A model generated the notes under the pieces. That model was not told where the DNA came from, did no database searches, and saw only the letters and a program-made list of their open reading frames with translations. From NCBI GenBank assembly GCA_021773115.1, contig JAJFKS010000032.1, positions 1 through 64,000 on the forward strand: a stretch of 64,000 nucleotides of DNA, written 5' to 3'. This DNA comes from Woeseiaceae bacterium. Its GTDB lineage: Bacteria; Pseudomonadota; Gammaproteobacteria; Steroidobacterales; Woeseiaceae. Made by a program: the position numbers and the translations under genes. This document shows positions 1 to 64,000 of the stretch, piece by piece (positions within the stretch are counted from its first letter, which is position 1; each line of letters opens with the position of its first letter).

Positions 1-108
1 GTTGTCGAACTGATTGCACCGATTGCAATGGAAGACGGTCTGCGCTTCGCGATTCGCGAAGGCGGTCGTACCGTTGGCGCCGGTGTCGTCGCTAAGGTTA
101 TCGAGTAA
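1..108 (+). CDS. tuf: Elongation factor Tu, C-terminal fragment
   Basis: The reading frame is open from base 1 and ends at TAA 106-108, giving the last 35 residues of EF-Tu. The tail contains [20 protein letters not shown], the conserved end of beta-barrel domain III. EF-Tu is the GTPase that delivers aminoacyl-tRNA to the ribosome. The gene is cut by the window edge, so its start and GTPase domain are not visible. It lies directly upstream of rpsJ, the usual str/S10 junction in gammaproteobacteria, with a REP palindrome in the 40-bp gap. Confidence 0.95.
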
Positions 109-110
109 CC

Positions 111-134
111 GTAGGAGCGGCCACCAGGCCGCGA
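111..134 (+). repeat. REP palindrome between tuf and rpsJ
   Basis: A GTAGGAG head is followed by a 6-bp stem GCGGCC/GGCCGC (117-122/127-132) with loop ACCA. GTAG-headed palindromes of this kind are typical REP elements of gammaproteobacteria. rpsJ keeps its own weak GGGA Shine-Dalgarno further downstream, near 138-141. Confidence 0.85.
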
Positions 135-148
135 ATGGGAAAACAATT

Positions 149-460
149 ATGAGTAATCAAAACATCAGAATCCGCCTGAAGGCCTTCGATCATCGTTTGA
201 TCGACAATTCAGCCCGCGAGATCGTTGATACCGCCAAGCGCACAGGCGCTACGGTCAAGGGTCCGATTCCGCTGCCCATGAGAAAAGAACGCTTCACGAT
301 TCTTATCTCTCCGCACGTGAACAAGGATGCTCGGGATCAGTACGAGATTCGGACTCACAAACGTTTGATGGATATCGTGGATCCTACCGACAAGACAGTT
401 GATGCTTTGATGAAGCTTGAGCTGCCTGCTGGTGTGGATGTTCAAATTAAGCTTAACTAG
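149..460 (+). CDS. rpsJ: 30S ribosomal protein S10
   Basis: Small-subunit protein S10 of the 30S head, also known as the transcription antitermination factor NusE. The 103 residues match the family length. The sequence opens with [18 protein letters not shown] and carries the S10 signature around [25 protein letters not shown]. The ATG at 149 was chosen because it gives the standard N-terminus; upstream codons in this frame run back into the REP. It is the first gene of the S10 block, but unusually it is separated from rplC by 641 bp containing a promoter and two hairpin repeats. Confidence 0.97.
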
Positions 461-487
461 TTCGGCGTTCTAATCACGATCGGCCCG

Positions 488-559
488 CGGCCGACATATG
501 TATGACTGGGAATGGCTCCCTTCGGTCCGCTTTATTTCCCGTCACACATATCTCGGCCA
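488..559 (-). repeat. Conserved-loop hairpin element, copy A
   Basis: Arms 489-506 and 541-558 pair over 18 positions with two mismatches. They enclose a 34-nt loop whose 31-nt core (509-539) is the exact reverse complement of the core of copy B. Read on the - strand the core begins GGAAATAAAGCGGACCG and ends GAGCCATTCC. The arm sequence is unrelated to those of copies B and C. This is not a family I recognise. Confidence 0.8.
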
Positions 560-625
560 CGCGCCTGACAATTAGCTTGTCGCACTGTTCGCCAAGATCT
601 TGAGCAGGATTCCGACGCTATTGGG

Positions 626-697
626 CGGTCTGGAAAGACCTGTCAGGAAATAAAGCGGACCGAAGGGAGCCATTCCTAGACAGGTCTTTCCAGACCG
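626..697 (+). repeat. Conserved-loop hairpin element, copy B
   Basis: The 19-bp arms CGGTCTGGAAAGACCTGTC (626-644) and its exact complement (679-697) surround a 34-nt loop. The 31-nt core 646-676 is identical to copy A (inverted) and matches copy C at 30 of 31 positions. There is no T-run after the right arm, so it is not a standard intrinsic terminator. Confidence 0.85.
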
Positions 698-779
698 ACC
701 ACGGACTGTCAGCCTAAGCCATTGATTCTAATGGCACGAAGCGCCCCAGAAAATAGTTAGAAAAAACCCAGCATCCCGC

Positions 780-807
780 TTGTAATAAGACCTAGGAGTC
801 GTATAAT
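780..807 (+). promoter_or_regulatory. Promoter candidate for rplC and the downstream operon
   Basis: A consensus -10 TATAAT (802-807) sits 16 bp after TTGTAA (780-785). It is followed by the GC-rich stretch TGCGGGCTCG, like the discriminators of stringently controlled ribosomal promoters. Start of transcription would be near 814, leaving a leader of about 290 nt. The motif is seen; its use is inferred. Confidence 0.6.
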
Positions 808-1101
808 TGCGGGCTCGCTGAATTGGCCGGACCGGGAGTCGGCCAATAGCAGGACAGCAGAATACCAGTCGCCAGGAAACCGAGGGTGACACGGCAAATC
901 CCGGAACTGCCGAACCGGCTGTATGACCGGATCGGAGCTTGGGTCAGCCCCAGAGCAAAGAGGACAAAGTCCTCGTAGCAATGGCTGGCCCTTTCGCATG
1001 TCTGGCTTATTAAACAGTGGTCGCCAATCGAAGTGGCCACAGTGAATATTTAAATTTTGAGATTGTCACCGACCAAACGAAGTCGGTGCGAGGTTTTGAA
1101 A

Positions 1102-1746
1102 ATGACAATGGGTCTTGTTGGCCGCAAATGCGGTATGACACGTGTCTTTACGGATGAGGGAGTTTCAATTCCAGTCACCGTAATTGAGGCACAAGCAAAC
1201 CGAATCACCCAGGTGAAAACGGTGGAGAGCGATGGCTATCGTGCGCTGCAAGTTGCAGCCGGCAGCCGTAAAGCCTCACATGTGAGTAAGCCTGAAGCTG
1301 GCCACTTTGCGAAAGCAAAGGTTGAAGCTGGCGACCTAATGATGGAGTTGCGACTGGAAGACGCCGATACGGGCGAATTCGAGGCAGGTAACGAGCTCAA
1401 GGTTGACCTCTTTGAGGCGGGCCAGAAAGTCGACGTCATTGGTACGACGATTGGTAAAGGCTTTGCCGGTGCTATTAAGCGCTGGAACTTCAGTATGCAG
1501 GACGCGACGCACGGCAACTCGCTGGCGCATCGTGCTCCCGGCTCCATTGGTCAGAACCAGACGCCGGGTCGCGTTTTCAAGGGTAAGAAAATGTCCGGCC
1601 ATATGGGTAATGTTCGCCGAACCGTACAGAATCTTGAAGTTGTACGTGTCGACGCTGAACGCAACCTGCTTTTGATCAAGGGCGCTGTCCCGGGTCATCG
1701 CGGCGGCAAGGTTTTTGTTCGTCCCGCTATTAAGTCCAAGAAGTAG
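1102..1746 (+). CDS. rplC: 50S ribosomal protein L3
   Basis: Early-assembly large-subunit protein whose loop reaches the peptidyl-transferase centre. 214 residues. The N-terminus [20 protein letters not shown] and the L3 signature around [20 protein letters not shown] are clear, with the [20 protein letters not shown] loop typical of the family. The start at ATG 1102 follows GAGG at about 1090 and gives the canonical N-terminus; upstream in-frame codons belong to the leader. It is followed by rplD after 11 bp. L3 is probably the first product of the 780-807 promoter. Confidence 0.97.
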
Positions 1747-1757
1747 AGGGCGAGCCG

Positions 1758-2360
1758 ATGAAATTGAAACTTAAGGACAAGGGTTCCGTTGACGTTGCAG
1801 AAGCAGCGTTCGGCGCAAAATTTAACGAAGCGTTGATCCACCAGGTTGTTACGGCATACCAGGCGGGCAGTCGCGCCGGTACCAAGGCACAGAAAAACCG
1901 TTCCGCAGTACGTGGTGGTGGTGCCAAGCCCTGGAACCAGAAGGGCACTGGCCGTGCTCGTGCGGGGACGATTCGTAGCCCGATCTGGGTGGGTGGTGGA
2001 CGCACGTTTGCTGCGAAGCCGCGCAACTTTGATCAAAAAGTGAACAAGAAAATGTATCGGGCAGCGTTGCGCTCGATGCTGTCGGAGCTTATTCGTCAGG
2101 ACCGCCTGGTTATCGTCAATGACCTCGCGATCGATGCACCGAAGACCAGGCTCTTGGCGACCAAGCTTAAAGAATATGAACTGAACAACGTACTGATCCT
2201 GAACGAAGCGTTCGACGAGAAGTTGTTCCTGGCTGCTCGTAATTTGCCGAATGTCGGCATTTGCGATGTTGCGGCGATGGACCCGGTTGTTCTGATTCGT
2301 TTCGACAAGGTCCTGGTGACATTGCCAGCGTTGAAGCTGATTGAGGAGCGCCTGTCATGA
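1758..2360 (+). CDS. rplD: 50S ribosomal protein L4
   Basis: L4 lines the peptide exit tunnel. In E. coli it also represses its own operon by binding the S10 leader. 200 residues. The tunnel loop is present as [20 protein letters not shown] near residues 55-75. The start codon follows a GAGG Shine-Dalgarno. Its stop overlaps the rplW start (ATGA). If L4 autoregulation exists here, the target would have to be the leader ahead of rplC or the one ahead of rpsJ; this is inference only. Confidence 0.97.
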
Positions 2361-2665
2361 GTCGAGCCCTGCATCAGGAAAGATTAATGACGGTTATTCA
2401 AGGCCCGCACCTGTCCGAAAAGGCGCATATTGCGGCGGAGAAAAACCAGGTCGTACTGAAGGTCCGTACCGACGCGACGAAAAAAGAGGTGGCGCAAGCA
2501 GTCGAGCTGCTCTTCGAAGTCAAAGTCGACAACGTTCAGGTTGTGAATGTTAAGGGCAAGACCAAGCGTTTCCAGCAAACGAAGGGTCGTCGTCCGGACT
2601 GGAAAAAAGCTTACGTAAGGCTCGCCGATGGAACCTCCATCGAAGAGCTCTTCGGTCCAGAATAG
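2357..2665 (+). CDS. rplW: 50S ribosomal protein L23
   Basis: L23 sits at the tunnel exit and docks trigger factor and SRP. 102 residues, of family length, with the signature [18 protein letters not shown] and the C-terminal [19 protein letters not shown]. The ATG overlaps the rplD stop by four bases (ATGA), so translation is likely coupled. The N-terminus is about five residues longer than that of E. coli L23; the second Met, at residue 11, lies inside the conserved first helix, so the upstream start is preferred. Confidence 0.96.
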
Positions 2666-2675
2666 GGGAACGGTA

Positions 2676-3506
2676 GTGTCACTGCATAAAGCCAAACCGA
2701 CATCACCAGGGCGACGTTTTGTCGTCGCGGTAAAGACGCCCGATTTGCACAAAGGCAAGCCGCACGCTGCGCTTCTCGAGAAGAAGGCAAAGAACGGCGG
2801 TCGCAATAACAACGGGCGAATTACCGTTCGCCACCAGGGCGGTGGTCACAAGCAACATTACCGTGTCATCGATTTCAAACGTGACAAGGATGGTATTGCG
2901 GGCGTTGTTGAACGACTTGAATACGATCCGAACCGTAGTGCGCACATTGCACTGGTCAAGTACACCGATGGTGAGCGTCGTTATATTCTGGCACCGAAAG
3001 GCGTCAGTGCCGGCACGCCGCTTATCAGTGGTGAAGATGCACCGATCAAGCCGGGCAATGCCCTGCCGATTCGTGCGATTCCGGTTGGTACGACGGTACA
3101 CAATATTGAAATGAAGCCTGGTAAGGGTGGTCAACTGATTCGTTCAGCTGGCGGATCCGCGCAGCTCGCGGCTCGTGACGGTGCGTACGCCACGATTCGT
3201 TTACGCTCGGGTGAGACTCGCAAAATTCACATCGATTGTCGCGCAACGATTGGCGAGGTCGGTCACGGCGAGCACAACCTCCGAAAACTCGGAAAGGCTG
3301 GCGCGAAGCGCTGGAGAGGTGTTCGCCCGACAGTTCGCGGTGTTGCGATGAACCCGGTCGACCATCCGCACGGTGGTGGTGAGGGTCGTACATCTGGCGG
3401 ACGTCACCCGGTTAGCCCGTGGGGCACACCGACCAAGGGTGCGAAGACTCGTGCAAACAAACGTACCGACGGCATGATTGTTCGCCGTCGCAAGAAGCGC
3501 AAGTAG
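2676..3506 (+). CDS. rplB: 50S ribosomal protein L2
   Basis: L2 is a primary 23S rRNA-binding protein needed for subunit association and peptidyl transfer. 276 residues. Conserved stretches include [19 protein letters not shown] and the C-terminal [20 protein letters not shown], which holds the essential His. The GTG at 2676 was chosen because it lies 7 nt after GGGG and directly precedes the conserved [13 protein letters not shown]; the frame is open further upstream but only inside rplW. The TAG stop (3504-3506) is part of the GTAG head of the REP at 3503. Confidence 0.96.
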
Positions 3507-3525
3507 GAGCGGCCCGCGGCCGCGA
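3503..3525 (+). repeat. REP palindrome overlapping the rplB stop codon
   Basis: GTAGGAG head with a GCGGCC/GGCCGC stem (3509-3514/3518-3523) and CGC loop. The rplB TAG stop is bases 2-4 of the GTAG head, so the repeat starts inside the coding sequence. Confidence 0.85.
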
Positions 3526-3554
3526 TTTGCGACTAAAGAACTAAGGAATATCAG

Positions 3555-3827
3555 ATGCCACGTAGCGTAAGAAAGGGCCCATTCGTCGATAACCACCTGG
3601 CGAAAAAGGTAGCTGTAGCAGCGAAAGCGAACGACCGTCGTCCGATCAAGACCTGGTCGCGTCGTTCAATGGTGTTGCCGAACATGGTTGGCTTGACGAT
3701 TGCCGTACATAACGGCCGTCAGCACGTGCCGGTATTGATTTCAGAGAACATGGTTGGTCACAAACTCGGTGAGTTTTCGATGACCCGCACGTTCCGCGGT
3801 CACTCCGGTGACCGGAAAACGAAATAA
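3555..3827 (+). CDS. rpsS: 30S ribosomal protein S19
   Basis: S19 lies in the 30S head and with S13 contacts the A-site finger. 90 residues with the signature around [19 protein letters not shown] and the N-terminus [16 protein letters not shown] strong AAGGAA Shine-Dalgarno precedes the ATG, so this gene does not depend on the REP located 30 bp upstream. rplV follows after 11 bp. Confidence 0.97.
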
Positions 3828-3838
3828 GGAGCCGTGTG

Positions 3839-4174
3839 ATGGACGTTGCAGCAACACTGAGATACGCACGAGTTTCGCCGCAAAAATGTCGGCTGGTGGC
3901 GGATATTATCCGTGGCAAGTCTGTCGATGAGGCTCTGCGGGCATTGACGTTCTCGCCAAAGAAAAGTGCCCGCATCGTAAAGAAAGTGCTGGAGTCGGCG
4001 GTTGCCAACGCTGAGCACAATCACGGCGCGGACATCGACGAATTGAAAGTCGCGACTGTTGAAGTTAATGAGGCACCGACGTTCCGACGTTTTCGTGCTC
4101 GTGCCAAAGGTCGTGGAGCAAGGATTATCAAGCGGAACAGCCACATCACAATCCGGGTCGGAGACGAGAAGTAA
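3839..4174 (+). CDS. rplV: 50S ribosomal protein L22
   Basis: L22 forms the tunnel constriction with L4; its beta-hairpin is a macrolide-resistance site. 111 residues with [20 protein letters not shown] and the C-terminal [23 protein letters not shown] 3839 lies 7 nt after AAGGAG (3826-3831). The adjacent GTG 3836 is in frame but would leave only 4 nt of spacing. rpsC starts one base after the stop. Confidence 0.96.
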
Positions 4175-4175
4175 T

Positions 4176-4892
4176 ATGGGCCAGAAAGTACATCCAATAG
4201 GAATACGCCTCGGTATCGTCAAGGACTGGGCCTCGAAATGGTATGCAGATACCAAGACTTTCCCTCAGTACATTAATGCAGACCACCAGATTCGCGTTTA
4301 CATCAAAAAGAAGTTGAAAGATGCGTCGGTTAGTCACATTGCGATTGAGCGTCCGTCAAAGAAATGCAACATCACGATTCATACGGCTCGTCCGGGCATC
4401 GTGATCGGCAAGAAGGGCGAAGATATTGAGAAGCTTCGCGGCGAAGTATCCAAAATGATTGGCATGGCGATCCAGGATGTACGGATCAATATCAATGAGG
4501 TTCGCAAGCCGGAACTCGATGCCACGCTGGTCGCGGAAGGCATCGCGCAGCAGCTCGAGCGCCGCGTCATGTTCCGTCGCGCTATGAAGCGTGCGGTTAC
4601 CAACACAATGCGAGTTGGTGCCGAAGGCATCAAGGTTAAGGTTGGCGGTCGTCTGAACGGTGCAGAAATTGCGCGTTCAGAATGGTATCGCGAGGGTCGC
4701 GTCCCGTTGCACACGTTGCGTGCGGACATTGACTACGGCACAGCTGAAGCGCACACAACATACGGCGTGATCGGCGTGAAAGTATGGATTTTCAAAGGTG
4801 AAGTTTTCGACAAACCTGAGGTGATTCCGGCAGAGCCGGCAGAAGCTAAAGCGGGTGCCAAAATGGCCGCTAAAGCGGGCGCGCGTTCTTAA
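4176..4892 (+). CDS. rpsC: 30S ribosomal protein S3
   Basis: S3 lines the mRNA entry channel and has helicase activity with S4 and S5. 238 residues. The canonical N-terminus [20 protein letters not shown], a KH domain with [15 protein letters not shown] near residue 75, and the C-terminal S3 domain [19 protein letters not shown] are visible. The tail after about residue 210 is Ala/Lys-rich and a little longer than in E. coli (233 residues). It begins one base after the rplV stop and has only weak Shine-Dalgarno character, suggesting coupling. Confidence 0.97.
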
Positions 4893-4929
4893 GGAACGGT
4901 CGATCTCTTAAAGTACTGGATATACAAGA

Positions 4930-5343
4930 ATGTTACAGCCAAAACGCACAAAATTTCGCAAGCAGTTCAAGGGGCGCAATCGCGGTCTGGCACTGCGCGG
5001 AAGCAATGTTTCGTTCGGTGAGTACGGACTCAAAGCGACCGACCGTGGTCGTCTGACGGCACGTCAGATTGAGGCGGCTCGTCGTGCAATGACGCGTCAT
5101 ATCAAGCGTGGTGGAAAGATCTGGATTCGGGTGTTTCCGGACAAGCCGATCTCCAAAAAGCCGCTTGAAGTGCGTCAGGGTAAGGGCAAGGGCAACGTTG
5201 AATATTGGGTATGCCAGATTCAGCCGGGCCGCGTCCTTTATGAGATGGAAGGTGTTACTGAAGAGATCGCCCGTGAAGCGTTCAGTCTGGCCGCTGCGAA
5301 GCTGCCTTTCGGTACCACATTTGTTAAACGGCAGGTGATGTGA
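4930..5343 (+). CDS. rplP: 50S ribosomal protein L16
   Basis: L16 helps shape the A-site tRNA binding region of the large subunit. 137 residues, as expected. It opens [19 protein letters not shown] and has the signatures [20 protein letters not shown] and the [20 protein letters not shown] segment. The arginine modified in E. coli L16 (Arg81) falls in this conserved region. Its TGA stop shares a base with the rpmC start. Confidence 0.97.
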
Positions 5344-5549
5344 TGAATGCAGCAGATCTCCGCGCTAAGTCAGTCGATGAACTCAACGACGAACTCGTTG
5401 CGCTGCGTCGTGAGCAGTTTAACTTGCGCATGCAGCAGGCAACCGGCGAGCTGGCACAAGTGCATCAACACGGCCGCGTCAAAAAAGATATCGCGCGCGT
5501 AAAGACGATTATCAATGAACTTTCACGTGCAGCGGGTGAAGCGAAATGA
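5343..5549 (+). CDS. rpmC: 50S ribosomal protein L29
   Basis: Small helical protein near the tunnel exit, beside L23. 68 residues: [20 protein letters not shown] and the family motif [20 protein letters not shown]. The ATG at 5343 overlaps the rplP stop; an in-frame GTG lies one codon upstream. The stop overlaps the rpsQ start as ATGA, so L16, L29 and S17 form a coupled trio. Confidence 0.96.
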
Positions 5550-5812
5550 GTGAAGAAACCAAAGGGCAACGCACGATTGTTGGTCGCGTTGTCAGCGACA
5601 AAATGGACAAGACTGTGTCAGTTGCGATCGAACGCCTGATTAAGCACCCGGTTTACGGCAAATACATTCGTCGTACATCCAAGGTAATGGCGCACGACGA
5701 AACAAATCAGTGCAAGCCGGGCGATCGTGTTGCGATCTCAGAGGGTCGTCCGATTTCGAAGAATAAGTCATGGTCAGTCGTAAACGTCGTTGAACGTGCG
5801 GCAGACAAGTAA
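5546..5812 (+). CDS. rpsQ: 30S ribosomal protein S17
   Basis: Primary 16S rRNA-binding OB-fold protein. 88 residues with [19 protein letters not shown] and [20 protein letters not shown], as in E. coli S17. The ATG overlaps the rpmC stop by four bases. It is the last gene of the classical S10 operon; no terminator or promoter is evident in the 19-bp gap to rplN, so S10 and spc are probably co-transcribed. Confidence 0.97.
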
Positions 5813-5831
5813 CAACACTTAGGATGCAGTC

Positions 5832-6200
5832 ATGATTCAGATGCAGACAGTCCTGGATGCGGCAGATAACTCAGGTGCCCGTCGCGTGCAGTGCATCAAA
5901 GTACTCGGCGGATCAAAGCGTCGGTACGCCGGTGTAGGTGATGTCATCAAGGTAAGCGTCAAAGACGCGATTCCTCGTGGCAAGGTAAAGAAAGGCGAGG
6001 TGTACAACGCCGTCGTGGTTCGTACCCGTAAGGGCGTGCGCCGCAAAGACGGATCGTTGATTCGCTTCGACGGCAATGCAGCAGTTTTGCTGAATGCACG
6101 TCTTGAGCCAATTGGTACACGTATTTTCGGACCGGTTACGCGCGAGCTGCGTACTAACAAGTTCATGAAGATTATTTCGCTCGCACCCGAAGTGCTATAG
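5832..6200 (+). CDS. rplN: 50S ribosomal protein L14
   Basis: Interface protein forming inter-subunit bridges with 16S rRNA; also the docking site of the silencing factor RsfS encoded at 55.2 kb. 122 residues. [40 protein letters not shown] and the C-terminal [11 protein letters not shown] are diagnostic. It is preceded by AGGA at good spacing and is the first gene of the spc portion. Confidence 0.97.
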
Positions 6201-6211
6201 CAGAAATTCGA

Positions 6212-6234
6212 GTAGGAGCGCGCCCCGCGCGCGA
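6212..6234 (+). repeat. REP palindrome carrying the rplX Shine-Dalgarno
   Basis: GTAGGAG head, stem GCGCGC/GCGCGC (6218-6223/6227-6232), loop CCC. The stem differs from the GCGGCC/GGCCGC of most copies but keeps full pairing, a covariation-like change. TAGGAG is the only Shine-Dalgarno-like sequence before rplX, whose ATG lies 11 nt after the hairpin. Confidence 0.85.
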
Positions 6235-6243
6235 TTGAACGAT

Positions 6244-6555
6244 ATGAATAAGATTAGAAAAGGCGACGAAGTAATCGTAACTACCGGCAAGGACAAAGGC
6301 CGTCGTGGCACTGTCCTGCAGGTATTTGACGACGAGCGAGTACTCGTTGAAGGTATTAACCTCGCCAAAAAACACGTCAAGCCGAACCCAAATGTGGGCG
6401 AGCCGGGCGGCATTAAGGATCACGCGATGCCTTTGGATATTTCGAATGTCCTCGTTTTCAATCCGAAGACGAAGAAAGGCGAGCGAGTTGGTTTCCGCGT
6501 AGAAGGCGGTAAGAAAGTTCGCGCCTTCAAGAGCGGCGACGTAGTCGATATTTAA
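6244..6555 (+). CDS. rplX: 50S ribosomal protein L24
   Basis: L24 is an assembly-initiator protein of the 50S subunit with a KOW motif, seen here as [20 protein letters not shown] at the N-terminus. 103 residues, as in E. coli. ATG 6244 gives [12 protein letters not shown]; an in-frame TTG three codons upstream lies next to the REP and adds only three unconserved residues. No Shine-Dalgarno lies in the 11 nt before ATG, so initiation probably uses the REP AGGAG brought closer by hairpin folding. Confidence 0.95.
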
Positions 6556-6565
6556 GAGACGGGTA

Positions 6566-7105
6566 ATGGCTAGATTATACGAACAGTATCAGAAAGAGCT
6601 TGCAGGACAGCTGCAGCAAAAGCTCGGCCTGAAGAATCCGATGGAAGTACCGAAGATCACCAAGATCACCATTAACATGGGTGTGGGTGAAGCGGTCGCT
6701 GACAAGAAGATCATGGATAAGGCTCGCGAAGACATGCAGAAGATTGCAGGTCAGCAGCCGGTTACAACACTCGCGCGTAAGTCAGTCGCTGGCTTCAAGA
6801 TTCGTGACGGCATGCCAATTGGTTGCAAGGTCACGCTGCGGCGCGAACGCATGTATGAATTCCTTGATCGTCTCGTCACCATCGCGATTCCGCGTATTCG
6901 TGACTTTCGTGGTTTGAACCCGAAGTCGTTCGATAAGCAGGGTAATTACAGTATGGGTGTCCAGGAACAGATTATTTTCCCGGAAATCAACTACGACGAA
7001 ATTGATGCACTGCGTGGAATGGACATCATCATTACCACGACAGCGCGGAACCCCGCGGAAGGCAAGGCGCTCCTGGAAGCGTTTAATTTTCCGTTTAAGA
7101 AATAA
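6566..7105 (+). CDS. rplE: 50S ribosomal protein L5
   Basis: L5 binds 5S rRNA and contacts the P-site tRNA. 179 residues, as in E. coli. Conserved segments are [40 protein letters not shown] and [19 protein letters not shown]. The start is preceded by a weak GGG. A 127-bp gap with two intact REPs and one broken REP separates it from rpsN. Confidence 0.97.
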
Positions 7106-7109
7106 ACGA

Positions 7110-7149
7110 TCGCGGCCATTGTACCCAAAGGGCATAAAGCCGCTCGTAC
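7110..7149 (-). repeat. Degenerate REP, palindrome interrupted
   Basis: Reverse-oriented REP: TCGCGGCCATTG, then 17 bases not found in the other copies, then GCCGCTCGTAC. Compared with the intact inverted copy at 10084-10106, the palindrome is interrupted in its centre. It pairs head-to-head with the REP at 7151. Confidence 0.65.
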
Positions 7150-7150
7150 A

Positions 7151-7173
7151 GTAGGAGCGGCCAATGGCCGCGA
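7151..7173 (+). repeat. REP palindrome upstream of rpsN, copy 1
   Basis: GTAGGAG head with GCGGCC/GGCCGC stem and AAT loop. With the degenerate inverted REP at 7110 it makes a BIME-like pair. Its internal ATG opens a frame running into rpsN but gives a non-conserved extension. Confidence 0.85.
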
Positions 7174-7193
7174 AAACGAAACGAAAACAGAAC

Positions 7194-7216
7194 GCAGGAG
7201 CGGCCAATGGCCGCGA
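7194..7216 (+). repeat. REP palindrome upstream of rpsN, copy 2
   Basis: A near-exact direct repeat of the copy at 7151 (GCAGGAG instead of GTAGGAG), including the following GAAAAC. rpsN has its own AGGA downstream, near 7221. Confidence 0.85.
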
Positions 7217-7232
7217 AAACAGGACAAACAGA

Positions 7233-7538
7233 ATGGCCAAGAAATCAATGATCATGCGTGAAGCCAAGCGAACCAAACTGGTTGCGCGGCAAAGTGTAAA
7301 GCGCAAGGCACTCAAAGCAATCGTTCGTAATATCCACAGTTCGGATAATGAGCGTGCAGTGGCGCAGGCGAAGCTCAATAGTTTGCCGCGTGATGGTAGC
7401 CCGACGCGTCAGCGCAATCGTTGTTCGATCACTGGCCGTCCACATGGCGTGTATCGAAAATTTGGCCTGGCCCGTAACAAGCTGCGTGAAGCCGCCATGA
7501 ACGGCGAAATTCCCGGCTTGACCAAAGCCAGCTGGTAG
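7233..7538 (+). CDS. rpsN: 30S ribosomal protein S14
   Basis: S14 is a late-assembly protein of the 30S head. The 101 residues match the long, zinc-free form of E. coli; the CXXC pairs of the short form are absent. [20 protein letters not shown] and the C-terminal [20 protein letters not shown] are diagnostic. ATG 7233 was chosen because it gives the family N-terminus 8 nt after AGGA; upstream in-frame codons are REP-derived. Confidence 0.96.
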
Positions 7539-7551
7539 GCGGAGACAGATA

Positions 7552-7947
7552 ATGAGTATGACCGACCCCATTGCAGACATGCTGACCCGTATTCGAAACG
7601 GACAGGGCGCACGCAAGATTAGCGTGGCGATGCCTGCCTCCAAAGCGAAAGAAGCGGTTGCGAAAGTATTGAAAGACGAGGGCTACATCGCAGGTTTTTC
7701 GACTGCAGGTGAAGGTGCCGAGGCGGAGCTTACGGTGGAGCTGAAGTATTTCGAAGGCGCGCCGGTAATTGAGACAATCCAGCGATCCAGCAAACCGGGT
7801 TTGAGGATTTATCGCGGCAAGAATGAATTGCCGAAAGTACTGGGCGGTCTTGGCGTGGCAATTGTTTCAACGTCTGCGGGCGTAATGAGCGATCGCCAGG
7901 CTCGTGAAAAAGGTATTGGTGGTGAGGTTATTTGCGTCGTTTCCTGA
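7552..7947 (+). CDS. rpsH: 30S ribosomal protein S8
   Basis: Primary 16S rRNA-binding protein and, in E. coli, translational repressor of the spc operon acting near rplE. 131 residues with [20 protein letters not shown] and the signature [20 protein letters not shown]. It is preceded by GGAG. Whether S8 autoregulates here is unknown; the usual target region (rplX-rplE junction) is compact, while the rplE-rpsN junction carries REPs. Confidence 0.97.
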
Positions 7948-7978
7948 TGCATTAACCCACGGACAAGAGACTTAGACT

Positions 7979-8512
7979 ATGTCAAGAATTGCAAAAAACC
8001 CGGTTGAACTGCCGAAAGGTGTTGAGTTCAAGCAGGACGGCAACGTTGTTAGCTTCAAAGGTAGCAAGGGTCAGCTGTCAATGGAGCTCAACGCGGAAGT
8101 CGAACTGAGCCAGGCTGATGGCGTACTTTCAGTTGCACCGCGATCGGGCTCGCGATTCGCGATGTCAGTAACGGGCACGATGCGTTCGCTGCTGGCCAAT
8201 ATGGCTCACGGAGTTTCGGAAGGTTTTGAGAAAAAGCTGGAACTGGTTGGCGTTGGTTATCGCGCACAGGCGCAGGGCAAGAACCTGAACCTGCAGCTCG
8301 GTTTCTCGCACCCGGTTGTATACGCGTCGCCGGAGGGAATCGACATCGAGACACCTTCGCAGACCGAGATTGTCATCAAGGGAACCGACAAACAGCAAGT
8401 CGGTCAGGTTGCCGCAGAGATTCGTCGCTTCCGTCCGCCTGAGCCGTACAAGGGCAAGGGTGTTCGATACGCCAACGAGCGTGTCGTTCTGAAAGAAGCG
8501 AAGAAGAAATAA
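7979..8512 (+). CDS. rplF: 50S ribosomal protein L6
   Basis: L6 binds near the sarcin-ricin loop and factor-binding site. 177 residues, two tandem L6 folds. [20 protein letters not shown] at the start and the C-terminal signature [19 protein letters not shown] are clear. The start follows an AAGAGA sequence. It is 31 bp downstream of rpsH and 13 bp upstream of rplR. Confidence 0.97.
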
Positions 8513-8525
8513 TTAGGGTTACACC

Positions 8526-8885
8526 ATGAAGCTGAACAAGAAAGATAACCGTTTACGTCGTGCCCGCAGAGGCCGCGCGAAGATTCGTGAACTCGAGGCG
8601 ACACGCCTGAGTATTCACCGAACACCGCGGCATATCTATGCGCAGGTGATCGCGGCTGATGGCCTGAGTATTTTGGCATCGGCGTCGACGCTCGAAGTTG
8701 AAGTCCGTAAGGGCATCAAGAATGGCGGTAACATTAAGGCGGCTGCAATCGTCGGTGCTCGCATCGCCGAGAAAGCCAAAGCGGCGGGCGTGGACACGGT
8801 TGCATTTGACCGTTCCGGTTTTCGTTACCACGGTCGCGTAAAAGCGCTGGCTGATGCGGCTCGTGAAGCCGGACTGAAGTTCTAA
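8526..8885 (+). CDS. rplR: 50S ribosomal protein L18
   Basis: L18 binds 5S rRNA with L5 and L25 in the central protuberance. 119 residues: the basic N-terminus [20 protein letters not shown], then the Rossmann-like core with [16 protein letters not shown] and [20 protein letters not shown]. It starts after TAGGG at normal spacing. Confidence 0.97.
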
Positions 8886-8898
8886 AAGAGACTAGATA

Positions 8899-9405
8899 AT
8901 GGCTAGAAACGATCAAAATCAATCGAACGATGACTTTGTTGAAAAACTGGTCACCGTCAACCGTGTCGCCAAGGTAGTAAAAGGCGGCCGCCAATTTGGC
9001 TTTACCGCACTGACTGTTGTCGGTGACGGTGCCGGTAAGGTTGGCTTTGGATACGGCAAGGCGCGTGAAGTGCCGATCGCTATTCAGAAATCGATGCAGG
9101 CTGCTCGAAAAGACATGATCAACGTCAATTTGAACGACGGTACCTTGCAGTACGCCAAGAAGGGCCGCCACGGCGCGACCCTGGTCTACGTGCAACCGGC
9201 ATCTGAAGGAACGGGTGTAATCGCCGGTGGCGCAATGCGCGCTGTATTGGAGGCGGCTGGCGTACGAAACGTTCTCGCCAAGAGCTACGGCTCACGCAAT
9301 CCGATCAACGTCGTTCGTGCAACGATTAAATGCCTGGCAGAGATTCATTCGCCACAATTCATTGCAGCGAAGCGCGGCAAGAAAGTTAAAGAGATTCTGG
9401 CGTAA
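8899..9405 (+). CDS. rpsE: 30S ribosomal protein S5
   Basis: S5 forms part of the mRNA entry channel and decoding fidelity site. 168 residues. The double-stranded RNA-binding fold shows [20 protein letters not shown] and [20 protein letters not shown], with the C-terminal [23 protein letters not shown] lies 13 bp after the stop. Confidence 0.97.
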
Positions 9406-9418
9406 GCGCCGGATACCG

Positions 9419-9441
9419 GTAGGAGCGGCCACTGGCCGCGA
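9419..9441 (+). repeat. REP palindrome between rpsE and rpmD
   Basis: GTAGGAG head with GCGGCC/GGCCGC stem and ACT loop. rpmD has its own AGGA (9444-9447) about 9 nt before ATG. Confidence 0.85.
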
Positions 9442-9456
9442 ATAGGAAAAAAGATT

Positions 9457-9645
9457 ATGGCGAATTCCAAAGAATTGAAGGTCACGCTGCTAAAGAGCAA
9501 GTTCGGGCGATTGAAGAACCACCGTGCCTGCGTTGCTGGCCTCGGTTTGAGAAAAATTCGTCAGACGGTAACGGTTGTCGATACGCCCGAGAATCGCGGC
9601 ATGATTGATCAAATTTCGTACATGGTTTCGGTAGAGGAAGTCTGA
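9457..9645 (+). CDS. rpmD: 50S ribosomal protein L30
   Basis: Small 50S protein near the 5S region. 62 residues with [20 protein letters not shown] and the L30 signature [20 protein letters not shown]. It starts after AGGAAAAAAGATT. Only one base separates its stop from the rplO start, so L30 and L15 are likely coupled. Confidence 0.96.
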
Positions 9646-9646
9646 C

Positions 9647-10078
9647 ATGCGTCTGAACGAACTGTCGCCTGGTAAAGGTGCGAAAAAAGTAGCGAAGCGT
9701 GTGGGTCGCGGACATTCCGCGGGCCAGGGCAAGACCAGTGGCAGCGGCCAGAAAGGCCAGAAGTCGCGGTCCGGCGGATTCCACAAGGTGGGCTTTGAAG
9801 GCGGCCAGATGCCGTTACAACGTCGCTTGCCGAAAGTGGGCTTTCGTTCGCGTATGGCTCGCCTTAGCGCAGAGCTGCGTTTGCACGAATTGGAGATTCC
9901 GACCGCAGATGTGATCGATTTGGATGTACTCAAAGCAGCGAATCTGGTACCGGCGTTTGTGACCAAAGTAAAAGTCATCAAGTCCGGCGAAATCAAAAAA
10001 GCAGTCAAGCTGAAGGGTCTGGCGGTCACCAAGGGTGCGCGTGCCGAGATCGAGAAAGCTGGCGGCACAATAGAGTAA
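9647..10078 (+). CDS. rplO: 50S ribosomal protein L15
   Basis: L15 stabilises late 50S assembly. 143 residues with the Gly/Lys/Arg-rich N-terminal extension [20 protein letters not shown] that threads into 23S rRNA, and the conserved [27 protein letters not shown] precedes the ATG. Downstream are a head-to-head pair of REPs and secY. Confidence 0.97.
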
Positions 10079-10083
10079 ATGAA

Positions 10084-10106
10084 TCGCGGCCATTGGCCGC
10101 TCGTAC
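10084..10106 (-). repeat. Inverted REP between rplO and secY
   Basis: Exact reverse complement of the common REP except one base in the head (CGTAC for CCTAC). It faces the REP at 10108 across one base, forming a BIME-like pair that could fold as one long hairpin. Confidence 0.85.
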
Positions 10107-10107
10107 T

Positions 10108-10130
10108 GTAGGAGCGGCCAATGGCCGCGA
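10108..10130 (+). repeat. REP palindrome carrying the secY Shine-Dalgarno
   Basis: GTAGGAG head, GCGGCC/GGCCGC stem (10114-10119/10123-10128), AAT loop. The AGGAG at 10110-10114 is the only Shine-Dalgarno-like sequence before secY; 13 nt separate the hairpin foot from ATG. Confidence 0.85.
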
Positions 10131-10141
10131 ATCGTAAATAA

Positions 10142-11503
10142 ATGGCAAAGAAGCCCCAACAAAAGCCGGCAGATATCGCGAAGCAGGCGAGCAAAGTAGG
10201 TGAACTCAAAGTTCGCTTCATGTTCCTCATCGGCGCATTGATTGTCTATCGCGTGGGTACCTATATTCCGGTACCCGGCGTCGACCCGGTTGCGTTGAAA
10301 GAATACTTCGACTCACAGTCGGGTGGTCTGCTGGCAACGTTTAACCTGTTCTCAGGTGGCGCCCTGTCTCGATTCGGTATCTTTGCACTCGGCATCATTC
10401 CGTACATTTCCGCGTCCATCATCATGCAGATGGCCAGCCGTATTGTGCCAAGCCTTGAGCAGCTTCGAAAAGAGGGCGAGCAAGGTCGTCGGCAGATTGT
10501 CAATTACACGCGTTACGGCACCGTGGCGCTGGCAAGCTTTCAGTCAATCGCAGCGGCGTCATTCCTGCAAGGACAACCTGGTTTTGTGATCAACCCCGGC
10601 CCGTCCTTCATGATTACCGCCTGCATTACGCTGGTGACGGGAACGGTATTCCTGATGTGGCTCGGTGAACAGATTACCGAGCGCGGCATTGGTAATGGAA
10701 TATCGATGATCATCCTCGCCAGTATTGTGGCCGGCCTGCCGGGCGCGATAGCGGGTACAGCAGAACTGGTTCGCAGCGGTGAAATGTCGTCGATTACGGC
10801 AATCCTGATGCTGCTCGGCGGCATCGCGGCGATTATTTTCGTCGTCTATATGGAGCGTGCGCAACGCCGAATCACGGTGAACTATGCGCGGCGCCAGCAG
10901 GGCCGGAAAATGATGCAGGCGCAAAGTACGCACCTGCCATTCAAGATCAACATGGCGGGCGTGATTCCGCCGATCTTTGCCTCGAGCATCCTGATGTTCC
11001 CGGCGACGATCGCACAATTTTTCGGCCAGGCGGCCAATCCAACTGCGATGCAACGCGCACTGCAGACGATCGGCGCCAATTTGGGCCCGGGGCAGCCTGT
11101 GTACGTCTTGATGTACGCAGCGTTGATCATTTTCTTCTGCTTCTTCTACACCGCGCTTCAGTACAACTCGAATGAGACTGCTGATCAGCTAAAGAAGGGG
11201 GGTGCATTTCTGCCGGGTATTCGGCCGGGTGCACACACAGCGGAATACATTGACAGAGTTCTGACTCGACTGACGTTCTGGGGAGCGATTTACATTGCGG
11301 GCGTATGCCTGCTGCCCGAGATTGTTCGCATGTTCTACCCGAGTATGCCGTTCAGTTTTGGTGGTACGTCGCTGCTGATCCTGGTCGTCGTCACGATGGA
11401 CTTCATGTCGCAGTTGCAGGCACATGCTATGAGTCACCAGTACGACGGCATGATGCAGAAGGCCAACTTGCGCAATTATGGCAAGGGTGGACAAGCACGC
11501 TGA
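10142..11503 (+). CDS. secY: Protein translocase subunit SecY
   Basis: Pore-forming subunit of the SecYEG translocon in the inner membrane. 453 residues with ten predicted membrane segments. Signatures include [18 protein letters not shown] after TM1, the plug region around [20 protein letters not shown], and the basic cytosolic loop [19 protein letters not shown]. The ATG gives a normal N-terminus [15 protein letters not shown]; the preceding 13 nt contain no Shine-Dalgarno, which instead sits in the REP at 10108. Being in the spc operon ties translocon supply to ribosome supply. Confidence 0.97.
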
Positions 11504-11528
11504 TGATTCGGCGTAGGGAGATAAGCTC

Positions 11529-11645
11529 ATGAAAGTGAGAGCATCAGTTAAAAAGATCTGTAGAAATTGCAAGATTGTACGCCGCAACGGTGTCGTGAGA
11601 GTCATTTGCACGAGTGACGCACGGCACAAGCAGCGCCAGGGTTAA
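11529..11645 (+). CDS. rpmJ: 50S ribosomal protein L36
   Basis: 38-residue zinc-binding protein, [20 protein letters not shown] followed by a second half ending KQRQG. The Cys11-Cys14-Cys27-His33 pattern marks the zinc-containing (C+) paralogue. It is short but in the expected place after secY, with GGGAG upstream. L36 is missing from some genomes and is paired elsewhere with a zinc-free copy under zinc starvation; no such copy is seen in this window. Confidence 0.95.
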
Positions 11646-11674
11646 TCCCGGTCTTATAGATAAGGATAGGTTAA

Positions 11675-12031
11675 GTGGCACGTATAGCAGGCATAAACAT
11701 TCCGTTGGCGAAGCACGTCGTGATTGCATTGACGTCGATCTACGGTATTGGGAACACGCGCGCGAAGCAGATTTGCCAAGCGGCCGACGTTGCACCGGAC
11801 ACCAAGGTAAAAGACCTTGCTGAGCCGGAAGTGGCGAAGCTGCGTACCGCTGTCGCGATCTTCACGGTCGAAGGCGATTTACGCCGTGAGACATCAATGA
11901 ACATCAAGCGTTTGATGGACCTCGGTTCTTACCGTGGCATCCGTCACAGACGCGGTCTGCCGCTGCGCGGCCAACGCACTCGTACAAATGCGCGCACCCG
12001 AAAGGGCCCGCGTCGACCCATAAAACGATAG
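11675..12031 (+). CDS. rpsM: 30S ribosomal protein S13
   Basis: S13 contacts P-site tRNA and bridges to L5. 118 residues beginning at GTG 11675 after [29 protein letters not shown] and the C-terminal [19 protein letters not shown] are diagnostic. It is the first gene of the alpha portion. Its TAG stop (12029-12031) shares its last base with the first base of a REP. Confidence 0.97.
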
Positions 12032-12053
12032 TAGGAGCGGCCAATGGCCGCGA
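12031..12053 (+). repeat. REP palindrome carrying the rpsK Shine-Dalgarno
   Basis: GTAGGAG head, GCGGCC/GGCCGC stem (12037-12042/12046-12051), AAT loop. It begins at the last base of the rpsM stop and leaves 11 A-rich nt (GAAATAAAACT) before the rpsK ATG, with no other Shine-Dalgarno. Confidence 0.85.
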
Positions 12054-12062
12054 AATAAAACT

Positions 12063-12443
12063 ATGGCAGAAGTAAAAAAGAAGAAGGTAAAAAAGCATGT
12101 TGTTGATGCGGTAGCGCATATACATGCTTCCTTCAACAATACGATCATCACGATTACCGATCGCCAGGGAAATGCGCTTTCATGGGCAACAGCTGGCGGA
12201 TGTGGTTTCCGTGGTTCTCGTAAGTCCACCCCGTTCGCAGCGCAGGTTGCGTCGGACAAAGCGGGCCGTGCGGCCCTTGAGTTCGGCGTGAAGAATGTCG
12301 ATGTGCGTGTTCGTGGACCCGGCCCTGGCCGTGAGTCTGCAGTACGTGCATTGAATGCTCTGGGTTTTCGTATTCAAAATATTGAGGATGTCACACCGAT
12401 TCCTCATAACGGCTGTCGCCCGCCGAAAAAGCGTCGCGTGTAG
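12063..12443 (+). CDS. rpsK: 30S ribosomal protein S11
   Basis: S11 forms part of the platform near the E site. 126 residues: a Lys-rich N-terminus, [20 protein letters not shown], and the C-terminal [20 protein letters not shown]. The ATG lies 11 nt after the REP hairpin, and the only purine-rich ribosome-binding sequence is in that REP. rpsD follows after 10 bp. Confidence 0.97.
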
Positions 12444-12453
12444 AGGCTGAATA

Positions 12454-13074
12454 ATGGCAAGATATTTAGGACCAAAATGTAAACTGTCCCGCCGCGAAGG
12501 CACGGACCTGTTTCTTAAGAGCGGCATTCGGCCGCTCGAATCGAAGTGCAAGCTGGATGTTCCTCCCGGCGGTGCGGCTCAACGTCGTCCTCGTCTTTCG
12601 GAATACGGCGTGCAGCTTCGCGAGAAGCAGAAGCTTCGTCGTATGTATGGCGTCCTTGAGCGACAGTTCCGCAATTACTACAAGCGTTCGGCTCAGCTGA
12701 AGGGCTCAACCGGTGAGAATTTGCTGCGTTTGCTCGAAGGCCGCCTGGATAACGTTGTTTATCGTATGGGCTTCGCGTCAACGCGCGCCGAAGCGCGCCA
12801 GCTCGTGAGTCATAAGAGCATCGAAGTTAACGGCAAGGTTGTTAACATTCCGTCCGCTCAGCTTAAGGCCGGTGATGCGATCACGATTCGCGAGAAAGCG
12901 AAAAAACAACTGCGTATCCAGAGTGCATTGGAAATCGCAGGACAAGTCGGTTTGCCCGAGTGGGTCAATGTCGACACAAAGAAGATGGCGGGTGTTTTGA
13001 CGTCGTTGCCGGACCGGGAAGACATTCTCCCCGATATCAACGAAAACCTAGTCGTCGAGCTGTACTCGAAGTAG
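12454..13074 (+). CDS. rpsD: 30S ribosomal protein S4
   Basis: S4 nucleates 30S assembly. In E. coli it represses the alpha operon by binding a pseudoknot ahead of rpsM. 206 residues: [20 protein letters not shown] and an S4 RNA-binding domain near residues 95-155 with [20 protein letters not shown]. It is preceded by GAGG. No alpha-operon pseudoknot could be judged by eye. Confidence 0.97.
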
Positions 13075-13092
13075 TCAGGAGGGTTTTTACCC

Positions 13093-14094
13093 ATGCAAGA
13101 ATCTGTACACGAATTTTTGAAGCCGCGCGTTGTAAAAGTAACGCCGGAAAACGACCTGCAAGCGAAGGTCACAATTGAGCCTTTCGAACGCGGTTTTGGG
13201 CATACGCTCGGCAATGCGCTGCGTCGTATTCTGCTGTCATCGATGCCAGGCGCTGCGATTACTGAAGCGGAGATCGAAGGCGTACTTCATGAGTACACAA
13301 GCATCGAAGGCGTGCAGGAAGACGTCGTCGACATTCTGCTGAGTCTGAAGCAGGTTGCTGTGACGATGAATACCCGTGACACGGCCGAGCTGCGCATTTC
13401 GAAGAAGGGCCCGGGACCGGTTACGGCTGGCGACATCCAGCTCGATCATGACGTTGAAATCATGAATCCGGATCTGGTGATCGCCAATCTTACCAAAGCC
13501 GGCGAACTGAACATGATTCTGAAAGTTGAGCGCGGTCGTGGTTACCGTCCGGCGACACAGCGTCCGTCATTCGAAGAGCAAGGCGGTCCGATTGGTCGTC
13601 TGCAACTGGATGCCTCGTTCAGCCCGGTGGTTCGCGTAACCTACAGTGTTGAGTCTGCGCGTGTTGAACAACGTACTGACCTCGACAAGTTGCTGATCGA
13701 TATTGAGACGAATGGCACGATTGATCCGGAAGAGGCCATCCGCCGCGCGGGTAGCATTCTGAAGGACCAGTTGTCTGTATTCGTTGATCTGCAGGGCCAG
13801 GAAGACGGCCTCGCAACGCAGGCTGAGAATCAGGTTGACCCGATTCTGCTGCGCCCGGTTGATGAGCTTGAGCTTACGGTTCGTTCAGCGAACTGCCTCA
13901 AGGCAGAAAACATCATGTACATCGGTGATCTCGTTCAACGCACCGAAGTTGAATTGCTGCGTACACCAAACCTGGGTAAGAAGTCCCTGACAGAAATTAA
14001 AGAAGTTCTGGAAGGTCATGGACTGGGACTGGGTATGCACCTGGATAACTGGCCACCAGCCTCCTTGCGTCCCGAGCATGAGCTTGTGATGTAA
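13093..14094 (+). CDS. rpoA: RNA polymerase alpha subunit
   Basis: Alpha subunit; the N-terminal domain dimerises to nucleate core polymerase and the C-terminal domain contacts UP elements and activators. 333 residues (E. coli 329). [20 protein letters not shown] in the N-terminal domain and, in the C-terminal domain, [20 protein letters not shown] and [16 protein letters not shown] are intact, including the Arg/Asn/Lys residues that bind DNA. CAGGAGG gives a strong Shine-Dalgarno. Confidence 0.98.
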
Positions 14095-14148
14095 ATCATC
14101 TTGGGGCTTAGGCCCGCGATGACACACGAAGAAAATTAGGATAGAAAA

Positions 14149-14529
14149 ATGCGCCATAGAAAGTCCGGTCGACGACTGGGTCGTAACAGCTCACATCGCA
14201 AGGCAATGTTTCGCAACATGGCCACGTCAATGTTGATGCACGAAACGATCAAGACGACCTTGCCAAAAGCCAAGGAACTGCGTCGCGTGGTAGAGCCACT
14301 GATTACGCTTGCCAAGGAAGACAGCGTTGCGAATCGCCGTCTGGCGTTTAATCGCCTGCGTGATAAGGCAGTTGTTGGCAAGTTGTTCACTGAGATCGGT
14401 CCGCGATGCAAGGAGCGTCCGGGCGGCTATCTTCGAATCCTGAAGACGGCGCCGCGTCCGGGTGATAACGCGCCCATGGCCATTGTCATGTTGACGGATC
14501 AGGCACCCGAGACGGTTGTCGAAGAATAA
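14149..14529 (+). CDS. rplQ: 50S ribosomal protein L17
   Basis: L17 sits at the tunnel exit rim. 126 residues: [20 protein letters not shown] and [20 protein letters not shown] are family signatures, with the C-terminal [13 protein letters not shown]. It is preceded by TTAGGA and is the last gene of the ribosomal block, followed by an intrinsic terminator 22 bp after the stop. Confidence 0.97.
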
Positions 14530-14550
14530 TCGGCGAGTCAACGCTCGAAG

Positions 14551-14578
14551 AAAAAGCCAGGCATCGCCTGGCTTTTTT
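14551..14578 (+). terminator. Rho-independent terminator of the ribosomal block
   Basis: AAAAAGCCAGGC-ATC-GCCTGGCTTTTTT: a 7-bp GC-rich stem with A/T flanks and a T-run, 21 bp after the rplQ stop. Confidence 0.9.
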
Positions 14579-14718
14579 GTGCTCGATATTCTTGTCGGAA
14601 ATTTACTAAGCTATTGATATTACCCATAAATGACAAACATCTGAATTAATTTGACCGTGCTGGAATGACTGCCCGTTTGTGAGTCGGCTCACAGCGCCTG
14701 TTCGTCGAAAATCGTACA

Positions 14719-14732
14719 GTAACAATTGTTAC
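14719..14732. promoter_or_regulatory. 14-bp perfect palindrome, possible operator
   Basis: GTAACAATTGTTAC is an uninterrupted palindrome lying 19 bp before the proposed start of the small acidic gene at 14751. The rest of 14582-14750 is AT-rich and holds no gene I can support. A protein-binding site is inferred from symmetry and position only. Confidence 0.4.
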
Positions 14733-14750
14733 AAATAACAGGATAAGGCC

Positions 14751-15062
14751 ATCGCTAAGGAAGAGGCATTTGACGACTGCGTCATTTTGGGTAAGGAAAC
14801 CTTCGATCCGGATGCAGTATTTCTGGATGACATCGTCGATGACGATGTGTTGCCGTACCTGAGTCTTGAGGTTGACGGCCTTACCGCCTCGCACGAAGCG
14901 CGGAAGGGTGGCCTTGAGCTGCGGCCCGAAGACCTTGCTGCGAATGAGGTGATCTCGCCCGATACGACGATGCCGGTCGCCACGCTCAACCCTGACCAGC
15001 TGGATGTTTACGGCTGGGAATCCAGCCTCTGGAAGAAAATAAAGAGCTACTTTAGCGTCTAG
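14751..15062 (+). CDS. Small acidic hypothetical protein, apparent ATC start
   Basis: I do not recognise this protein. It is strongly acidic (PDAVFLDDIVDDDVLPYLSL) and ends WESSLWKKIKSYFSV. The best-placed start is ATC 14751: AGGA lies 7 nt upstream and the codons read ATC-GCT-AAG-GAA-GAG, a typical ATGGCTAAGGAAGAG start with one base changed. From there the product is 103 residues. The first standard start codon, TTG 14787, has no Shine-Dalgarno and gives 91 residues. The gene lies alone between the rplQ terminator and an SDR gene 18 bp downstream, with a 14-bp palindrome ahead of it. Confidence 0.6.
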   Translation: MAKEEAFDDCVILGKETFDPDAVFLDDIVDDDVLPYLSLEVDGLTASHEARKGGLELRPEDLAANEVISPDTTMPVATLNPDQLDVYGWESSLWKKIKSYFSV

Positions 15063-15080
15063 GGCCTGTAAAATCCCACA

Positions 15081-15911
15081 ATGATTTTCAATAACAAGAC
15101 CGTGATCATCACGGGTGGATCCGAGGGCGTGGGTGCAGCGACGGCACGCATGTTTGCCGAGGCCGGCGCAAATCTGTTGTTAGTCGCTCGCAACAAGAAG
15201 AAGCTGGATACCATCGCTGATGATCTGCGCGAGAAAACCCGCGTCGAAATTTTCGCGATGGACGTCACCGATGCGGACGCTTGTGTCGATCTTTTCAAGA
15301 AAGCATCGTTCGATTTCGGACAGGTCGATATTCTTGTAAACAATGCCGGTTATCACAAACGGGGCAACGTCAAAGACGTTTCAGCCGACGATCTCGGCCG
15401 CATTATTGACGTCAATCTAAAGGCGCCGATTGTATTGAGCCGACTTGCGATTCCGTATCTTCAGCAAGCCGGCGGTGGCGTCATCGTCAATGTCGGATCC
15501 TTGGCAGGGCGCACACCGGTTCCGGGCAGCGCGAGCTATGCTGCAAGCAAGGCGGGTCTGCGTTCGTTCACGCTTTCCCTCGGCGCCGAACTGGCAGATA
15601 CCGGTATCAAACTGGCCGTGGTGTCCCCCGGTCCGATAGACACCGGATTTATCATGGCGGATATCGACGCGACATCAAACCTGACATTCTCTCAACCCAT
15701 CAGTACCGCGGAGGAGGTGGCTCAGGCGATTCTCGATTTGTGCGGCAACAATCAGACAGAGCAATCAATGCCAAGGTTGAGCGGCTACCTGACGACGCTG
15801 ATGTACCTGTTTCCCGGCTTACGACCCATGGTTGTTCCGATGTTGGAACGCAAGGGCGCGCGGGTCAAAGCGAAGCTCAAGGCCGAGCGGAAACGCGACA
15901 AAATCGAATAA
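15081..15911 (+). CDS. Short-chain dehydrogenase/reductase
   Basis: NAD(P)-dependent oxidoreductase of the classical SDR family, 276 residues. The cofactor motif TGGSEGVG (residues 11-18), NNAG (87-90) and the catalytic Ser140, Tyr153 and Lys157 are all present (YAASK). PGPIDTGF follows the active site as usual. The C-terminus is basic and Lys/Arg-rich (ERKGARVKAKLKAERKR), with a hydrophobic stretch before it (TTLMYLFPGLRPMVVPML) that could attach to the membrane, as in KDSR-like SDRs. The substrate cannot be told from sequence. It shares its stop region with a terminator serving the opposite strand. Confidence 0.85.
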   Translation: MIFNNKTVIITGGSEGVGAATARMFAEAGANLLLVARNKKKLDTIADDLREKTRVEIFAMDVTDADACVDLFKKASFDFGQVDILVNNAGYHKRGNVKDVSADDLGRIIDVNLKAPIVLSRLAIPYLQQAGGGVIVNVGSLAGRTPVPGSASYAASKAGLRSFTLSLGAELADTGIKLAVVSPGPIDTGFIMADIDATSNLTFSQPISTAEEVAQAILDLCGNNQTEQSMPRLSGYLTTLMYLFPGLRPMVVPMLERKGARVKAKLKAERKRDKIE

Positions 15912-15941
15912 AAAAACGGCCCACAGGGGGGATGTGGGCCG
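15910..15941 (-). terminator. Intrinsic terminator for the - strand TPR gene
   Basis: A 9-bp stem CGGCCCACA/TGTGGGCCG (15917-15925/15933-15941) with a G-rich loop, followed on the - strand by a run of seven T (A-run 15910-15916 on +). It overlaps the SDR stop codon and may also slow transcripts from the + side. Confidence 0.8.
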
Positions 15942-16004
15942 CCAAACCAATCGCCGACCGAACTTCCGGGGGGGGGAGTCGACGAGCGGATTTCCTGTAT
16001 CAAA

Positions 16005-16520
16005 TTACGATTCGATTGCCGCCAAGCGTCTCAAGTTGTCGTCCGCTCGTGAGTGGTCAACAGGAAGGTCGATCGCAGCCTGGAAGTATTCTCGTGCGCG
16101 ATCGAGATCACCTCTGACGGCGAATATCACGCCCCGATTCGATAGTGCGATTGAAAGGTCCGACTCCAGAACCCGGCGGTTTTCCTCTTTTCTTGACCGT
16201 CGACCTTCGCCTTGCGCGATTCTTGTTTGCAACAGGACAATCGCCGCATCACAGGACCGTAGTGCCTTATCAAATTCTCTAGTCTTGGCGTATGCGACAC
16301 ACAAATTGCTAAGACTCTGATGCCTCGATGGCGTTTTCGCATTGCTCGCGAGCTTGCTAATCGCACGTTCGAATGAACCGTTGACGATTTTTTTCCCGTG
16401 CGCCTGGTCAATCAATACCGTCATGGCATATGGCGGGACCTGTGCACTGTCAGCCAAAGCGCTTGCTGAGAAGGGCAGCAGTACTGCTGTCGTTACTATA
16501 AGTGAAAGAAAGTTTTTCAT
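16005..16520 (-). CDS. Exported tetratricopeptide-repeat protein
   Basis: 171 residues. An N-terminal signal peptide (MKNFLSLIVTTAVLLPFSAS, cleavage likely after ALA near residue 23) is followed by TPR-like helices: LSNLCVAYAKTREFDKALRS and SNRGVIFAVRGDLDRAREYF are two clear repeat cores, with alternating small and aromatic residues. It is probably periplasmic and mediates protein-protein contacts; no enzyme domain is visible. It ends at a good intrinsic terminator. About 100 bp of AT-rich DNA separates it from the LysR gene upstream on the same strand. Confidence 0.75.
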   Translation of the reverse strand: MKNFLSLIVTTAVLLPFSASALADSAQVPPYAMTVLIDQAHGKKIVNGSFERAISKLASNAKTPSRHQSLSNLCVAYAKTREFDKALRSCDAAIVLLQTRIAQGEGRRSRKEENRRVLESDLSIALSNRGVIFAVRGDLDRAREYFQAAIDLPVDHSRADDNLRRLAAIES

Positions 16521-16637
16521 AACATTGCCTCAAGCTTTTCAAAAAGAAATCGAATTACGAAAATTCAAGTCAAGTTTGAGTGCCAACGAAAATGACAGCA
16601 AGCGACAAAAAATCAGGCGTGCGATGAATTAAAATCA

Positions 16638-17519
16638 TCACTCGAACACCAGTTCCTTCAACACCCAGTCGCGAAACGCAGACAGTGCTTTATTTTCTTT
16701 GCTGCTTGGGTGGCAGGAAAAATAGTAGGCATCGTTTGTCTGCAGTTCATGCTCAAAGAGTGGTACCAAAGCCTGAGTATCCAGCCAACGATCAACCAGA
16801 TACCTCGGAATCAATGCGGCACCCAGTCCCTGCTCGGCAGCCCGGGCAACCGCGATCATTGAATCCAGGCGAATGGTCTTTGAATCAGTGGGCATTTTGA
16901 TGCGTGAACTGCGTTGCCATTTCCTCCAGGCATCTGGGCGAGAGTCGTGGACGATAATCGGGAAGTCGCTCACAATTTTTCCTGCCCGCACTTTGATCGA
17001 ATCGTAGAATTCTGGCGATGACACCGGGATCAGGCACATTGCGAACAGTTTGTCGGAATTTATGGATATCGATGGCGAAGAATGCAAGCGGATGCTGGCA
17101 TCGCTGCTCTCAAAACTTTCGCCTGTTGTATCGACATTAATGTCGAGGCCAGGATGCATCTGGCTGAACTGCGCCAGTCGTGGCATCAATATTTCGCTCG
17201 CGAAAAACGGTTTGACTGAAATACGAAGCGAACCGCGCGCGGGCAAGTCAGAGTGGTTTTCGACTACCAGGTCAAGGGATTCGAGAATCGGGCGTAGGTC
17301 GTCATAAAGCGCCTGCCCGGACTTGGTCAATGTCAGCCCCCGCGCTGTACGGGTGAAAAGGTCGTTAGCGAGTTCGGTTTCGAGATGCTTGATCTGGTGA
17401 CTGACGGCAGACGCGGTGAGGTAGAGTTCCTCAGCGGCCTGACGAAAACTTTCACGCTCTGCCGCTGCGCAGAAAGCACGTAATGCACGCATCGAAATAT
17501 TTCGATTCCAGGTGGTCAT
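16638..17519 (-). CDS. LysR-family transcriptional regulator
   Basis: 293 residues from ATG 17519 (a GTG at 17537 would add six residues). The N-terminal winged helix-turn-helix reads FRQAAEELYLTASAVSHQIK, then LFTRTARGLTLTKSGQALYD, as in GcvA-type regulators. The C-terminal effector-binding domain includes FPIIVHDSRPDAW and GLGAALIPRYLVDRWLDTQ. The ligand is unknown. It follows pepQ on the same strand with a gap of about 116 bp; LysR regulators often act on neighbours, so pepQ or the divergent ggt are possible targets, by inference only. Confidence 0.9.
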   Translation of the reverse strand: MTTWNRNISMRALRAFCAAAERESFRQAAEELYLTASAVSHQIKHLETELANDLFTRTARGLTLTKSGQALYDDLRPILESLDLVVENHSDLPARGSLRISVKPFFASEILMPRLAQFSQMHPGLDINVDTTGESFESSDASIRLHSSPSISINSDKLFAMCLIPVSSPEFYDSIKVRAGKIVSDFPIIVHDSRPDAWRKWQRSSRIKMPTDSKTIRLDSMIAVARAAEQGLGAALIPRYLVDRWLDTQALVPLFEHELQTNDAYYFSCHPSSKENKALSAFRDWVLKELVFE

Positions 17520-17635
17520 ACAAGCATTGTTTTGCACGATTCATGCCATGGAAATCGTCATGAAACACAGTGTTTCCGGGCCTGGAAAATCGAAAAATGC
17601 GCCGGGATGGCGCGTTTGAATAATTCGTTGCCCCG

Positions 17636-18985
17636 TTATGTGGCAGAGGCAAATGCGTCGCGAGTCAGATTCTGCCGATCGTTAGTCAGCACGCGGACAT
17701 TGTCCTCAATTCGAATTCCGCCAAAAGGTCGCAACCAGTCGACCGTCTTCCAGTTCACATGTTGTTCGGCAGCGGTGCCACGCAGATTTTCCAGCAGCAT
17801 ATCGATGACGTACAAGCCGGGCTCGATGGTCAGCACCATGTCTTCTTTCAGGACTCGTGTCAGCCGAAGGTGAGGATGGTCACTGGGTGGATCAATGGTA
17901 GCGCCGCTTGCGCTTTCCATGAAGCCACCGACATCGTGTACCTGGATACCGAGCAAGTGGCCGAGGCCATGCGGGAAAAACGCCGATGTGACGCCGGTCT
18001 CCAGCAAAGTATCGGGGTCGCCGCTTGCTAATTCGGATTCGACGAGAACTTCGGCGAGCATTCTATGATTATCGACATGCAGATCGCGGTAATCGACTCC
18101 GGCCTGAACCTTGTCGACGATGGCCATTTGCATGCTGTCCATGCGTTCAATCAGTGCCTTAAACCGCTCGTCCTGATAGGAATAGGTTCGCGTAATATCG
18201 GATGCATAGCCATGAACCTGTGCGCCGGCATCAATCAGGAATGAACGAAATGTGTCCGGCGCGTGCCGGTCCAGGTGCGTGTAGTGGAGGATGGCGGCGT
18301 GTTGGTTGAGTGCGACGATGTTGCTATAGGGCAGCTCTGGGTCGGTATGGCTGACGGCCTTGCAATAGGCGTGATGGATGTCGAACTCAGAAGCGCCATC
18401 ACGAAATGCTGCCTCCGCCGCCCGGTGTCCGGACGCGCCACGACGGGACGATAGTCGCAGTACTTCAATTTCATACGGCGTTTTTATGCCGCGAGCGTAA
18501 TGCAGAATGTTGATCGCCGTTGTCGGATTGATGCGTTCAATACCGAAGGTCAGCGACTTGTCACCAATCTCACCGATGATGATGCATTTTTCACGGTCCG
18601 TCGGCATGTGCGCCGCAATTTCGTCGATCGAATGCACTATCCGAATATCGAAGTGTGCGGTCCAGTAGCCATCGGGTGCACCCGGCACAACATGCCAGTA
18701 GTCGTGCGGCTGGTAGTAAATCAGGCGCGGCTTTTCGCCGGGCGTGTAGACAATGTAGGAAAACGGCAGGTTCGTCAGGGGTGCCCAGCTCACAAAATGC
18801 GGATTGGGCTTAAAAGGGGAGTGATGGTCGTCGAGAAAAGCGAGCTTCGGATTGCCCGAATAGATCACCGCATGACTGGCACCCGCTTCAGACAGTGCTT
18901 GATCGTGGCGTGAAGCAAGGGTTTCAATGTGCCTGGCATAGAATGCGCCAAGCGCCGGATTCTTATCAGAGTAGTCTGCATACAT
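17636..18985 (-). CDS. pepQ: Xaa-Pro dipeptidase (prolidase)
   Basis: M24 metallopeptidase that splits X-Pro dipeptides, cytoplasmic. 449 residues from ATG 18985 (E. coli PepQ 443). The N-terminal creatinase-like domain has LAFLDDHHSPFKPNPHFVSW. The metal site is complete: Asp pair in IDAGAQVHGYASDITRTYS, His in FFPHGLGHLLGIQVHDVGG, Glu in MVLTIEPGLYVIDMLLENL and Glu in GGIRIEDNV. The start at 18985 was preferred because AAGG lies upstream; a more distal ATG at 19012 has no ribosome-binding site. It is divergent from ggt with about 96 bp between, pointing to shared control of peptide breakdown. Confidence 0.92.
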   Translation of the reverse strand: MYADYSDKNPALGAFYARHIETLASRHDQALSEAGASHAVIYSGNPKLAFLDDHHSPFKPNPHFVSWAPLTNLPFSYIVYTPGEKPRLIYYQPHDYWHVVPGAPDGYWTAHFDIRIVHSIDEIAAHMPTDREKCIIIGEIGDKSLTFGIERINPTTAINILHYARGIKTPYEIEVLRLSSRRGASGHRAAEAAFRDGASEFDIHHAYCKAVSHTDPELPYSNIVALNQHAAILHYTHLDRHAPDTFRSFLIDAGAQVHGYASDITRTYSYQDERFKALIERMDSMQMAIVDKVQAGVDYRDLHVDNHRMLAEVLVESELASGDPDTLLETGVTSAFFPHGLGHLLGIQVHDVGGFMESASGATIDPPSDHPHLRLTRVLKEDMVLTIEPGLYVIDMLLENLRGTAAEQHVNWKTVDWLRPFGGIRIEDNVRVLTNDRQNLTRDAFASAT

Positions 18986-19081
18986 GAGCAAATCATACCT
19001 TGTTGCCGCCATCGGCGGCGAGTGCCATCATAAGCGGCTCGCGCGGACCTGACCGGGGTCCAATCCGAATCGGAGCAAGGG

Positions 19082-20797
19082 ATGAAGGGAAGAAAATGGT
19101 CTATCGGCATCGTAATTCTGGTGATCGGAGCGACGACAATGGCGGCATCTGATCCGGGATACGATCGGGTTACCGGGCTCGCACATGCTTCGCGGTCTGA
19201 AGTGATCGCGCCTCATGGCATGGCTGCGACGAGCCAGCCACTGGCGACCCAGATTGCACTTGATGTCCTCAAAGCCGGCGGCAGCGCGGTGGATGCCGCG
19301 ATTGCTGCGAATGCAGCCCTGGGGCTGATGGAGCCGACCGGCAACGGTATCGGCGGTGACCTGTTCGCAATTGTCTGGGACGCCGAGAAGAAAGAGCTCG
19401 TTGGTCTGAACGCCTCTGGCCGTGCGCCGAAAGCGATGACACTTGAGTATTTTCAGAATCACGGCATTGACAGCATTCCGCCCTTCGGCCCCTTGCCCGT
19501 CAGCGTGCCGGGCGCAGTGGACGGCTGGTTCGAATTGCACGACCGCTACGGCCGACTCAGCATGAAGGAGATTCTGGCCCCGGCAATCGAGTATGCCCGC
19601 GAAGGTTTTCCGGTTTCCGAAGTTATCGCCTATTACTTCAAGAGCAACGAAGCGCGCATCGGCCAATACCCGGGGTTTAAGGAAACCTACATGCCGAATG
19701 GGCACGTGCCGCGTAAAGGCGAGATGTTCAGGAACCCGCGTTTGGCAAATACGCTGCAACGCATCGCGGATAAGGGACGCGACGAGTTTTACAAAGGCAG
19801 CATTGCGCAGCAGATTGACGCCTTCATGGCTGAGCAGGGCGGTTTGTTGCGTTACGACGATCTGGCGGCGCACGAATCCGAATGGGTCACGCCGGTTTCC
19901 ACAAACTATCGTGGCTGGGACGTGTACGAATTGCCGCCGAATGGCCAGGGAATAGCGGCGCTGCAGATCCTGAACCTGCTGGAAGGCTATGACATTGCGT
20001 CAATGGGTTTCGGCAGCGCCGAGTACCTGCATACGCTGGTCGAGGCGAAGAAGCTGGCATTCGAGGATCGCGCCAGGTACTACGCCGACATGGAGTTTAT
20101 CGATGTCCCGGTCGAAACCCTGGTATCAAAAAGCTACGCTGAAACGCGTCGCAAACTGATCGATCCGAACAAGGCCTCGAAAGCGCTGCCCGCCGGCGAC
20201 GTAAAACTTGAGCAGGGCGACACGATTTACCTGACCGTCGCGGATGCCGACGGCAACATGGTGTCGCTTATTCAAAGCAACTACCGTGGTATGGGTTCCG
20301 GCATGATTCCCGGCGAGCTGGGTTTCGTGTTGCAGGATCGCGCTGAACTGTTTTCGCTCGATCCCGATCACGCCAACGTTGTTGCCGGCGGCAAGCGGCC
20401 TTTCCATACAATCATCCCGGCTTTCGTCATGAAAGACGGCGAACCACTGATCAGCTTCGGCTTGATGGGCGGCGCCATGCAGCCGCAGGGACATGTACAG
20501 ATCGTCGTCAACATGGTCGACTTCGGCATGAACCTGCAAGAAGCGGGCGACGCGGCGCGCATCAATCATGCGGGTTCATCGCAACCAACCGGGTCCGTGA
20601 TGAGCGATGGCGGTGTGCTGAACCTCGAATCAAGGTTTACAGACGAGACGCGTAAAGCGCTCGAAAAAATGGGTCATACATTGGGCACGAGTGACGGCAG
20701 CTTCGGCGGCTACCAGGCGATCATGTGGGACAAGAAACAGGGCGTGTACTATGGCGCCAGCGAAGTACGAAAAGACGGACAAGCCGCGGGATATTAG
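19082..20797 (+). CDS. ggt: Gamma-glutamyltransferase precursor
   Basis: N-terminal nucleophile hydrolase that cleaves gamma-glutamyl bonds, for example in glutathione. 571 residues. An N-terminal hydrophobic segment (WSIGIVILVIGATTMAAS) looks like a signal peptide, so the enzyme is probably periplasmic. The autoprocessing nucleophile is Thr381 in LEQGDTIYLTVADADGNMVS. GNGIGGDLFAIVWD and GLMGGAMQPQGHVQIVVNMV are family blocks. The lid-loop region matches the GGTs and cephalosporin acylase-like homologues, so the substrate could differ. It is divergent from pepQ and 9 bp upstream of trpS. Confidence 0.9.
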   Translation: MKGRKWSIGIVILVIGATTMAASDPGYDRVTGLAHASRSEVIAPHGMAATSQPLATQIALDVLKAGGSAVDAAIAANAALGLMEPTGNGIGGDLFAIVWDAEKKELVGLNASGRAPKAMTLEYFQNHGIDSIPPFGPLPVSVPGAVDGWFELHDRYGRLSMKEILAPAIEYAREGFPVSEVIAYYFKSNEARIGQYPGFKETYMPNGHVPRKGEMFRNPRLANTLQRIADKGRDEFYKGSIAQQIDAFMAEQGGLLRYDDLAAHESEWVTPVSTNYRGWDVYELPPNGQGIAALQILNLLEGYDIASMGFGSAEYLHTLVEAKKLAFEDRARYYADMEFIDVPVETLVSKSYAETRRKLIDPNKASKALPAGDVKLEQGDTIYLTVADADGNMVSLIQSNYRGMGSGMIPGELGFVLQDRAELFSLDPDHANVVAGGKRPFHTIIPAFVMKDGEPLISFGLMGGAMQPQGHVQIVVNMVDFGMNLQEAGDAARINHAGSSQPTGSVMSDGGVLNLESRFTDETRKALEKMGHTLGTSDGSFGGYQAIMWDKKQGVYYGASEVRKDGQAAGY

Positions 20798-20806
20798 GGC
20801 CTAAGA

Positions 20807-21820
20807 ATGACAGACGAGATTTACCTCACCGGAATTACCACGACCGGTACACCCCATATCGGCAACTATGTCGGAGCAATCCGGCCGAGTGTTGCTGCGA
20901 GTAAGGATGCTCTGAAAAAGAACTTCTATTTCCTGGCCGACTTTCACGCGCTGGCGAAGAACGAGGATCCGGACAAGATCAGTCAGTCAACGCTGGAAAT
21001 CGCTGCGGCGTGGCTCGCGTTGGGCATGGACACGGACAACTCGGTTTTTTACCGGCAGTCAGATATCCCGGAGATTCCCGAGCTGACATGGATCCTGACC
21101 AGCATGACCGCGAAGGGATTGATGAATCGAGCGCATTCCTACAAAGCGGCAGTACAGGCCAATCTGGACAGTGGTGGTGACAAGGACCCTGACAAGGGCA
21201 TTACGATGGCCTTATACAGTTATCCGATCCTGATGGCAGCCGACATCCTGATGTTTCGTGCCACCAAGGTTCCGGTCGGCCGCGATCAAAAGCAACACGT
21301 TGAAATGGCGAGGGATATTGCGCAGCGTTTCAACCATCACTTCGGCGACGTCCTGGTTTTGCCGGAGCCTGTTATCGGTGACGACACCGCGGTGCTGGCG
21401 GGGCTCGATGGTCGCAAGATGTCGAAGAGCTACAACAATACGATCGCCTTGTTCGCACCCGAGAAGAAGCTGCGTAAATTGATCATGAAGATCAAGACGA
21501 ATAGCCTGGAACCCGGCGAGCCGAAAGACATCGCTGACAGTACGCTGTATGACATTTTCAAAGCATTCGCTACCCCTGAAGAAACGACGGCGATTGAAAA
21601 GCAGTATGAGGACGGCATCGCCTGGGGCGCTATGAAGCAGGTTCTGTTTGAATACATTAATGACCACATTGGGCCTGCGCGCGAAGAGTATGAGCGCCTG
21701 ATCGCAAACCCGGCAGACGTCGAAGCCGAGCTACTGAAGGGTGCGACACGGGCGCGCGAAGTCGCGGTCCCCTACATTGAGCAAATTCGCCATGCGATTG
21801 GAATTCGAAAACTGGGATAA
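20807..21820 (+). CDS. trpS: Tryptophanyl-tRNA synthetase
   Basis: Class Ic synthetase charging tRNA-Trp. 337 residues. The HIGH-like motif is TPHIGNYVGA at the N-terminus, preceded by ITTTG where many TrpRS have xxPTG or QPSG. The KMSKS motif is intact in LDGRKMSKSYNNTIALF. LMAADILMFRATKVPVGRDQ is the conserved Trp-binding helix region. It starts 9 bp after ggt, so the two may be co-transcribed. Confidence 0.95.
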   Translation: MTDEIYLTGITTTGTPHIGNYVGAIRPSVAASKDALKKNFYFLADFHALAKNEDPDKISQSTLEIAAAWLALGMDTDNSVFYRQSDIPEIPELTWILTSMTAKGLMNRAHSYKAAVQANLDSGGDKDPDKGITMALYSYPILMAADILMFRATKVPVGRDQKQHVEMARDIAQRFNHHFGDVLVLPEPVIGDDTAVLAGLDGRKMSKSYNNTIALFAPEKKLRKLIMKIKTNSLEPGEPKDIADSTLYDIFKAFATPEETTAIEKQYEDGIAWGAMKQVLFEYINDHIGPAREEYERLIANPADVEAELLKGATRAREVAVPYIEQIRHAIGIRKLG

Positions 21821-21847
21821 CGGCATCCGGAATGGTCGGAATTTGTT

Positions 21848-22219
21848 ATGGACCTGAACCAGGTAACGCTTCCCTGCACAGACTACGAAGCGTCGGTCAC
21901 GTTTTACAAGACCCTTGGGCTTCGGCAGATTGTCGATAGCCCGCCTCGTTACGCACGATTCGAAACAGAGGCCGGTTCGACATTGTCGATTCACGCAGCC
22001 GCCGTCGATTCGGGCACCGCAGCAACCGTCATTTACTTCGAAGTCGAAAATATTGACGAGACGGTTGCTTCGCTTCGCGACAAAGGCCTGACATTTGACT
22101 CGGGTCCCATTGATGAGCCCTGGCTATGGCAAGAGGCACGACTTTCCGACCCGGCCGGCAACCAGATCTGTATTTTTCACGCGGGTGAAAATCGACGCTT
22201 CCCACCGTGGCGCATTTGA
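21848..22219 (+). CDS. VOC-superfamily (glyoxalase-like) protein
   Basis: 123 residues with two beta-alpha-beta-beta-beta modules: LNQVTLPCTDYEASVTFYKT at the start and EVENIDETVASLRDKGLTF in the middle, ending LSDPAGNQICIFHAGENRR. This layout is the glyoxalase, bleomycin-resistance and dioxygenase superfamily; the activity cannot be assigned. Its 16-bp spacing from the GNAT gene suggests one transcript. Confidence 0.8.
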   Translation: MDLNQVTLPCTDYEASVTFYKTLGLRQIVDSPPRYARFETEAGSTLSIHAAAVDSGTAATVIYFEVENIDETVASLRDKGLTFDSGPIDEPWLWQEARLSDPAGNQICIFHAGENRRFPPWRI

Positions 22220-22234
22220 GAGCAAGTAAGGGAT

Positions 22235-22765
22235 ATGACAATGGAATCTGATTGGCTGTTGGAGACTGAACGTTTACGCCTGCGGCCTGTGACGATGGAC
22301 GACGCCGGCTTGATGCTGGCAGTCTGGAACGATCCTGCGTTCATTCAAAATGTCGCTGACCGTGGCATACGTACTGCGGAACAGGCGCGCGACGCCATTG
22401 CCGCTGGCGCGGCAAAGTTGTTCGCAGACTATGGCTATGGTCCCTATTGCTTGTCCCTGAAGTCGAACGGAAAGCTGATCGGAATCTGTGGCCTGTTCCG
22501 CCGCGATCATCTTGATGATCCGGACATTGGTTTTTCACTGCTGCCCGATTATCGTAGTCAGGGCTATGCCGGCGAAGCGGCAATCGAGGTGGTGCGCTAT
22601 GCCCGTGACAATCTCGGGATTGGCAGGTTGACGGCGATCGTTTCGCCCAACAACGCGCCATCCATTGGTCTGATTGAAAAGCTGGGTCTGCGATTTGAGC
22701 GCGCAGTGACAATGCCGGGCGACGACGAAGAAATCAGCCTCTATAGCGTGGCACTGCAAGGCTAG
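22235..22765 (+). CDS. GNAT-family N-acetyltransferase
   Basis: 176 residues of the RimJ/RimL branch: LLETERLRLRPVTMDDAGLM at the start, the acetyl-CoA-binding P-loop-like LLPDYRSQGYAGEAAIEVVR (R-x-x-G-x-A), and the C-terminal SIGLIEKLGLRFER that packs on the pantetheine. It likely acetylates a small amine or protein N-terminus; the substrate is not predictable. The start has AAGGGA at normal spacing. Confidence 0.85.
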   Translation: MTMESDWLLETERLRLRPVTMDDAGLMLAVWNDPAFIQNVADRGIRTAEQARDAIAAGAAKLFADYGYGPYCLSLKSNGKLIGICGLFRRDHLDDPDIGFSLLPDYRSQGYAGEAAIEVVRYARDNLGIGRLTAIVSPNNAPSIGLIEKLGLRFERAVTMPGDDEEISLYSVALQG

Positions 22766-22833
22766 AATCCGATAATGGAATTTCCTCGATGAATGGCTCG
22801 GGGGACATGATTCTTGCGCACCCTGGCTTGAGC

Positions 22834-22839
22834 TATACT
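22834..22839 (+). promoter_or_regulatory. -10-like TATACT upstream of the 30-codon ORF
   Basis: TATACT 17 bp after TTCTTG (22811-22816), within the only non-coding gap of this stretch. The -35 is poor; it would start a transcript near 22846 covering the small ORF, the 131-residue gene and probably the second VOC gene. Confidence 0.35.
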
Positions 22840-22865
22840 CGCACCGATAATAGAAGAGGACGATT

Positions 22866-22958
22866 GTGACCAAGCCGCTGCAGATCGTGTCGAATTTCGT
22901 TGCCATGAATGCCGATTTCAACGCGAACGACCGCCCGGACGCGAAGGCTGATCAGTGA
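22866..22958 (+). CDS. Candidate 30-residue small protein
   Basis: GTG 22866 follows AGAGGACGATT, a good Shine-Dalgarno, and opens 30 codons (start VTKPLQIVSNFVAMNADFNA, acidic polar end DAKADQ). Its TGA overlaps the GTG of the next gene by four bases (GTGA), the arrangement of a translationally coupled pair. No homology is recognised. It may be a leader ORF or a real small protein. Confidence 0.45.
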   Translation: MTKPLQIVSNFVAMNADFNANDRPDAKADQ

Positions 22959-23350
22959 ATAAGTCGACGACAGGGACGGACTGGCACCGGCTGCGGGAGT
23001 TCACAGCAGTTGATCTCAACAAATCGTTCATTCTGTCCTGGAAGCTGGAGTCCGAGCTGTTGCTCATCGACATCGACCTTTTCCTGACCGAGGAACATCC
23101 GTTTTACGAAAAGCCCCGGCCCGCTGAAAAAATCTGTATTCGTCCGGCGATCATTGAATTTCCGTATTGTGAAAGCTTTAGCGTCATCGGCAAGGAAGGT
23201 GTCCCGTCATCAGAAATTGCGGCGAAACTCGGGCATGGCACTATTGAGGGACTGCGAAGGCTTGACGATGGACGTTACGAAATAATCGGGCCGTTCGGCA
23301 CGGTGCTGGTTAGCGCAGAGCGCCCGATACTGAGACTCAAAGGGCCGTAA
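22955..23350 (+). CDS. Conserved-looking hypothetical protein
   Basis: 131 residues from GTG 22955. I do not recognise a family. It has alternating beta-like segments (SFILSWKLESELLLIDIDLF, RYEIIGPFGTVLVSAERPIL), no signal peptide and no membrane segment, so it is probably cytoplasmic. The composition resembles the neighbouring genes. Its start overlaps the stop of a 30-codon ORF, and a VOC gene follows after 17 bp. Confidence 0.65.
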   Translation: MNKSTTGTDWHRLREFTAVDLNKSFILSWKLESELLLIDIDLFLTEEHPFYEKPRPAEKICIRPAIIEFPYCESFSVIGKEGVPSSEIAAKLGHGTIEGLRRLDDGRYEIIGPFGTVLVSAERPILRLKGP

Positions 23351-23367
23351 TAACAGCGGGAGAGGCT

Positions 23368-23718
23368 ATGCGCCAGGAAAAACAAATCGACTACATCGAA
23401 ATTCCGGTAACCGACCTTGGCAAGGCCCGTGATTTCTTCGAGGCCCTGTTTGGCTGGAGCTTCGTTTCGTATGGCGAAGATTACATGAGTTTCAGCGACG
23501 GACGTCTGGACGGCGGCTTTCGTCGCGTGACCGAAGCGGCGCCGGCAAACGGCGTGCTACTTATTTTTTTTAGCGAGGACCTCGAGCGCGATGTTGAGCG
23601 CGTGCAGCAACTGGGCGCAAAGATTTCTGAAGCAATATTTCCGTTCCCCGGAGGAAGGCGATTTCATTTTGTCGACCCGACGGGGACCGAGTACGCAATC
23701 TGGTCGGCGATTAGCTAG
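23368..23718 (+). CDS. VOC-superfamily protein, second copy
   Basis: 116 residues: QIDYIEIPVTDLGKARDFFE, GWSFVSYGEDYMSF and the terminal FHFVDPTGTEYAIWSAIS are typical of glyoxalase/bleomycin-resistance-like proteins such as the CFP-30 type. No metal-binding role is assigned. GGGAGAGG precedes the start. It is distinct in sequence from the VOC protein at 21848. Confidence 0.8.
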   Translation: MRQEKQIDYIEIPVTDLGKARDFFEALFGWSFVSYGEDYMSFSDGRLDGGFRRVTEAAPANGVLLIFFSEDLERDVERVQQLGAKISEAIFPFPGGRRFHFVDPTGTEYAIWSAIS

Positions 23719-23739
23719 CCGGAAAATGGAGTAATAATA

Positions 23740-24369
23740 ATGGCTGTAATGATTGACCATCCCTGTGTTCAGCACAAACTCGCGATCATCCGCAACGTCG
23801 ATACCGGTCACAAGCGTTTTCGTGAGCTTGCCACCGAGATTACGAAGTTTATTTGCTACGAAGCCTTGAAAAATATCAAAACGAAAGTGGTCAAAGTACA
23901 GACGCCAGTTGCCGAAGCGGTCTGCAGAAAAATCGATACCGATGTCGTGGTGGTGCCGATCCTGCGTGCCGGCGTGGGTATGCTGGAAGGCATTCTTGAA
24001 CTGGTGCCGACGGCCCGCGTAGGGTTTGTCGGTTTGTATCGGGACGAAGAAACCAAAAAGCCGGTCACTTACTACGAGCGTTTTCCACCGCAAATCAAAG
24101 GTGGCACCTGCATTATCATTGATCCAATGTTGGCGACGGGTGGTTCAACCGTCGCAACTATCGACAAGTTAAAGGAAAATGGTGCTGAGAGTATTGTTGT
24201 GATCTGCATTGTGACTTGTCCGGAGGGCATTGCGCTGGTGGAGTCCAGGCATCCGGATGTGCCGATTTTTGCCGCGGCAATCGATGATAAATTAAATGAG
24301 AAAAAATACATCGTCCCCGGCCTCGGCGATGCAGGAGACCGACTCTTCGGCACTTCGCATAAGGACTAA
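23740..24369 (+). CDS. upp: Uracil phosphoribosyltransferase
   Basis: Salvage enzyme making UMP from uracil and PRPP. 209 residues (E. coli 208). The PRPP-binding loop is IIIDPMLATGGSTVATIDKL. VPILRAGVGMLEGILELVPT and the uracil-binding end YIVPGLGDAGDRLFGT are conserved. GGAG lies upstream with rather long spacing. DUF1801 and TerB-like genes follow closely. Confidence 0.97.
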   Translation: MAVMIDHPCVQHKLAIIRNVDTGHKRFRELATEITKFICYEALKNIKTKVVKVQTPVAEAVCRKIDTDVVVVPILRAGVGMLEGILELVPTARVGFVGLYRDEETKKPVTYYERFPPQIKGGTCIIIDPMLATGGSTVATIDKLKENGAESIVVICIVTCPEGIALVESRHPDVPIFAAAIDDKLNEKKYIVPGLGDAGDRLFGTSHKD

Positions 24370-24371
24370 AC

Positions 24372-24794
24372 ATGGCGGAAAACAAAACCCAGGCCACTCA
24401 GAAAAGCGTCACGGAATTCATCAACAATATTGAAGACCAGAACATGCGCGCTGACGTCAGGAAAATTGCGGCGATGATGCGCAGGGCGACACGCAAGAAA
24501 GCGAAGATGTGGGGTCCCGGCATCGTGGGGTATGGCGAGTACCACTATAAGTATGCGAGCGGCCGGGAAGGTGATTTCATGATTACCGGTTTCGCGCCAC
24601 GAAAGCGCTCGCTTTCTGTCTATATTTTGCCCGGCTTCGAAAACTTTGGCGGTTTGTTGAAGAAACTGGGAAAACACAAGACCGGCAGGAGTTGCCTGTA
24701 TATCAATCGACTTTCCGATGTGGACGAGAAAGTACTTGAAAAATTGATCACCGATTCCGTTAACATGATGCGCAACAAGTACCCAACGAAGTAA
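24372..24794 (+). CDS. DUF1801 (YdhG-like) protein
   Basis: 140 residues. The DUF1801 pattern is visible: VRKIAAMMRRATRKKAKMWG, GIVGYGEYHYKYASGREGDF, then GFAPRKRSLSVYILPGFENF and a C-terminal helix with LEKLITDSVNMM. Relatives include Bacillus FrataxinlikeYdhG, implicated in iron delivery; the role here is unknown. It starts 2 bp after the upp stop with AGGAC upstream. Confidence 0.75.
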   Translation: MAENKTQATQKSVTEFINNIEDQNMRADVRKIAAMMRRATRKKAKMWGPGIVGYGEYHYKYASGREGDFMITGFAPRKRSLSVYILPGFENFGGLLKKLGKHKTGRSCLYINRLSDVDEKVLEKLITDSVNMMRNKYPTK

Positions 24795-24799
24795 AAGCA

Positions 24800-25270
24800 A
24801 TGAGCGACGATATACTCGTGTCACGACTAGACGGCAGAAAGCTTATCGTCGAATCCGGCGACGAGGTCAAGGAGTACGATTCCAAATTTCTTATCGCTGC
24901 GGTATTGGTTTATGTTGCGCGCGCTACTGGACAAATTGAACCTGAGGAATCCGCACGTATGATTGAGCTCATCGAAGAGCACTTCAAACTGCGCGGTGCT
25001 GAGACGCTCGAATTGCTCACGCGCGCGATCTCGGAAATGGAAGAAGAGCCTGAGCTCGTTCCACTGTTGTACGACCTTGGGCCAACCCTGTCGGAGGCCT
25101 GCAAGGAAGATCTTGCTCTGATGGCACTAAAAATTGTTGCTGCCGACGGTAAACGCGAGGTTGCTGAAATGGAGCAGTTCAACCGTGCGATGGAGGCCAT
25201 CGGCGTGTCGCCCGAAATAAAGCACCGCGCGTTTGACCGTTACTTCGCCGAGACGATGCCGGGCATTTGA
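24800..25270 (+). CDS. TerB-like helical protein
   Basis: 156 residues, all-helical and acidic. FLIAAVLVYVARATGQIEPE and LMALKIVAADGKREVAEMEQ are the two paired-helix halves of the TerB fold, with D/E residues that in TerB proteins bind metal. TerB domains occur in tellurite resistance and stress modules, but no other ter gene is nearby. The last bases overlap the nhaA start (TTGA). Confidence 0.75.
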   Translation: MSDDILVSRLDGRKLIVESGDEVKEYDSKFLIAAVLVYVARATGQIEPEESARMIELIEEHFKLRGAETLELLTRAISEMEEEPELVPLLYDLGPTLSEACKEDLALMALKIVAADGKREVAEMEQFNRAMEAIGVSPEIKHRAFDRYFAETMPGI

Positions 25271-26439
25271 AAGCGACTATCAAGAATTTCCTGAGCCTGG
25301 AATCGTCCGGCGGCATCATCCTGATGGCCGCCGCTGTGCTCGCCATGATCGCGGCCAACTCGCCTGCTGCCAGCTTGTACGGGCTGTTTCTGGAGACGCC
25401 GGTTGAGGTTCGCGTTGGCGCGCTCAAGATCGCTAAACCACTGTTTTTATGGGTAAATGATGGCTTGATGGCGGTCTTTTTCTTCCTCGTTGGACTTGAG
25501 TTGAAACGCGAAATTGTCGAGGGTGAGTTGTCGCGACCGGCCAATGTAATGCTGCCAGCGCTCGGTGCCATCGGCGGCATCGTCGTGCCGGTTGCGATTT
25601 TCGCCTGGATCAATGCAGGTGACACGGCTGCGATGCAGGGCTGGGCGATTCCGGCAGCAACCGACATCGCGTTCGCTCTCGGCATTTTGATGCTCCTCGG
25701 AAATCGCGTGCCGGTGTCGTTGAAAGTCTTTCTCGTTTCGCTGGCGATCTTCGACGATCTCGGTGCAATCGTCATCATCGCGGTTTTCTATTCCAGCGAC
25801 CTGTCGACGCTGGCTCTTATTGTCGCGACATTCTGTATCGCTATACTTGCCGTCCTCAACTGGCGCGGAGTGGCCTCGGTATCGACATACATTCTTGTCG
25901 GCATTGTCATGTGGATCGCCGTTTTGAAATCCGGTGTGCACGCGACTCTGGCGGGCGTGGCATTAGCTGCATTTATACCGATGCGAGACAAGGATGATCC
26001 GGACGCCTCGCCACTGCAAGAACTTGAACACGATCTGCATTCCGTCGTCGCGTTCGGCGTACTGCCATTGTTTGCATTCGTCAATGCCGGCATTGATCTT
26101 GGTGGCGTGAGCTTTGCTGATGTATTGCATCCAGTGCCATTGGGTATCGCCGCGGGCCTGTTCATCGGCAAGCAGCTGGGAATATTCCTGATCTGTGCGC
26201 TGTCGATTCGTTTCGGTCTTGCCCGGATGCCGGAAGGTGCAAATTGGGGCTCTTTGTACGGTGTATCCGTGCTTTGCGGTGTCGGATTTACGATGAGCCT
26301 GTTCGTGGGTTCGCTAGCATTTGAAAATGTCGCACTCGATACGCGCAGGGTGTTTGACGAAAGACTCGGCATAATTCTCGGTTCATTATTGTCCGGAATT
26401 GTCGGCTACGCGGCATTGCGAATGTCATTGAAAGACTAG
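25267..26439 (+). CDS. nhaA: Na+/H+ antiporter NhaA
   Basis: Inner-membrane antiporter for sodium and pH homeostasis. 390 residues with about 12 membrane segments. The ion-binding Asp163-Asp164 pair (AIFDDLGAIV) falls at the same numbers as in E. coli NhaA; PAATDIAFALGILMLLG, with the TM4 Asp, is intact. The TTG start at 25267 overlaps the previous TGA by four bases. The next possible start would lose the first helix. An inverted repeat covers its stop. Confidence 0.95.
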   Translation: MKATIKNFLSLESSGGIILMAAAVLAMIAANSPAASLYGLFLETPVEVRVGALKIAKPLFLWVNDGLMAVFFFLVGLELKREIVEGELSRPANVMLPALGAIGGIVVPVAIFAWINAGDTAAMQGWAIPAATDIAFALGILMLLGNRVPVSLKVFLVSLAIFDDLGAIVIIAVFYSSDLSTLALIVATFCIAILAVLNWRGVASVSTYILVGIVMWIAVLKSGVHATLAGVALAAFIPMRDKDDPDASPLQELEHDLHSVVAFGVLPLFAFVNAGIDLGGVSFADVLHPVPLGIAAGLFIGKQLGIFLICALSIRFGLARMPEGANWGSLYGVSVLCGVGFTMSLFVGSLAFENVALDTRRVFDERLGIILGSLLSGIVGYAALRMSLKD

Positions 26440-26468
26440 GGAAACTCTGATTAATCAGAGGTCTCCCT
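26438..26468. terminator. Palindrome spanning the stops of nhaA and uup
   Basis: CTCTGATTAATCAGAG (26445-26460) is a perfect 16-bp palindrome within a longer imperfect hairpin. It includes the end of nhaA and the first bases of the uup stop on the other strand. It has no T-run, so a bidirectional terminator or 3' stabiliser is inferred from position. Confidence 0.5.
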
Positions 26469-28371
26469 GGAGCGACTGTAAAGAATCCCGTTGTGTTTCG
26501 AGTTCGCCCCAGCGCTGGACTAGTGCTTCGAGCGATGTTTCTAAATCCTTTAACTGCTGCAGGCGCTGTTGCACGAGTTCGTCGTCCTGCGCGTAAAAGT
26601 CCGGCTCGGTGATTTCAGCCTGCAACGCCGTGATGCTGGACTCAGCCGATTCGATTTCCAATGGCAGGCGGTCAAGTTCGCGCTGATCGTTATAGCTCAG
26701 CTTCTTGCTGGCTTTGTTCTTGCGACGACTGTTCGCTTCGCGGCGTTTCGCCTCGGCGATTTCCGGCGAATCCGTTTCGGCGAGTTGATGACCCTGTTTC
26801 TGCCAGTCCGAGTAACCCCCCACGTATTCCTGAACGCGGCCGTTCTCTTCAAATACGACTGTGCTGGTAACGACGTTGTCGAGGAACTCCCGGTCGTGAC
26901 TGACGACGAGCAGCGTTCCGGTGTAATCGCACAATTTTTGTTCGAGCACCTCCAGAGTTTCGATATCGAGATCATTGGTTGGTTCGTCGAGCACCAGCAA
27001 GTTGGCTGGTCGAGTAAAAAGCTTGGCCAGGATGACCCGGTTACGTTCGCCACCGGATAGGGATTCGACCGGCATCATCGAGCGCTTCGGGCTGAACAGG
27101 AAGCCCTTCAGATAGCCGACGATGTGGCGATCCTTGCCGTTCATGTTGATGTAGGTCCGGCCTTCACCGACGTTGTAGGCAACGGATTTTTTCAGGTCGA
27201 GTGTCTGCCGCAATTGATCGAAGTAACCCACTTCGAGATTGGTGCCGTGCTTGACAGTACCGGCCTGTGGTTCCAGCTCGCCGAGCAGCAGACGTAGCAA
27301 CGTGGTCTTGCCGACCCCGTTGTTGCCAATCAGTCCTATGCGGTCGCCGCGCATGATCTTGATCGAAAAATCGTCGATCACCTTCTCGTTTTCGTAGCCG
27401 TAAGAAATATTCTTGGCGCGAATTACCTTACGGCCTGATTGCTCGGCTTCTTCGATGTGCATGCGCGCCTTGTTTTCTTTCTTGAGGCGAGCCGCGACTT
27501 CCAGGCGCATTTTCTGCAGCGAACGCACACGGCCTTCGTTACGCGTGCGGCGAGCCTTGATGCCCTGACGAACCCAGACCTCTTCCTGACCCAGTTTTTT
27601 GTCGAAGCGCGCGTTTGCGGTTTCCTCATCTTCGAGTGCTTTTTCCTTGCGACGCAGGAAGTTATCGTAGTCGCCTGGCCAGCTGGTCAATTTGCCGCGG
27701 TCGATTTCGATGATGCGAGTTGCGATGCGTTGCAGGAAGGCGCGGTCATGGGTGATGAACATGACCGCTCCCGGGTAGCCGTAAATTCGATCCTCAAGCC
27801 ACTTGATGGTTGCAATGTCGAGATGATTGGTCGGTTCGTCGAGCAGCAACAGGTCAGGATTCTGCACCAGCGCACGGGCCAGTGCGACTCGACGTCGCCA
27901 GCCACCGGACAGCTCGTTCATCTTCTTGTCGGCTGGCAAATTGAGGTCTGTCATTGTGGCCTCGACGCGTTGATCGATTTGCCAGCCATCAAGCGCATCA
28001 ATCTCGGCATGCAGTTTTTCGAGCTTCGTAAGCCCGTGTTTGTCGAGTTTTTGTTGCGACAGTTGCTGGTAGCGTTGTAACAGGCCGTCAATGGTTGCGA
28101 GCCCGGAGCGAATGACGTCGCGTACCGGCAGGTCCATGGCATCCGGAAGATTCTGGCGCAGCTGGCTAACGACAAGCCCATCCTTTTGAACGATCGCTCC
28201 CTGGTCAGCGTCGATTTCGCCCATAATTAACTTGAGCGTTGTTGACTTACCGGCGCCGTTGCGCCCGATCAGGCAAACCCGTTCGCCGGACTCGATCGAA
28301 AATTCGGCCTCGCGAAGGATGACCTGCTCACCAAAATCGAGCCTTAAATTTTCGAAGCGAAGCAGTGACAT
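26455..28371 (-). CDS. uup: ABC-F ATPase Uup
   Basis: Soluble ABC-F protein with two ATP-binding domains and no membrane domain. 638 residues (E. coli Uup 635). The first Walker A is GRNGAGKST, with signature LSGGWRRRVALARALVQNPD and Walker B LLLLDEPTNHLD; the second is GNNGVGKTT, with LSGGERNRVILAKLFTRPAN and LLVLDEPTNDLD. The inter-domain linker is Arg/Lys-rich and the C-terminal 80 residues form a predicted coiled coil. Family members act on ribosomes or DNA structures. It is convergent with nhaA. Confidence 0.93.
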   Translation of the reverse strand: MSLLRFENLRLDFGEQVILREAEFSIESGERVCLIGRNGAGKSTTLKLIMGEIDADQGAIVQKDGLVVSQLRQNLPDAMDLPVRDVIRSGLATIDGLLQRYQQLSQQKLDKHGLTKLEKLHAEIDALDGWQIDQRVEATMTDLNLPADKKMNELSGGWRRRVALARALVQNPDLLLLDEPTNHLDIATIKWLEDRIYGYPGAVMFITHDRAFLQRIATRIIEIDRGKLTSWPGDYDNFLRRKEKALEDEETANARFDKKLGQEEVWVRQGIKARRTRNEGRVRSLQKMRLEVAARLKKENKARMHIEEAEQSGRKVIRAKNISYGYENEKVIDDFSIKIMRGDRIGLIGNNGVGKTTLLRLLLGELEPQAGTVKHGTNLEVGYFDQLRQTLDLKKSVAYNVGEGRTYINMNGKDRHIVGYLKGFLFSPKRSMMPVESLSGGERNRVILAKLFTRPANLLVLDEPTNDLDIETLEVLEQKLCDYTGTLLVVSHDREFLDNVVTSTVVFEENGRVQEYVGGYSDWQKQGHQLAETDSPEIAEAKRREANSRRKNKASKKLSYNDQRELDRLPLEIESAESSITALQAEITEPDFYAQDDELVQQRLQQLKDLETSLEALVQRWGELETQRDSLQSLQGDL

Positions 28372-28402
28372 GAAGCGTTCCCGAGGGTAAGCGGTGTATC
28401 CT

Positions 28403-28664
28403 GTGCCCTGTCCCGTAAGTTCGTACGATTTCAGAAGCTAACAAATTCGTCGGGACAAGGCGCAGTCCGCCGCCAGTGTCTGGACCCTGGCAAGGGATGC
28501 AACGCCGTCACGGCGAATTTGTTAGCCTCCCAAGGGGCGTGTGGTATAAGGCGTGTGGCTGCGTTGCGTCCCTTGGCAAGGGCGGTGCCATTGCCCGCGG
28601 TACGCGGCTATACACACGCCTTATATCATACGCTGAAATTGTACGAACTTACGGGACAGGGCAC
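28403..28664. mobile_element. 262-bp nested inverted-repeat (MITE-like) element
   Basis: Terminal inverted repeats of 32 bp (28403-28434 and 28633-28664) match at 31 positions and start GTGCCCTGTCCCGTAAGTTC. Inside are two further arms. GCTAACAAATTCG (28437-28449) pairs with 28514-28526 perfectly, and 28543-28557 pairs with 28613-28627 at 14 of 15 positions. Two loop segments, 28488-28505 and 28561-28578, are also mutually complementary (16 of 18). Together they would fold as a three-way junction. The 66-codon frame inside has no protein-like character and there is no transposase. No clear target duplication is visible. This is the main content of the 351-bp gap between uup and slyX. Confidence 0.7.
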
Positions 28665-28722
28665 TTGGCGAAATGATTCATGAGATGTGAGAAGAAACGC
28701 AAGCCGCTTGCAGGGGACCCGA

Positions 28723-28929
28723 ATGAGCGAAGAGCGATTTATTGATCTGGAGACACGACTGGCGCACCAGGACCAACTACTGAATGAGCTGAACGACGTC
28801 GTCACCGAACAACAGGCAAAAATCATGCAGCTTGAGGCCTTGTGCAAGTCCCTGATCCAGCGTGTTCGGTCCGTCGGCGACGGCGTACCGGCAGACGAGG
28901 CGGTCGATGAGCGACCGCCACACTATTAG
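28723..28929 (+). CDS. slyX: SlyX family protein
   Basis: 68 residues from ATG 28723, which follows AGGGG. A heptad coiled coil dominates (FIDLETRLAHQDQLLNELND, VVTEQQAKIMQLEALCKSLI), then a polar tail ending in RPPHY, as in E. coli SlyX (72 residues). The function of SlyX is unknown. An earlier in-frame start at 28687 would add 12 residues from the repeat border. Confidence 0.88.
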   Translation: MSEERFIDLETRLAHQDQLLNELNDVVTEQQAKIMQLEALCKSLIQRVRSVGDGVPADEAVDERPPHY

Positions 28930-29011
28930 CCACCAGCGCGAAGGAAAAACCCAAATCGACTTGTCATTACGTTGACTCATAGTGTCGTCAGTGAATTGCC
29001 GGAGAGACCTT

Positions 29012-32000
29012 ATGTCATTGAATGCAAAATTGATTTACACGCTGCTGCTGATCGCGTCGCTCAACCTGCCCGCAATCAATGCGAATGCCGAGACGTATGT
29101 GCCAGACGAGCTGCGGCCGTGGCAGGATTGGGTACTCAAGGACAAAGAATACCGTCGCTGCCCCTTCATTTTTGACCAGTCAGCCGATCAAGCCGATGCG
29201 TTCGTCTGTTCATGGCCCGGCACATTGCAGCTTGATGTGGACGCCTCCGGCGCACGATTCGTACAGTCCTGGACGGTATTTGCGACCGAACAGTGGATAA
29301 CACTGCCGGGTAGCCCGGAGCATTGGCCGGACCAGGTGACCGTCAATGATCGACAGATTGAAGTCGTCGCGCGCAACGGTATGCCAGGCATTGAACTGGC
29401 ATCCGGCAGCTGGCGAATTTCTGGGCGATTCCGGTGGGACGAACGGCCGGCTGTGTTGCAAATTCCACCGCGTAGTGCGGTGCTTGCACTCAGCGTGGAT
29501 GGCAAGCCCGTTGCGCGCCCGGAATTCAATCAAAACCTTGTGTATTTGGGTGAGCGACAACGCGAAACGCGTGCGCGTGATGCCATACGCACTGTCGTGC
29601 ATCGGCTTGTGATCGACGACATTCCGACTCAACTGATCACGCGACTGCAAATTGATGTTTCCGGTAGCGTCCGGGAGGAAGTTTTCGGCCCAATACTTCC
29701 GGATGGCTTCGTTCCCGTGAGTATTCACAGTCCATTGCCGGCGAAACTGGAGGCTGACGGCAAGCTGCGCGTGCAGGTTCGCCCGGGGCGCTGGACCCTA
29801 TCGCTTGCAGCGCGTGGTGCCGGCGTCTCGGATTCGATTGCTCGGCCACCAAAGGGCGTGAATCTGGCCGACGACGAGATTTGGAGTTATCGGTCGAATG
29901 ATCAATTGCGCGTCACCGCCGTTGAAGAATTACCGCCGGTCGACCCCGCCCAGGTGGAGACACCCGGAGAATGGCAATCTCTTCCGGCATTTCGCATGCA
30001 TGCCGATGCGGTATTCGCGATTACTGAGCGCAGCCGTGGTCTTGCATCGGCGGCCAACGAACTGGGTCTTAACAGGACCATGTGGCTGGGCTTTGATGGC
30101 AAAGGCTACATCGTTGAAGACCGCATTGGTGGCACGATGCGGACCGATTGGCGTCTCGACATGGGTGCGCCTTACGAATTGCTGAGCGCGAAGGAACGTG
30201 AGCAGAGCCTGTTGATTACGGCTGGTCAGGAGGACGGTCAAACGGGCGTTGAAGTGCGCCAGTCGCAGGTCGATGTTGCGGCGATTGGCAGGGCCGATAC
30301 ACGTGCGGGCATGCCGGTCACTGGATGGGACACACGATTTGCCAGGGTACAGACAACATTGAATTTGCCGCCGGGCCACAAGTTGCTGTTGGCGCCCGGC
30401 GTCGACAGTGCGGCCGGAAGCTGGATGAGCCAATGGCAATTGCTGGACTTTTTCCTCGTACTGATAATGACAATTGCCGTCTGGCGCCTGTTTGGCGTCA
30501 AGGCGGGTGTGATTGCGCTGGGCGCGCTGGCGTTAAGCTTTCATGAATTCAATGCGCCATCCTGGTTGTGGTTGAATCTGCTGATCGTTATTGCACTCAT
30601 GCGCGTGACACCGGCCGGTCGTTTGAAACAGCTTGTCTCGAGCTATCAGGTACTCAGCGTAATCGCATTGATCGTTGTACTGGTGCCATTTATTGCCGGC
30701 CAATTGCGTATTGCAATTTATCCGCAACTTGAGTCGCAGGCGATGTCGTACGGCGCACTCGGATTCAGTGATCAGTTCGAATCGCCGGCAACTGAACCGG
30801 CGCGACAAAACGCGCCTGAAAGCAAGAATTTGTCGGCGCTTCGCTCGTCCGTTATGGCCATTGAGGAGGCCGCCGGGGAAGCCGACGAAATTGTCGTGAC
30901 AGGGAAACGCGACCGGGAATTTTCCCGATACGCAGCGAATGCAATTGTCCAGGCAGGCCCGGGCATTCCGTCGTGGCGCTGGAACAGTTACTCGCTGGCC
31001 TGGAGTGGCCCGGTTGATGCGGAGCAGTCGATGCGACTGGTCGTCATGCCGCGCTGGCTGGTGAGCCTGATGCGCGTCCTTGCCGTCGGGCTGCTGTTGT
31101 TGTTCGCAGGTGTGCTTGCCGCTGAAATAGTCGATCGTCGCTGGCGTTTGCCAGCAGGCCTGATACTGGGCGGCAAGCAGGCGAGCAGCTTTATTGCCGT
31201 CAGCTTGCTCGCCGGGCTGCTGGCCGCCAGTCCAGAGGCCAAAGCCGATTTTCCCGATGCCGGGTTATTGCAGCAACTTCAGCAGCGGCTGCTGGAACCG
31301 CCAGCCTGTGTGCCGCGTTGCGCCGAAATCGTATCGGCCGACGTCGACATTAGTGCAGAGGAAATCAGCATGACCTTGTCCGTGCACGCATTGGAGAACG
31401 TCGCGATTCCGCTACCCGGTTCCGCGGACGGCTGGCGGCCTGAAGCGATCGCTGTTGATGGTGGCTCGAGCGTGCATGTTTTTCGAGCAGCGAACAATTC
31501 ACTCTGGCTGCACGTCGAACCGGGCCGCCACCGACTGACACTGCGGGGTTCAGTGCCGGCTGTGGATAGCCTCGAGATTCCCTTTCTGACGCCACCACGT
31601 GTCGTTACGGTAAAAAGCGACGCCTGGCTTGTCGCTGGCATTAAAGACCGGCGGCTGACATCCGGATCTCTGCAGCTCACGAGGCTGCAGACGGCCACCG
31701 GCGGGGACGGAACGGTGCGTTGGGAAAGCAGTCGTTTTCCGGTGTTCGTACGAGTTGAACGCGTTGTGGAGCTGGATCTGGACTGGCGTGTAAGAACCAC
31801 GGTATACCGTGTCGCGCCGACGCAGGGTGCGCTGACACTCGAAATTCCGCTGCTGAAGGGTGAGGCCATTGTCAGTGGTGAGTTTAGCGTTAGCGATAAT
31901 CAGGTACTGGTTTCAATGAATCCGCAGCAGCAGGCGGTGTCGTGGACGTCGAATTTGCCGCTGGAATCCCCGTTGACGCTGACGGCGGCCGATGGCGCGT

Positions 32001-33115
32001 CATGGCAGGAGATTTGGCATTTCGCAATCGGCAATACCTGGAATGCAAAATTCGAGGGTATTCCCGAGAGCAACATGAGCAACACAGCGGACGGGGTTCG
32101 TGTCGCCGTATTCCACCCGAGAGCGGGCGAAGAACTGCAGCTCGTCACCGACCGGCCAGCGGCAAGTGCCGGTTCGACGCTGGCATTTGATTCGGTCAAT
32201 CTCAGCGTCGTCGAGGGCAGCCGCTCACGTGACGTCAGCCTGCATATGAGTTACCGCAGTACGCGCGGATCCCAGCACCAGATTCAACTGCCGGCCGACG
32301 CTGAAATAAGCGCCGTCCTGATCGATCAACGGGCTCAGATCGTGCGCGCAGATGAGGGCCGCCTGAACCTTGAAATCCTCCCAGGGAATCACACGATCGC
32401 GATCGATTGGCGGGAAAACGGCAGTCCAGGACTGCGCACGAGCACTCCTGAGATCGATATCGGTGCGCCTGCCAGTAATATCGCATTGCAGGTAACGAAA
32501 TCGCAGGATCGGTGGTTGCTAGCGACCGGCGGTCCGAAACTCGGGCCAGCGGTTCTATACTGGTCTGAACTGGTGGTGCTGATTGTTTTCGCCGTTATTC
32601 TCGGACGCATCAATTTGACGCCCTTGTCAACTCGGCACTGGATATTGCTGGGGCTCGGCTTCAGTACCTTCAATTGGCCCGTGATGTTGCTGGTCGTAAC
32701 ATGGCTGATGCTCTGCGGCGTACGTGAAAAAGTCAGTGCCGAACTGCCATGGTGGAAGTTTAACCTCGTTCAAATCGTCATTGCGGTTGTGACACTCGTA
32801 GCATTGGCAAGTATTGTGTTGTCATTGCCCGCTGGATTGTTGGGAGCGCCGGACATGCATGTCGTTGGACAAAATTCCTATGGCAACACGCTGCATTGGT
32901 TTGCCGATAGAAGCGATTCGGTTTTACCGACAGCCTCGGCAATATCGGTGCCGATGTGGATTTACAAAGCCCTGATCCTGACTTGGGCGCTGTGGTTGAG
33001 CTTCGCGATGCTGCGCTGGTTGCCGTGGGTATGGCAATGCTTTAGCGCTGACGGATTCTGGCGTCGGCGTTCCACGGCACGGTTGGAAGCCAGTAGCGAT
33101 GAGGGTGCCGCATGA
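29012..33115 (+). CDS. Giant envelope membrane protein, function unknown
   Basis: 1367 residues; no family recognised. ATG 29012 follows GGAGAG and starts a signal peptide (LIYTLLLIASLNLPAINANA). Layout: beta-rich periplasmic region to about 475; four membrane segments about 477-565; a polar linker with the TonB-box-like DEIVVTGKR at 625-633; a membrane segment about 684-706; a second signal-like hydrophobic stretch about 726-745; another beta-rich region to about 1180 with a PACVPRC cysteine pair near its start; and four or more C-terminal membrane segments (1181-1340). The two halves share one plan (export signal, beta region, membrane bundle), suggesting a fusion or duplication. Its stop overlaps the next gene by four bases (ATGA). 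Confidence 0.8.
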   Translation: MSLNAKLIYTLLLIASLNLPAINANAETYVPDELRPWQDWVLKDKEYRRCPFIFDQSADQADAFVCSWPGTLQLDVDASGARFVQSWTVFATEQWITLPGSPEHWPDQVTVNDRQIEVVARNGMPGIELASGSWRISGRFRWDERPAVLQIPPRSAVLALSVDGKPVARPEFNQNLVYLGERQRETRARDAIRTVVHRLVIDDIPTQLITRLQIDVSGSVREEVFGPILPDGFVPVSIHSPLPAKLEADGKLRVQVRPGRWTLSLAARGAGVSDSIARPPKGVNLADDEIWSYRSNDQLRVTAVEELPPVDPAQVETPGEWQSLPAFRMHADAVFAITERSRGLASAANELGLNRTMWLGFDGKGYIVEDRIGGTMRTDWRLDMGAPYELLSAKEREQSLLITAGQEDGQTGVEVRQSQVDVAAIGRADTRAGMPVTGWDTRFARVQTTLNLPPGHKLLLAPGVDSAAGSWMSQWQLLDFFLVLIMTIAVWRLFGVKAGVIALGALALSFHEFNAPSWLWLNLLIVIALMRVTPAGRLKQLVSSYQVLSVIALIVVLVPFIAGQLRIAIYPQLESQAMSYGALGFSDQFESPATEPARQNAPESKNLSALRSSVMAIEEAAGEADEIVVTGKRDREFSRYAANAIVQAGPGIPSWRWNSYSLAWSGPVDAEQSMRLVVMPRWLVSLMRVLAVGLLLLFAGVLAAEIVDRRWRLPAGLILGGKQASSFIAVSLLAGLLAASPEAKADFPDAGLLQQLQQRLLEPPACVPRCAEIVSADVDISAEEISMTLSVHALENVAIPLPGSADGWRPEAIAVDGGSSVHVFRAANNSLWLHVEPGRHRLTLRGSVPAVDSLEIPFLTPPRVVTVKSDAWLVAGIKDRRLTSGSLQLTRLQTATGGDGTVRWESSRFPVFVRVERVVELDLDWRVRTTVYRVAPTQGALTLEIPLLKGEAIVSGEFSVSDNQVLVSMNPQQQAVSWTSNLPLESPLTLTAADGASWQEIWHFAIGNTWNAKFEGIPESNMSNTADGVRVAVFHPRAGEELQLVTDRPAASAGSTLAFDSVNLSVVEGSRSRDVSLHMSYRSTRGSQHQIQLPADAEISAVLIDQRAQIVRADEGRLNLEILPGNHTIAIDWRENGSPGLRTSTPEIDIGAPASNIALQVTKSQDRWLLATGGPKLGPAVLYWSELVVLIVFAVILGRINLTPLSTRHWILLGLGFSTFNWPVMLLVVTWLMLCGVREKVSAELPWWKFNLVQIVIAVVTLVALASIVLSLPAGLLGAPDMHVVGQNSYGNTLHWFADRSDSVLPTASAISVPMWIYKALILTWALWLSFAMLRWLPWVWQCFSADGFWRRRSTARLEASSDEGAA

Positions 33116-33708
33116 GACTAATCTGGGTAACGATATTTCTCGCCGTTCTCATTTGGTCAGGTATCGAGCCGAAAGACGGCATGACCTGGGCGCTCGAAGT
33201 GTTTCCGGCCGTTGCCGGTGCAGTCGTGCTGTGGGTGACTCGCGAAAAATTTCCACTGACGACATTGGTGTATGTGCTGATTCTGATTCATTGCATTATC
33301 CTGATAGTGGGTGGCCACTACACCTACGCCGAAGTGCCGATCGGTGACTGGTTACGCGATGCAATGGATGGAAGCCGCAATAATTACGACAAGCTTGGTC
33401 ATTTCGTGCAGGGATTTGTGCCGGCAATGATTGCGCGTGAACTGGTCATTCGACTGAAGGTTTTCAATTCAGATGCCTGGCGAAATTTTTTCATCATCAG
33501 TTTTTGCCTGGGCTTCAGCGCCTTTTATGAGCTCATCGAATGGTGGGTCGCGCTGTTGTCAGAAGAAGCTGCTGACTCGTTTCTCGGCACACAGGGATTC
33601 ATCTGGGATACGCAGTCGGACATGGGGATGGCATTGATTGGGGCCATTCTTGCGTTGCTGACGCTGGCAAAATTGCATGACCGGCAATTGAAGTCACTGC
33701 GTGCCTAA
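33112..33708 (+). CDS. YjdF-like (DUF2238) membrane protein
   Basis: 198 residues with about five or six membrane segments. Family blocks visible are GGHYTYAEVPIGDWLRDAM, NNYDKLGHFVQGFVPAMIAR and SAFYELIEWWVALLSEEAAD. The His, Glu and Asp in these segments are conserved in DUF2238 and could bind metal or lipid. The function of the family is unknown. The start overlaps the giant membrane gene (ATGA) and its end overlaps the lipase-like gene by 8 bases. Confidence 0.85.
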   Translation: MRLIWVTIFLAVLIWSGIEPKDGMTWALEVFPAVAGAVVLWVTREKFPLTTLVYVLILIHCIILIVGGHYTYAEVPIGDWLRDAMDGSRNNYDKLGHFVQGFVPAMIARELVIRLKVFNSDAWRNFFIISFCLGFSAFYELIEWWVALLSEEAADSFLGTQGFIWDTQSDMGMALIGAILALLTLAKLHDRQLKSLRA

Positions 33709-34411
33709 GCTGGCAGTTGCGCTGCTGCTCATCACGGCGAGTAGCGGTGGGCTCGCAAGTGAGTGTGTGGTTCTGATGCACGGTCTTGCACGATCGTCGA
33801 TGTCGATGAACGTCATGCAGGATGCGCTTGAAGACGCCGGCTACGTCACGGCGAACATCGACTATCCGTCACGCGATTACGAGATCGCTGAATTGGCGAA
33901 GATTGCCGTCGGTCAGGGCCTGGCGAGTTGTCGCGCGATGCAGGGTGTCACACGCATTCACTTCGTTGCCCATTCCCTCGGCGGTATCCTCGTGCGTCAG
34001 TATCTCCACGATCAGGCGATCGACGAACTCGGCCGCGTCGTCATGCTGGGGCCGCCCAATCAAGGTAGCCAGGCGGCGGATGAGCTGGATAGGCTGCCGG
34101 GCTTCGACTGGATCAACGGACCGGCCGGGCGCCAGCTGGGTAAGGGCGTAGAAAGTGTGCCGCTGGCATTGGGTCCGGTAGATTTTGAGTTGGGCGTTAT
34201 CGCCGGCGATCGCAGTATTGACCCGATAGTCTCAGCAATACTCGACGATCCTGACGACGGACGGGTTTCGGTTGCAGACACCAAGGTGGAGGGGATGGAT
34301 GACTTTGTCATTGTCCATCACTCACACGCCTTCATGATGCGTATGCGTACCACGATCGACCTGACGCTGGCTTTTCTCGGCAGCGGAAGTTTCAGTGCGC
34401 GACCGGAGTGA
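33701..34411 (+). CDS. Lipase-like alpha/beta hydrolase
   Basis: 236 residues from GTG 33701. A short signal-like segment (LAVALLLITASSGGLASEC) suggests export to the periplasm. VVLMHGLARSSMSM holds the oxyanion loop (HG-L). The nucleophile elbow is VAHSLGGILVRQYL (AHSLGG), acid residues lie in DDPDDGRVSVADTKV, and the catalytic His in VIVHHSHAFMM. This is a PGAP1/lipase-like fold; triacylglycerol, acyl-protein or phospholipid substrates are all possible. It overlaps the yjdF-like gene and precedes the ATP-grasp gene by one base. Confidence 0.8.
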   Translation: MPKLAVALLLITASSGGLASECVVLMHGLARSSMSMNVMQDALEDAGYVTANIDYPSRDYEIAELAKIAVGQGLASCRAMQGVTRIHFVAHSLGGILVRQYLHDQAIDELGRVVMLGPPNQGSQAADELDRLPGFDWINGPAGRQLGKGVESVPLALGPVDFELGVIAGDRSIDPIVSAILDDPDDGRVSVADTKVEGMDDFVIVHHSHAFMMRMRTTIDLTLAFLGSGSFSARPE

Positions 34412-34412
34412 G

Positions 34413-35303
34413 ATGAGCGCACCTCGAAAGACCGTCGCCTATTTGACGATGGCAGACGCTGGCGACTACGTTACCGATTATCACGTCAGTTTCGAAGCGA
34501 TGCAGACGCTCGGCTGGCAAGTGCAACCGGTCGACTGGCGTTCTCGCCCCGACTGGAACGGCTTTCATGCTGTATATATTTGCTCGCCCTGGGATTACCC
34601 GGACCACGTCGATGAATTCAGGGCGGTCTTGCGAGCAATCGATGCGTCGACAGCAATACTCTTCAACGATCTTGCCATCGTCGACTGGAACCTCGAAAAA
34701 ACCTACCTGCGGGATATCGAAGCTCGTGGTGATGACATTGTGCCGAGCCGCTGGTACGACGACTTCGATACGGCACAGGTGCCGGACTTCTTCACCGAAC
34801 ATGCCTGCGACAAAGTTGTAATTAAGCCCATCGTCGGCGCAAATGCGAAAGATACGTTCGTGCTAACAAATCCCGTCGATAAAAAATTACTCGCGACCTT
34901 GCAGGATACATTCACCCATCGACGCTTCTTCGTGCAGCCGTTTATCGAGAATATCCACACGGAAGGTGAGTATTCGCTGTTCTTTTTCAACGGCGTATAC
35001 AGTCACGCGATTCAAAAGACGCCGAAGGCCGGTGACTTTCGGGTACAGGAGGAACACGGCGCGGACATTGCACCGACGACACCGCCGGACGGCCTGCTGC
35101 CGGTCGCGGAGCGGGTGTTTTCACACATTGAGCCCATGCCAGTCTACGGCCGCGGAGACTGGGTGCGCGGTGATGATGGCCGATTCCTGCTAATGGAACT
35201 TGAGCTGATCGAGCCGTCGCTTTACCTACGCACCGACCGCGACGCCGCGTCGAGATTTGCTGCTGCGTTCAACCAGCGGTTTGAGGAACTCACCGGTAAA
35301 TGA
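34413..35303 (+). CDS. ATP-grasp domain protein
   Basis: 296 residues from ATG 34413, preceded by GGAG. The ATP-grasp core is visible: the ATP-binding Lys in [18 protein letters not shown], the large loop [20 protein letters not shown], and the metal-binding end [15 protein letters not shown]. It resembles glutathione-synthetase/RimK-like and DcsG-like ligases that join a carboxylate to an amine via an acyl phosphate. No partner substrate is evident. Its last 78 bases overlap the 3' end of uvrA on the other strand. Confidence 0.8.
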
Positions 35304-38087
35304 GCCTTTGGTCGCGGCAACCTGTTCTGGTGTGCCGACTGCAACAATCTGGCCGCCCCCATCGCCGCCTTCCGGTCCGAGATCGATCACCCAGTCAGCG
35401 GTCTTGATAACGTCGAGGTTGTGCTCGATGACGACCACCGTGTTGCCGCGGTCGCGCAGTCGATGCAATACGTGCAGCAAATGTTCAATGTCGAAAAAGT
35501 GCAGGCCGGTTGTCGGCTCGTCGAGGATATACAAGGTGCTGCCGGTATCGCGCTTCGATAATTCCTTTGCGAGCTTCACGCGTTGTGCTTCGCCGCCAGA
35601 CAGCGTCGTCGCGTTTTGTCCGAGGCGTACGTAACTCAGGCCAACATCTTTCAGCGTGGTCAGTTTTTTCGCGACGACCGGGACGTTCTGGAAAAACTCG
35701 GCGGCATCTTCAACCGTCATATCCAGACATTCATGAATGTTTTTGCCCTTGTAGCGAATCTCAAGCGTCTCGCGGTTGTAGCGCTTGCCGCGGCAGGTAT
35801 CACACGGCACATAGACATCCGGCAGGAAGTGCATTTCAACTTTGATCACGCCATCGCCCTGGCAGGGCTCGCAGCGACCACCTTTGACATTGAAGCTGAA
35901 ACGCCCAGGCATGTAGCCGCGCGAGCGTGCTTCCTGGGTGCCGGCAAAGAGTTCGCGGATCGGCGTGAACAGGCCGCTATAGGTTGCCGGGTTCGAACGT
36001 GGCGTGCGCCCGATCGGACTCTGGCTGATATCGATGACACGATCGATGTTTTCGAGGCCCAGGATTTTCTCATGCGGCGCCGGATTTCGATTGGAGCGAT
36101 TTAACAGGTCGGCTGTGGCCTTGTACAAGGTGTCATTGATCAGCGTCGACTTACCGGAGCCCGAGACACCGGTAATGCAGGTCATCAGGCCGATCGGAAT
36201 CGAGGCGTCGATGTTTTGCAAATTGTTGCCGCTGGCACCCATTATTTTAATCTGTCGTTTCCGGTCGTTCGGCGAGCGCGTGTCCGGCAAAGCGATAGAT
36301 CGTGCGCCGGAAAGATACTGGCCGGTGAGAGACTCGGGGTTGTCCTTCACTTGCTGCGGTGTTCCTGCTGCAACGACTTTGCCGCCGTGTACGCCGGCGC
36401 CGGGGCCAAGGTCAACGACATGATCGGCGGCAAGAATGGCCTCTTCATCGTGTTCGACGACGATGACCGTGTTGCCGATATCGCGCAGGTGAATGAGCGT
36501 ACTCAGCAAGCGCTGATTATCTCGCTGGTGCAGGCCAATGGAAGGCTCGTCCAGTATGTACATGACACCGACCAGGCCGGAGCCGATCTGACTCGCCAGT
36601 CGTATGCGCTGCGCCTCGCCACCGGACAAGGTGTCGGCAGATCGATCCAGCGACAGGTAATCGAGCCCAACGTCGGACAGGAATCCCAGTCGGGCACCAA
36701 TCTCCTTGACAATCTTGTCGGCGATCGTGGCTCGCCAGCCGTCGACCTCCATGGTGTCGAAGAACTCGCGCGCGTGCCCCACGGACAAGCCAGTGATTTC
36801 AGGCAGCGAGCGTTTGCAAATGAACACGTGTCTTGCCGCGCGGTTCAGGCGCGTGCCAGAGCAGTCGGGGCAGTCCTGGCTGTTGAGAAACTTGCTCAGT
36901 TCCTCGCGCACGGCATTGGACTCGGTTTCGTGATAGCGGCGTTCGAGGTTGGGTAGTACACCTTCGAAGCGATGCAGCTTCTTGATTTGCATGCCGCGCG
37001 TATTCTCGTAGAAGAACTCAACCTTCTGTTTGCCACTGCCGTACAGAACAACTTTCTGCAGCTTCTCGCTTAATTCTTTGAACGGCGTTTCGATGTCGAA
37101 ATCGTAGTGCGTCGCGAGGCTCTGGATCATCTGGTAGTAATAGGTTGTCTTGCGATCCCAGCCGCGGATGGCACCACCGGCAAGGGACAGTTCCGGATTG
37201 ACGACGACGCGCGCCGGATCGAAAAATTGTTTGACGCCCAACCCATCGCAGGTTGCGCAAGCGCCGCTCGGGTTGTTGAATGAAAACAGTCGCGGTTCGA
37301 GTTCCGTCAGACTGTAGCCACAAAGATTGCAGGCGAAGCGGTCGGAGAACGCGATTTCGTCGGCACCCGGATCATCCATCCAGGCAACTTTCGCCGAGCC
37401 GTCTGCAAGCCGCAGCGCGGTCTCAAACGATTCCGCCAAACGCAGGCGCAAATCATCTTTGACTTTGAAGCGGTCGATGATTGCTTCGATAGTGTGCTTT
37501 TTTCGAAGATCGAGAGCCGGCGGCTGATCGAGCTCATAGATTTCACCGTCAATTCGCGCGCGGATGAATCCCTGCGCCTGCAGGTCTGCCATCAGCTGCA
37601 CATGCTCGCCTTTTCGATCAGTGACGACCGGTGCCAGCAGCATCAGCTTGCTTCCCTCCGGCAAGGTCATGATCTGGTCAACCATCTGCGCAACCGTTTG
37701 CGCTTCCAGCGGCAGATCGTGATCCGGGCAGGTCGGCGTGCCGGCGCGGGCATACAACAGACGCAGATAATCGTAAATTTCGGTGACGGTGCCGACCGTG
37801 GAGCGCGGATTATGTGAGGTCGACTTCTGTTCGATTGATATGGCCGGGCTCAAACCGTCGATATGATCAATGTCGGGTTTTTCCATCATCGACAGGAACT
37901 GCCGCGCGTACGACGACAATGATTCGACGTAGCGGCGCTGGCCCTCGGCGTAAATCGTGTCGAATGCGAGCGAAGACTTACCGGACCCCGACAGGCCGGT
38001 AAAAACGATCAGTTTGTCGCGCGGTAGCTCGAGATCGATGTTTTGCAGGTTGTGCGTTCTCGCGCCACGGATATCAATAGTTTTCAT
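35226..38087 (-). CDS. uvrA: UvrABC system protein A
   Basis: DNA-damage sensor ATPase of nucleotide excision repair. 953 residues from ATG 38087 (E. coli 940). The first Walker A is [20 protein letters not shown] and the second [16 protein letters not shown]. Zinc-module cysteines [10 protein letters not shown]...CATCDG and CEPCQGDG...CDTCRGK are present, with [16 protein letters not shown] and [12 protein letters not shown]. The start gives the standard [17 protein letters not shown]; upstream in-frame codons are not conserved. The C-terminus extends beyond the usual FLKPL by about 15 basic residues ([11 protein letters not shown]), overlapping the ATP-grasp gene. No LexA box was found upstream. 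Confidence 0.96.
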
Positions 38088-38164
38088 CAAGGGGGGTGCA
38101 GTCATTAACGGCCAACCTGCTAATATACGCCGCCGCACATCTGCGGCGCAAAGGAACCAGGCGA

Positions 38165-39367
38165 ATGAGTTCAGAAAGCCCCGTCGTGACCGTCTCGATG
38201 GACGCACCGGAGCGTCGTGCAGTCGGCGTGATTGCGCTCATCGCGGTGATTCGCATGTTCGGCCTGTTCTCACTTTTGCCTGTTCTGGCCCTGTACGCCC
38301 GCGACCTCGAAAATGCGACGCCGCTGCTGATCGGGCTGGCTGTCGGTGCCTATGGCCTGACGCAGGCCGGCTTCCAGGTGCCGCTGGGTGCATTGTCCGA
38401 TCGGATCGGTCGCATTCCTGTCATCCTCGGCGGACTCGCAATATTTGCGCTGGGCTGCGTGGTGGCCGCCCTGAGCGACTCGATTTACGGCATCATTGCC
38501 GGGCGGCTGCTGCAGGGGGCCGGCGCGATTTCGGCGACACTGACGGCGTTGATTGCCGATGCCACACGCGACGAGGTGCGAACGCGCTCGATGGCTGTTT
38601 TCGGCATCGGAATTGGCGCGTCGTTCATGCTGGCGATGGTGGCGGGACCCTTGCTTGCTGCCAGTTTCGGTGTCCCGGCTCTGTTCTGGGTGGCCGCGGG
38701 CTTAACGGTCGTTGCCGCTCTGATGTTGAAGCTGCTGCCGGACATTCCCCAAATCCGCAAACGCGCCAACTGGAATTTGCGACCGGCGTTACGCAGCGAT
38801 TTACTGAAGATCGACTTTTACGTATTCCTGCTGCACACGATAATGACCGCCACATTCGTTGCGTTGCCGTTTCTCCTGACGCGTGATCTTGATTTGGCGC
38901 TGACCCAGCACTGGAAGATGTACATCGGGTCCCTGCTGGTGTCATTGCTCATTACCCTACCAATGATCATGAAGGATCACCGTCGCGGCAGCGGTCAACT
39001 AATCGCGATAGCCGTCGGTCTGCTCGGTACCGGATTGTTGAGCCTGACCTTTGCAGCATTTTCCGTGATATCCGTTTTCCTCGCGATGGTCCTCTACTTC
39101 GCGGGATTCAACTTCCTTGAAGCCAGCCTGCCGGCACGATTGTCTTTGCTGGCCGACGATGAGGTCCGTGGCGCCTCGCTGGGCGTCTTCTCCAGCGCCC
39201 AGTTCCTGGGCGCCTTCACCGGTGGGCTGATCGGCGGTCGATTCCTGGGTCAGGGCGAGCCCGGTAACGTCTTTTTCGTCTGCGCCTTGCTGGCGGCTAT
39301 CTGGCTGGCCATGCACGGATTCGGGAATTCCCGCAAATCCAGCCAGCCGGAGCAGAAATCGGGCTAG
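38165..39367 (+). CDS. MFS transporter (YajR-like)
   Basis: 400 residues, 12 predicted membrane segments. The MFS motif A is present as [20 protein letters not shown] between TM2 and TM3, and [20 protein letters not shown] matches TM4/TM5 of the drug:H+ antiporter group including YajR. It lacks the extra C-terminal cytosolic domain of E. coli YajR (454 residues). The substrate is unknown. It sits between divergent uvrA and ssb, a frequent position for this transporter in gammaproteobacteria. Confidence 0.88.
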
Positions 39368-39459
39368 CAATTGCCCCCATAGGCCCTACAATAGTCCCCC
39401 CTCGCTGCAGCATGGCGAGCCACAATAACCGTACAGAACGCCTAAAACAGGGGACCCGA

Positions 39460-39942
39460 ATGGCCCGCGGAATCAATAAAGTCATCATCGTTGGAAATGT
39501 CGGTGGCGACCCGGAAACACGTTACATGCCAAGTGGTTCGGCAGTGACCAACCTGACGGTTGCGACCAACGAATCCTGGAAAGACAAGCAGACCGGCGAG
39601 AAAAAAGAGCGCACCGAATGGCATCGCGTGGCGATGTTTAATCGCCTCGCCGAGATTGCCGCCGAGTACCTCAGGAAGGGCTCGCAGGTCTATATCGAAG
39701 GCAAGCTCAGAACGCGCAAGTGGCAGGACAAGGACGGCCAGGACCGCTATACAACGGAAATCATTGCCGACGAGATGCAGATGCTCGGCGGCCGGGGTGG
39801 CAGCGGCGATTTTGGCGGCGGTAGTCAGGGCGGCAGCCAGGGTGCTGGCAACCAGGGCGGTGGACGTGCGCCCAGTCAGGGCGGCGGCAATGCACCACCG
39901 CAACCCGGTCCCGACGACTTCGACGACGACATCCCGTTCTAG
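39460..39942 (+). CDS. ssb: Single-stranded DNA-binding protein
   Basis: 160 residues. An N-terminal OB fold ([40 protein letters not shown]) is followed by a Gly/Gln-rich linker and the conserved acidic tip DDFDDDIPF, which recruits repair and replication proteins. ATG 39460 follows AGGGGA; an earlier in-frame ATG at 39412 lacks conservation. The stop TAG leads directly into the miaB ribosome-binding site. Confidence 0.96.
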
Positions 39943-39952
39943 AGGTCTGCGC

Positions 39953-41287
39953 TTGAAGCTTTACATCAAAACCATGGGCTGCCAGATGAACGAGTACGAC
40001 TCGGACAAGATGGCGGATGTGCTGCGTGAATCACACGGCTATGAGTTAACGGATTCGCCCGAAAGTGCGGACCTGTTACTCGTCAATACCTGTTCGATTC
40101 GTGAAAAAGCGCAGGAAAAGGTGTTCTCCCAGCTCGGCCGCTGGCGCAAGCTCAAGGATAAAAATCCCAACATAAAAATCGGTGTTGGTGGCTGTGTCGC
40201 GAGCCAGGAAGGCGAGGGCATTACGCGGCGGGCACCGTTTGTGGATGTGGTTTTCGGCCCGCAGACGCTGCATCGCCTGCCACAGCTGCTCGATAATTCC
40301 GAAAAAACGGGCGGCTCTGTCGTCGATATTTCATTCCCGGAAATCGAAAAGTTTGATCGACTGCCGGAACCGCGTGCCGAAGGGCCGACAGCGTTTGTGT
40401 CGGTCATGGAAGGCTGCAGCAAGTACTGCAGTTTTTGCGTTGTGCCCTATACGCGCGGCGAAGAAATCAGCCGACCGTTTGACGACGTCATCGCAGAAGT
40501 CGCGAGTCTTGCCGAGCAAGGCGTGCGCGAAGTCAACTTGTTGGGCCAGAACGTCAACGCGTATCGTGGCCCGATGCACGATGGACAGATAGCCGATCTT
40601 GCGACACTCATCTATTACGTCGCGGCGATCGAGGACATCGAGCGCATCCGATTCACGACCTCGCATCCGGTTGAGTTTACTGACAGTCTGATTCAGGCCT
40701 ACGCCGAAGTACCGAAGCTTGCGAGCTACCTGCATCTGCCAGTGCAACATGGTTCGGATCGAATCCTGGCCGCGATGAAACGCGGCCATACCGTTATCGA
40801 GTACAAGCAGAAGATTCGCAAGCTTCGCGCGGCGCGTCCGGGTCTTTCGTTGTCGTCTGATTTTATCATTGGCTTCCCCGGTGAAACCGATCGCGATTTT
40901 GAAGCACTGATGAACCTGATCGCCGAGATCGGCTTCGATCAGTCTTTCAGTTTTGTTTACAGCGCCCGCCCGGGTACACCGGCGGCGAGCCTGGCGGACG
41001 ACACGCCAATGGAAGTCAAGAAACAGCGGCTGGCATTGCTGCAGGCACGGATTAACCAGCAGGCTATGGACATCAGTCGCGCTATGGTCGGATCAACCCA
41101 GCGAGTACTGGTTGAGAAAACCTCCAGGAAGAGTGATGCGCAGGTATCGGGCCGCACGGAGAATAACCGCTGGGTCAACTTCGATGGCGATACCACCCTG
41201 ATCGGCCGCTTCGTCGACGTGGTCATTACTGAGGCGATGCCGAACTCGCTGCGAGGACGACTTGCGCGCAATCAAGCCGCGGCGTAA
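39953..41287 (+). CDS. miaB: tRNA-2-methylthio-N6-dimethylallyladenosine synthase
   Basis: Radical-SAM methylthiotransferase acting on i6A37 of tRNAs. 444 residues from TTG 39953, which lies 6 nt after AGAGGT. The auxiliary cluster Cys10, Cys47, Cys81 and the radical-SAM Cys155, Cys159, Cys162 (CSKYCSFC) are all present, with a C-terminal TRAM domain (VLVEKTSRK...VNFDG). The usual E. coli N-terminus is longer (474 residues), but [20 protein letters not shown] fits the family start. ssb lies 10 bp upstream. Confidence 0.94.
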
Positions 41288-41406
41288 TCTCTGAAGGCAA
41301 TGATCTATTGCCCTGATAGATTTCTCGTTGCGGTCTTCCTGAGACGTAACGCAGCCGCTGTCTTTCCGGCAGGCGGCTTCCTGCGCCGAGGTTTTAAATA
41401 CCGATT

Positions 41407-42396
41407 TTGAATGCTGTTCAAATTTCTCGAGACGTCGTTCTCAAGCCCGCCGACAACAAACGCCTGGCCAACCTTTGCGGCCAGTTTGACGAACACCTGC
41501 GACAGATTGAGCGTCGTCTTGGCGTGGAGATCGCGAGCAGAGGTAATCGCTTTCGTGTGACCGGTCGACCGGGTGCCGCAGAGGTGGGCGGTGACCTGTT
41601 GTTGTCGCTGTTCGAAATGACGCATCAGGAGCGACTCGACCCGGAACGCGTTCATATGTTGTTGCAGGAGTCATTTATGGACGATGCAGAAATTGTCTCG
41701 GGCGCTGACGCATCAGAAGTCGCGAACGATGATGTCGTGACCATCCAGACGCGACGCAAACTCATTCGACCACGCGGCGCCAACCAGACGGCATACATGC
41801 GACGAATTCGCGATCACGATCTCGCGTTTGGCATTGGACCTGCGGGGACTGGCAAAACCTATCTCGCAGTTGCCAGCGCGGTCGATGCGCTCGAAACCGA
41901 GCAGGTTCGGCGTATCGTGCTGGTACGACCCGCCGTCGAGGCGGGTGAGCGACTGGGTTTTCTGCCAGGTGACTTATCGCAAAAAGTCGATCCCTATCTA
42001 CGACCGATGTACGACGCCTTGTACGACATGATCGGTGCGGAGCGTGTAACCCAACTTATCGAGCGCAACGTCATAGAAGTCGCGCCGTTAGCATTCATGC
42101 GCGGTCGTTCTTTAAATGAGTCCGTTGTGATTCTCGATGAGGCGCAAAACACCAGCATTGAACAGATGAAAATGTTCCTGACGCGTATCGGTTTTGGGTC
42201 GCGTGCTGTCGTAACCGGCGACATTACGCAAATCGACCTGCCGTCGGGACAAAAATCCGGCCTCAGAAATGCGGCTGAGGTGCTCGAAGGTGTCGCCGGC
42301 GTCTCGTTCACTTATTTCACACCGAAGGATGTTGTGCGCCACGAGCTCGTGCAGCGCATCGTTGAGGCTTATGAGAAAAGTGAACGTTCAGGTTGA
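41407..42396 (+). CDS. ybeZ: PhoH-like ATPase YbeZ
   Basis: 329 residues from TTG 41407, after a 119-bp gap. An N-terminal KH-like segment is followed by the PhoH NTPase domain: Walker A GPAGTGKT (residues 144-151), RPAVEAGERLGFLPGDLSQK and Walker B VVILDEAQNTSIEQMKMFLT. It works with the YbeY endoribonuclease in rRNA maturation. It overlaps ybeY by 26 bases. No ATG start is available in frame near the N-terminus. Confidence 0.92.
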   Translation: MNAVQISRDVVLKPADNKRLANLCGQFDEHLRQIERRLGVEIASRGNRFRVTGRPGAAEVGGDLLLSLFEMTHQERLDPERVHMLLQESFMDDAEIVSGADASEVANDDVVTIQTRRKLIRPRGANQTAYMRRIRDHDLAFGIGPAGTGKTYLAVASAVDALETEQVRRIVLVRPAVEAGERLGFLPGDLSQKVDPYLRPMYDALYDMIGAERVTQLIERNVIEVAPLAFMRGRSLNESVVILDEAQNTSIEQMKMFLTRIGFGSRAVVTGDITQIDLPSGQKSGLRNAAEVLEGVAGVSFTYFTPKDVVRHELVQRIVEAYEKSERSG

Positions 42397-42862
42397 CGTT
42401 CAGCAGGCAGCCGACGAAACTTCAGCCCTTTCCTCCACCGACATTAGCCGCTGGGTTGCGCGAGTGCTCGAGGCGACCGGTCGCAATGCGGGCGCGGAAC
42501 TGTCGGTTCGCATCGTCAACGCAGCGGAAATGCAGCAGCTGAACAACGAGTTTCGAGCTAAGGACATGCCCACCAACGTATTGTCGTTCCCTGCCGGCGA
42601 CATCGCGGGGCTGCCCGTTGATACGGTGGCCCCGCTCGGTGATCTGGTGATCTGCGCGAGTGTCGTTGCTGACGAAGCCAAGGCGCAGGGCAAAAGACTT
42701 GATGACCACTGGGCGCACATGATCGTCCACGGCACCCTGCATTTGCTGGGATTTGACCATGAAAATGACGATGAGGCTGCCGACATGGAAGGCAGAGAAA
42801 TTGAAATATTGCGCACACACGGTGTCGCGAACCCCTACGGAGAGTCTCCCCAGGAGACCTGA
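42371..42862 (+). CDS. ybeY: Endoribonuclease YbeY
   Basis: Zinc-dependent RNase for 16S rRNA 3'-end processing and 70S quality control. 163 residues. The metal motif is HGTLHLLGFDH with His120, His124 and His130, and PTNVLSFPAGDIAGLPV is the conserved substrate-side block. ATG 42371 was chosen because it gives the family N-terminus; it lies inside the 3' end of ybeZ, implying coupled translation. Confidence 0.94.
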   Translation: MRKVNVQVDVQQAADETSALSSTDISRWVARVLEATGRNAGAELSVRIVNAAEMQQLNNEFRAKDMPTNVLSFPAGDIAGLPVDTVAPLGDLVICASVVADEAKAQGKRLDDHWAHMIVHGTLHLLGFDHENDDEAADMEGREIEILRTHGVANPYGESPQET

Positions 42863-42877
42863 TACAATTTGGCTACT

Positions 42878-43732
42878 ATGACCGACAAACCCCCAAGTAC
42901 CAGCGGCCCAGGTACGCCCGGACTGGTCGCACGCGTGCTGCGAGCGATCAAGGGTGAACCCTGGAGCCGGGACGAAATACAGACCTTTATCCAGACGGAC
43001 GGTGAACTCGACGCCGAAGAGAAAAGCATGCTCTCCGGTGTGCTTGAGGTGTCCGAGACGCAGGCACGAGACGTCATGGTGCCGCGGTCGCAGATGGTCG
43101 TAATTGATATCGAAAAAGATTTTGACGAGATGCTGACGCTAATCGTCGAATCCGGACATTCGCGATTTCCCGTGATTGGAGAGGACCGCGATGAAGTTCT
43201 GGGCATTCTGCTGGCGAAAGACCTGCTTCGCTACTACGGCAGCCATGAGGCGAAGGACCTGACAGTCAAAGAGCTGCTGCGTGAGGTTGCGGTCGTACCG
43301 GAATCGAAACGCCTGAATGCATTGCTGAAAGAATTTCGGGCCAGTCACAATCATATGGCAATCGTTGTCGATGAATACGGCGGTGTTGCCGGCTTGCTCA
43401 CTATTGAAGACGTACTGGAAGAAATCGTCGGCGAGATTGATGACGAACACGATCAGGAAGAAGCGGCTTTTATTCGTGCCGATGGTGATCGTGACGGCCG
43501 CCCCTGTTTTGCGGTACGCGCTTTGACTCGCATCGAGGATTTCAATACCTACTTCGATTGTGAGCTGGACGACGAAGAATACGACACGATTGGCGGTCTG
43601 GTAATGGGTGCATTGGGACGATTGCCGCGGCGCGGCGAGCGCGTTGCATTCGGTGGGTTTGAGTTTGCTGTCACCAAAGCCGATGAACGGCGAATTGATA
43701 CTTTACAAGTGCAACGGGAAGTGGACGAGTAA
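42878..43732 (+). CDS. ybeX: YbeX/CorC-type CBS-domain protein
   Basis: 284 residues: two CBS domains (ARDVMVPRSQMVVIDIEKD and HMAIVVDEYGGVAGLLTIED) followed by the CorC/HlyC C-terminal domain (DEEYDTIGGLVMGALGRLPR). Soluble partner of the ybeZYX-lnt cluster; linked to ribosome metabolism and Mg/Co efflux. ATG 42878 was chosen; a TTG at 42869, closer to AGGAG at 42853, is an alternative that adds three residues. Confidence 0.93.
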   Translation: MTDKPPSTSGPGTPGLVARVLRAIKGEPWSRDEIQTFIQTDGELDAEEKSMLSGVLEVSETQARDVMVPRSQMVVIDIEKDFDEMLTLIVESGHSRFPVIGEDRDEVLGILLAKDLLRYYGSHEAKDLTVKELLREVAVVPESKRLNALLKEFRASHNHMAIVVDEYGGVAGLLTIEDVLEEIVGEIDDEHDQEEAAFIRADGDRDGRPCFAVRALTRIEDFNTYFDCELDDEEYDTIGGLVMGALGRLPRRGERVAFGGFEFAVTKADERRIDTLQVQREVDE

Positions 43733-43734
43733 AC

Positions 43735-48288
<4,554 letters not shown>

Positions 48289-48296
48289 TTGCAACG

Positions 48297-48776
48297 GTGT
48301 TGCTGATCGCTGACATTGAGCAAGCTGCGATCGAAAATTTGCTCGGTCGTTTTCGCCTCGACCTCGTAATCGAAGACGACGGTGCGGCCATCACCGGAAG
48401 TTTCTGGGGCGATTCCGAAGCGGGTATCGTCGGCGACAAGGTGTATGTGCGTCGCGACACACCGGTGCATTCGCTGCTACACGAAACGGGACACGTAATC
48501 TGCATGACGGCTGACCGCCGCTCAGGTCTCGAGCGCGACGCGGGTGGTGATGATCTCGAAGAGGCCGCAGTCTGTTACTTGCAAATCATTCTCGCTGATC
48601 AACTCAAGGGCGTCGGGCGGACACGTCTGATGCGTGATATGGACAGTTGGGGCTACAGTTTCCGGCTTGGAAATACTCGTGACTGGTTCGAGCAGGACGC
48701 TGAAGATGCCAAGGCGTTTCTTAAAAATCATGGACTTATGACAGCAGCAGGGCAGCCGAGCTTCAAGCTACGTTAG
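48297..48776 (+). CDS. Putative zinc metallopeptidase (HExxH protein)
   Basis: 159 residues from GTG 48297. HSLLHETGHVICM carries an HExxH motif (His62, Glu63, His66), and DDLEEAAVCYLQ supplies a plausible third ligand, Glu88 or Glu89, about 22 residues later, the gluzincin arrangement. No signal peptide. No known family is recognised; it could be a protease or a metal-binding protein. It starts 8 bp after lptE. Confidence 0.7.
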   Translation: MLLIADIEQAAIENLLGRFRLDLVIEDDGAAITGSFWGDSEAGIVGDKVYVRRDTPVHSLLHETGHVICMTADRRSGLERDAGGDDLEEAAVCYLQIILADQLKGVGRTRLMRDMDSWGYSFRLGNTRDWFEQDAEDAKAFLKNHGLMTAAGQPSFKLR

Positions 48777-48802
48777 CGACTAGCTGCGGTGTATAGTGCG
48801 GC

Positions 48803-49501
48803 ATGCCCTGGCTACGCTACCTGTTGTACTTCATTTCGATCGCGTTCGTGACGTGGGCCCTAACGCAACTGGAGCTCGCATCACCAGGCAGTCTCAAGTT
48901 TTACATCCTGCTTGACGAAACCGATCACTACGGGACCAGCGAGTTTTCACCCGTCGAGATTATTCAGGCGATCATACTTGGCGTTTGCAGTGTCATCATG
49001 GGCTGGGTTGCCAAACACTGCGAATCGCAGCGACCAATCGGCATTCTGTTCGGCGGTATGGCGCTCATATTCCTGATTCGCGAACTTGATTATTTTTTCG
49101 ATCGTTTTGTCGTCGACAACTTCTGGCAGGTACTCATCGTTATCGCCGGCTCCTTGTTGATTGCCTACACTTACCGCAGTCGCCGGCGGCTGCAATACGC
49201 ACTGGCCCGAATCTGGCCGTCGCCGGGATTGACACTATTGTTTTCCGGCGCGGTTATCCTGTTCGCGTTTGTACGGCTCGTTGGGCACGAATCCTTGTGG
49301 ATGTCGATCCTCGGCGAGGATTACCGGCGTGTCGCCAAACTGGCGATAGAAGAGTTCATTGAGCTGATTGGCTACTTCTTCTGGATGATTGGCACGATTG
49401 AGTACGCGTTTCAGGCGCGGGCCATTGCGATGGCGGAGCCGCAGCCCGCGGCGCGTCGGCGTCGGGAGAAACGGCGGCAGGATGCTAAAGGACGGTTTTA
49501 A
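48803..49501 (+). CDS. Hypothetical multi-pass membrane protein
   Basis: 232 residues with about six hydrophobic segments (for example YLLYFISIAFVTWALTQL, VEIIQAIILGVCSVIMGWVA, VLIVIAGSLLIAYTY, LTLLFSGAVILFAFVRLVGH). The family is not recognised. The cytoplasmic tail is very basic (PAARRRREKRRQDAKGRF). It is 26 bp downstream of the zincin, so the two may act together. A conserved-loop hairpin follows its stop. Confidence 0.7.
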   Translation: MPWLRYLLYFISIAFVTWALTQLELASPGSLKFYILLDETDHYGTSEFSPVEIIQAIILGVCSVIMGWVAKHCESQRPIGILFGGMALIFLIRELDYFFDRFVVDNFWQVLIVIAGSLLIAYTYRSRRRLQYALARIWPSPGLTLLFSGAVILFAFVRLVGHESLWMSILGEDYRRVAKLAIEEFIELIGYFFWMIGTIEYAFQARAIAMAEPQPAARRRREKRRQDAKGRF

Positions 49502-49526
49502 AACCTGGTACCAAGACAGGAGAGCG

Positions 49527-49599
49527 CCGGGCGAGAAACTGTTTAGAGGAAATAAAGCGGACCGCAGGGAGCCATTCCGATAAACAGTTTCTCGCCCGG
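49527..49599 (+). repeat. Conserved-loop hairpin element, copy C
   Basis: 19-bp arms CCGGGCGAGAAACTGTTTA (49527-49545) and its perfect complement (49581-49599) around a 35-nt loop. The core 49548-49578 differs from copies A and B at one of 31 positions (C for A at core position 18). It lies between two converging genes, a terminator-like position, but has no T-run. Confidence 0.85.
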
Positions 49600-49640
49600 T
49601 GATCCTGTGAAAATCGTCAACTCACGGCGAAACTCTTGCT

Positions 49641-50138
49641 CTACAGGATTGTGGGATTTGGGGCGTCGCCGTAAACGTCTTTGGGGTCGAAGACTTTCGT
49701 TGTGTCAGTCCACTCCAGGGCGATGCGACCTTTTGTTTGTTTGTTCTCGTAGTCGGCCGCAACCGGAATTCTTCTGTAGAAGCAGCTGCGGTAACCGACG
49801 TGGCAGCTGGCGCCGCCAGCGACGTCCACCCTGAGCCAGATACAGTCCTGATCGTCATCGACCAGGAGTTCGCGGATGGTTTGCTTCAGGCCGCTGGTGG
49901 CACCTTTATGCCACAGTACCTCGCGGCTGCGGCTGTAATAATGTGCTTCGCCCGTTGTTATCGATAGCTGCAATGCTTCGGCATTCATGTAGCCCTGCAT
50001 CAATAGCTCGCCGCTGTCGGCGTCGGTTGTTACGACGGTAATCAAACCGCGCGCGTCAAATTTGGGCGCGAGGTCGTTGCCTTCTTCAACCTGTTCGATG
50101 GATTTTCGGGCTTGAAATCTGACGTGCTCGAGCGACAT
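49641..50138 (-). CDS. hisI: Phosphoribosyl-AMP cyclohydrolase
   Basis: Third step of histidine synthesis, opening the adenine ring of PR-AMP. 165 residues, monofunctional (no HisE domain), cytoplasmic. The substrate site [20 protein letters not shown] and [18 protein letters not shown] and the zinc ligands in [15 protein letters not shown] are conserved. ATG 50138 was selected; upstream in-frame codons are unconserved. It lies alone and opposite in direction to its neighbours, not within a his operon. Confidence 0.92.
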
Positions 50139-50244
50139 TTTGGTGTCCTGGGCGGGGAAATTCAGGGCGAGAAGAATACCGGGCATAGCGGTCAGCGGCA
50201 ATATTGATATGATTGCGTCTTTTGAGCGGCCGAAACCCAAATTC

Positions 50245-51624
50245 ATGAGCTTACAGCTACACGACACACTTCAGGGCAGGAAAGTCCCCTTTGAACCATT
50301 GAAGAAAGGCGAGGTGACCCTGTACCTGTGCGGTCCGACCGTCTACAACTACGCGCACATCGGTAATGCCCGTCCGGCGGTCGTATTCGACCTGTTGGCG
50401 AGGCTTCTGCGCAGGAGCTACAAGCTCACTTTCGCTCGCAACATCACCGACGTTGATGACAAAATCAATGCAGCGTCGATTGAAACCGGCAAGCCGATCG
50501 ACGACATCACCGCTAAATTCATCACGGCCTACAACAAGGATATGGGCGCGCTCGGTGTGCATCCACCTGATATCGAACCCCGCGCAACGCAACATATCGC
50601 CGAGATGATCGCGATGATCGAGACATTGATCGAAAAAGGTCATGCCTACGAAGCGGAAAACCATGTGTTGTTTGATGTGTCGTCCAATCCGGACTACGGC
50701 AAGCTTTCGAAACGTGATCTTCGCGAAATGATTGCGGGCTCCCGCGTCGAAGTGGCGCCTTACAAGAAAGCAGCGCACGACTTTGTTTTGTGGAAACCGT
50801 CCACGCCGGAATTGCCGGGCTGGGACTCACCGTGGGGTCGCGGGCGACCGGGCTGGCACATCGAATGCTCGGCAATGGCTGAGAAGCACCTCGGCGAAAC
50901 CATCGATATCCACGCAGGTGGCCAGGACCTGGTGTTCCCACATCATGAGAATGAGCTGGCGCAGAGCCGCTGTGCACATGACGGTGCGCCATTCGCACGC
51001 TATTGGTTGCACAATGGCTTCCTCAGCATGGACCACACCAAGATGTCCAAATCGCTGGGTAACGTATTGCTGGTACATGACCTGATCAAAACCACTCCCG
51101 GTGAAGTTATCCGCCTTGCATTGTTGAGTGCGCACTACCGCCAACCGCTGGATTGGTCGGAAGAAACCATCGAGTCAGCTCGAAAAATGCTTGATCGCCT
51201 ATACGGCGCCTTGCAGGGCGTCGACGTGTCCGCTGCGGATCGTGCGACGGCCGACGTTTCTGAGGACCTGATAGCGGCCCTTGAAGACGACCTGAATACG
51301 CCGAAAGCACTCGCGGAGTTATTCGGTCTTGCACGCGAACTCAATAAAACAAGCGATGGCCCGACACGCTCGGCACTGGCTGCACAAATGTATGCGAGTG
51401 GCGAACTGATGGGCCTGTTGGGCAGTGATCCGGAAGACTGGTTCGCGGGTCATGTGGAGGGCGAGCTGACGCCAGCCGATATCGAGGCGCTGATCGAGAA
51501 GCGCAATGCAGCCAAAGCCGCAAGGGATTTTGCGGCAGCGGACGCGATTCGCGAGCGGCTCAGCGAAGCCGGCGTAAGGATTCAGGACGGCCGTGACGGC
51601 ACCAGCTGGCGGCGGAGCTCCTGA
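50245..51624 (+). CDS. cysS: Cysteinyl-tRNA synthetase
   Basis: Class Ia synthetase. 459 residues (E. coli 461). [16 protein letters not shown] carries the zinc Cys and HIGN motif, [15 protein letters not shown] and [14 protein letters not shown] the zinc Cys and His ligands, and TKMSKSLGN the KMSKS loop. ATG 50245 gives the family start [13 protein letters not shown]. It overlaps sufE by one base and is divergent from hisI. CysRS and the cysteine-sulfur protein SufE share a theme. Confidence 0.96.
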
Positions 51625-52049
51625 TGACAAATGAAGTACAAATCGCGCAGGAAGCGCTCGTCGCCGACTTCGAAATGTTTGACGACTGGATGGATCGTTA
51701 CCAGTATCTGATCGATCTCGGTCGGCGCCTGCCCGATTTTCCGGACGAATTTAAAACGGAAGAAAACCGCATCCGCGGTTGCCAGTCTCAGGTCTGGTTT
51801 GTGCCACAAGAGAAAAACGGCCGCCTGCAGTTCCTGGCGATCAGCGATGCCGCTATCGTGTCGGGTCTGATTGCGCTGTTGTTACGGCTCTACAGTGGCA
51901 GAACACCGCAGGACATTCTCGACACACCACCGGACTTTATCGCTGCGCTGCAACTCGAAAGCCATCTGAGTCCGACTCGAAGCAATGGTCTTTATTCGAT
52001 GCTCGAAGCAATCCGACGTTTCGCATCGGAGGCTTTGCAGGCTACCTGA
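51624..52049 (+). CDS. sufE: Cysteine desulfuration protein SufE
   Basis: Accepts persulfide sulfur from a SufS-type desulfurase for Fe-S cluster assembly. 141 residues. The active-site Cys53 is in [12 protein letters not shown], and [10 protein letters not shown]-type helices and [20 protein letters not shown] are conserved. The start overlaps the cysS stop (TGATG). No sufS is in the window. Confidence 0.92.
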
Positions 52050-52312
52050 TGCCAACGCCCGTGAGCAAGGCACTGGCGTGGCCGCTTATTCAATTGGTGC
52101 GGTTTTACCGACTGGCAATTTCGCCCTGGCTCGGCGCCAATTGCCGATTCGATCCAAGTTGTTCGTCCTACACCATTGAGGCCTTGCAAATTCACGGTGT
52201 TTTGAAAGGCAGTGGGCTCGCGGTGCGCCGCATTAGCCGATGCCATCCCTGGGGTGGGTCCGGGTACGATCCCGTTCCGGATGTGAAAAGTGATGACACC
52301 CAAGCCCGCTGA
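52049..52312 (+). CDS. yidD: Membrane protein insertion factor YidD
   Basis: 87 residues: a short amphipathic N-terminus ([20 protein letters not shown]) then [20 protein letters not shown] and [15 protein letters not shown], diagnostic for YidD/HCF136-type insertion factors. It normally sits beside rnpA and yidC near the origin; here it is coupled to sufE (TGATG) and overlaps the next gene by about 20 bases. Confidence 0.93.
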
Positions 52313-53333
52313 ATTGCTGCGAGCCGCTCTGCTGCCGGTGACCAACATCGGTGTAATGTTCGCGCTACTCATGTTCTGGTTGTTGGTCTCCCTCGCGGCA
52401 GCGGCTGGCATGCTGGGTATCTGGCTTGGGATTGTAATTGTGCCGGCACTGTTTCGATACCAGATCAAGCTTGTCGAAACTGTCGGGCGCGGCCTCAAGC
52501 TTGAACCGCTCGACACGGAATTTTTTCGCTGGATTAGCGACTGGTGGAGCCTGTTCCCGGCGATTGTCGTCATTGCGATTGCCTGGGCCAGTTACGAAAT
52601 TCATTCGTCAGCAGGCGATACCGCGATGACGGTGTTTATTGTCGTCATGGGAAGCTTGTACCCGGCAATGGTCGCGGTGCTGTCAGTAACGCATTCACCG
52701 TTGCAGGCGGTCAGTCCGGTTACGCTCGTCAACATGTTGCGCAGCATCGGACCAGCGTATGGCATTGCGCCCGTGTATCTTGCATTGATTGTCTTTCTGA
52801 GCACGCTCATGCCGCCATTGCCGTTCATGGTGGAGTTACTGCTTGAGTTGCTATTGGTTTGTTCGCTGCATACAGTGATCGGCTGCCTTATCAAACCGCA
52901 TGCCATTTTCGACGATATCTCCATTCCCGATCCGGTTGAGCGCACCGATACGCAAGTATCGAGCGATATTGAGAAAGCGCGTGCCAATGTGCTCACGTAT
53001 GCCTACGGGCTGATCAATCGCGGCAACCGTGACGGCGGCTTCAGGCACCTGTTCGACTGCATTGATACCGATCCGGAAATTGCAGCGGCCTGGGCCTGGT
53101 ATTTCGGACGCATGCTGGAATGGGAAAACCAGCAACCCGCGCTGTTCTTCGCGCAGCACTATATCCACGACATGCTCAAGTACGGCGAGAATATTCCGGC
53201 TTTAAAGCTCGTCATGCGCTGCCGGCTGATCGATAACACATTCAAGCCACTGACTGAGGATTTGCCGGCCGTTATCCGGCTGGCAGAGACTCATGGCAAT
53301 AATGAGCTCGCAACCGTGCTGAAGCGCTATTGA
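52293..53333 (+). CDS. Hypothetical membrane protein with C-terminal helical region
   Basis: 346 residues from ATG 52293 (GTG 52290 is also possible). Five or six membrane segments occupy the first about 200 residues ([60 protein letters not shown]), followed by a soluble region of about 140 residues with TPR-like helices ([39 protein letters not shown]). No family recognised. Overlap with yidD suggests a possible role in membrane protein or envelope maintenance, by context only. Confidence 0.7.
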
Positions 53334-53350
53334 AGCGCTACAATGGGCGC

Positions 53351-53605
53351 ATGGATAAGCGCCTGTTAACAATTTTACGCTGCCCGGTCACGCACAAGGG
53401 CCTGGCCGTCGCAAAGAAAGACACACTGGAACGGCTAAACGCCGCCATTGCCGCCGGAGAACTTCATAATGCAGAAGGCTCTGTGGTCGCAAATGCGCTG
53501 AATGAGGCCCTGATCACCGACGACGGCAAGCGCGTCTACCCGGTCGATGACGGCATTCCGGTGTTGCTGGAAGACGAATCAATCAGCATGGAGCAGCTTG
53601 GTTGA
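53351..53605 (+). CDS. Trm112-family (YcaR-like) protein
   Basis: 84 residues from ATG 53351. LLTILRCPVTHKGLAVAKKD and KRVYPVDDGIPVLLEDES are the Trm112 zinc-ribbon-like fold. The usual metal-binding pair is degenerate (CPVT instead of CPxC), so zinc binding is doubtful. Bacterial members activate or stabilise methyltransferases. Its stop overlaps the holA start (TTGA). Confidence 0.85.
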   Translation: MDKRLLTILRCPVTHKGLAVAKKDTLERLNAAIAAGELHNAEGSVVANALNEALITDDGKRVYPVDDGIPVLLEDESISMEQLG

Positions 53606-54603
53606 AGATTCAGGCCAATCAGCTTTCATCGCATCTCCTGAAATCGCTTGCCCCCTGCTACCTGGTTACCGGTGACGAGCCCTTGTTGGTGGACGAAGCA
53701 CTGGATGTGGTTCGCGATGCGGCGCGCAACAAAGGATTCTCGTCGCGCGAATTGCATGTAGCGACCAGCGGATTTGACTGGGATGCGCTGATGGCGTCGA
53801 CCGGTAACCTGTCGCTGTTTGCCGAGCAAAGAATTATCGAACTGAGGCTGCCGACCGGCAAGCCCGGCAAGGCGGGCGGCGCGGCGATTATCGATCTCGT
53901 CGAACGATCCGGGCCGGAAATTCTGTTCATTGTGACCGGCCCGAAACTCGACCGCAGCAGTAGTGCCGCAAAATGGGCCAAGGCCATCGACCAAAAAGGC
54001 GTTTCGCTACCGCTCTGGCCCATTGGTGTTCGCGAATTACCGGGCTGGATCGCCAACCGCATGCGCGCGGCTGGCCTGCAACCGGATCGCGACGCAGTAA
54101 CGATGATCGCGGATCGGGTCGAAGGTAATTTGCTGGCGGCGAAACAGGAAATCGAAAAATTGCGGTTGATTCTCGGCGCAGGAAAAGTCACTGCCGAAGC
54201 CGTGAACAATGCGGTCGCTAACAGCAGCCGTTACGACGTTTATAAGTTGACCGATGCCGCGCTGGCGGGCGATGCACGCCGTTCAGTGAAAATTCTCGGC
54301 GGGCTCAGGGCTGAGGGAGTCGAACCCGTGATTGTCATGTGGGCATTGACTCGGGAGCTGCGCACGCTGGCGACGCTTGACGATGTCATTCGTCAGGGCG
54401 GCGATCTTGGCGGCGCCATGCAAAAATCCGGGGTTTGGCGCAATCGACAGGGCCTGGTGCGAAGCTGTATCAGTCGTCACCAGCACGGTGATTTTCACAA
54501 AATGTTGAAAGCGACCGGACGCGCCGATGCTGCCGCGAAAGGTCAAGGTGCCGGTAACCCCTGGCACCTGGCGACCGATGTCGTCGTGAGCCTGGCACTG
54601 TGA
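53602..54603 (+). CDS. holA: DNA polymerase III delta subunit
   Basis: Clamp-loader subunit that opens the beta sliding clamp. 333 residues (E. coli 343). YLVTGDEPLLVDEALDVVRD at the N-terminus and the middle-domain NRMRAAGLQPDRDAVTMIAD are family features. TTG 53602 is the start, overlapping the upstream stop. In E. coli it follows lptE; here an unrelated set of genes intervenes. It overlaps nadD by four bases. Confidence 0.92.
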   Translation: MKIQANQLSSHLLKSLAPCYLVTGDEPLLVDEALDVVRDAARNKGFSSRELHVATSGFDWDALMASTGNLSLFAEQRIIELRLPTGKPGKAGGAAIIDLVERSGPEILFIVTGPKLDRSSSAAKWAKAIDQKGVSLPLWPIGVRELPGWIANRMRAAGLQPDRDAVTMIADRVEGNLLAAKQEIEKLRLILGAGKVTAEAVNNAVANSSRYDVYKLTDAALAGDARRSVKILGGLRAEGVEPVIVMWALTRELRTLATLDDVIRQGGDLGGAMQKSGVWRNRQGLVRSCISRHQHGDFHKMLKATGRADAAAKGQGAGNPWHLATDVVVSLAL

Positions 54604-55247
54604 GTCCGATCGGCGTTTTTGGTGGCACATTCGATCCGATTCACTATGGCCATCTTCGCACGGCATTTGAAATGCTGCAGGCGCTCTGTTTCGACGAGAT
54701 TCGATTCATTCCCTGTGGTGACCCGCCGCATCGGGGCACGACCTTTGCCGACGCCGCCTTGCGGTTTCGCATGGTTGACGCTGCCATCGCCGGCCAGGAG
54801 GGCTTCGTCAGCGATGAGCGAGAGTTGCGTCGTGACGGCCCGTCGTATTCAATCGATACACTCGTTGACCTGCGTGCGGAATTTCCGACGCGTTCATTGG
54901 GTCTTATCCTGGGTATGGATGCGTTTCTCGGACTGCCCAATTGGCACCGCTGGGATGAAATTCTCGGGGTTGCCCACGTTGTTGTTGCCCACCGCCCCGG
55001 CTGGAAGGCGCCGGATATGGGTCCTTTGGGCGTTTTAATTAGCGAACACGGAACGCATCGAGTAGAGGATCTGCACGATGCGACGCACGGCCGCATTCAT
55101 ATTCATGCGGTCACGCAGCTGGAAATCGCATCAACCGAAATCCGGGAATTGGTGGCGGCCGGGCGAGATCCGCGCTTCCTGATGCCGGATGCTGTTAGAG
55201 ATGTCATCGAGGAGACAGGCATATACATGAGAGAACTGAATGAATAG
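54600..55247 (+). CDS. nadD: Nicotinate-nucleotide adenylyltransferase
   Basis: Converts nicotinate mononucleotide to deamido-NAD. 215 residues from GTG 54600. The nucleotidyl-transferase motif GGTFDPIHYGH is at residues 8-18, and the C-terminal STEIRELVAAGRDPRFLMPD holds the SxxxxR-type ATP motif. It overlaps rsfS by 8 bases, so holA-nadD-rsfS-rlmH are tightly coupled. Confidence 0.94.
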   Translation: MSPIGVFGGTFDPIHYGHLRTAFEMLQALCFDEIRFIPCGDPPHRGTTFADAALRFRMVDAAIAGQEGFVSDERELRRDGPSYSIDTLVDLRAEFPTRSLGLILGMDAFLGLPNWHRWDEILGVAHVVVAHRPGWKAPDMGPLGVLISEHGTHRVEDLHDATHGRIHIHAVTQLEIASTEIRELVAAGRDPRFLMPDAVRDVIEETGIYMRELNE

Positions 55248-55593
55248 CGAAGCACTAAGCGAGCTCGTAGTCGAAGCACTTGAGGCCATTAAAGCCGTCG
55301 ACATTGTCAAGCTCGACGTCCGCGGAATGACGACCGTCACGGACTGGATGATCGTCGCGAGCGGCACTTCGAGTCGGCATGTCAAAGCACTCATCGACAA
55401 TGTGTCCGACGTGGCCAAAGCGGCCGGTCATCGCCCGGTGGGAATCGAAGGCGAGGGCGGTGGTGAGTGGGTATTGCTCGATCTACAGGACGCGCTGGTG
55501 CACGTTATGCTGCCCAAAGTTCGGGAGTTTTATAATCTCGAGAAACTTTGGTCTATCGCACCGTCCGGAGACGCAGCGGCGACTGACGGCTAA
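55240..55593 (+). CDS. rsfS: Ribosomal silencing factor RsfS
   Basis: Binds L14 and blocks subunit joining in starvation. 117 residues. AIKAVDIVKLDVRGMTTVTD, ASGTSSRHVKALIDNV and GEWVLLDLQDALVHVMLPKV are the RsfS signatures. It lies between nadD and rlmH, as usual. Confidence 0.95.
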   Translation: MNSEALSELVVEALEAIKAVDIVKLDVRGMTTVTDWMIVASGTSSRHVKALIDNVSDVAKAAGHRPVGIEGEGGGEWVLLDLQDALVHVMLPKVREFYNLEKLWSIAPSGDAAATDG

Positions 55594-55596
55594 CGC

Positions 55597-56067
55597 ATGC
55601 ATATTCGCCTGTTAGCGGTTGGTGATCGGCAGCCTGCCTGGGTGGACGACGCTTTCGGTATCTATACACAGCGCTTCCCGCGGGAATGGAAATTTCGCCT
55701 TGATGTCATTCCGACCGTGCGACGAGCCAGGAATGACAAGTCGCAGCGGGCGATGCAGGCGGAAGGCGATCTCATCATTGAAAATCTCAAAGACACTGAG
55801 CAGGTCGTATTGCTGGACGAGCGCGGCAAGCAGTTCAGCAGCCGGACACTCGCGACGCGACTTTCGGACTGGCAATCGGATGGCCGGGACTTGTGTCTCG
55901 TCATTGGCGGGCCGGACGGTGTTGCAGATACCGTTTTGACGCGCGCCGATATCACCTGGTCGCTTTCGGATCTGACCTTGCCACACGGGCTGGCTCGCGC
56001 ATTGCTCGCCGAGCAGTTGTACCGAGCGTGGTCCTTGCAGACCGGGCATCCTTATCATCGCGATTGA
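55597..56067 (+). CDS. rlmH: 23S rRNA pseudouridine-1915 N3-methyltransferase
   Basis: SPOUT-family enzyme; methylates pseudouridine 1915 in helix 69. 156 residues (E. coli 155). The knot region CLVIGGPDGVADTVLTRADI and TLPHGLARALLAEQLYRAWS, plus the terminal HPYHRD, are complete. It starts 3 bp after the rsfS stop. Confidence 0.96.
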   Translation: MHIRLLAVGDRQPAWVDDAFGIYTQRFPREWKFRLDVIPTVRRARNDKSQRAMQAEGDLIIENLKDTEQVVLLDERGKQFSSRTLATRLSDWQSDGRDLCLVIGGPDGVADTVLTRADITWSLSDLTLPHGLARALLAEQLYRAWSLQTGHPYHRD

Positions 56068-56076
56068 CGAGCAAAT

Positions 56077-56652
56077 ATGATGAATTCACCCAAACTGTAC
56101 CTTGCATCGACATCGCCCCGACGACGGGAAATTCTCGAGAGCCTCGGTCTCGACTTTGCCGTGCAAAGTGTCGAGATCGATGAATCGCCAATCACCGGTG
56201 AGTCAGCACTCGAACTCGTGTTGCGGCTGGCCGCTCTGAAAGCGGCTGCGATCGACTGCTCTGAGGCGGTCTGTGTTCTTGCTGCCGACACCGTCGTTGT
56301 CCTCAACGGGGAGGTGCTCGGCAAGCCGCAGCACGAGGCGCAGGCGCTCGACATGCTGATGCGGCTGTCCGGGCGGAGCCACACGGTGTTGACCGGCGTC
56401 GCGTTGAAGACCATGGATGCGACGCATATGACGCACTCGTCAAGCGAGGTGCAGTTTCGCGAAATTGGTCGGGACGAGGCGTATCGATACTGGCAAAGTG
56501 GGGAGCCGGTCGACAAAGCCGGTGCCTATGGCATCCAGGGCTTGGGGGGCCTGTTCGTCGAGGCCATCCACGGCAGTTATTCAGGCGTCGTTGGGTTGCC
56601 GGTTTTTGAGACGGCCGGTTTGCTAAAGCTTGCTGGAATCGACCTATTGTGA
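56077..56652 (+). CDS. Maf-family nucleotide pyrophosphatase
   Basis: 191 residues from ATG 56077 (the next ATG codon follows immediately). LASTSPRRREILESLGLDF and VLAADTVVVLNGEVLGKPQH are Maf motifs, with AYGIQGLGGLFVEAIHGSYS near the end. Maf enzymes hydrolyse non-canonical or pyrimidine nucleotides and house-clean precursors. The maf-rng-yhdP-tldD order follows E. coli, where this position is yhdE. Confidence 0.93.
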   Translation: MMNSPKLYLASTSPRRREILESLGLDFAVQSVEIDESPITGESALELVLRLAALKAAAIDCSEAVCVLAADTVVVLNGEVLGKPQHEAQALDMLMRLSGRSHTVLTGVALKTMDATHMTHSSSEVQFREIGRDEAYRYWQSGEPVDKAGAYGIQGLGGLFVEAIHGSYSGVVGLPVFETAGLLKLAGIDLL

Positions 56653-56659
56653 ACGGTGT

Positions 56660-58138
56660 ATGACGGACGAATCGCCAAAAGAAGAGATCCTGGTAAATGT
56701 CACACCGAGCGAAGTTCGTGCGGCACTGCTGGAGAATGGCGTGCTGCAGGAAGTTTACATAGAGCGAACGACCCGACGCGGCATCATCAGTAATATCTAT
56801 AAGGGCCGGGTATCGCGTGTGCTGCCGGGCATGCAGGCGGCGTTCATCGATATTGGCATGGACCGGACCGCGTTCCTGCATGCCTCGGATATCGCACCGC
56901 CCACCGATAAGCCGTTTGGTGACGAGCTGCCCAACATCAAGGACCTGGTACGAGAGGGCGATGGCATCATGGTGCAGGTTGTCAAAGATCCGCTCGGCAG
57001 CAAAGGCGCGCGTCTGACGACCTATGTGACCTTGCCATCGAGGTTGCTGGTCCTGCTACCGCACAGCGACACGGTTGGCGTTTCTGCCCGAATCGAAGAC
57101 GAAGCCGAACGCGATCGGCTGCGCGCGCTGGTCGAGGCGTTGTTGAGTGACCAGGGGCTGTCTTGCGGCGCCATTGTCAGAACCGTTGCGGAGGGCTGTG
57201 CAGCGGAGGCGATCGCCGCCGACCTGCGTTATACACAAAAGTTATGGGGCGTCGTTCAGGAGCGGTGCAGTTTGGCTAATGTAAAAACACTGGTACATGA
57301 GGATCTGTCGTTGCCGCTGCGCGTGCTGCGCGACCTGGCGACGACGGATGTCGAGCGAATCCTGGTGGATTCCGAAGCTGATTTTAAAACGATGGGTGAC
57401 TTCACCAGGACTTACCTGCCGGATGTTGAACCGATGTTGGAGTTGTACACGCGCCGTCGCCCTATCTTCGACCTGCACGGTATCGAAGACGAAATACGCA
57501 AGTCACTGGATCGTTCAATTCCTTTAAAATCGGGTGGTTACATAATTTTCGACCAGACCGAAGCGATGACAACCGTGGACGTCAATACCGGCGGCTATGT
57601 CGGCCACCGGAATCTCGAGGAGACCATATACCGCACCAATCTGGAAGCAGCGGTCGCAATCGCGCGACAGCTGCGGCTTAGAAACCTCGGCGGCATCATC
57701 ATTATCGACTTCATCGATATGGACGAGCCGGACCATCGTGACAACGTGCTGCAACTGCTCGAAAAATCACTGTCCCGGGACCACGCCCGGCACCAGATAA
57801 GCCCGGTGTCTCCGCTGGGCCTGGTCGAGATGACTCGCAAGCGAACGCGCGAGAGCCTGCAGCACATCCTGGGCGAAGACTGTCCGAGTTGCGCCGGTCG
57901 TGGCTTCGTACTGACGGCGGAGACTGTTTGTTTTGAAATATTTCGAGAAATCATACGTCAGTCGCGACAGTTTGAATTCGACGAGGTGCTGGTGCTGGCG
58001 CATCAGGATGTTATTGAAATGCTGCTCGACGAGCAGGCACGTGGTCTCGCCGATCTCGCCGAACAGACCGGCAAGTCGATACGCCTTCAGACCGAAGCCT
58101 TGTATCTCCAGGATCAATTTGATGTGGTGCTGATGTGA
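56660..58138 (+). CDS. rng: Ribonuclease G
   Basis: RNase E/G-family endoribonuclease for 16S rRNA and mRNA processing. 492 residues (E. coli 489), no RNase E-type long C-terminal scaffold. The S1 domain follows NIYKGRVSRVLPGMQAAFID. The DNase-I-like domain has the catalytic Asp in TTVDVNTGG and IIIDFIDMD, and the zinc-link CPSC is in GEDCPSCAGRGFV. ATG 56660 gives the conserved start. Confidence 0.95.
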   Translation: MTDESPKEEILVNVTPSEVRAALLENGVLQEVYIERTTRRGIISNIYKGRVSRVLPGMQAAFIDIGMDRTAFLHASDIAPPTDKPFGDELPNIKDLVREGDGIMVQVVKDPLGSKGARLTTYVTLPSRLLVLLPHSDTVGVSARIEDEAERDRLRALVEALLSDQGLSCGAIVRTVAEGCAAEAIAADLRYTQKLWGVVQERCSLANVKTLVHEDLSLPLRVLRDLATTDVERILVDSEADFKTMGDFTRTYLPDVEPMLELYTRRRPIFDLHGIEDEIRKSLDRSIPLKSGGYIIFDQTEAMTTVDVNTGGYVGHRNLEETIYRTNLEAAVAIARQLRLRNLGGIIIIDFIDMDEPDHRDNVLQLLEKSLSRDHARHQISPVSPLGLVEMTRKRTRESLQHILGEDCPSCAGRGFVLTAETVCFEIFREIIRQSRQFEFDEVLVLAHQDVIEMLLDEQARGLADLAEQTGKSIRLQTEALYLQDQFDVVLM

Positions 58139-61100
58139 AGCTGTGGATTCGCCGACTGATCAAATTTGCGGCCTACACTGCTGCGACGGTTGTCATCCTG
58201 CTGGCGATCGCCGTCGGTCTGTTTCGCCTGTTTCTGCCGCGCTTGCCGGCGTATCAGGACGACATCAAAAGCTGGGCCAGTACGGCGATTGGTATGCAGG
58301 TCGAATTTTCCGGCATGGATGCGCGGTGGGGGCTGAGTGGCCCTGAAATCGAGTTTTATGCGGCCGAGTTGATCCAGCCAGACAATGGCGTGCGAATCGT
58401 TGCGGCGGATGAAGTCCGCATAGGCGTCAGCTTCATGCGACTGTTGTCCGATCGAACGCTGATCGTTGACCGACTGGTGATTCGTGACACTCGCATCAAT
58501 GTGCAACAACTTGACGACAGCAGTTTTCGTGTGCAGGGCATTCTGATCAATGAATTGCTTGGCAATAACAGCAGTCGTTCCACCCAGGATGTCGATATCG
58601 AGATCATCGGGCAAGACGTCGAACTGAGTTTCATGCAACCGGGTGACGAGCGCCCGCATTTTTTCGACATCCCGAGTTTCAACGTCAGTATCGATGACAA
58701 GCGTATCGCGGCCGACGCAAATATTCGCTTGCCCGACGACCTCGGGCGGCAGCTTAAGGTATCGGCAACGCAAATCCTCGGCCCACCCGTTGATGAGCGC
58801 CAATGGGATCTAATCATCGACGGCGACAAAATCAACCTCGCCGGCTGGTCACGGCTGGCGCGGCAAAAATACCGCTTTCAGTCGGGCACCGGTGATATCG
58901 AATTCGCGATCGGTTTTGGCCGCCACGGCGTCAACAGCGCAATGGCTGAACTGGATTTCGAGGACGTTGCGGTGGATGGCGAAACGAAGTTTGGCGTACG
59001 CGGGCGGCTTGAACTGGATAAATCGTCCAGTGATTGGTTAATTGCGGCGAATGAATTCGTCATCGCGTTTGACGATCATGAATGGCCAGCGTCAACCTTG
59101 ATCGTCGAAACCAGTGTCGACGACGACGGCAAAATCCTTATGCTCGACATGCGTGCGTCCTATTTATCGCTCGACGATATTCGCCTGGCCGGACCCTGGC
59201 TTAGTGACGAACAACGACTGACATTCGAAAGCTATGCACCGACTGGCGACGTACGTAACCTGCGTGCGACGCTTGCGGATATCGGAAGCGATGAACTGCA
59301 CTTTAACGTATCGGCGGAACTTGATCGGGTTGGCTTTCAGAGTTCGCCGGGGCGCCCGGGCATCCGCGGTTTTTCAGGCCTTGTTCGTGCGAATCGCGCT
59401 GGCGGAATGCTCGAAATCAGCTCGCGAAATTTCGAAATCGATGCACCGGAATACGTTCCACGGATTATTGAAATTGAGTCGGCAGATGGCGCGGTAATCT
59501 GGCGGAATAGCGCGAATCAGACGACCGTGCTGTCGGATAGCATCGCCATACAAAACGAATTTTTTGACAGTCAAAGCAATGTGCACGTCGTGTTGCACAA
59601 GGATGGCAGCTCACCTGTCATCGATATGGCCAGTACCTGGAGCATCTCGGACCTTGCGGCGGCGCGGCGCTATATTCCGACGAAAGGCCTGACGCCGAAA
59701 CTTTACGACTGGTTCCAGATGGCATTGGTGAGTGGTTCGATTTCACGCGGCACGACGACACTCGACGGTCCCATCGACAAGTTTCCGTTCGATAACGATG
59801 AGGGGCGCCTGTTGATCGAAGCCTCGGTTCGCGACATGGAATTCAAATATCACGAGGCCTGGCCCGCCGCGGAGCAGGCTGACGTCGAGGTTGTGGTCGA
59901 TAACGCCAGGCTCTACAGCCTTAAAAACCGCTCAATTAGTTCTGGCAACCTGGTCGTCGATGCGGACGTAGAAATTCCGGACCTGCGTAACCCGGTTTTA
60001 CTAATCGATTCATTTTCCACCGGCACACTTGAAACGCTTCGGAATTTCTCGAAGCAGAGCCCGATCGCAGATGTGTTTGGGGGTCAACTCGACCGTATCA
60101 GGATTTCCGGGGAGTCATCTTTCTCCTTACAACTGAACGTGCCGCTGAAGAAAGAGCGACTTCACGAGTTTGAGTTCCTGACGAAAGTGCGTAGCAACAA
60201 TGGCACGCTCTCTATCGAAGGATTCAACCCGCCAATCACGGATTTAATTGGTGAGGTCACCATCGGTCGCGAACAGATTTCGAGCGAAGGGCTGGGTGGA
60301 CGGTTTCTTGGCGAGGAGATCAGCATTAGCTTGAGTCGCTCGGAGGACCCGGCGTTCTCGATTGTCGCAGCGACAGACGGCGTCATCACGTCGGATGGCA
60401 TCATCAATGGACTCGGGGTGCCGCTCGAAGGCCTGGTCTCTGGCAGCGCCCATTACCAGGCAGAAATTCTGTTCCCGGATGGCAAAGCATCGCAGCCATC
60501 GCCGCTGACAATTCGTATCGACACTGAACTGCAGGGACTTGCCTTCGAGCTGCCCGAGCCGGTTGCCAAAGCCGCCGAGTCGATCATGCCGTTTAGTGGC
60601 GAGCTTCGGTTTATGCCGGGTGGCGAAGTCATCGAGTCGTCGGGCGTCGCCGATGAGCGCATCGCGTGGCAGGTCGCGTTCAACAAGCCCGAGGGTGAAT
60701 GGGATTTTGATCGCGGCGTCGTGACACTGGGTGGCGAGGTGACTGAAACTGAAGACTCCGAAGAAACACGCGGACTGCATGTTCGCGGTCAGACGGATGT
60801 CGTACGATTTCAGGACTGGCTGGATCTGTCCCGAAGTGGTGCTAAAAACGTTGGCGCTGCCGACCGGATTCGATCGATCGACGTACAAATCGATCACCTC
60901 TACCTGATCGGCCAGCATTTGCAAAACCATCGTGTCCAGGTTGATCGAAGCGCGCTGGACTGGCTGGTGCAATTCGAAGGCGATGATATTTCCGGTTCGG
61001 TTTTTGTTCCGTATGAATTCAGCGGTGACCGCGCCATGGTGCTGGAGATGGAAAAGCTGCGATTGCCCGGCGATGAAACCAGCACGGACTCGGTCGGTGC

Positions 61101-61977
61101 ATTGGACCCGCGAAAATTGCCACCCATTCAACTTAGCGCCAACGAATTTGCGTTTGGCGATCGCCATTTGGGCAAGGTCGTGGCGAATCTGGAAAAGACG
61201 CCTTACGGACTGAATGCCGTCAGCATTACAAGCAAGGATTCGAGCTCCGAAATTACCGGAACCGGACGCTGGGAAGCTGACGAGAGCGATCCACTGGGCA
61301 GCCACAGCTATGTCTCTGCGGTTTTGACAAGCAGCAACGTCAAACAAACCATGGAGCGAATGAATTACCAGCTCGGCATCGTCAGTGATGAGCTGAGAAT
61401 GGTCTTTGACGTGGACTGGTCAGGCAGCCCACGCGCTGAATTTTTTGATGTGCTGGACGGCGAAGTTCAGGTGCGCGTTGTCGATGGCCAATTGGAGGAA
61501 GTGAAGCCAGGCGCCGGGCGAGTTTTCGGGCTGATGAGTATCACCGCATTGCCGCGCCGATTGTCGTTCGATTTCAGCGACGTATTCAACAAGGGATTTG
61601 GTTTCGATTCGATTGCCGGTACCTTCAAGATTGACAAGGGTAGAACCACGACCTGCGACCTGCGCCTCGAAGGGCCAGCGGCGGACATTGGTATCGTCGG
61701 GGTCGCCGATCTGGCAACCAGAACTTACGATCAGACTGCCGTTGTGTCAGCCAACGTCGGCAATTCATTGCCGATTGTCGGTGCTGTCGTCGCAGGGCCA
61801 CAGGTTGCGGCGGCGTTGCTGATATTTTCACAAATTTTCAAAAAGCCGTTGCAGGAAGTGGGTCAGATCTACTATGGCATCACGGGGTCATGGGAAGAGC
61901 CCGACGTCGAGTCTGCTGATTCGGATGCCTTTGTTGCCAGCGGTGAGCTTGCAGGCTGCCTGCCGGAAGGACAATGA
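58135..61977 (+). CDS. yhdP: AsmA-like protein YhdP
   Basis: 1280 residues from GTG 58135, overlapping rng by 4 bases. One N-terminal membrane anchor (FAAYTAATVVILLAIAVGLF) is followed by a long beta-rich periplasmic region, the AsmA-like bridge fold that moves phospholipids across the envelope. The C-terminal DUF3971/AsmA block shows GRVFGLMSITALPRRLSFDF, FNKGFGFDSIAGTFKIDKG and the terminal VGQIYYGITGSWEEPDVES. It overlaps the nit gene by four bases. Confidence 0.9.
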   Translation: MKLWIRRLIKFAAYTAATVVILLAIAVGLFRLFLPRLPAYQDDIKSWASTAIGMQVEFSGMDARWGLSGPEIEFYAAELIQPDNGVRIVAADEVRIGVSFMRLLSDRTLIVDRLVIRDTRINVQQLDDSSFRVQGILINELLGNNSSRSTQDVDIEIIGQDVELSFMQPGDERPHFFDIPSFNVSIDDKRIAADANIRLPDDLGRQLKVSATQILGPPVDERQWDLIIDGDKINLAGWSRLARQKYRFQSGTGDIEFAIGFGRHGVNSAMAELDFEDVAVDGETKFGVRGRLELDKSSSDWLIAANEFVIAFDDHEWPASTLIVETSVDDDGKILMLDMRASYLSLDDIRLAGPWLSDEQRLTFESYAPTGDVRNLRATLADIGSDELHFNVSAELDRVGFQSSPGRPGIRGFSGLVRANRAGGMLEISSRNFEIDAPEYVPRIIEIESADGAVIWRNSANQTTVLSDSIAIQNEFFDSQSNVHVVLHKDGSSPVIDMASTWSISDLAAARRYIPTKGLTPKLYDWFQMALVSGSISRGTTTLDGPIDKFPFDNDEGRLLIEASVRDMEFKYHEAWPAAEQADVEVVVDNARLYSLKNRSISSGNLVVDADVEIPDLRNPVLLIDSFSTGTLETLRNFSKQSPIADVFGGQLDRIRISGESSFSLQLNVPLKKERLHEFEFLTKVRSNNGTLSIEGFNPPITDLIGEVTIGREQISSEGLGGRFLGEEISISLSRSEDPAFSIVAATDGVITSDGIINGLGVPLEGLVSGSAHYQAEILFPDGKASQPSPLTIRIDTELQGLAFELPEPVAKAAESIMPFSGELRFMPGGEVIESSGVADERIAWQVAFNKPEGEWDFDRGVVTLGGEVTETEDSEETRGLHVRGQTDVVRFQDWLDLSRSGAKNVGAADRIRSIDVQIDHLYLIGQHLQNHRVQVDRSALDWLVQFEGDDISGSVFVPYEFSGDRAMVLEMEKLRLPGDETSTDSVGALDPRKLPPIQLSANEFAFGDRHLGKVVANLEKTPYGLNAVSITSKDSSSEITGTGRWEADESDPLGSHSYVSAVLTSSNVKQTMERMNYQLGIVSDELRMVFDVDWSGSPRAEFFDVLDGEVQVRVVDGQLEEVKPGAGRVFGLMSITALPRRLSFDFSDVFNKGFGFDSIAGTFKIDKGRTTTCDLRLEGPAADIGIVGVADLATRTYDQTAVVSANVGNSLPIVGAVVAGPQVAAALLIFSQIFKKPLQEVGQIYYGITGSWEEPDVESADSDAFVASGELAGCLPEGQ

Positions 61978-62798
61978 GCAAGCTTATGCGCGCAGCAGCA
62001 ATACAAATGAACAGCGGGATGGTCGTCGACAAGAATCTGCAGCTTGCCGATCAATTGTTGGCAGACGCGGCCGCTGACGGCTGTGTGCTGGCCGTTCTAC
62101 CCGAAAATTTCGCGCTGATGGGTAAGCGGGGCCGAGACAAGGTAAACGTCGCAGAGCAGCCCGGTGAGGGCCCGATACAGGACTTCTTGTCCGGGGCTGC
62201 AAGTCGTCATGGTCTGTGGATTGTGGCCGGCAGTGTGCCGTTCGTGTCACCGGCAATTGCAGAGGGTCGTGTTTTCGGAGCCTGCCCGGTTTACGACGCG
62301 AAGGGCAAGGCCCAGGCGATTTATCGAAAAATCCACCTGTTCGATGTCGACCTTAGCGATAATCAGGAATCTTATCGCGAGTCGCACTCAATGTTCCCGG
62401 GTGACGAGGTCGTTAGCGTCGACACTCCCTGCGGCCGAATCGGGCTGACGATTTGCTACGACTTACGCTTTCCCGAATTGTTTCGCCAACTGGTTGACGC
62501 GGGCGCGACCGTATTCACGGTTCCCGCTGCATTCACGGTGACGACCGGCAAGGCACACTGGCACACACTATTGCGCGCACGTGCGATCGAAAATCTGGCG
62601 TATGTGATCGCACCCGGGCAAACTGGAGACCATCCAGACGGTCGCTCCACTTACGGCCACTCACTCATCGTTGATCCCTGGGGTCAGATTCTTGCCGAAG
62701 CGAGCGCGGGCAATTGCCATATCGCTGCGGACATCGACCCGGCCCGGATAAACAAATTGCGCCGCGAGTTTCCGGTGCTCGCGAACCGACGACTATGA
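61974..62798 (+). CDS. Nitrilase-family amidase (Nit-like)
   Basis: 274 residues. The Glu44, Lys119 and Cys161 triad is complete in [23 protein letters not shown] and [20 protein letters not shown]. The sequence resembles the deaminated-glutathione amidases (Nit1/YbeM type), a metabolite-repair role that would pair with the gamma-glutamyl metabolism of the ggt gene 41 kb away; this link is inference. Its last bases overlap the tldD start. Confidence 0.85.
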
Positions 62799-64000
62799 AC
62801 GAAAATTCTATTGATACTCTGATGTCACGCATGCTCGAACCTGCAGGCCTCGACGAACGGCATCTCAATGCGACTTTGGGCAGCATGATGAAAGGCGGCG
62901 TGGACTACGCCGATCTCTATTTCCAGGTGAGTCGCCAGGAAAGCTGGACGTTGGAAGACGGCATTATTCGGGAAGGCAGTTTCAGCCTCGACCAGGGTGT
63001 TGGTGTTCGCGCGACCAGCGGCGAAAAGACAGGCTTCGCGTATTCCGACGAACTCATTATGCCGGCGCTCGAACAGGCAGCGGGCGCAGCAAGGGCCATT
63101 GCGCGTCAGGGGCAGGACCTGAAGGTACAGGCCTGGAAGCGTCGCGATGTGGTGGCGCTGTATCCCAGTGACGATCCGACCACGAGCATCGATGATCAGC
63201 AGAAAACAAGCATGCTCAGCGAAATCGATGCCGCAACGCGTGCCATGGACAAGCGTGTCGAGCAGGTGATTATTAGTCTTGCCAGCAGTCAGGACCTGAT
63301 TCTGGTGGCCGCGTCGGACGGCACAATGGCGGCAGACATACGGCCGTTGATACGCCTGAACGTCAGCGTCATTCTTGAGCAGGATGGACGGCGTGAGCAG
63401 GGCTATGCGGGCGGTGGCGCGCGTGCCGGCTTGAATTATTTTCTCGACGGCGACAGCCCGATGGAGTTCGCCCAGGAAGCGGTGCGGCAGGCAATTGTGC
63501 AGCTGGAGGCGATCGCAGCGCCTGCCGGAACAATGCCGATTGTGCTCGGACCCGGCTGGCCGGGCATCCTGTTGCATGAAGCGGTCGGGCACGGCCTGGA
63601 AGGCGATTTCAATCGCAAAGGCACGTCCGCGTTCAGTGGCAAAGTGGGGCAAAAAGTTGCGTCGTCGCTCTGCACGATTGTTGACGACGGCACGCTCGCC
63701 AATCGGCGTGGCTCGCTGGCGGTCGATGATGAAGGCACGCCGGGCCAGAATACAGTGCTGCTTGAAAACGGCATCCTGAAAGGCTATATGCAGGACAAAC
63801 TCAACGCGCGCCTGATGGGCGTTGCGGCGACCGGCAATGGTCGTCGGGAATCTTTCGCACACGTACCGATGCCACGCATGACCAATACCTACATGCTTGC
63901 GGGTCCACACGATCCGGAAGAAATCATTGCCTCGGTCGACAAGGGCATTTACGCACCAAATTTCGGTGGCGGGCAGGTGGATATCACGTCCGGAAAATTT
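62795..64000 (+). CDS. tldD: Metalloprotease TldD, partial
   Basis: The frame is open from ATG 62795 to the window end (402 codons, no stop). The zinc motif is complete: [18 protein letters not shown], HExxxH. It forms a heterodimer with PmbA (TldE) and degrades peptides such as microcin B17 precursors and CcdA. Full-length TldD is about 480 residues, so some 80 residues are cut off. It overlaps the nit gene by four bases. Confidence 0.95.

Follow-up and report, generated by a model that had tools for sequence, protein, structure and literature searches.

Small dispersed hairpins, apparently non-coding, form a family with a conserved tip and a variable but paired stem in Woeseia-like Gammaproteobacteria

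What kind of element keeps the tip of its hairpin constant and leaves the sequence of its stem free? This question is raised by a locus of a Woeseiaceae bacterium, where two hairpins, A and B, lie in mirror-image orientation between the genes of the ribosomal proteins S10 and L3. To our knowledge, the known bacterial palindromic repeats keep either their stem or a tag. We analyzed the complete 64,000-nucleotide stretch of DNA carrying this locus (hereafter, the window) together with related copies in other genomes. The window contains the following features; for hairpins and tips, the strand given is the one carrying the core.

149–460, plus strand: rpsJ (S10), upstream neighbour of the pair A/B (gene call)
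488–559, minus strand: hairpin A (fold, inverted core, covariance-model match at 486–561, minus strand, 70 bits)
509–539, minus strand: conserved tip of A, 31 nt (sequence match)
626–697, plus strand: hairpin B (fold, core, covariance-model match at 624–699, plus strand, 77 bits)
646–676, plus strand: conserved tip of B, 31 nt (sequence match)
802–807, plus strand: TATAAT downstream of A/B, resembling a promoter for the rplC unit (by eye)
1102–1746, plus strand: rplC (L3), downstream neighbour of the pair (gene call)
49525–49602, plus strand: third hairpin, a single one in the gap between convergent genes (covariance-model match at 49526–49600, plus strand, 85.5 bits)

The 31-nt core is indeed identical and inverted between A and B, on different stems, as the original prediction had it. 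The arm length of 18–19 bp given there holds for B, whose stem runs unbroken for 19 bp and continues after a bulge with 5 bp, but not for A, whose stem is broken up by G.G and G.T mismatches. The third hairpin has a stem of about 21 bp and a core (49548–49578) with one mismatch to that of A and B, and the arms differ among all three copies. No match to the 31-nt core is expected in the window by chance (100 shuffles), and the DNA folding z scores of A, B and the third copy were −4.8, −8.7 and −7.4, with none of 200 shuffles folding as well in each case. Elsewhere in the same genome we found one further inverted pair (contig C6), of which one partner has a 21-nt insert in its tip. A 21-nt stretch with a small palindrome of its own was seen within some tips (L013, 1577–1597; L184, 717–737; L175, 112–132); it occupies two different positions and occurs in either orientation.

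The pair had been placed inside the S10 block; more precisely, it is flanked by rpsJ and by the TATAAT-led rplC leader. It likely separates two transcription units, rpsJ and rplC, since rplC is preceded by the TATAAT and a long leader with motifs that recur at rplC loci; among 30 rplC loci from the genus, 27 carry the one and 28 the other of two such motifs. This long conserved leader (802–1101) gave no meaningful Rfam match, and it may represent a ribosomal-protein leader shifted to the rplC side of rpsJ.

Next, we considered the stems of 194 instances. As these had been gathered by a tip pattern that tolerated three substitutions, the invariance of the tip is partly built in. Across this set the loop is conserved and the stem free, in line with the claim made for A and B, and nearly all core copies are bordered by complementary arms. 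At least 14 of 24 arm positions were complementary in 190/194 instances, at least 20 in 154/194 and all 24 in 40/194. Random places reached the first two levels in 16/970 and 4/970 cases, and arms taken from different instances in 216/2000 and 20/2000. Fewer than 14 paired positions were found in four instances (L023, L053, L171 and L175). The median stem measures 27 bp, and stems of about 22–28 bp are typical. In a 36-row alignment picked for good pairing, the stem covariation score was 0.867 vs 0.188 after shuffling; as 34 of these rows were chosen out of 61 candidates for at least 20/24 pairs, the percentage of paired positions is biased upward. The stems thus differ among copies yet covary. 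Stems as unrelated as originally described are found between A and B, but not family-wide: counted from the core, stem positions 4, 5, 6 and 8 have T in the 5' arm and A in the 3' arm in 66–78% of 142 non-redundant copies.

The tip itself, conserved over 24–31 nt, shows the strong consensus AATAAAGCG-SASC-GNA-GSG-AGCCAT, or in a fuller reading G-G-R-A-A-T-A-A-A-G-C-G-S-A-S-C-G-N-A-G-S-G-A-G-C-C-A-Y-C-C. The closing stem at its foot is GGAA/TTCC and leads to an asymmetric internal loop rich in A (AATAAA); above this lie two invariant G-C pairs, mismatches of the G.A type, a further two pairs that covary, and a GNA triloop. The foot alternates between GGA/TCC and GGG/CCC, and a covarying pair sets apart two tip types, GACC..GG and CAGC..GC. 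Such a conserved tip on a free stem fits the suggestion that a conserved factor recognises the loop. Two candidates were rejected because of the CAGC tip type: it has no CsrA-type GGA loops (by eye), and PriA/n'-pas primosome sites contain AAGCGG, which is not general here, as this type has AAGCGC.

To follow single sites through evolution, we fetched rpsJ-rplC loci by the RplC protein and thus independently of the tip pattern, loci without a tip being left out of the comparison. Tips were 0.946 identical for B (6 loci) and 0.898 for A (9 loci), with values of 0.49–0.73 for the arms, and most stems were paired at 16–20 of 20 positions; the stem of L191 was paired at 12/20, owing to a one-base shift. 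The element is present in the rpsJ-rplC gap of 13/27 species, one of them counted by eye with a long tip insert, and the pair is absent in 14/27 (count partly by eye). In some species A stands alone, decayed copies of A were found at L186 and L189, and the species without the pair are too divergent for the ends of the element to be placed. The same sites recur between species, namely rpsJ-rplC, a site behind hemE and one by hisI. Some copies are therefore old and persist vertically at fixed sites, and this persistence, together with the decay, would require no present mobility. At L194, the tip of A carries a long insert (about 75 nt, by eye) and the stem is still paired. Besides that, a CTAAGTCATTGATT-like stretch was seen by eye in the window (about 717–740) and at L185, L188, L203 and L207; it lies beside the hairpins and, in species that lack them, has the other orientation.

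These comparisons bear on how the hairpins came about. The original prediction had considered the insertion of the 31-nt core into pre-existing hairpins, which is not supported: same-genome copies share stem and flank as well, and the rpsJ-rplC stems are passed down across species, changing in pairs. A related proposal, that each copy obtained its own perfect arms when it inserted and the host DNA beside it was copied by snap-back, could account for arms that are nearly perfect yet different, with 24/24 pairs in 40 of the 194 instances. We regard it as quite improbable, as copies of the same genome share part of their arms and flanks, and species differences in orthologous stems affect both arms.

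The inverted cores of A and B had also been taken to give a transcript an either/or fold, and an RNA switch or terminator controlling rpsJ-rplC could exploit the 31 complementary bases. For the pair in the window, the RNA fold with the A-B duplex reached −111.9 kcal/mol and that with local hairpins alone −105.3, a gain for the duplex of just 6.6 kcal/mol. This gain is modest compared with how fast local hairpins fold, and the many single copies lack a partner to pair with. Switching is therefore not what the family does in general; the local hairpins, which would form first, are the likelier state. Moreover, no U tract follows either hairpin, the pair is missing from about half of the species compared, with A alone in some, and farther downstream rplC is served by a leader and a promoter-like site of its own. 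Control by such a switch or terminator is highly improbable.

We further asked which strand is subject to selection. Scoring every mismatch equally, we counted on the core strand of 142 non-redundant copies 128 G.T vs 27 A.C stem mismatches, and 207 purine-purine vs 13 pyrimidine-pyrimidine ones. Per copy, 68 leaned to G.T and 10 to A.C, with 64 tied (p = 1e-11). Equal G.T and A.C counts would be expected if the double strand were selected; the one-sided counts mean that the core strand folds alone, and selection appears from these tallies to act on it as a single strand in its folded form. However, they are expected for RNA as well as for single-stranded DNA.

The core strand may accordingly act as RNA: each hairpin would be a small structured RNA or an element of a UTR, and a conserved RNA-binding protein or RNase would bind its tip. 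Covariation, tip conservation and the one-strand G.T surplus are as for a structured RNA, the copies at the rpsJ-rplC, hemE and hisI sites have persisted for long, and 67/127 classifiable copies sit in gaps between convergent genes. Orientation tells against it: relative to co-directional genes the core strand is at chance (26 same, 23 opposite), inverted pairs between convergent genes are common in both arrangements (11 −/+ and 6 +/−), and A is antisense to rpsJ at the S10 site. In addition, no Rfam match was obtained for window positions 1–3000 up to an E value of 5. By a crude ORF call, which also served for the gene calls, 28/184 copies overlap an ORF. Overall, we consider an RNA function possible but somewhat unlikely. 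As the orientation of the core is independent of the neighbouring genes, we lean towards single-stranded DNA, so that the core strand would act as DNA and its tip would probably be read in this form by a putative protein.

Within genomes, the copies behave like small dispersed units. The 194 instances include 44 inverted pairs within 180 nt, 35 of the −/+ type with a spacing of 90–174 nt and nine of the +/− type with 114–154 nt. Identical 31-nt tips occur in 14/44 pairs vs 4.9 when partners are shuffled over all genomes; loop homogenisation within pairs was discarded after a within-genome shuffle (12/33 identical observed, 12.2 expected). In five genomes, copies of one genome have units of roughly 120–480 nt in common, surrounded by unique flanks, as in mobile miniature elements. 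These units measure about 260 nt in one subfamily of G005 and 330–480 nt in another, about 240 nt in G038, 320–480 nt in G524, 130–370 nt in G561 (besides one 682-nt match) and 120–160 nt in G116. Beside the copies, only genes of shared orthologous sites recur, and no transposase was among the 30 largest protein clusters. In G005, a 375-aa ORF (L043, 1583–2710) lies between two hairpins 1570 nt apart, and it gave no Pfam match.

How far does the family extend? A tip-pattern scan of bacterial and archaeal genome contigs returned at least 118 stretches, and the matches listed were labelled as Woeseiaceae, Woeseia, or unclassified Gammaproteobacteria or Proteobacteria, with one Rhodospirillales bin that matches G038, a genome of the same order as that of the window. 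In a covariance-model search of this order, 70/296 genomes and 14/68 genera were positive (own genome counted); copies were counted up to a ceiling of 16 in each genome. Matches were found in 6/369 genomes of the class (two of the own or the same genus, G116, and three with weak single matches) and in 4/398 of the phylum (own genome included, two weak); the weak matches were left out of the family count. L231 (G067) looks by eye like a distant relative. The sole strong match outside the order is G116, from another gammaproteobacterial family, with eight hits, and none of six other genomes of that family matched. Its tips keep the AATAAAGCG and GAGCCAT sides and have a longer top, mostly ending in GAA. 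Six of its copies are single hairpins without a partner, in which a 28-bp stem is almost always paired and the middle of the stem varies by copy. Viral contigs contained no exact tip match, and a phage or plasmid origin was rejected, as phages and plasmids gave chance-level matches only (E 2 to 10). A literature search of limited reach found no description of the family.

Among known systems, REP/BIME elements come close: they are likewise short, dispersed, extragenic, often inverted dimers and often between convergent genes, and both include heterodimers with different stems (PMC3733652). REPs are tagged with GTAG or CGTC, and their stems measure 5–13 bp and their loops 2–20 nt (PMC3733652); here, we find no tag at a fixed distance, stems of about 22–28 bp and a conserved tip of 24–31 nt. 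REPINs are similarly small, non-autonomous units of two inverted repeats and a spacer, but their REP ends are conserved and RAYT-linked (PMC3116915), whereas the present hairpins show conservation in the tip and not in the stem and have no linked RAYT. In TnpA-REP recognition, a folded single strand with mismatches and a loop is read strand-specifically, as we propose here; what decides in that system is GTAG together with irregularities of the stem, and the loop in E. coli is free (PMC8266576), while here the tip is fixed.

Could a RAYT (Y1) transposase then be moving the hairpins as ordinary REPs with a GTAG or CGTC tag? They share the habit of REPs, being short extragenic hairpins dispersed through genomes, often as inverted dimers and in convergent-gene gaps, and Y1_Tnp was found in 8/10 genomes of one set and 7/12 of another. 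However, at fixed distances of 28–90 nt from the core, no column on either side exceeded 0.15 bit (142 copies), and no GTAG or CGTC tag was found at a fixed distance at the stem foot. The stems are also far longer than in REPs. Seven carriers gave no Y1_Tnp hit (G034, G012, G004, G010, G011, G025 and G116); some of these genomes are incomplete, and G116, with its eight hits, is given as 100% complete. No tip lay alongside any of 16 Y1 loci, one of which has a GTAGGAGCGG repeat instead. This explanation is improbable, and an enzyme moving the hairpins would presumably not be a Y1 transposase. The window also harbors GTAGGAGCGGC repeats within ribosomal operons (at 111, 3503, 7151, 9419, 10108 and 12031; nine matches with at most one mismatch in the window vs 0.79 expected), which are probably the ordinary GTAG REP family of this genome.

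In integron attC sites, the terminal part is variable and the integrase reads the base of the stem. Here, conservation lies in just this terminal part, which speaks against attC. A likeness to attC is the use of one strand as a hairpin (the strand reading being proposed here) with little conservation of stem sequence (PMC2727003).

The best explanation, to which we give an even chance, is a REP/BIME-like mobile hairpin family with reversed conservation, in which the tip is fixed, the stem is free and the core is read as a folded single strand. The hairpins would spread within genomes as single hairpins or inverted pairs, presumably driven by an enzyme. The working part would be the tip of one strand, recognised in its folded form by a candidate protein, and the long stem would need only to pair, so that its sequence could drift with compensating changes. 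A further-reaching and rather doubtful version is that of a new class of mobile single-strand hairpins, present in one order and one distant gammaproteobacterial family, with a free stem, the tip as address and a mover that is neither Y1/RAYT nor an integron integrase; the address would be the structured tip with its AATAAA internal loop, tandem G.A and GNA triloop.

A stem of 22–28 bp that is free in sequence but paired is a natural record of compensating change, and the type of its mismatches reveals which strand folds. The combination of a fixed tip and a free stem points to a candidate protein reading a folded single strand, and the small size of the tip makes it usable as bait.
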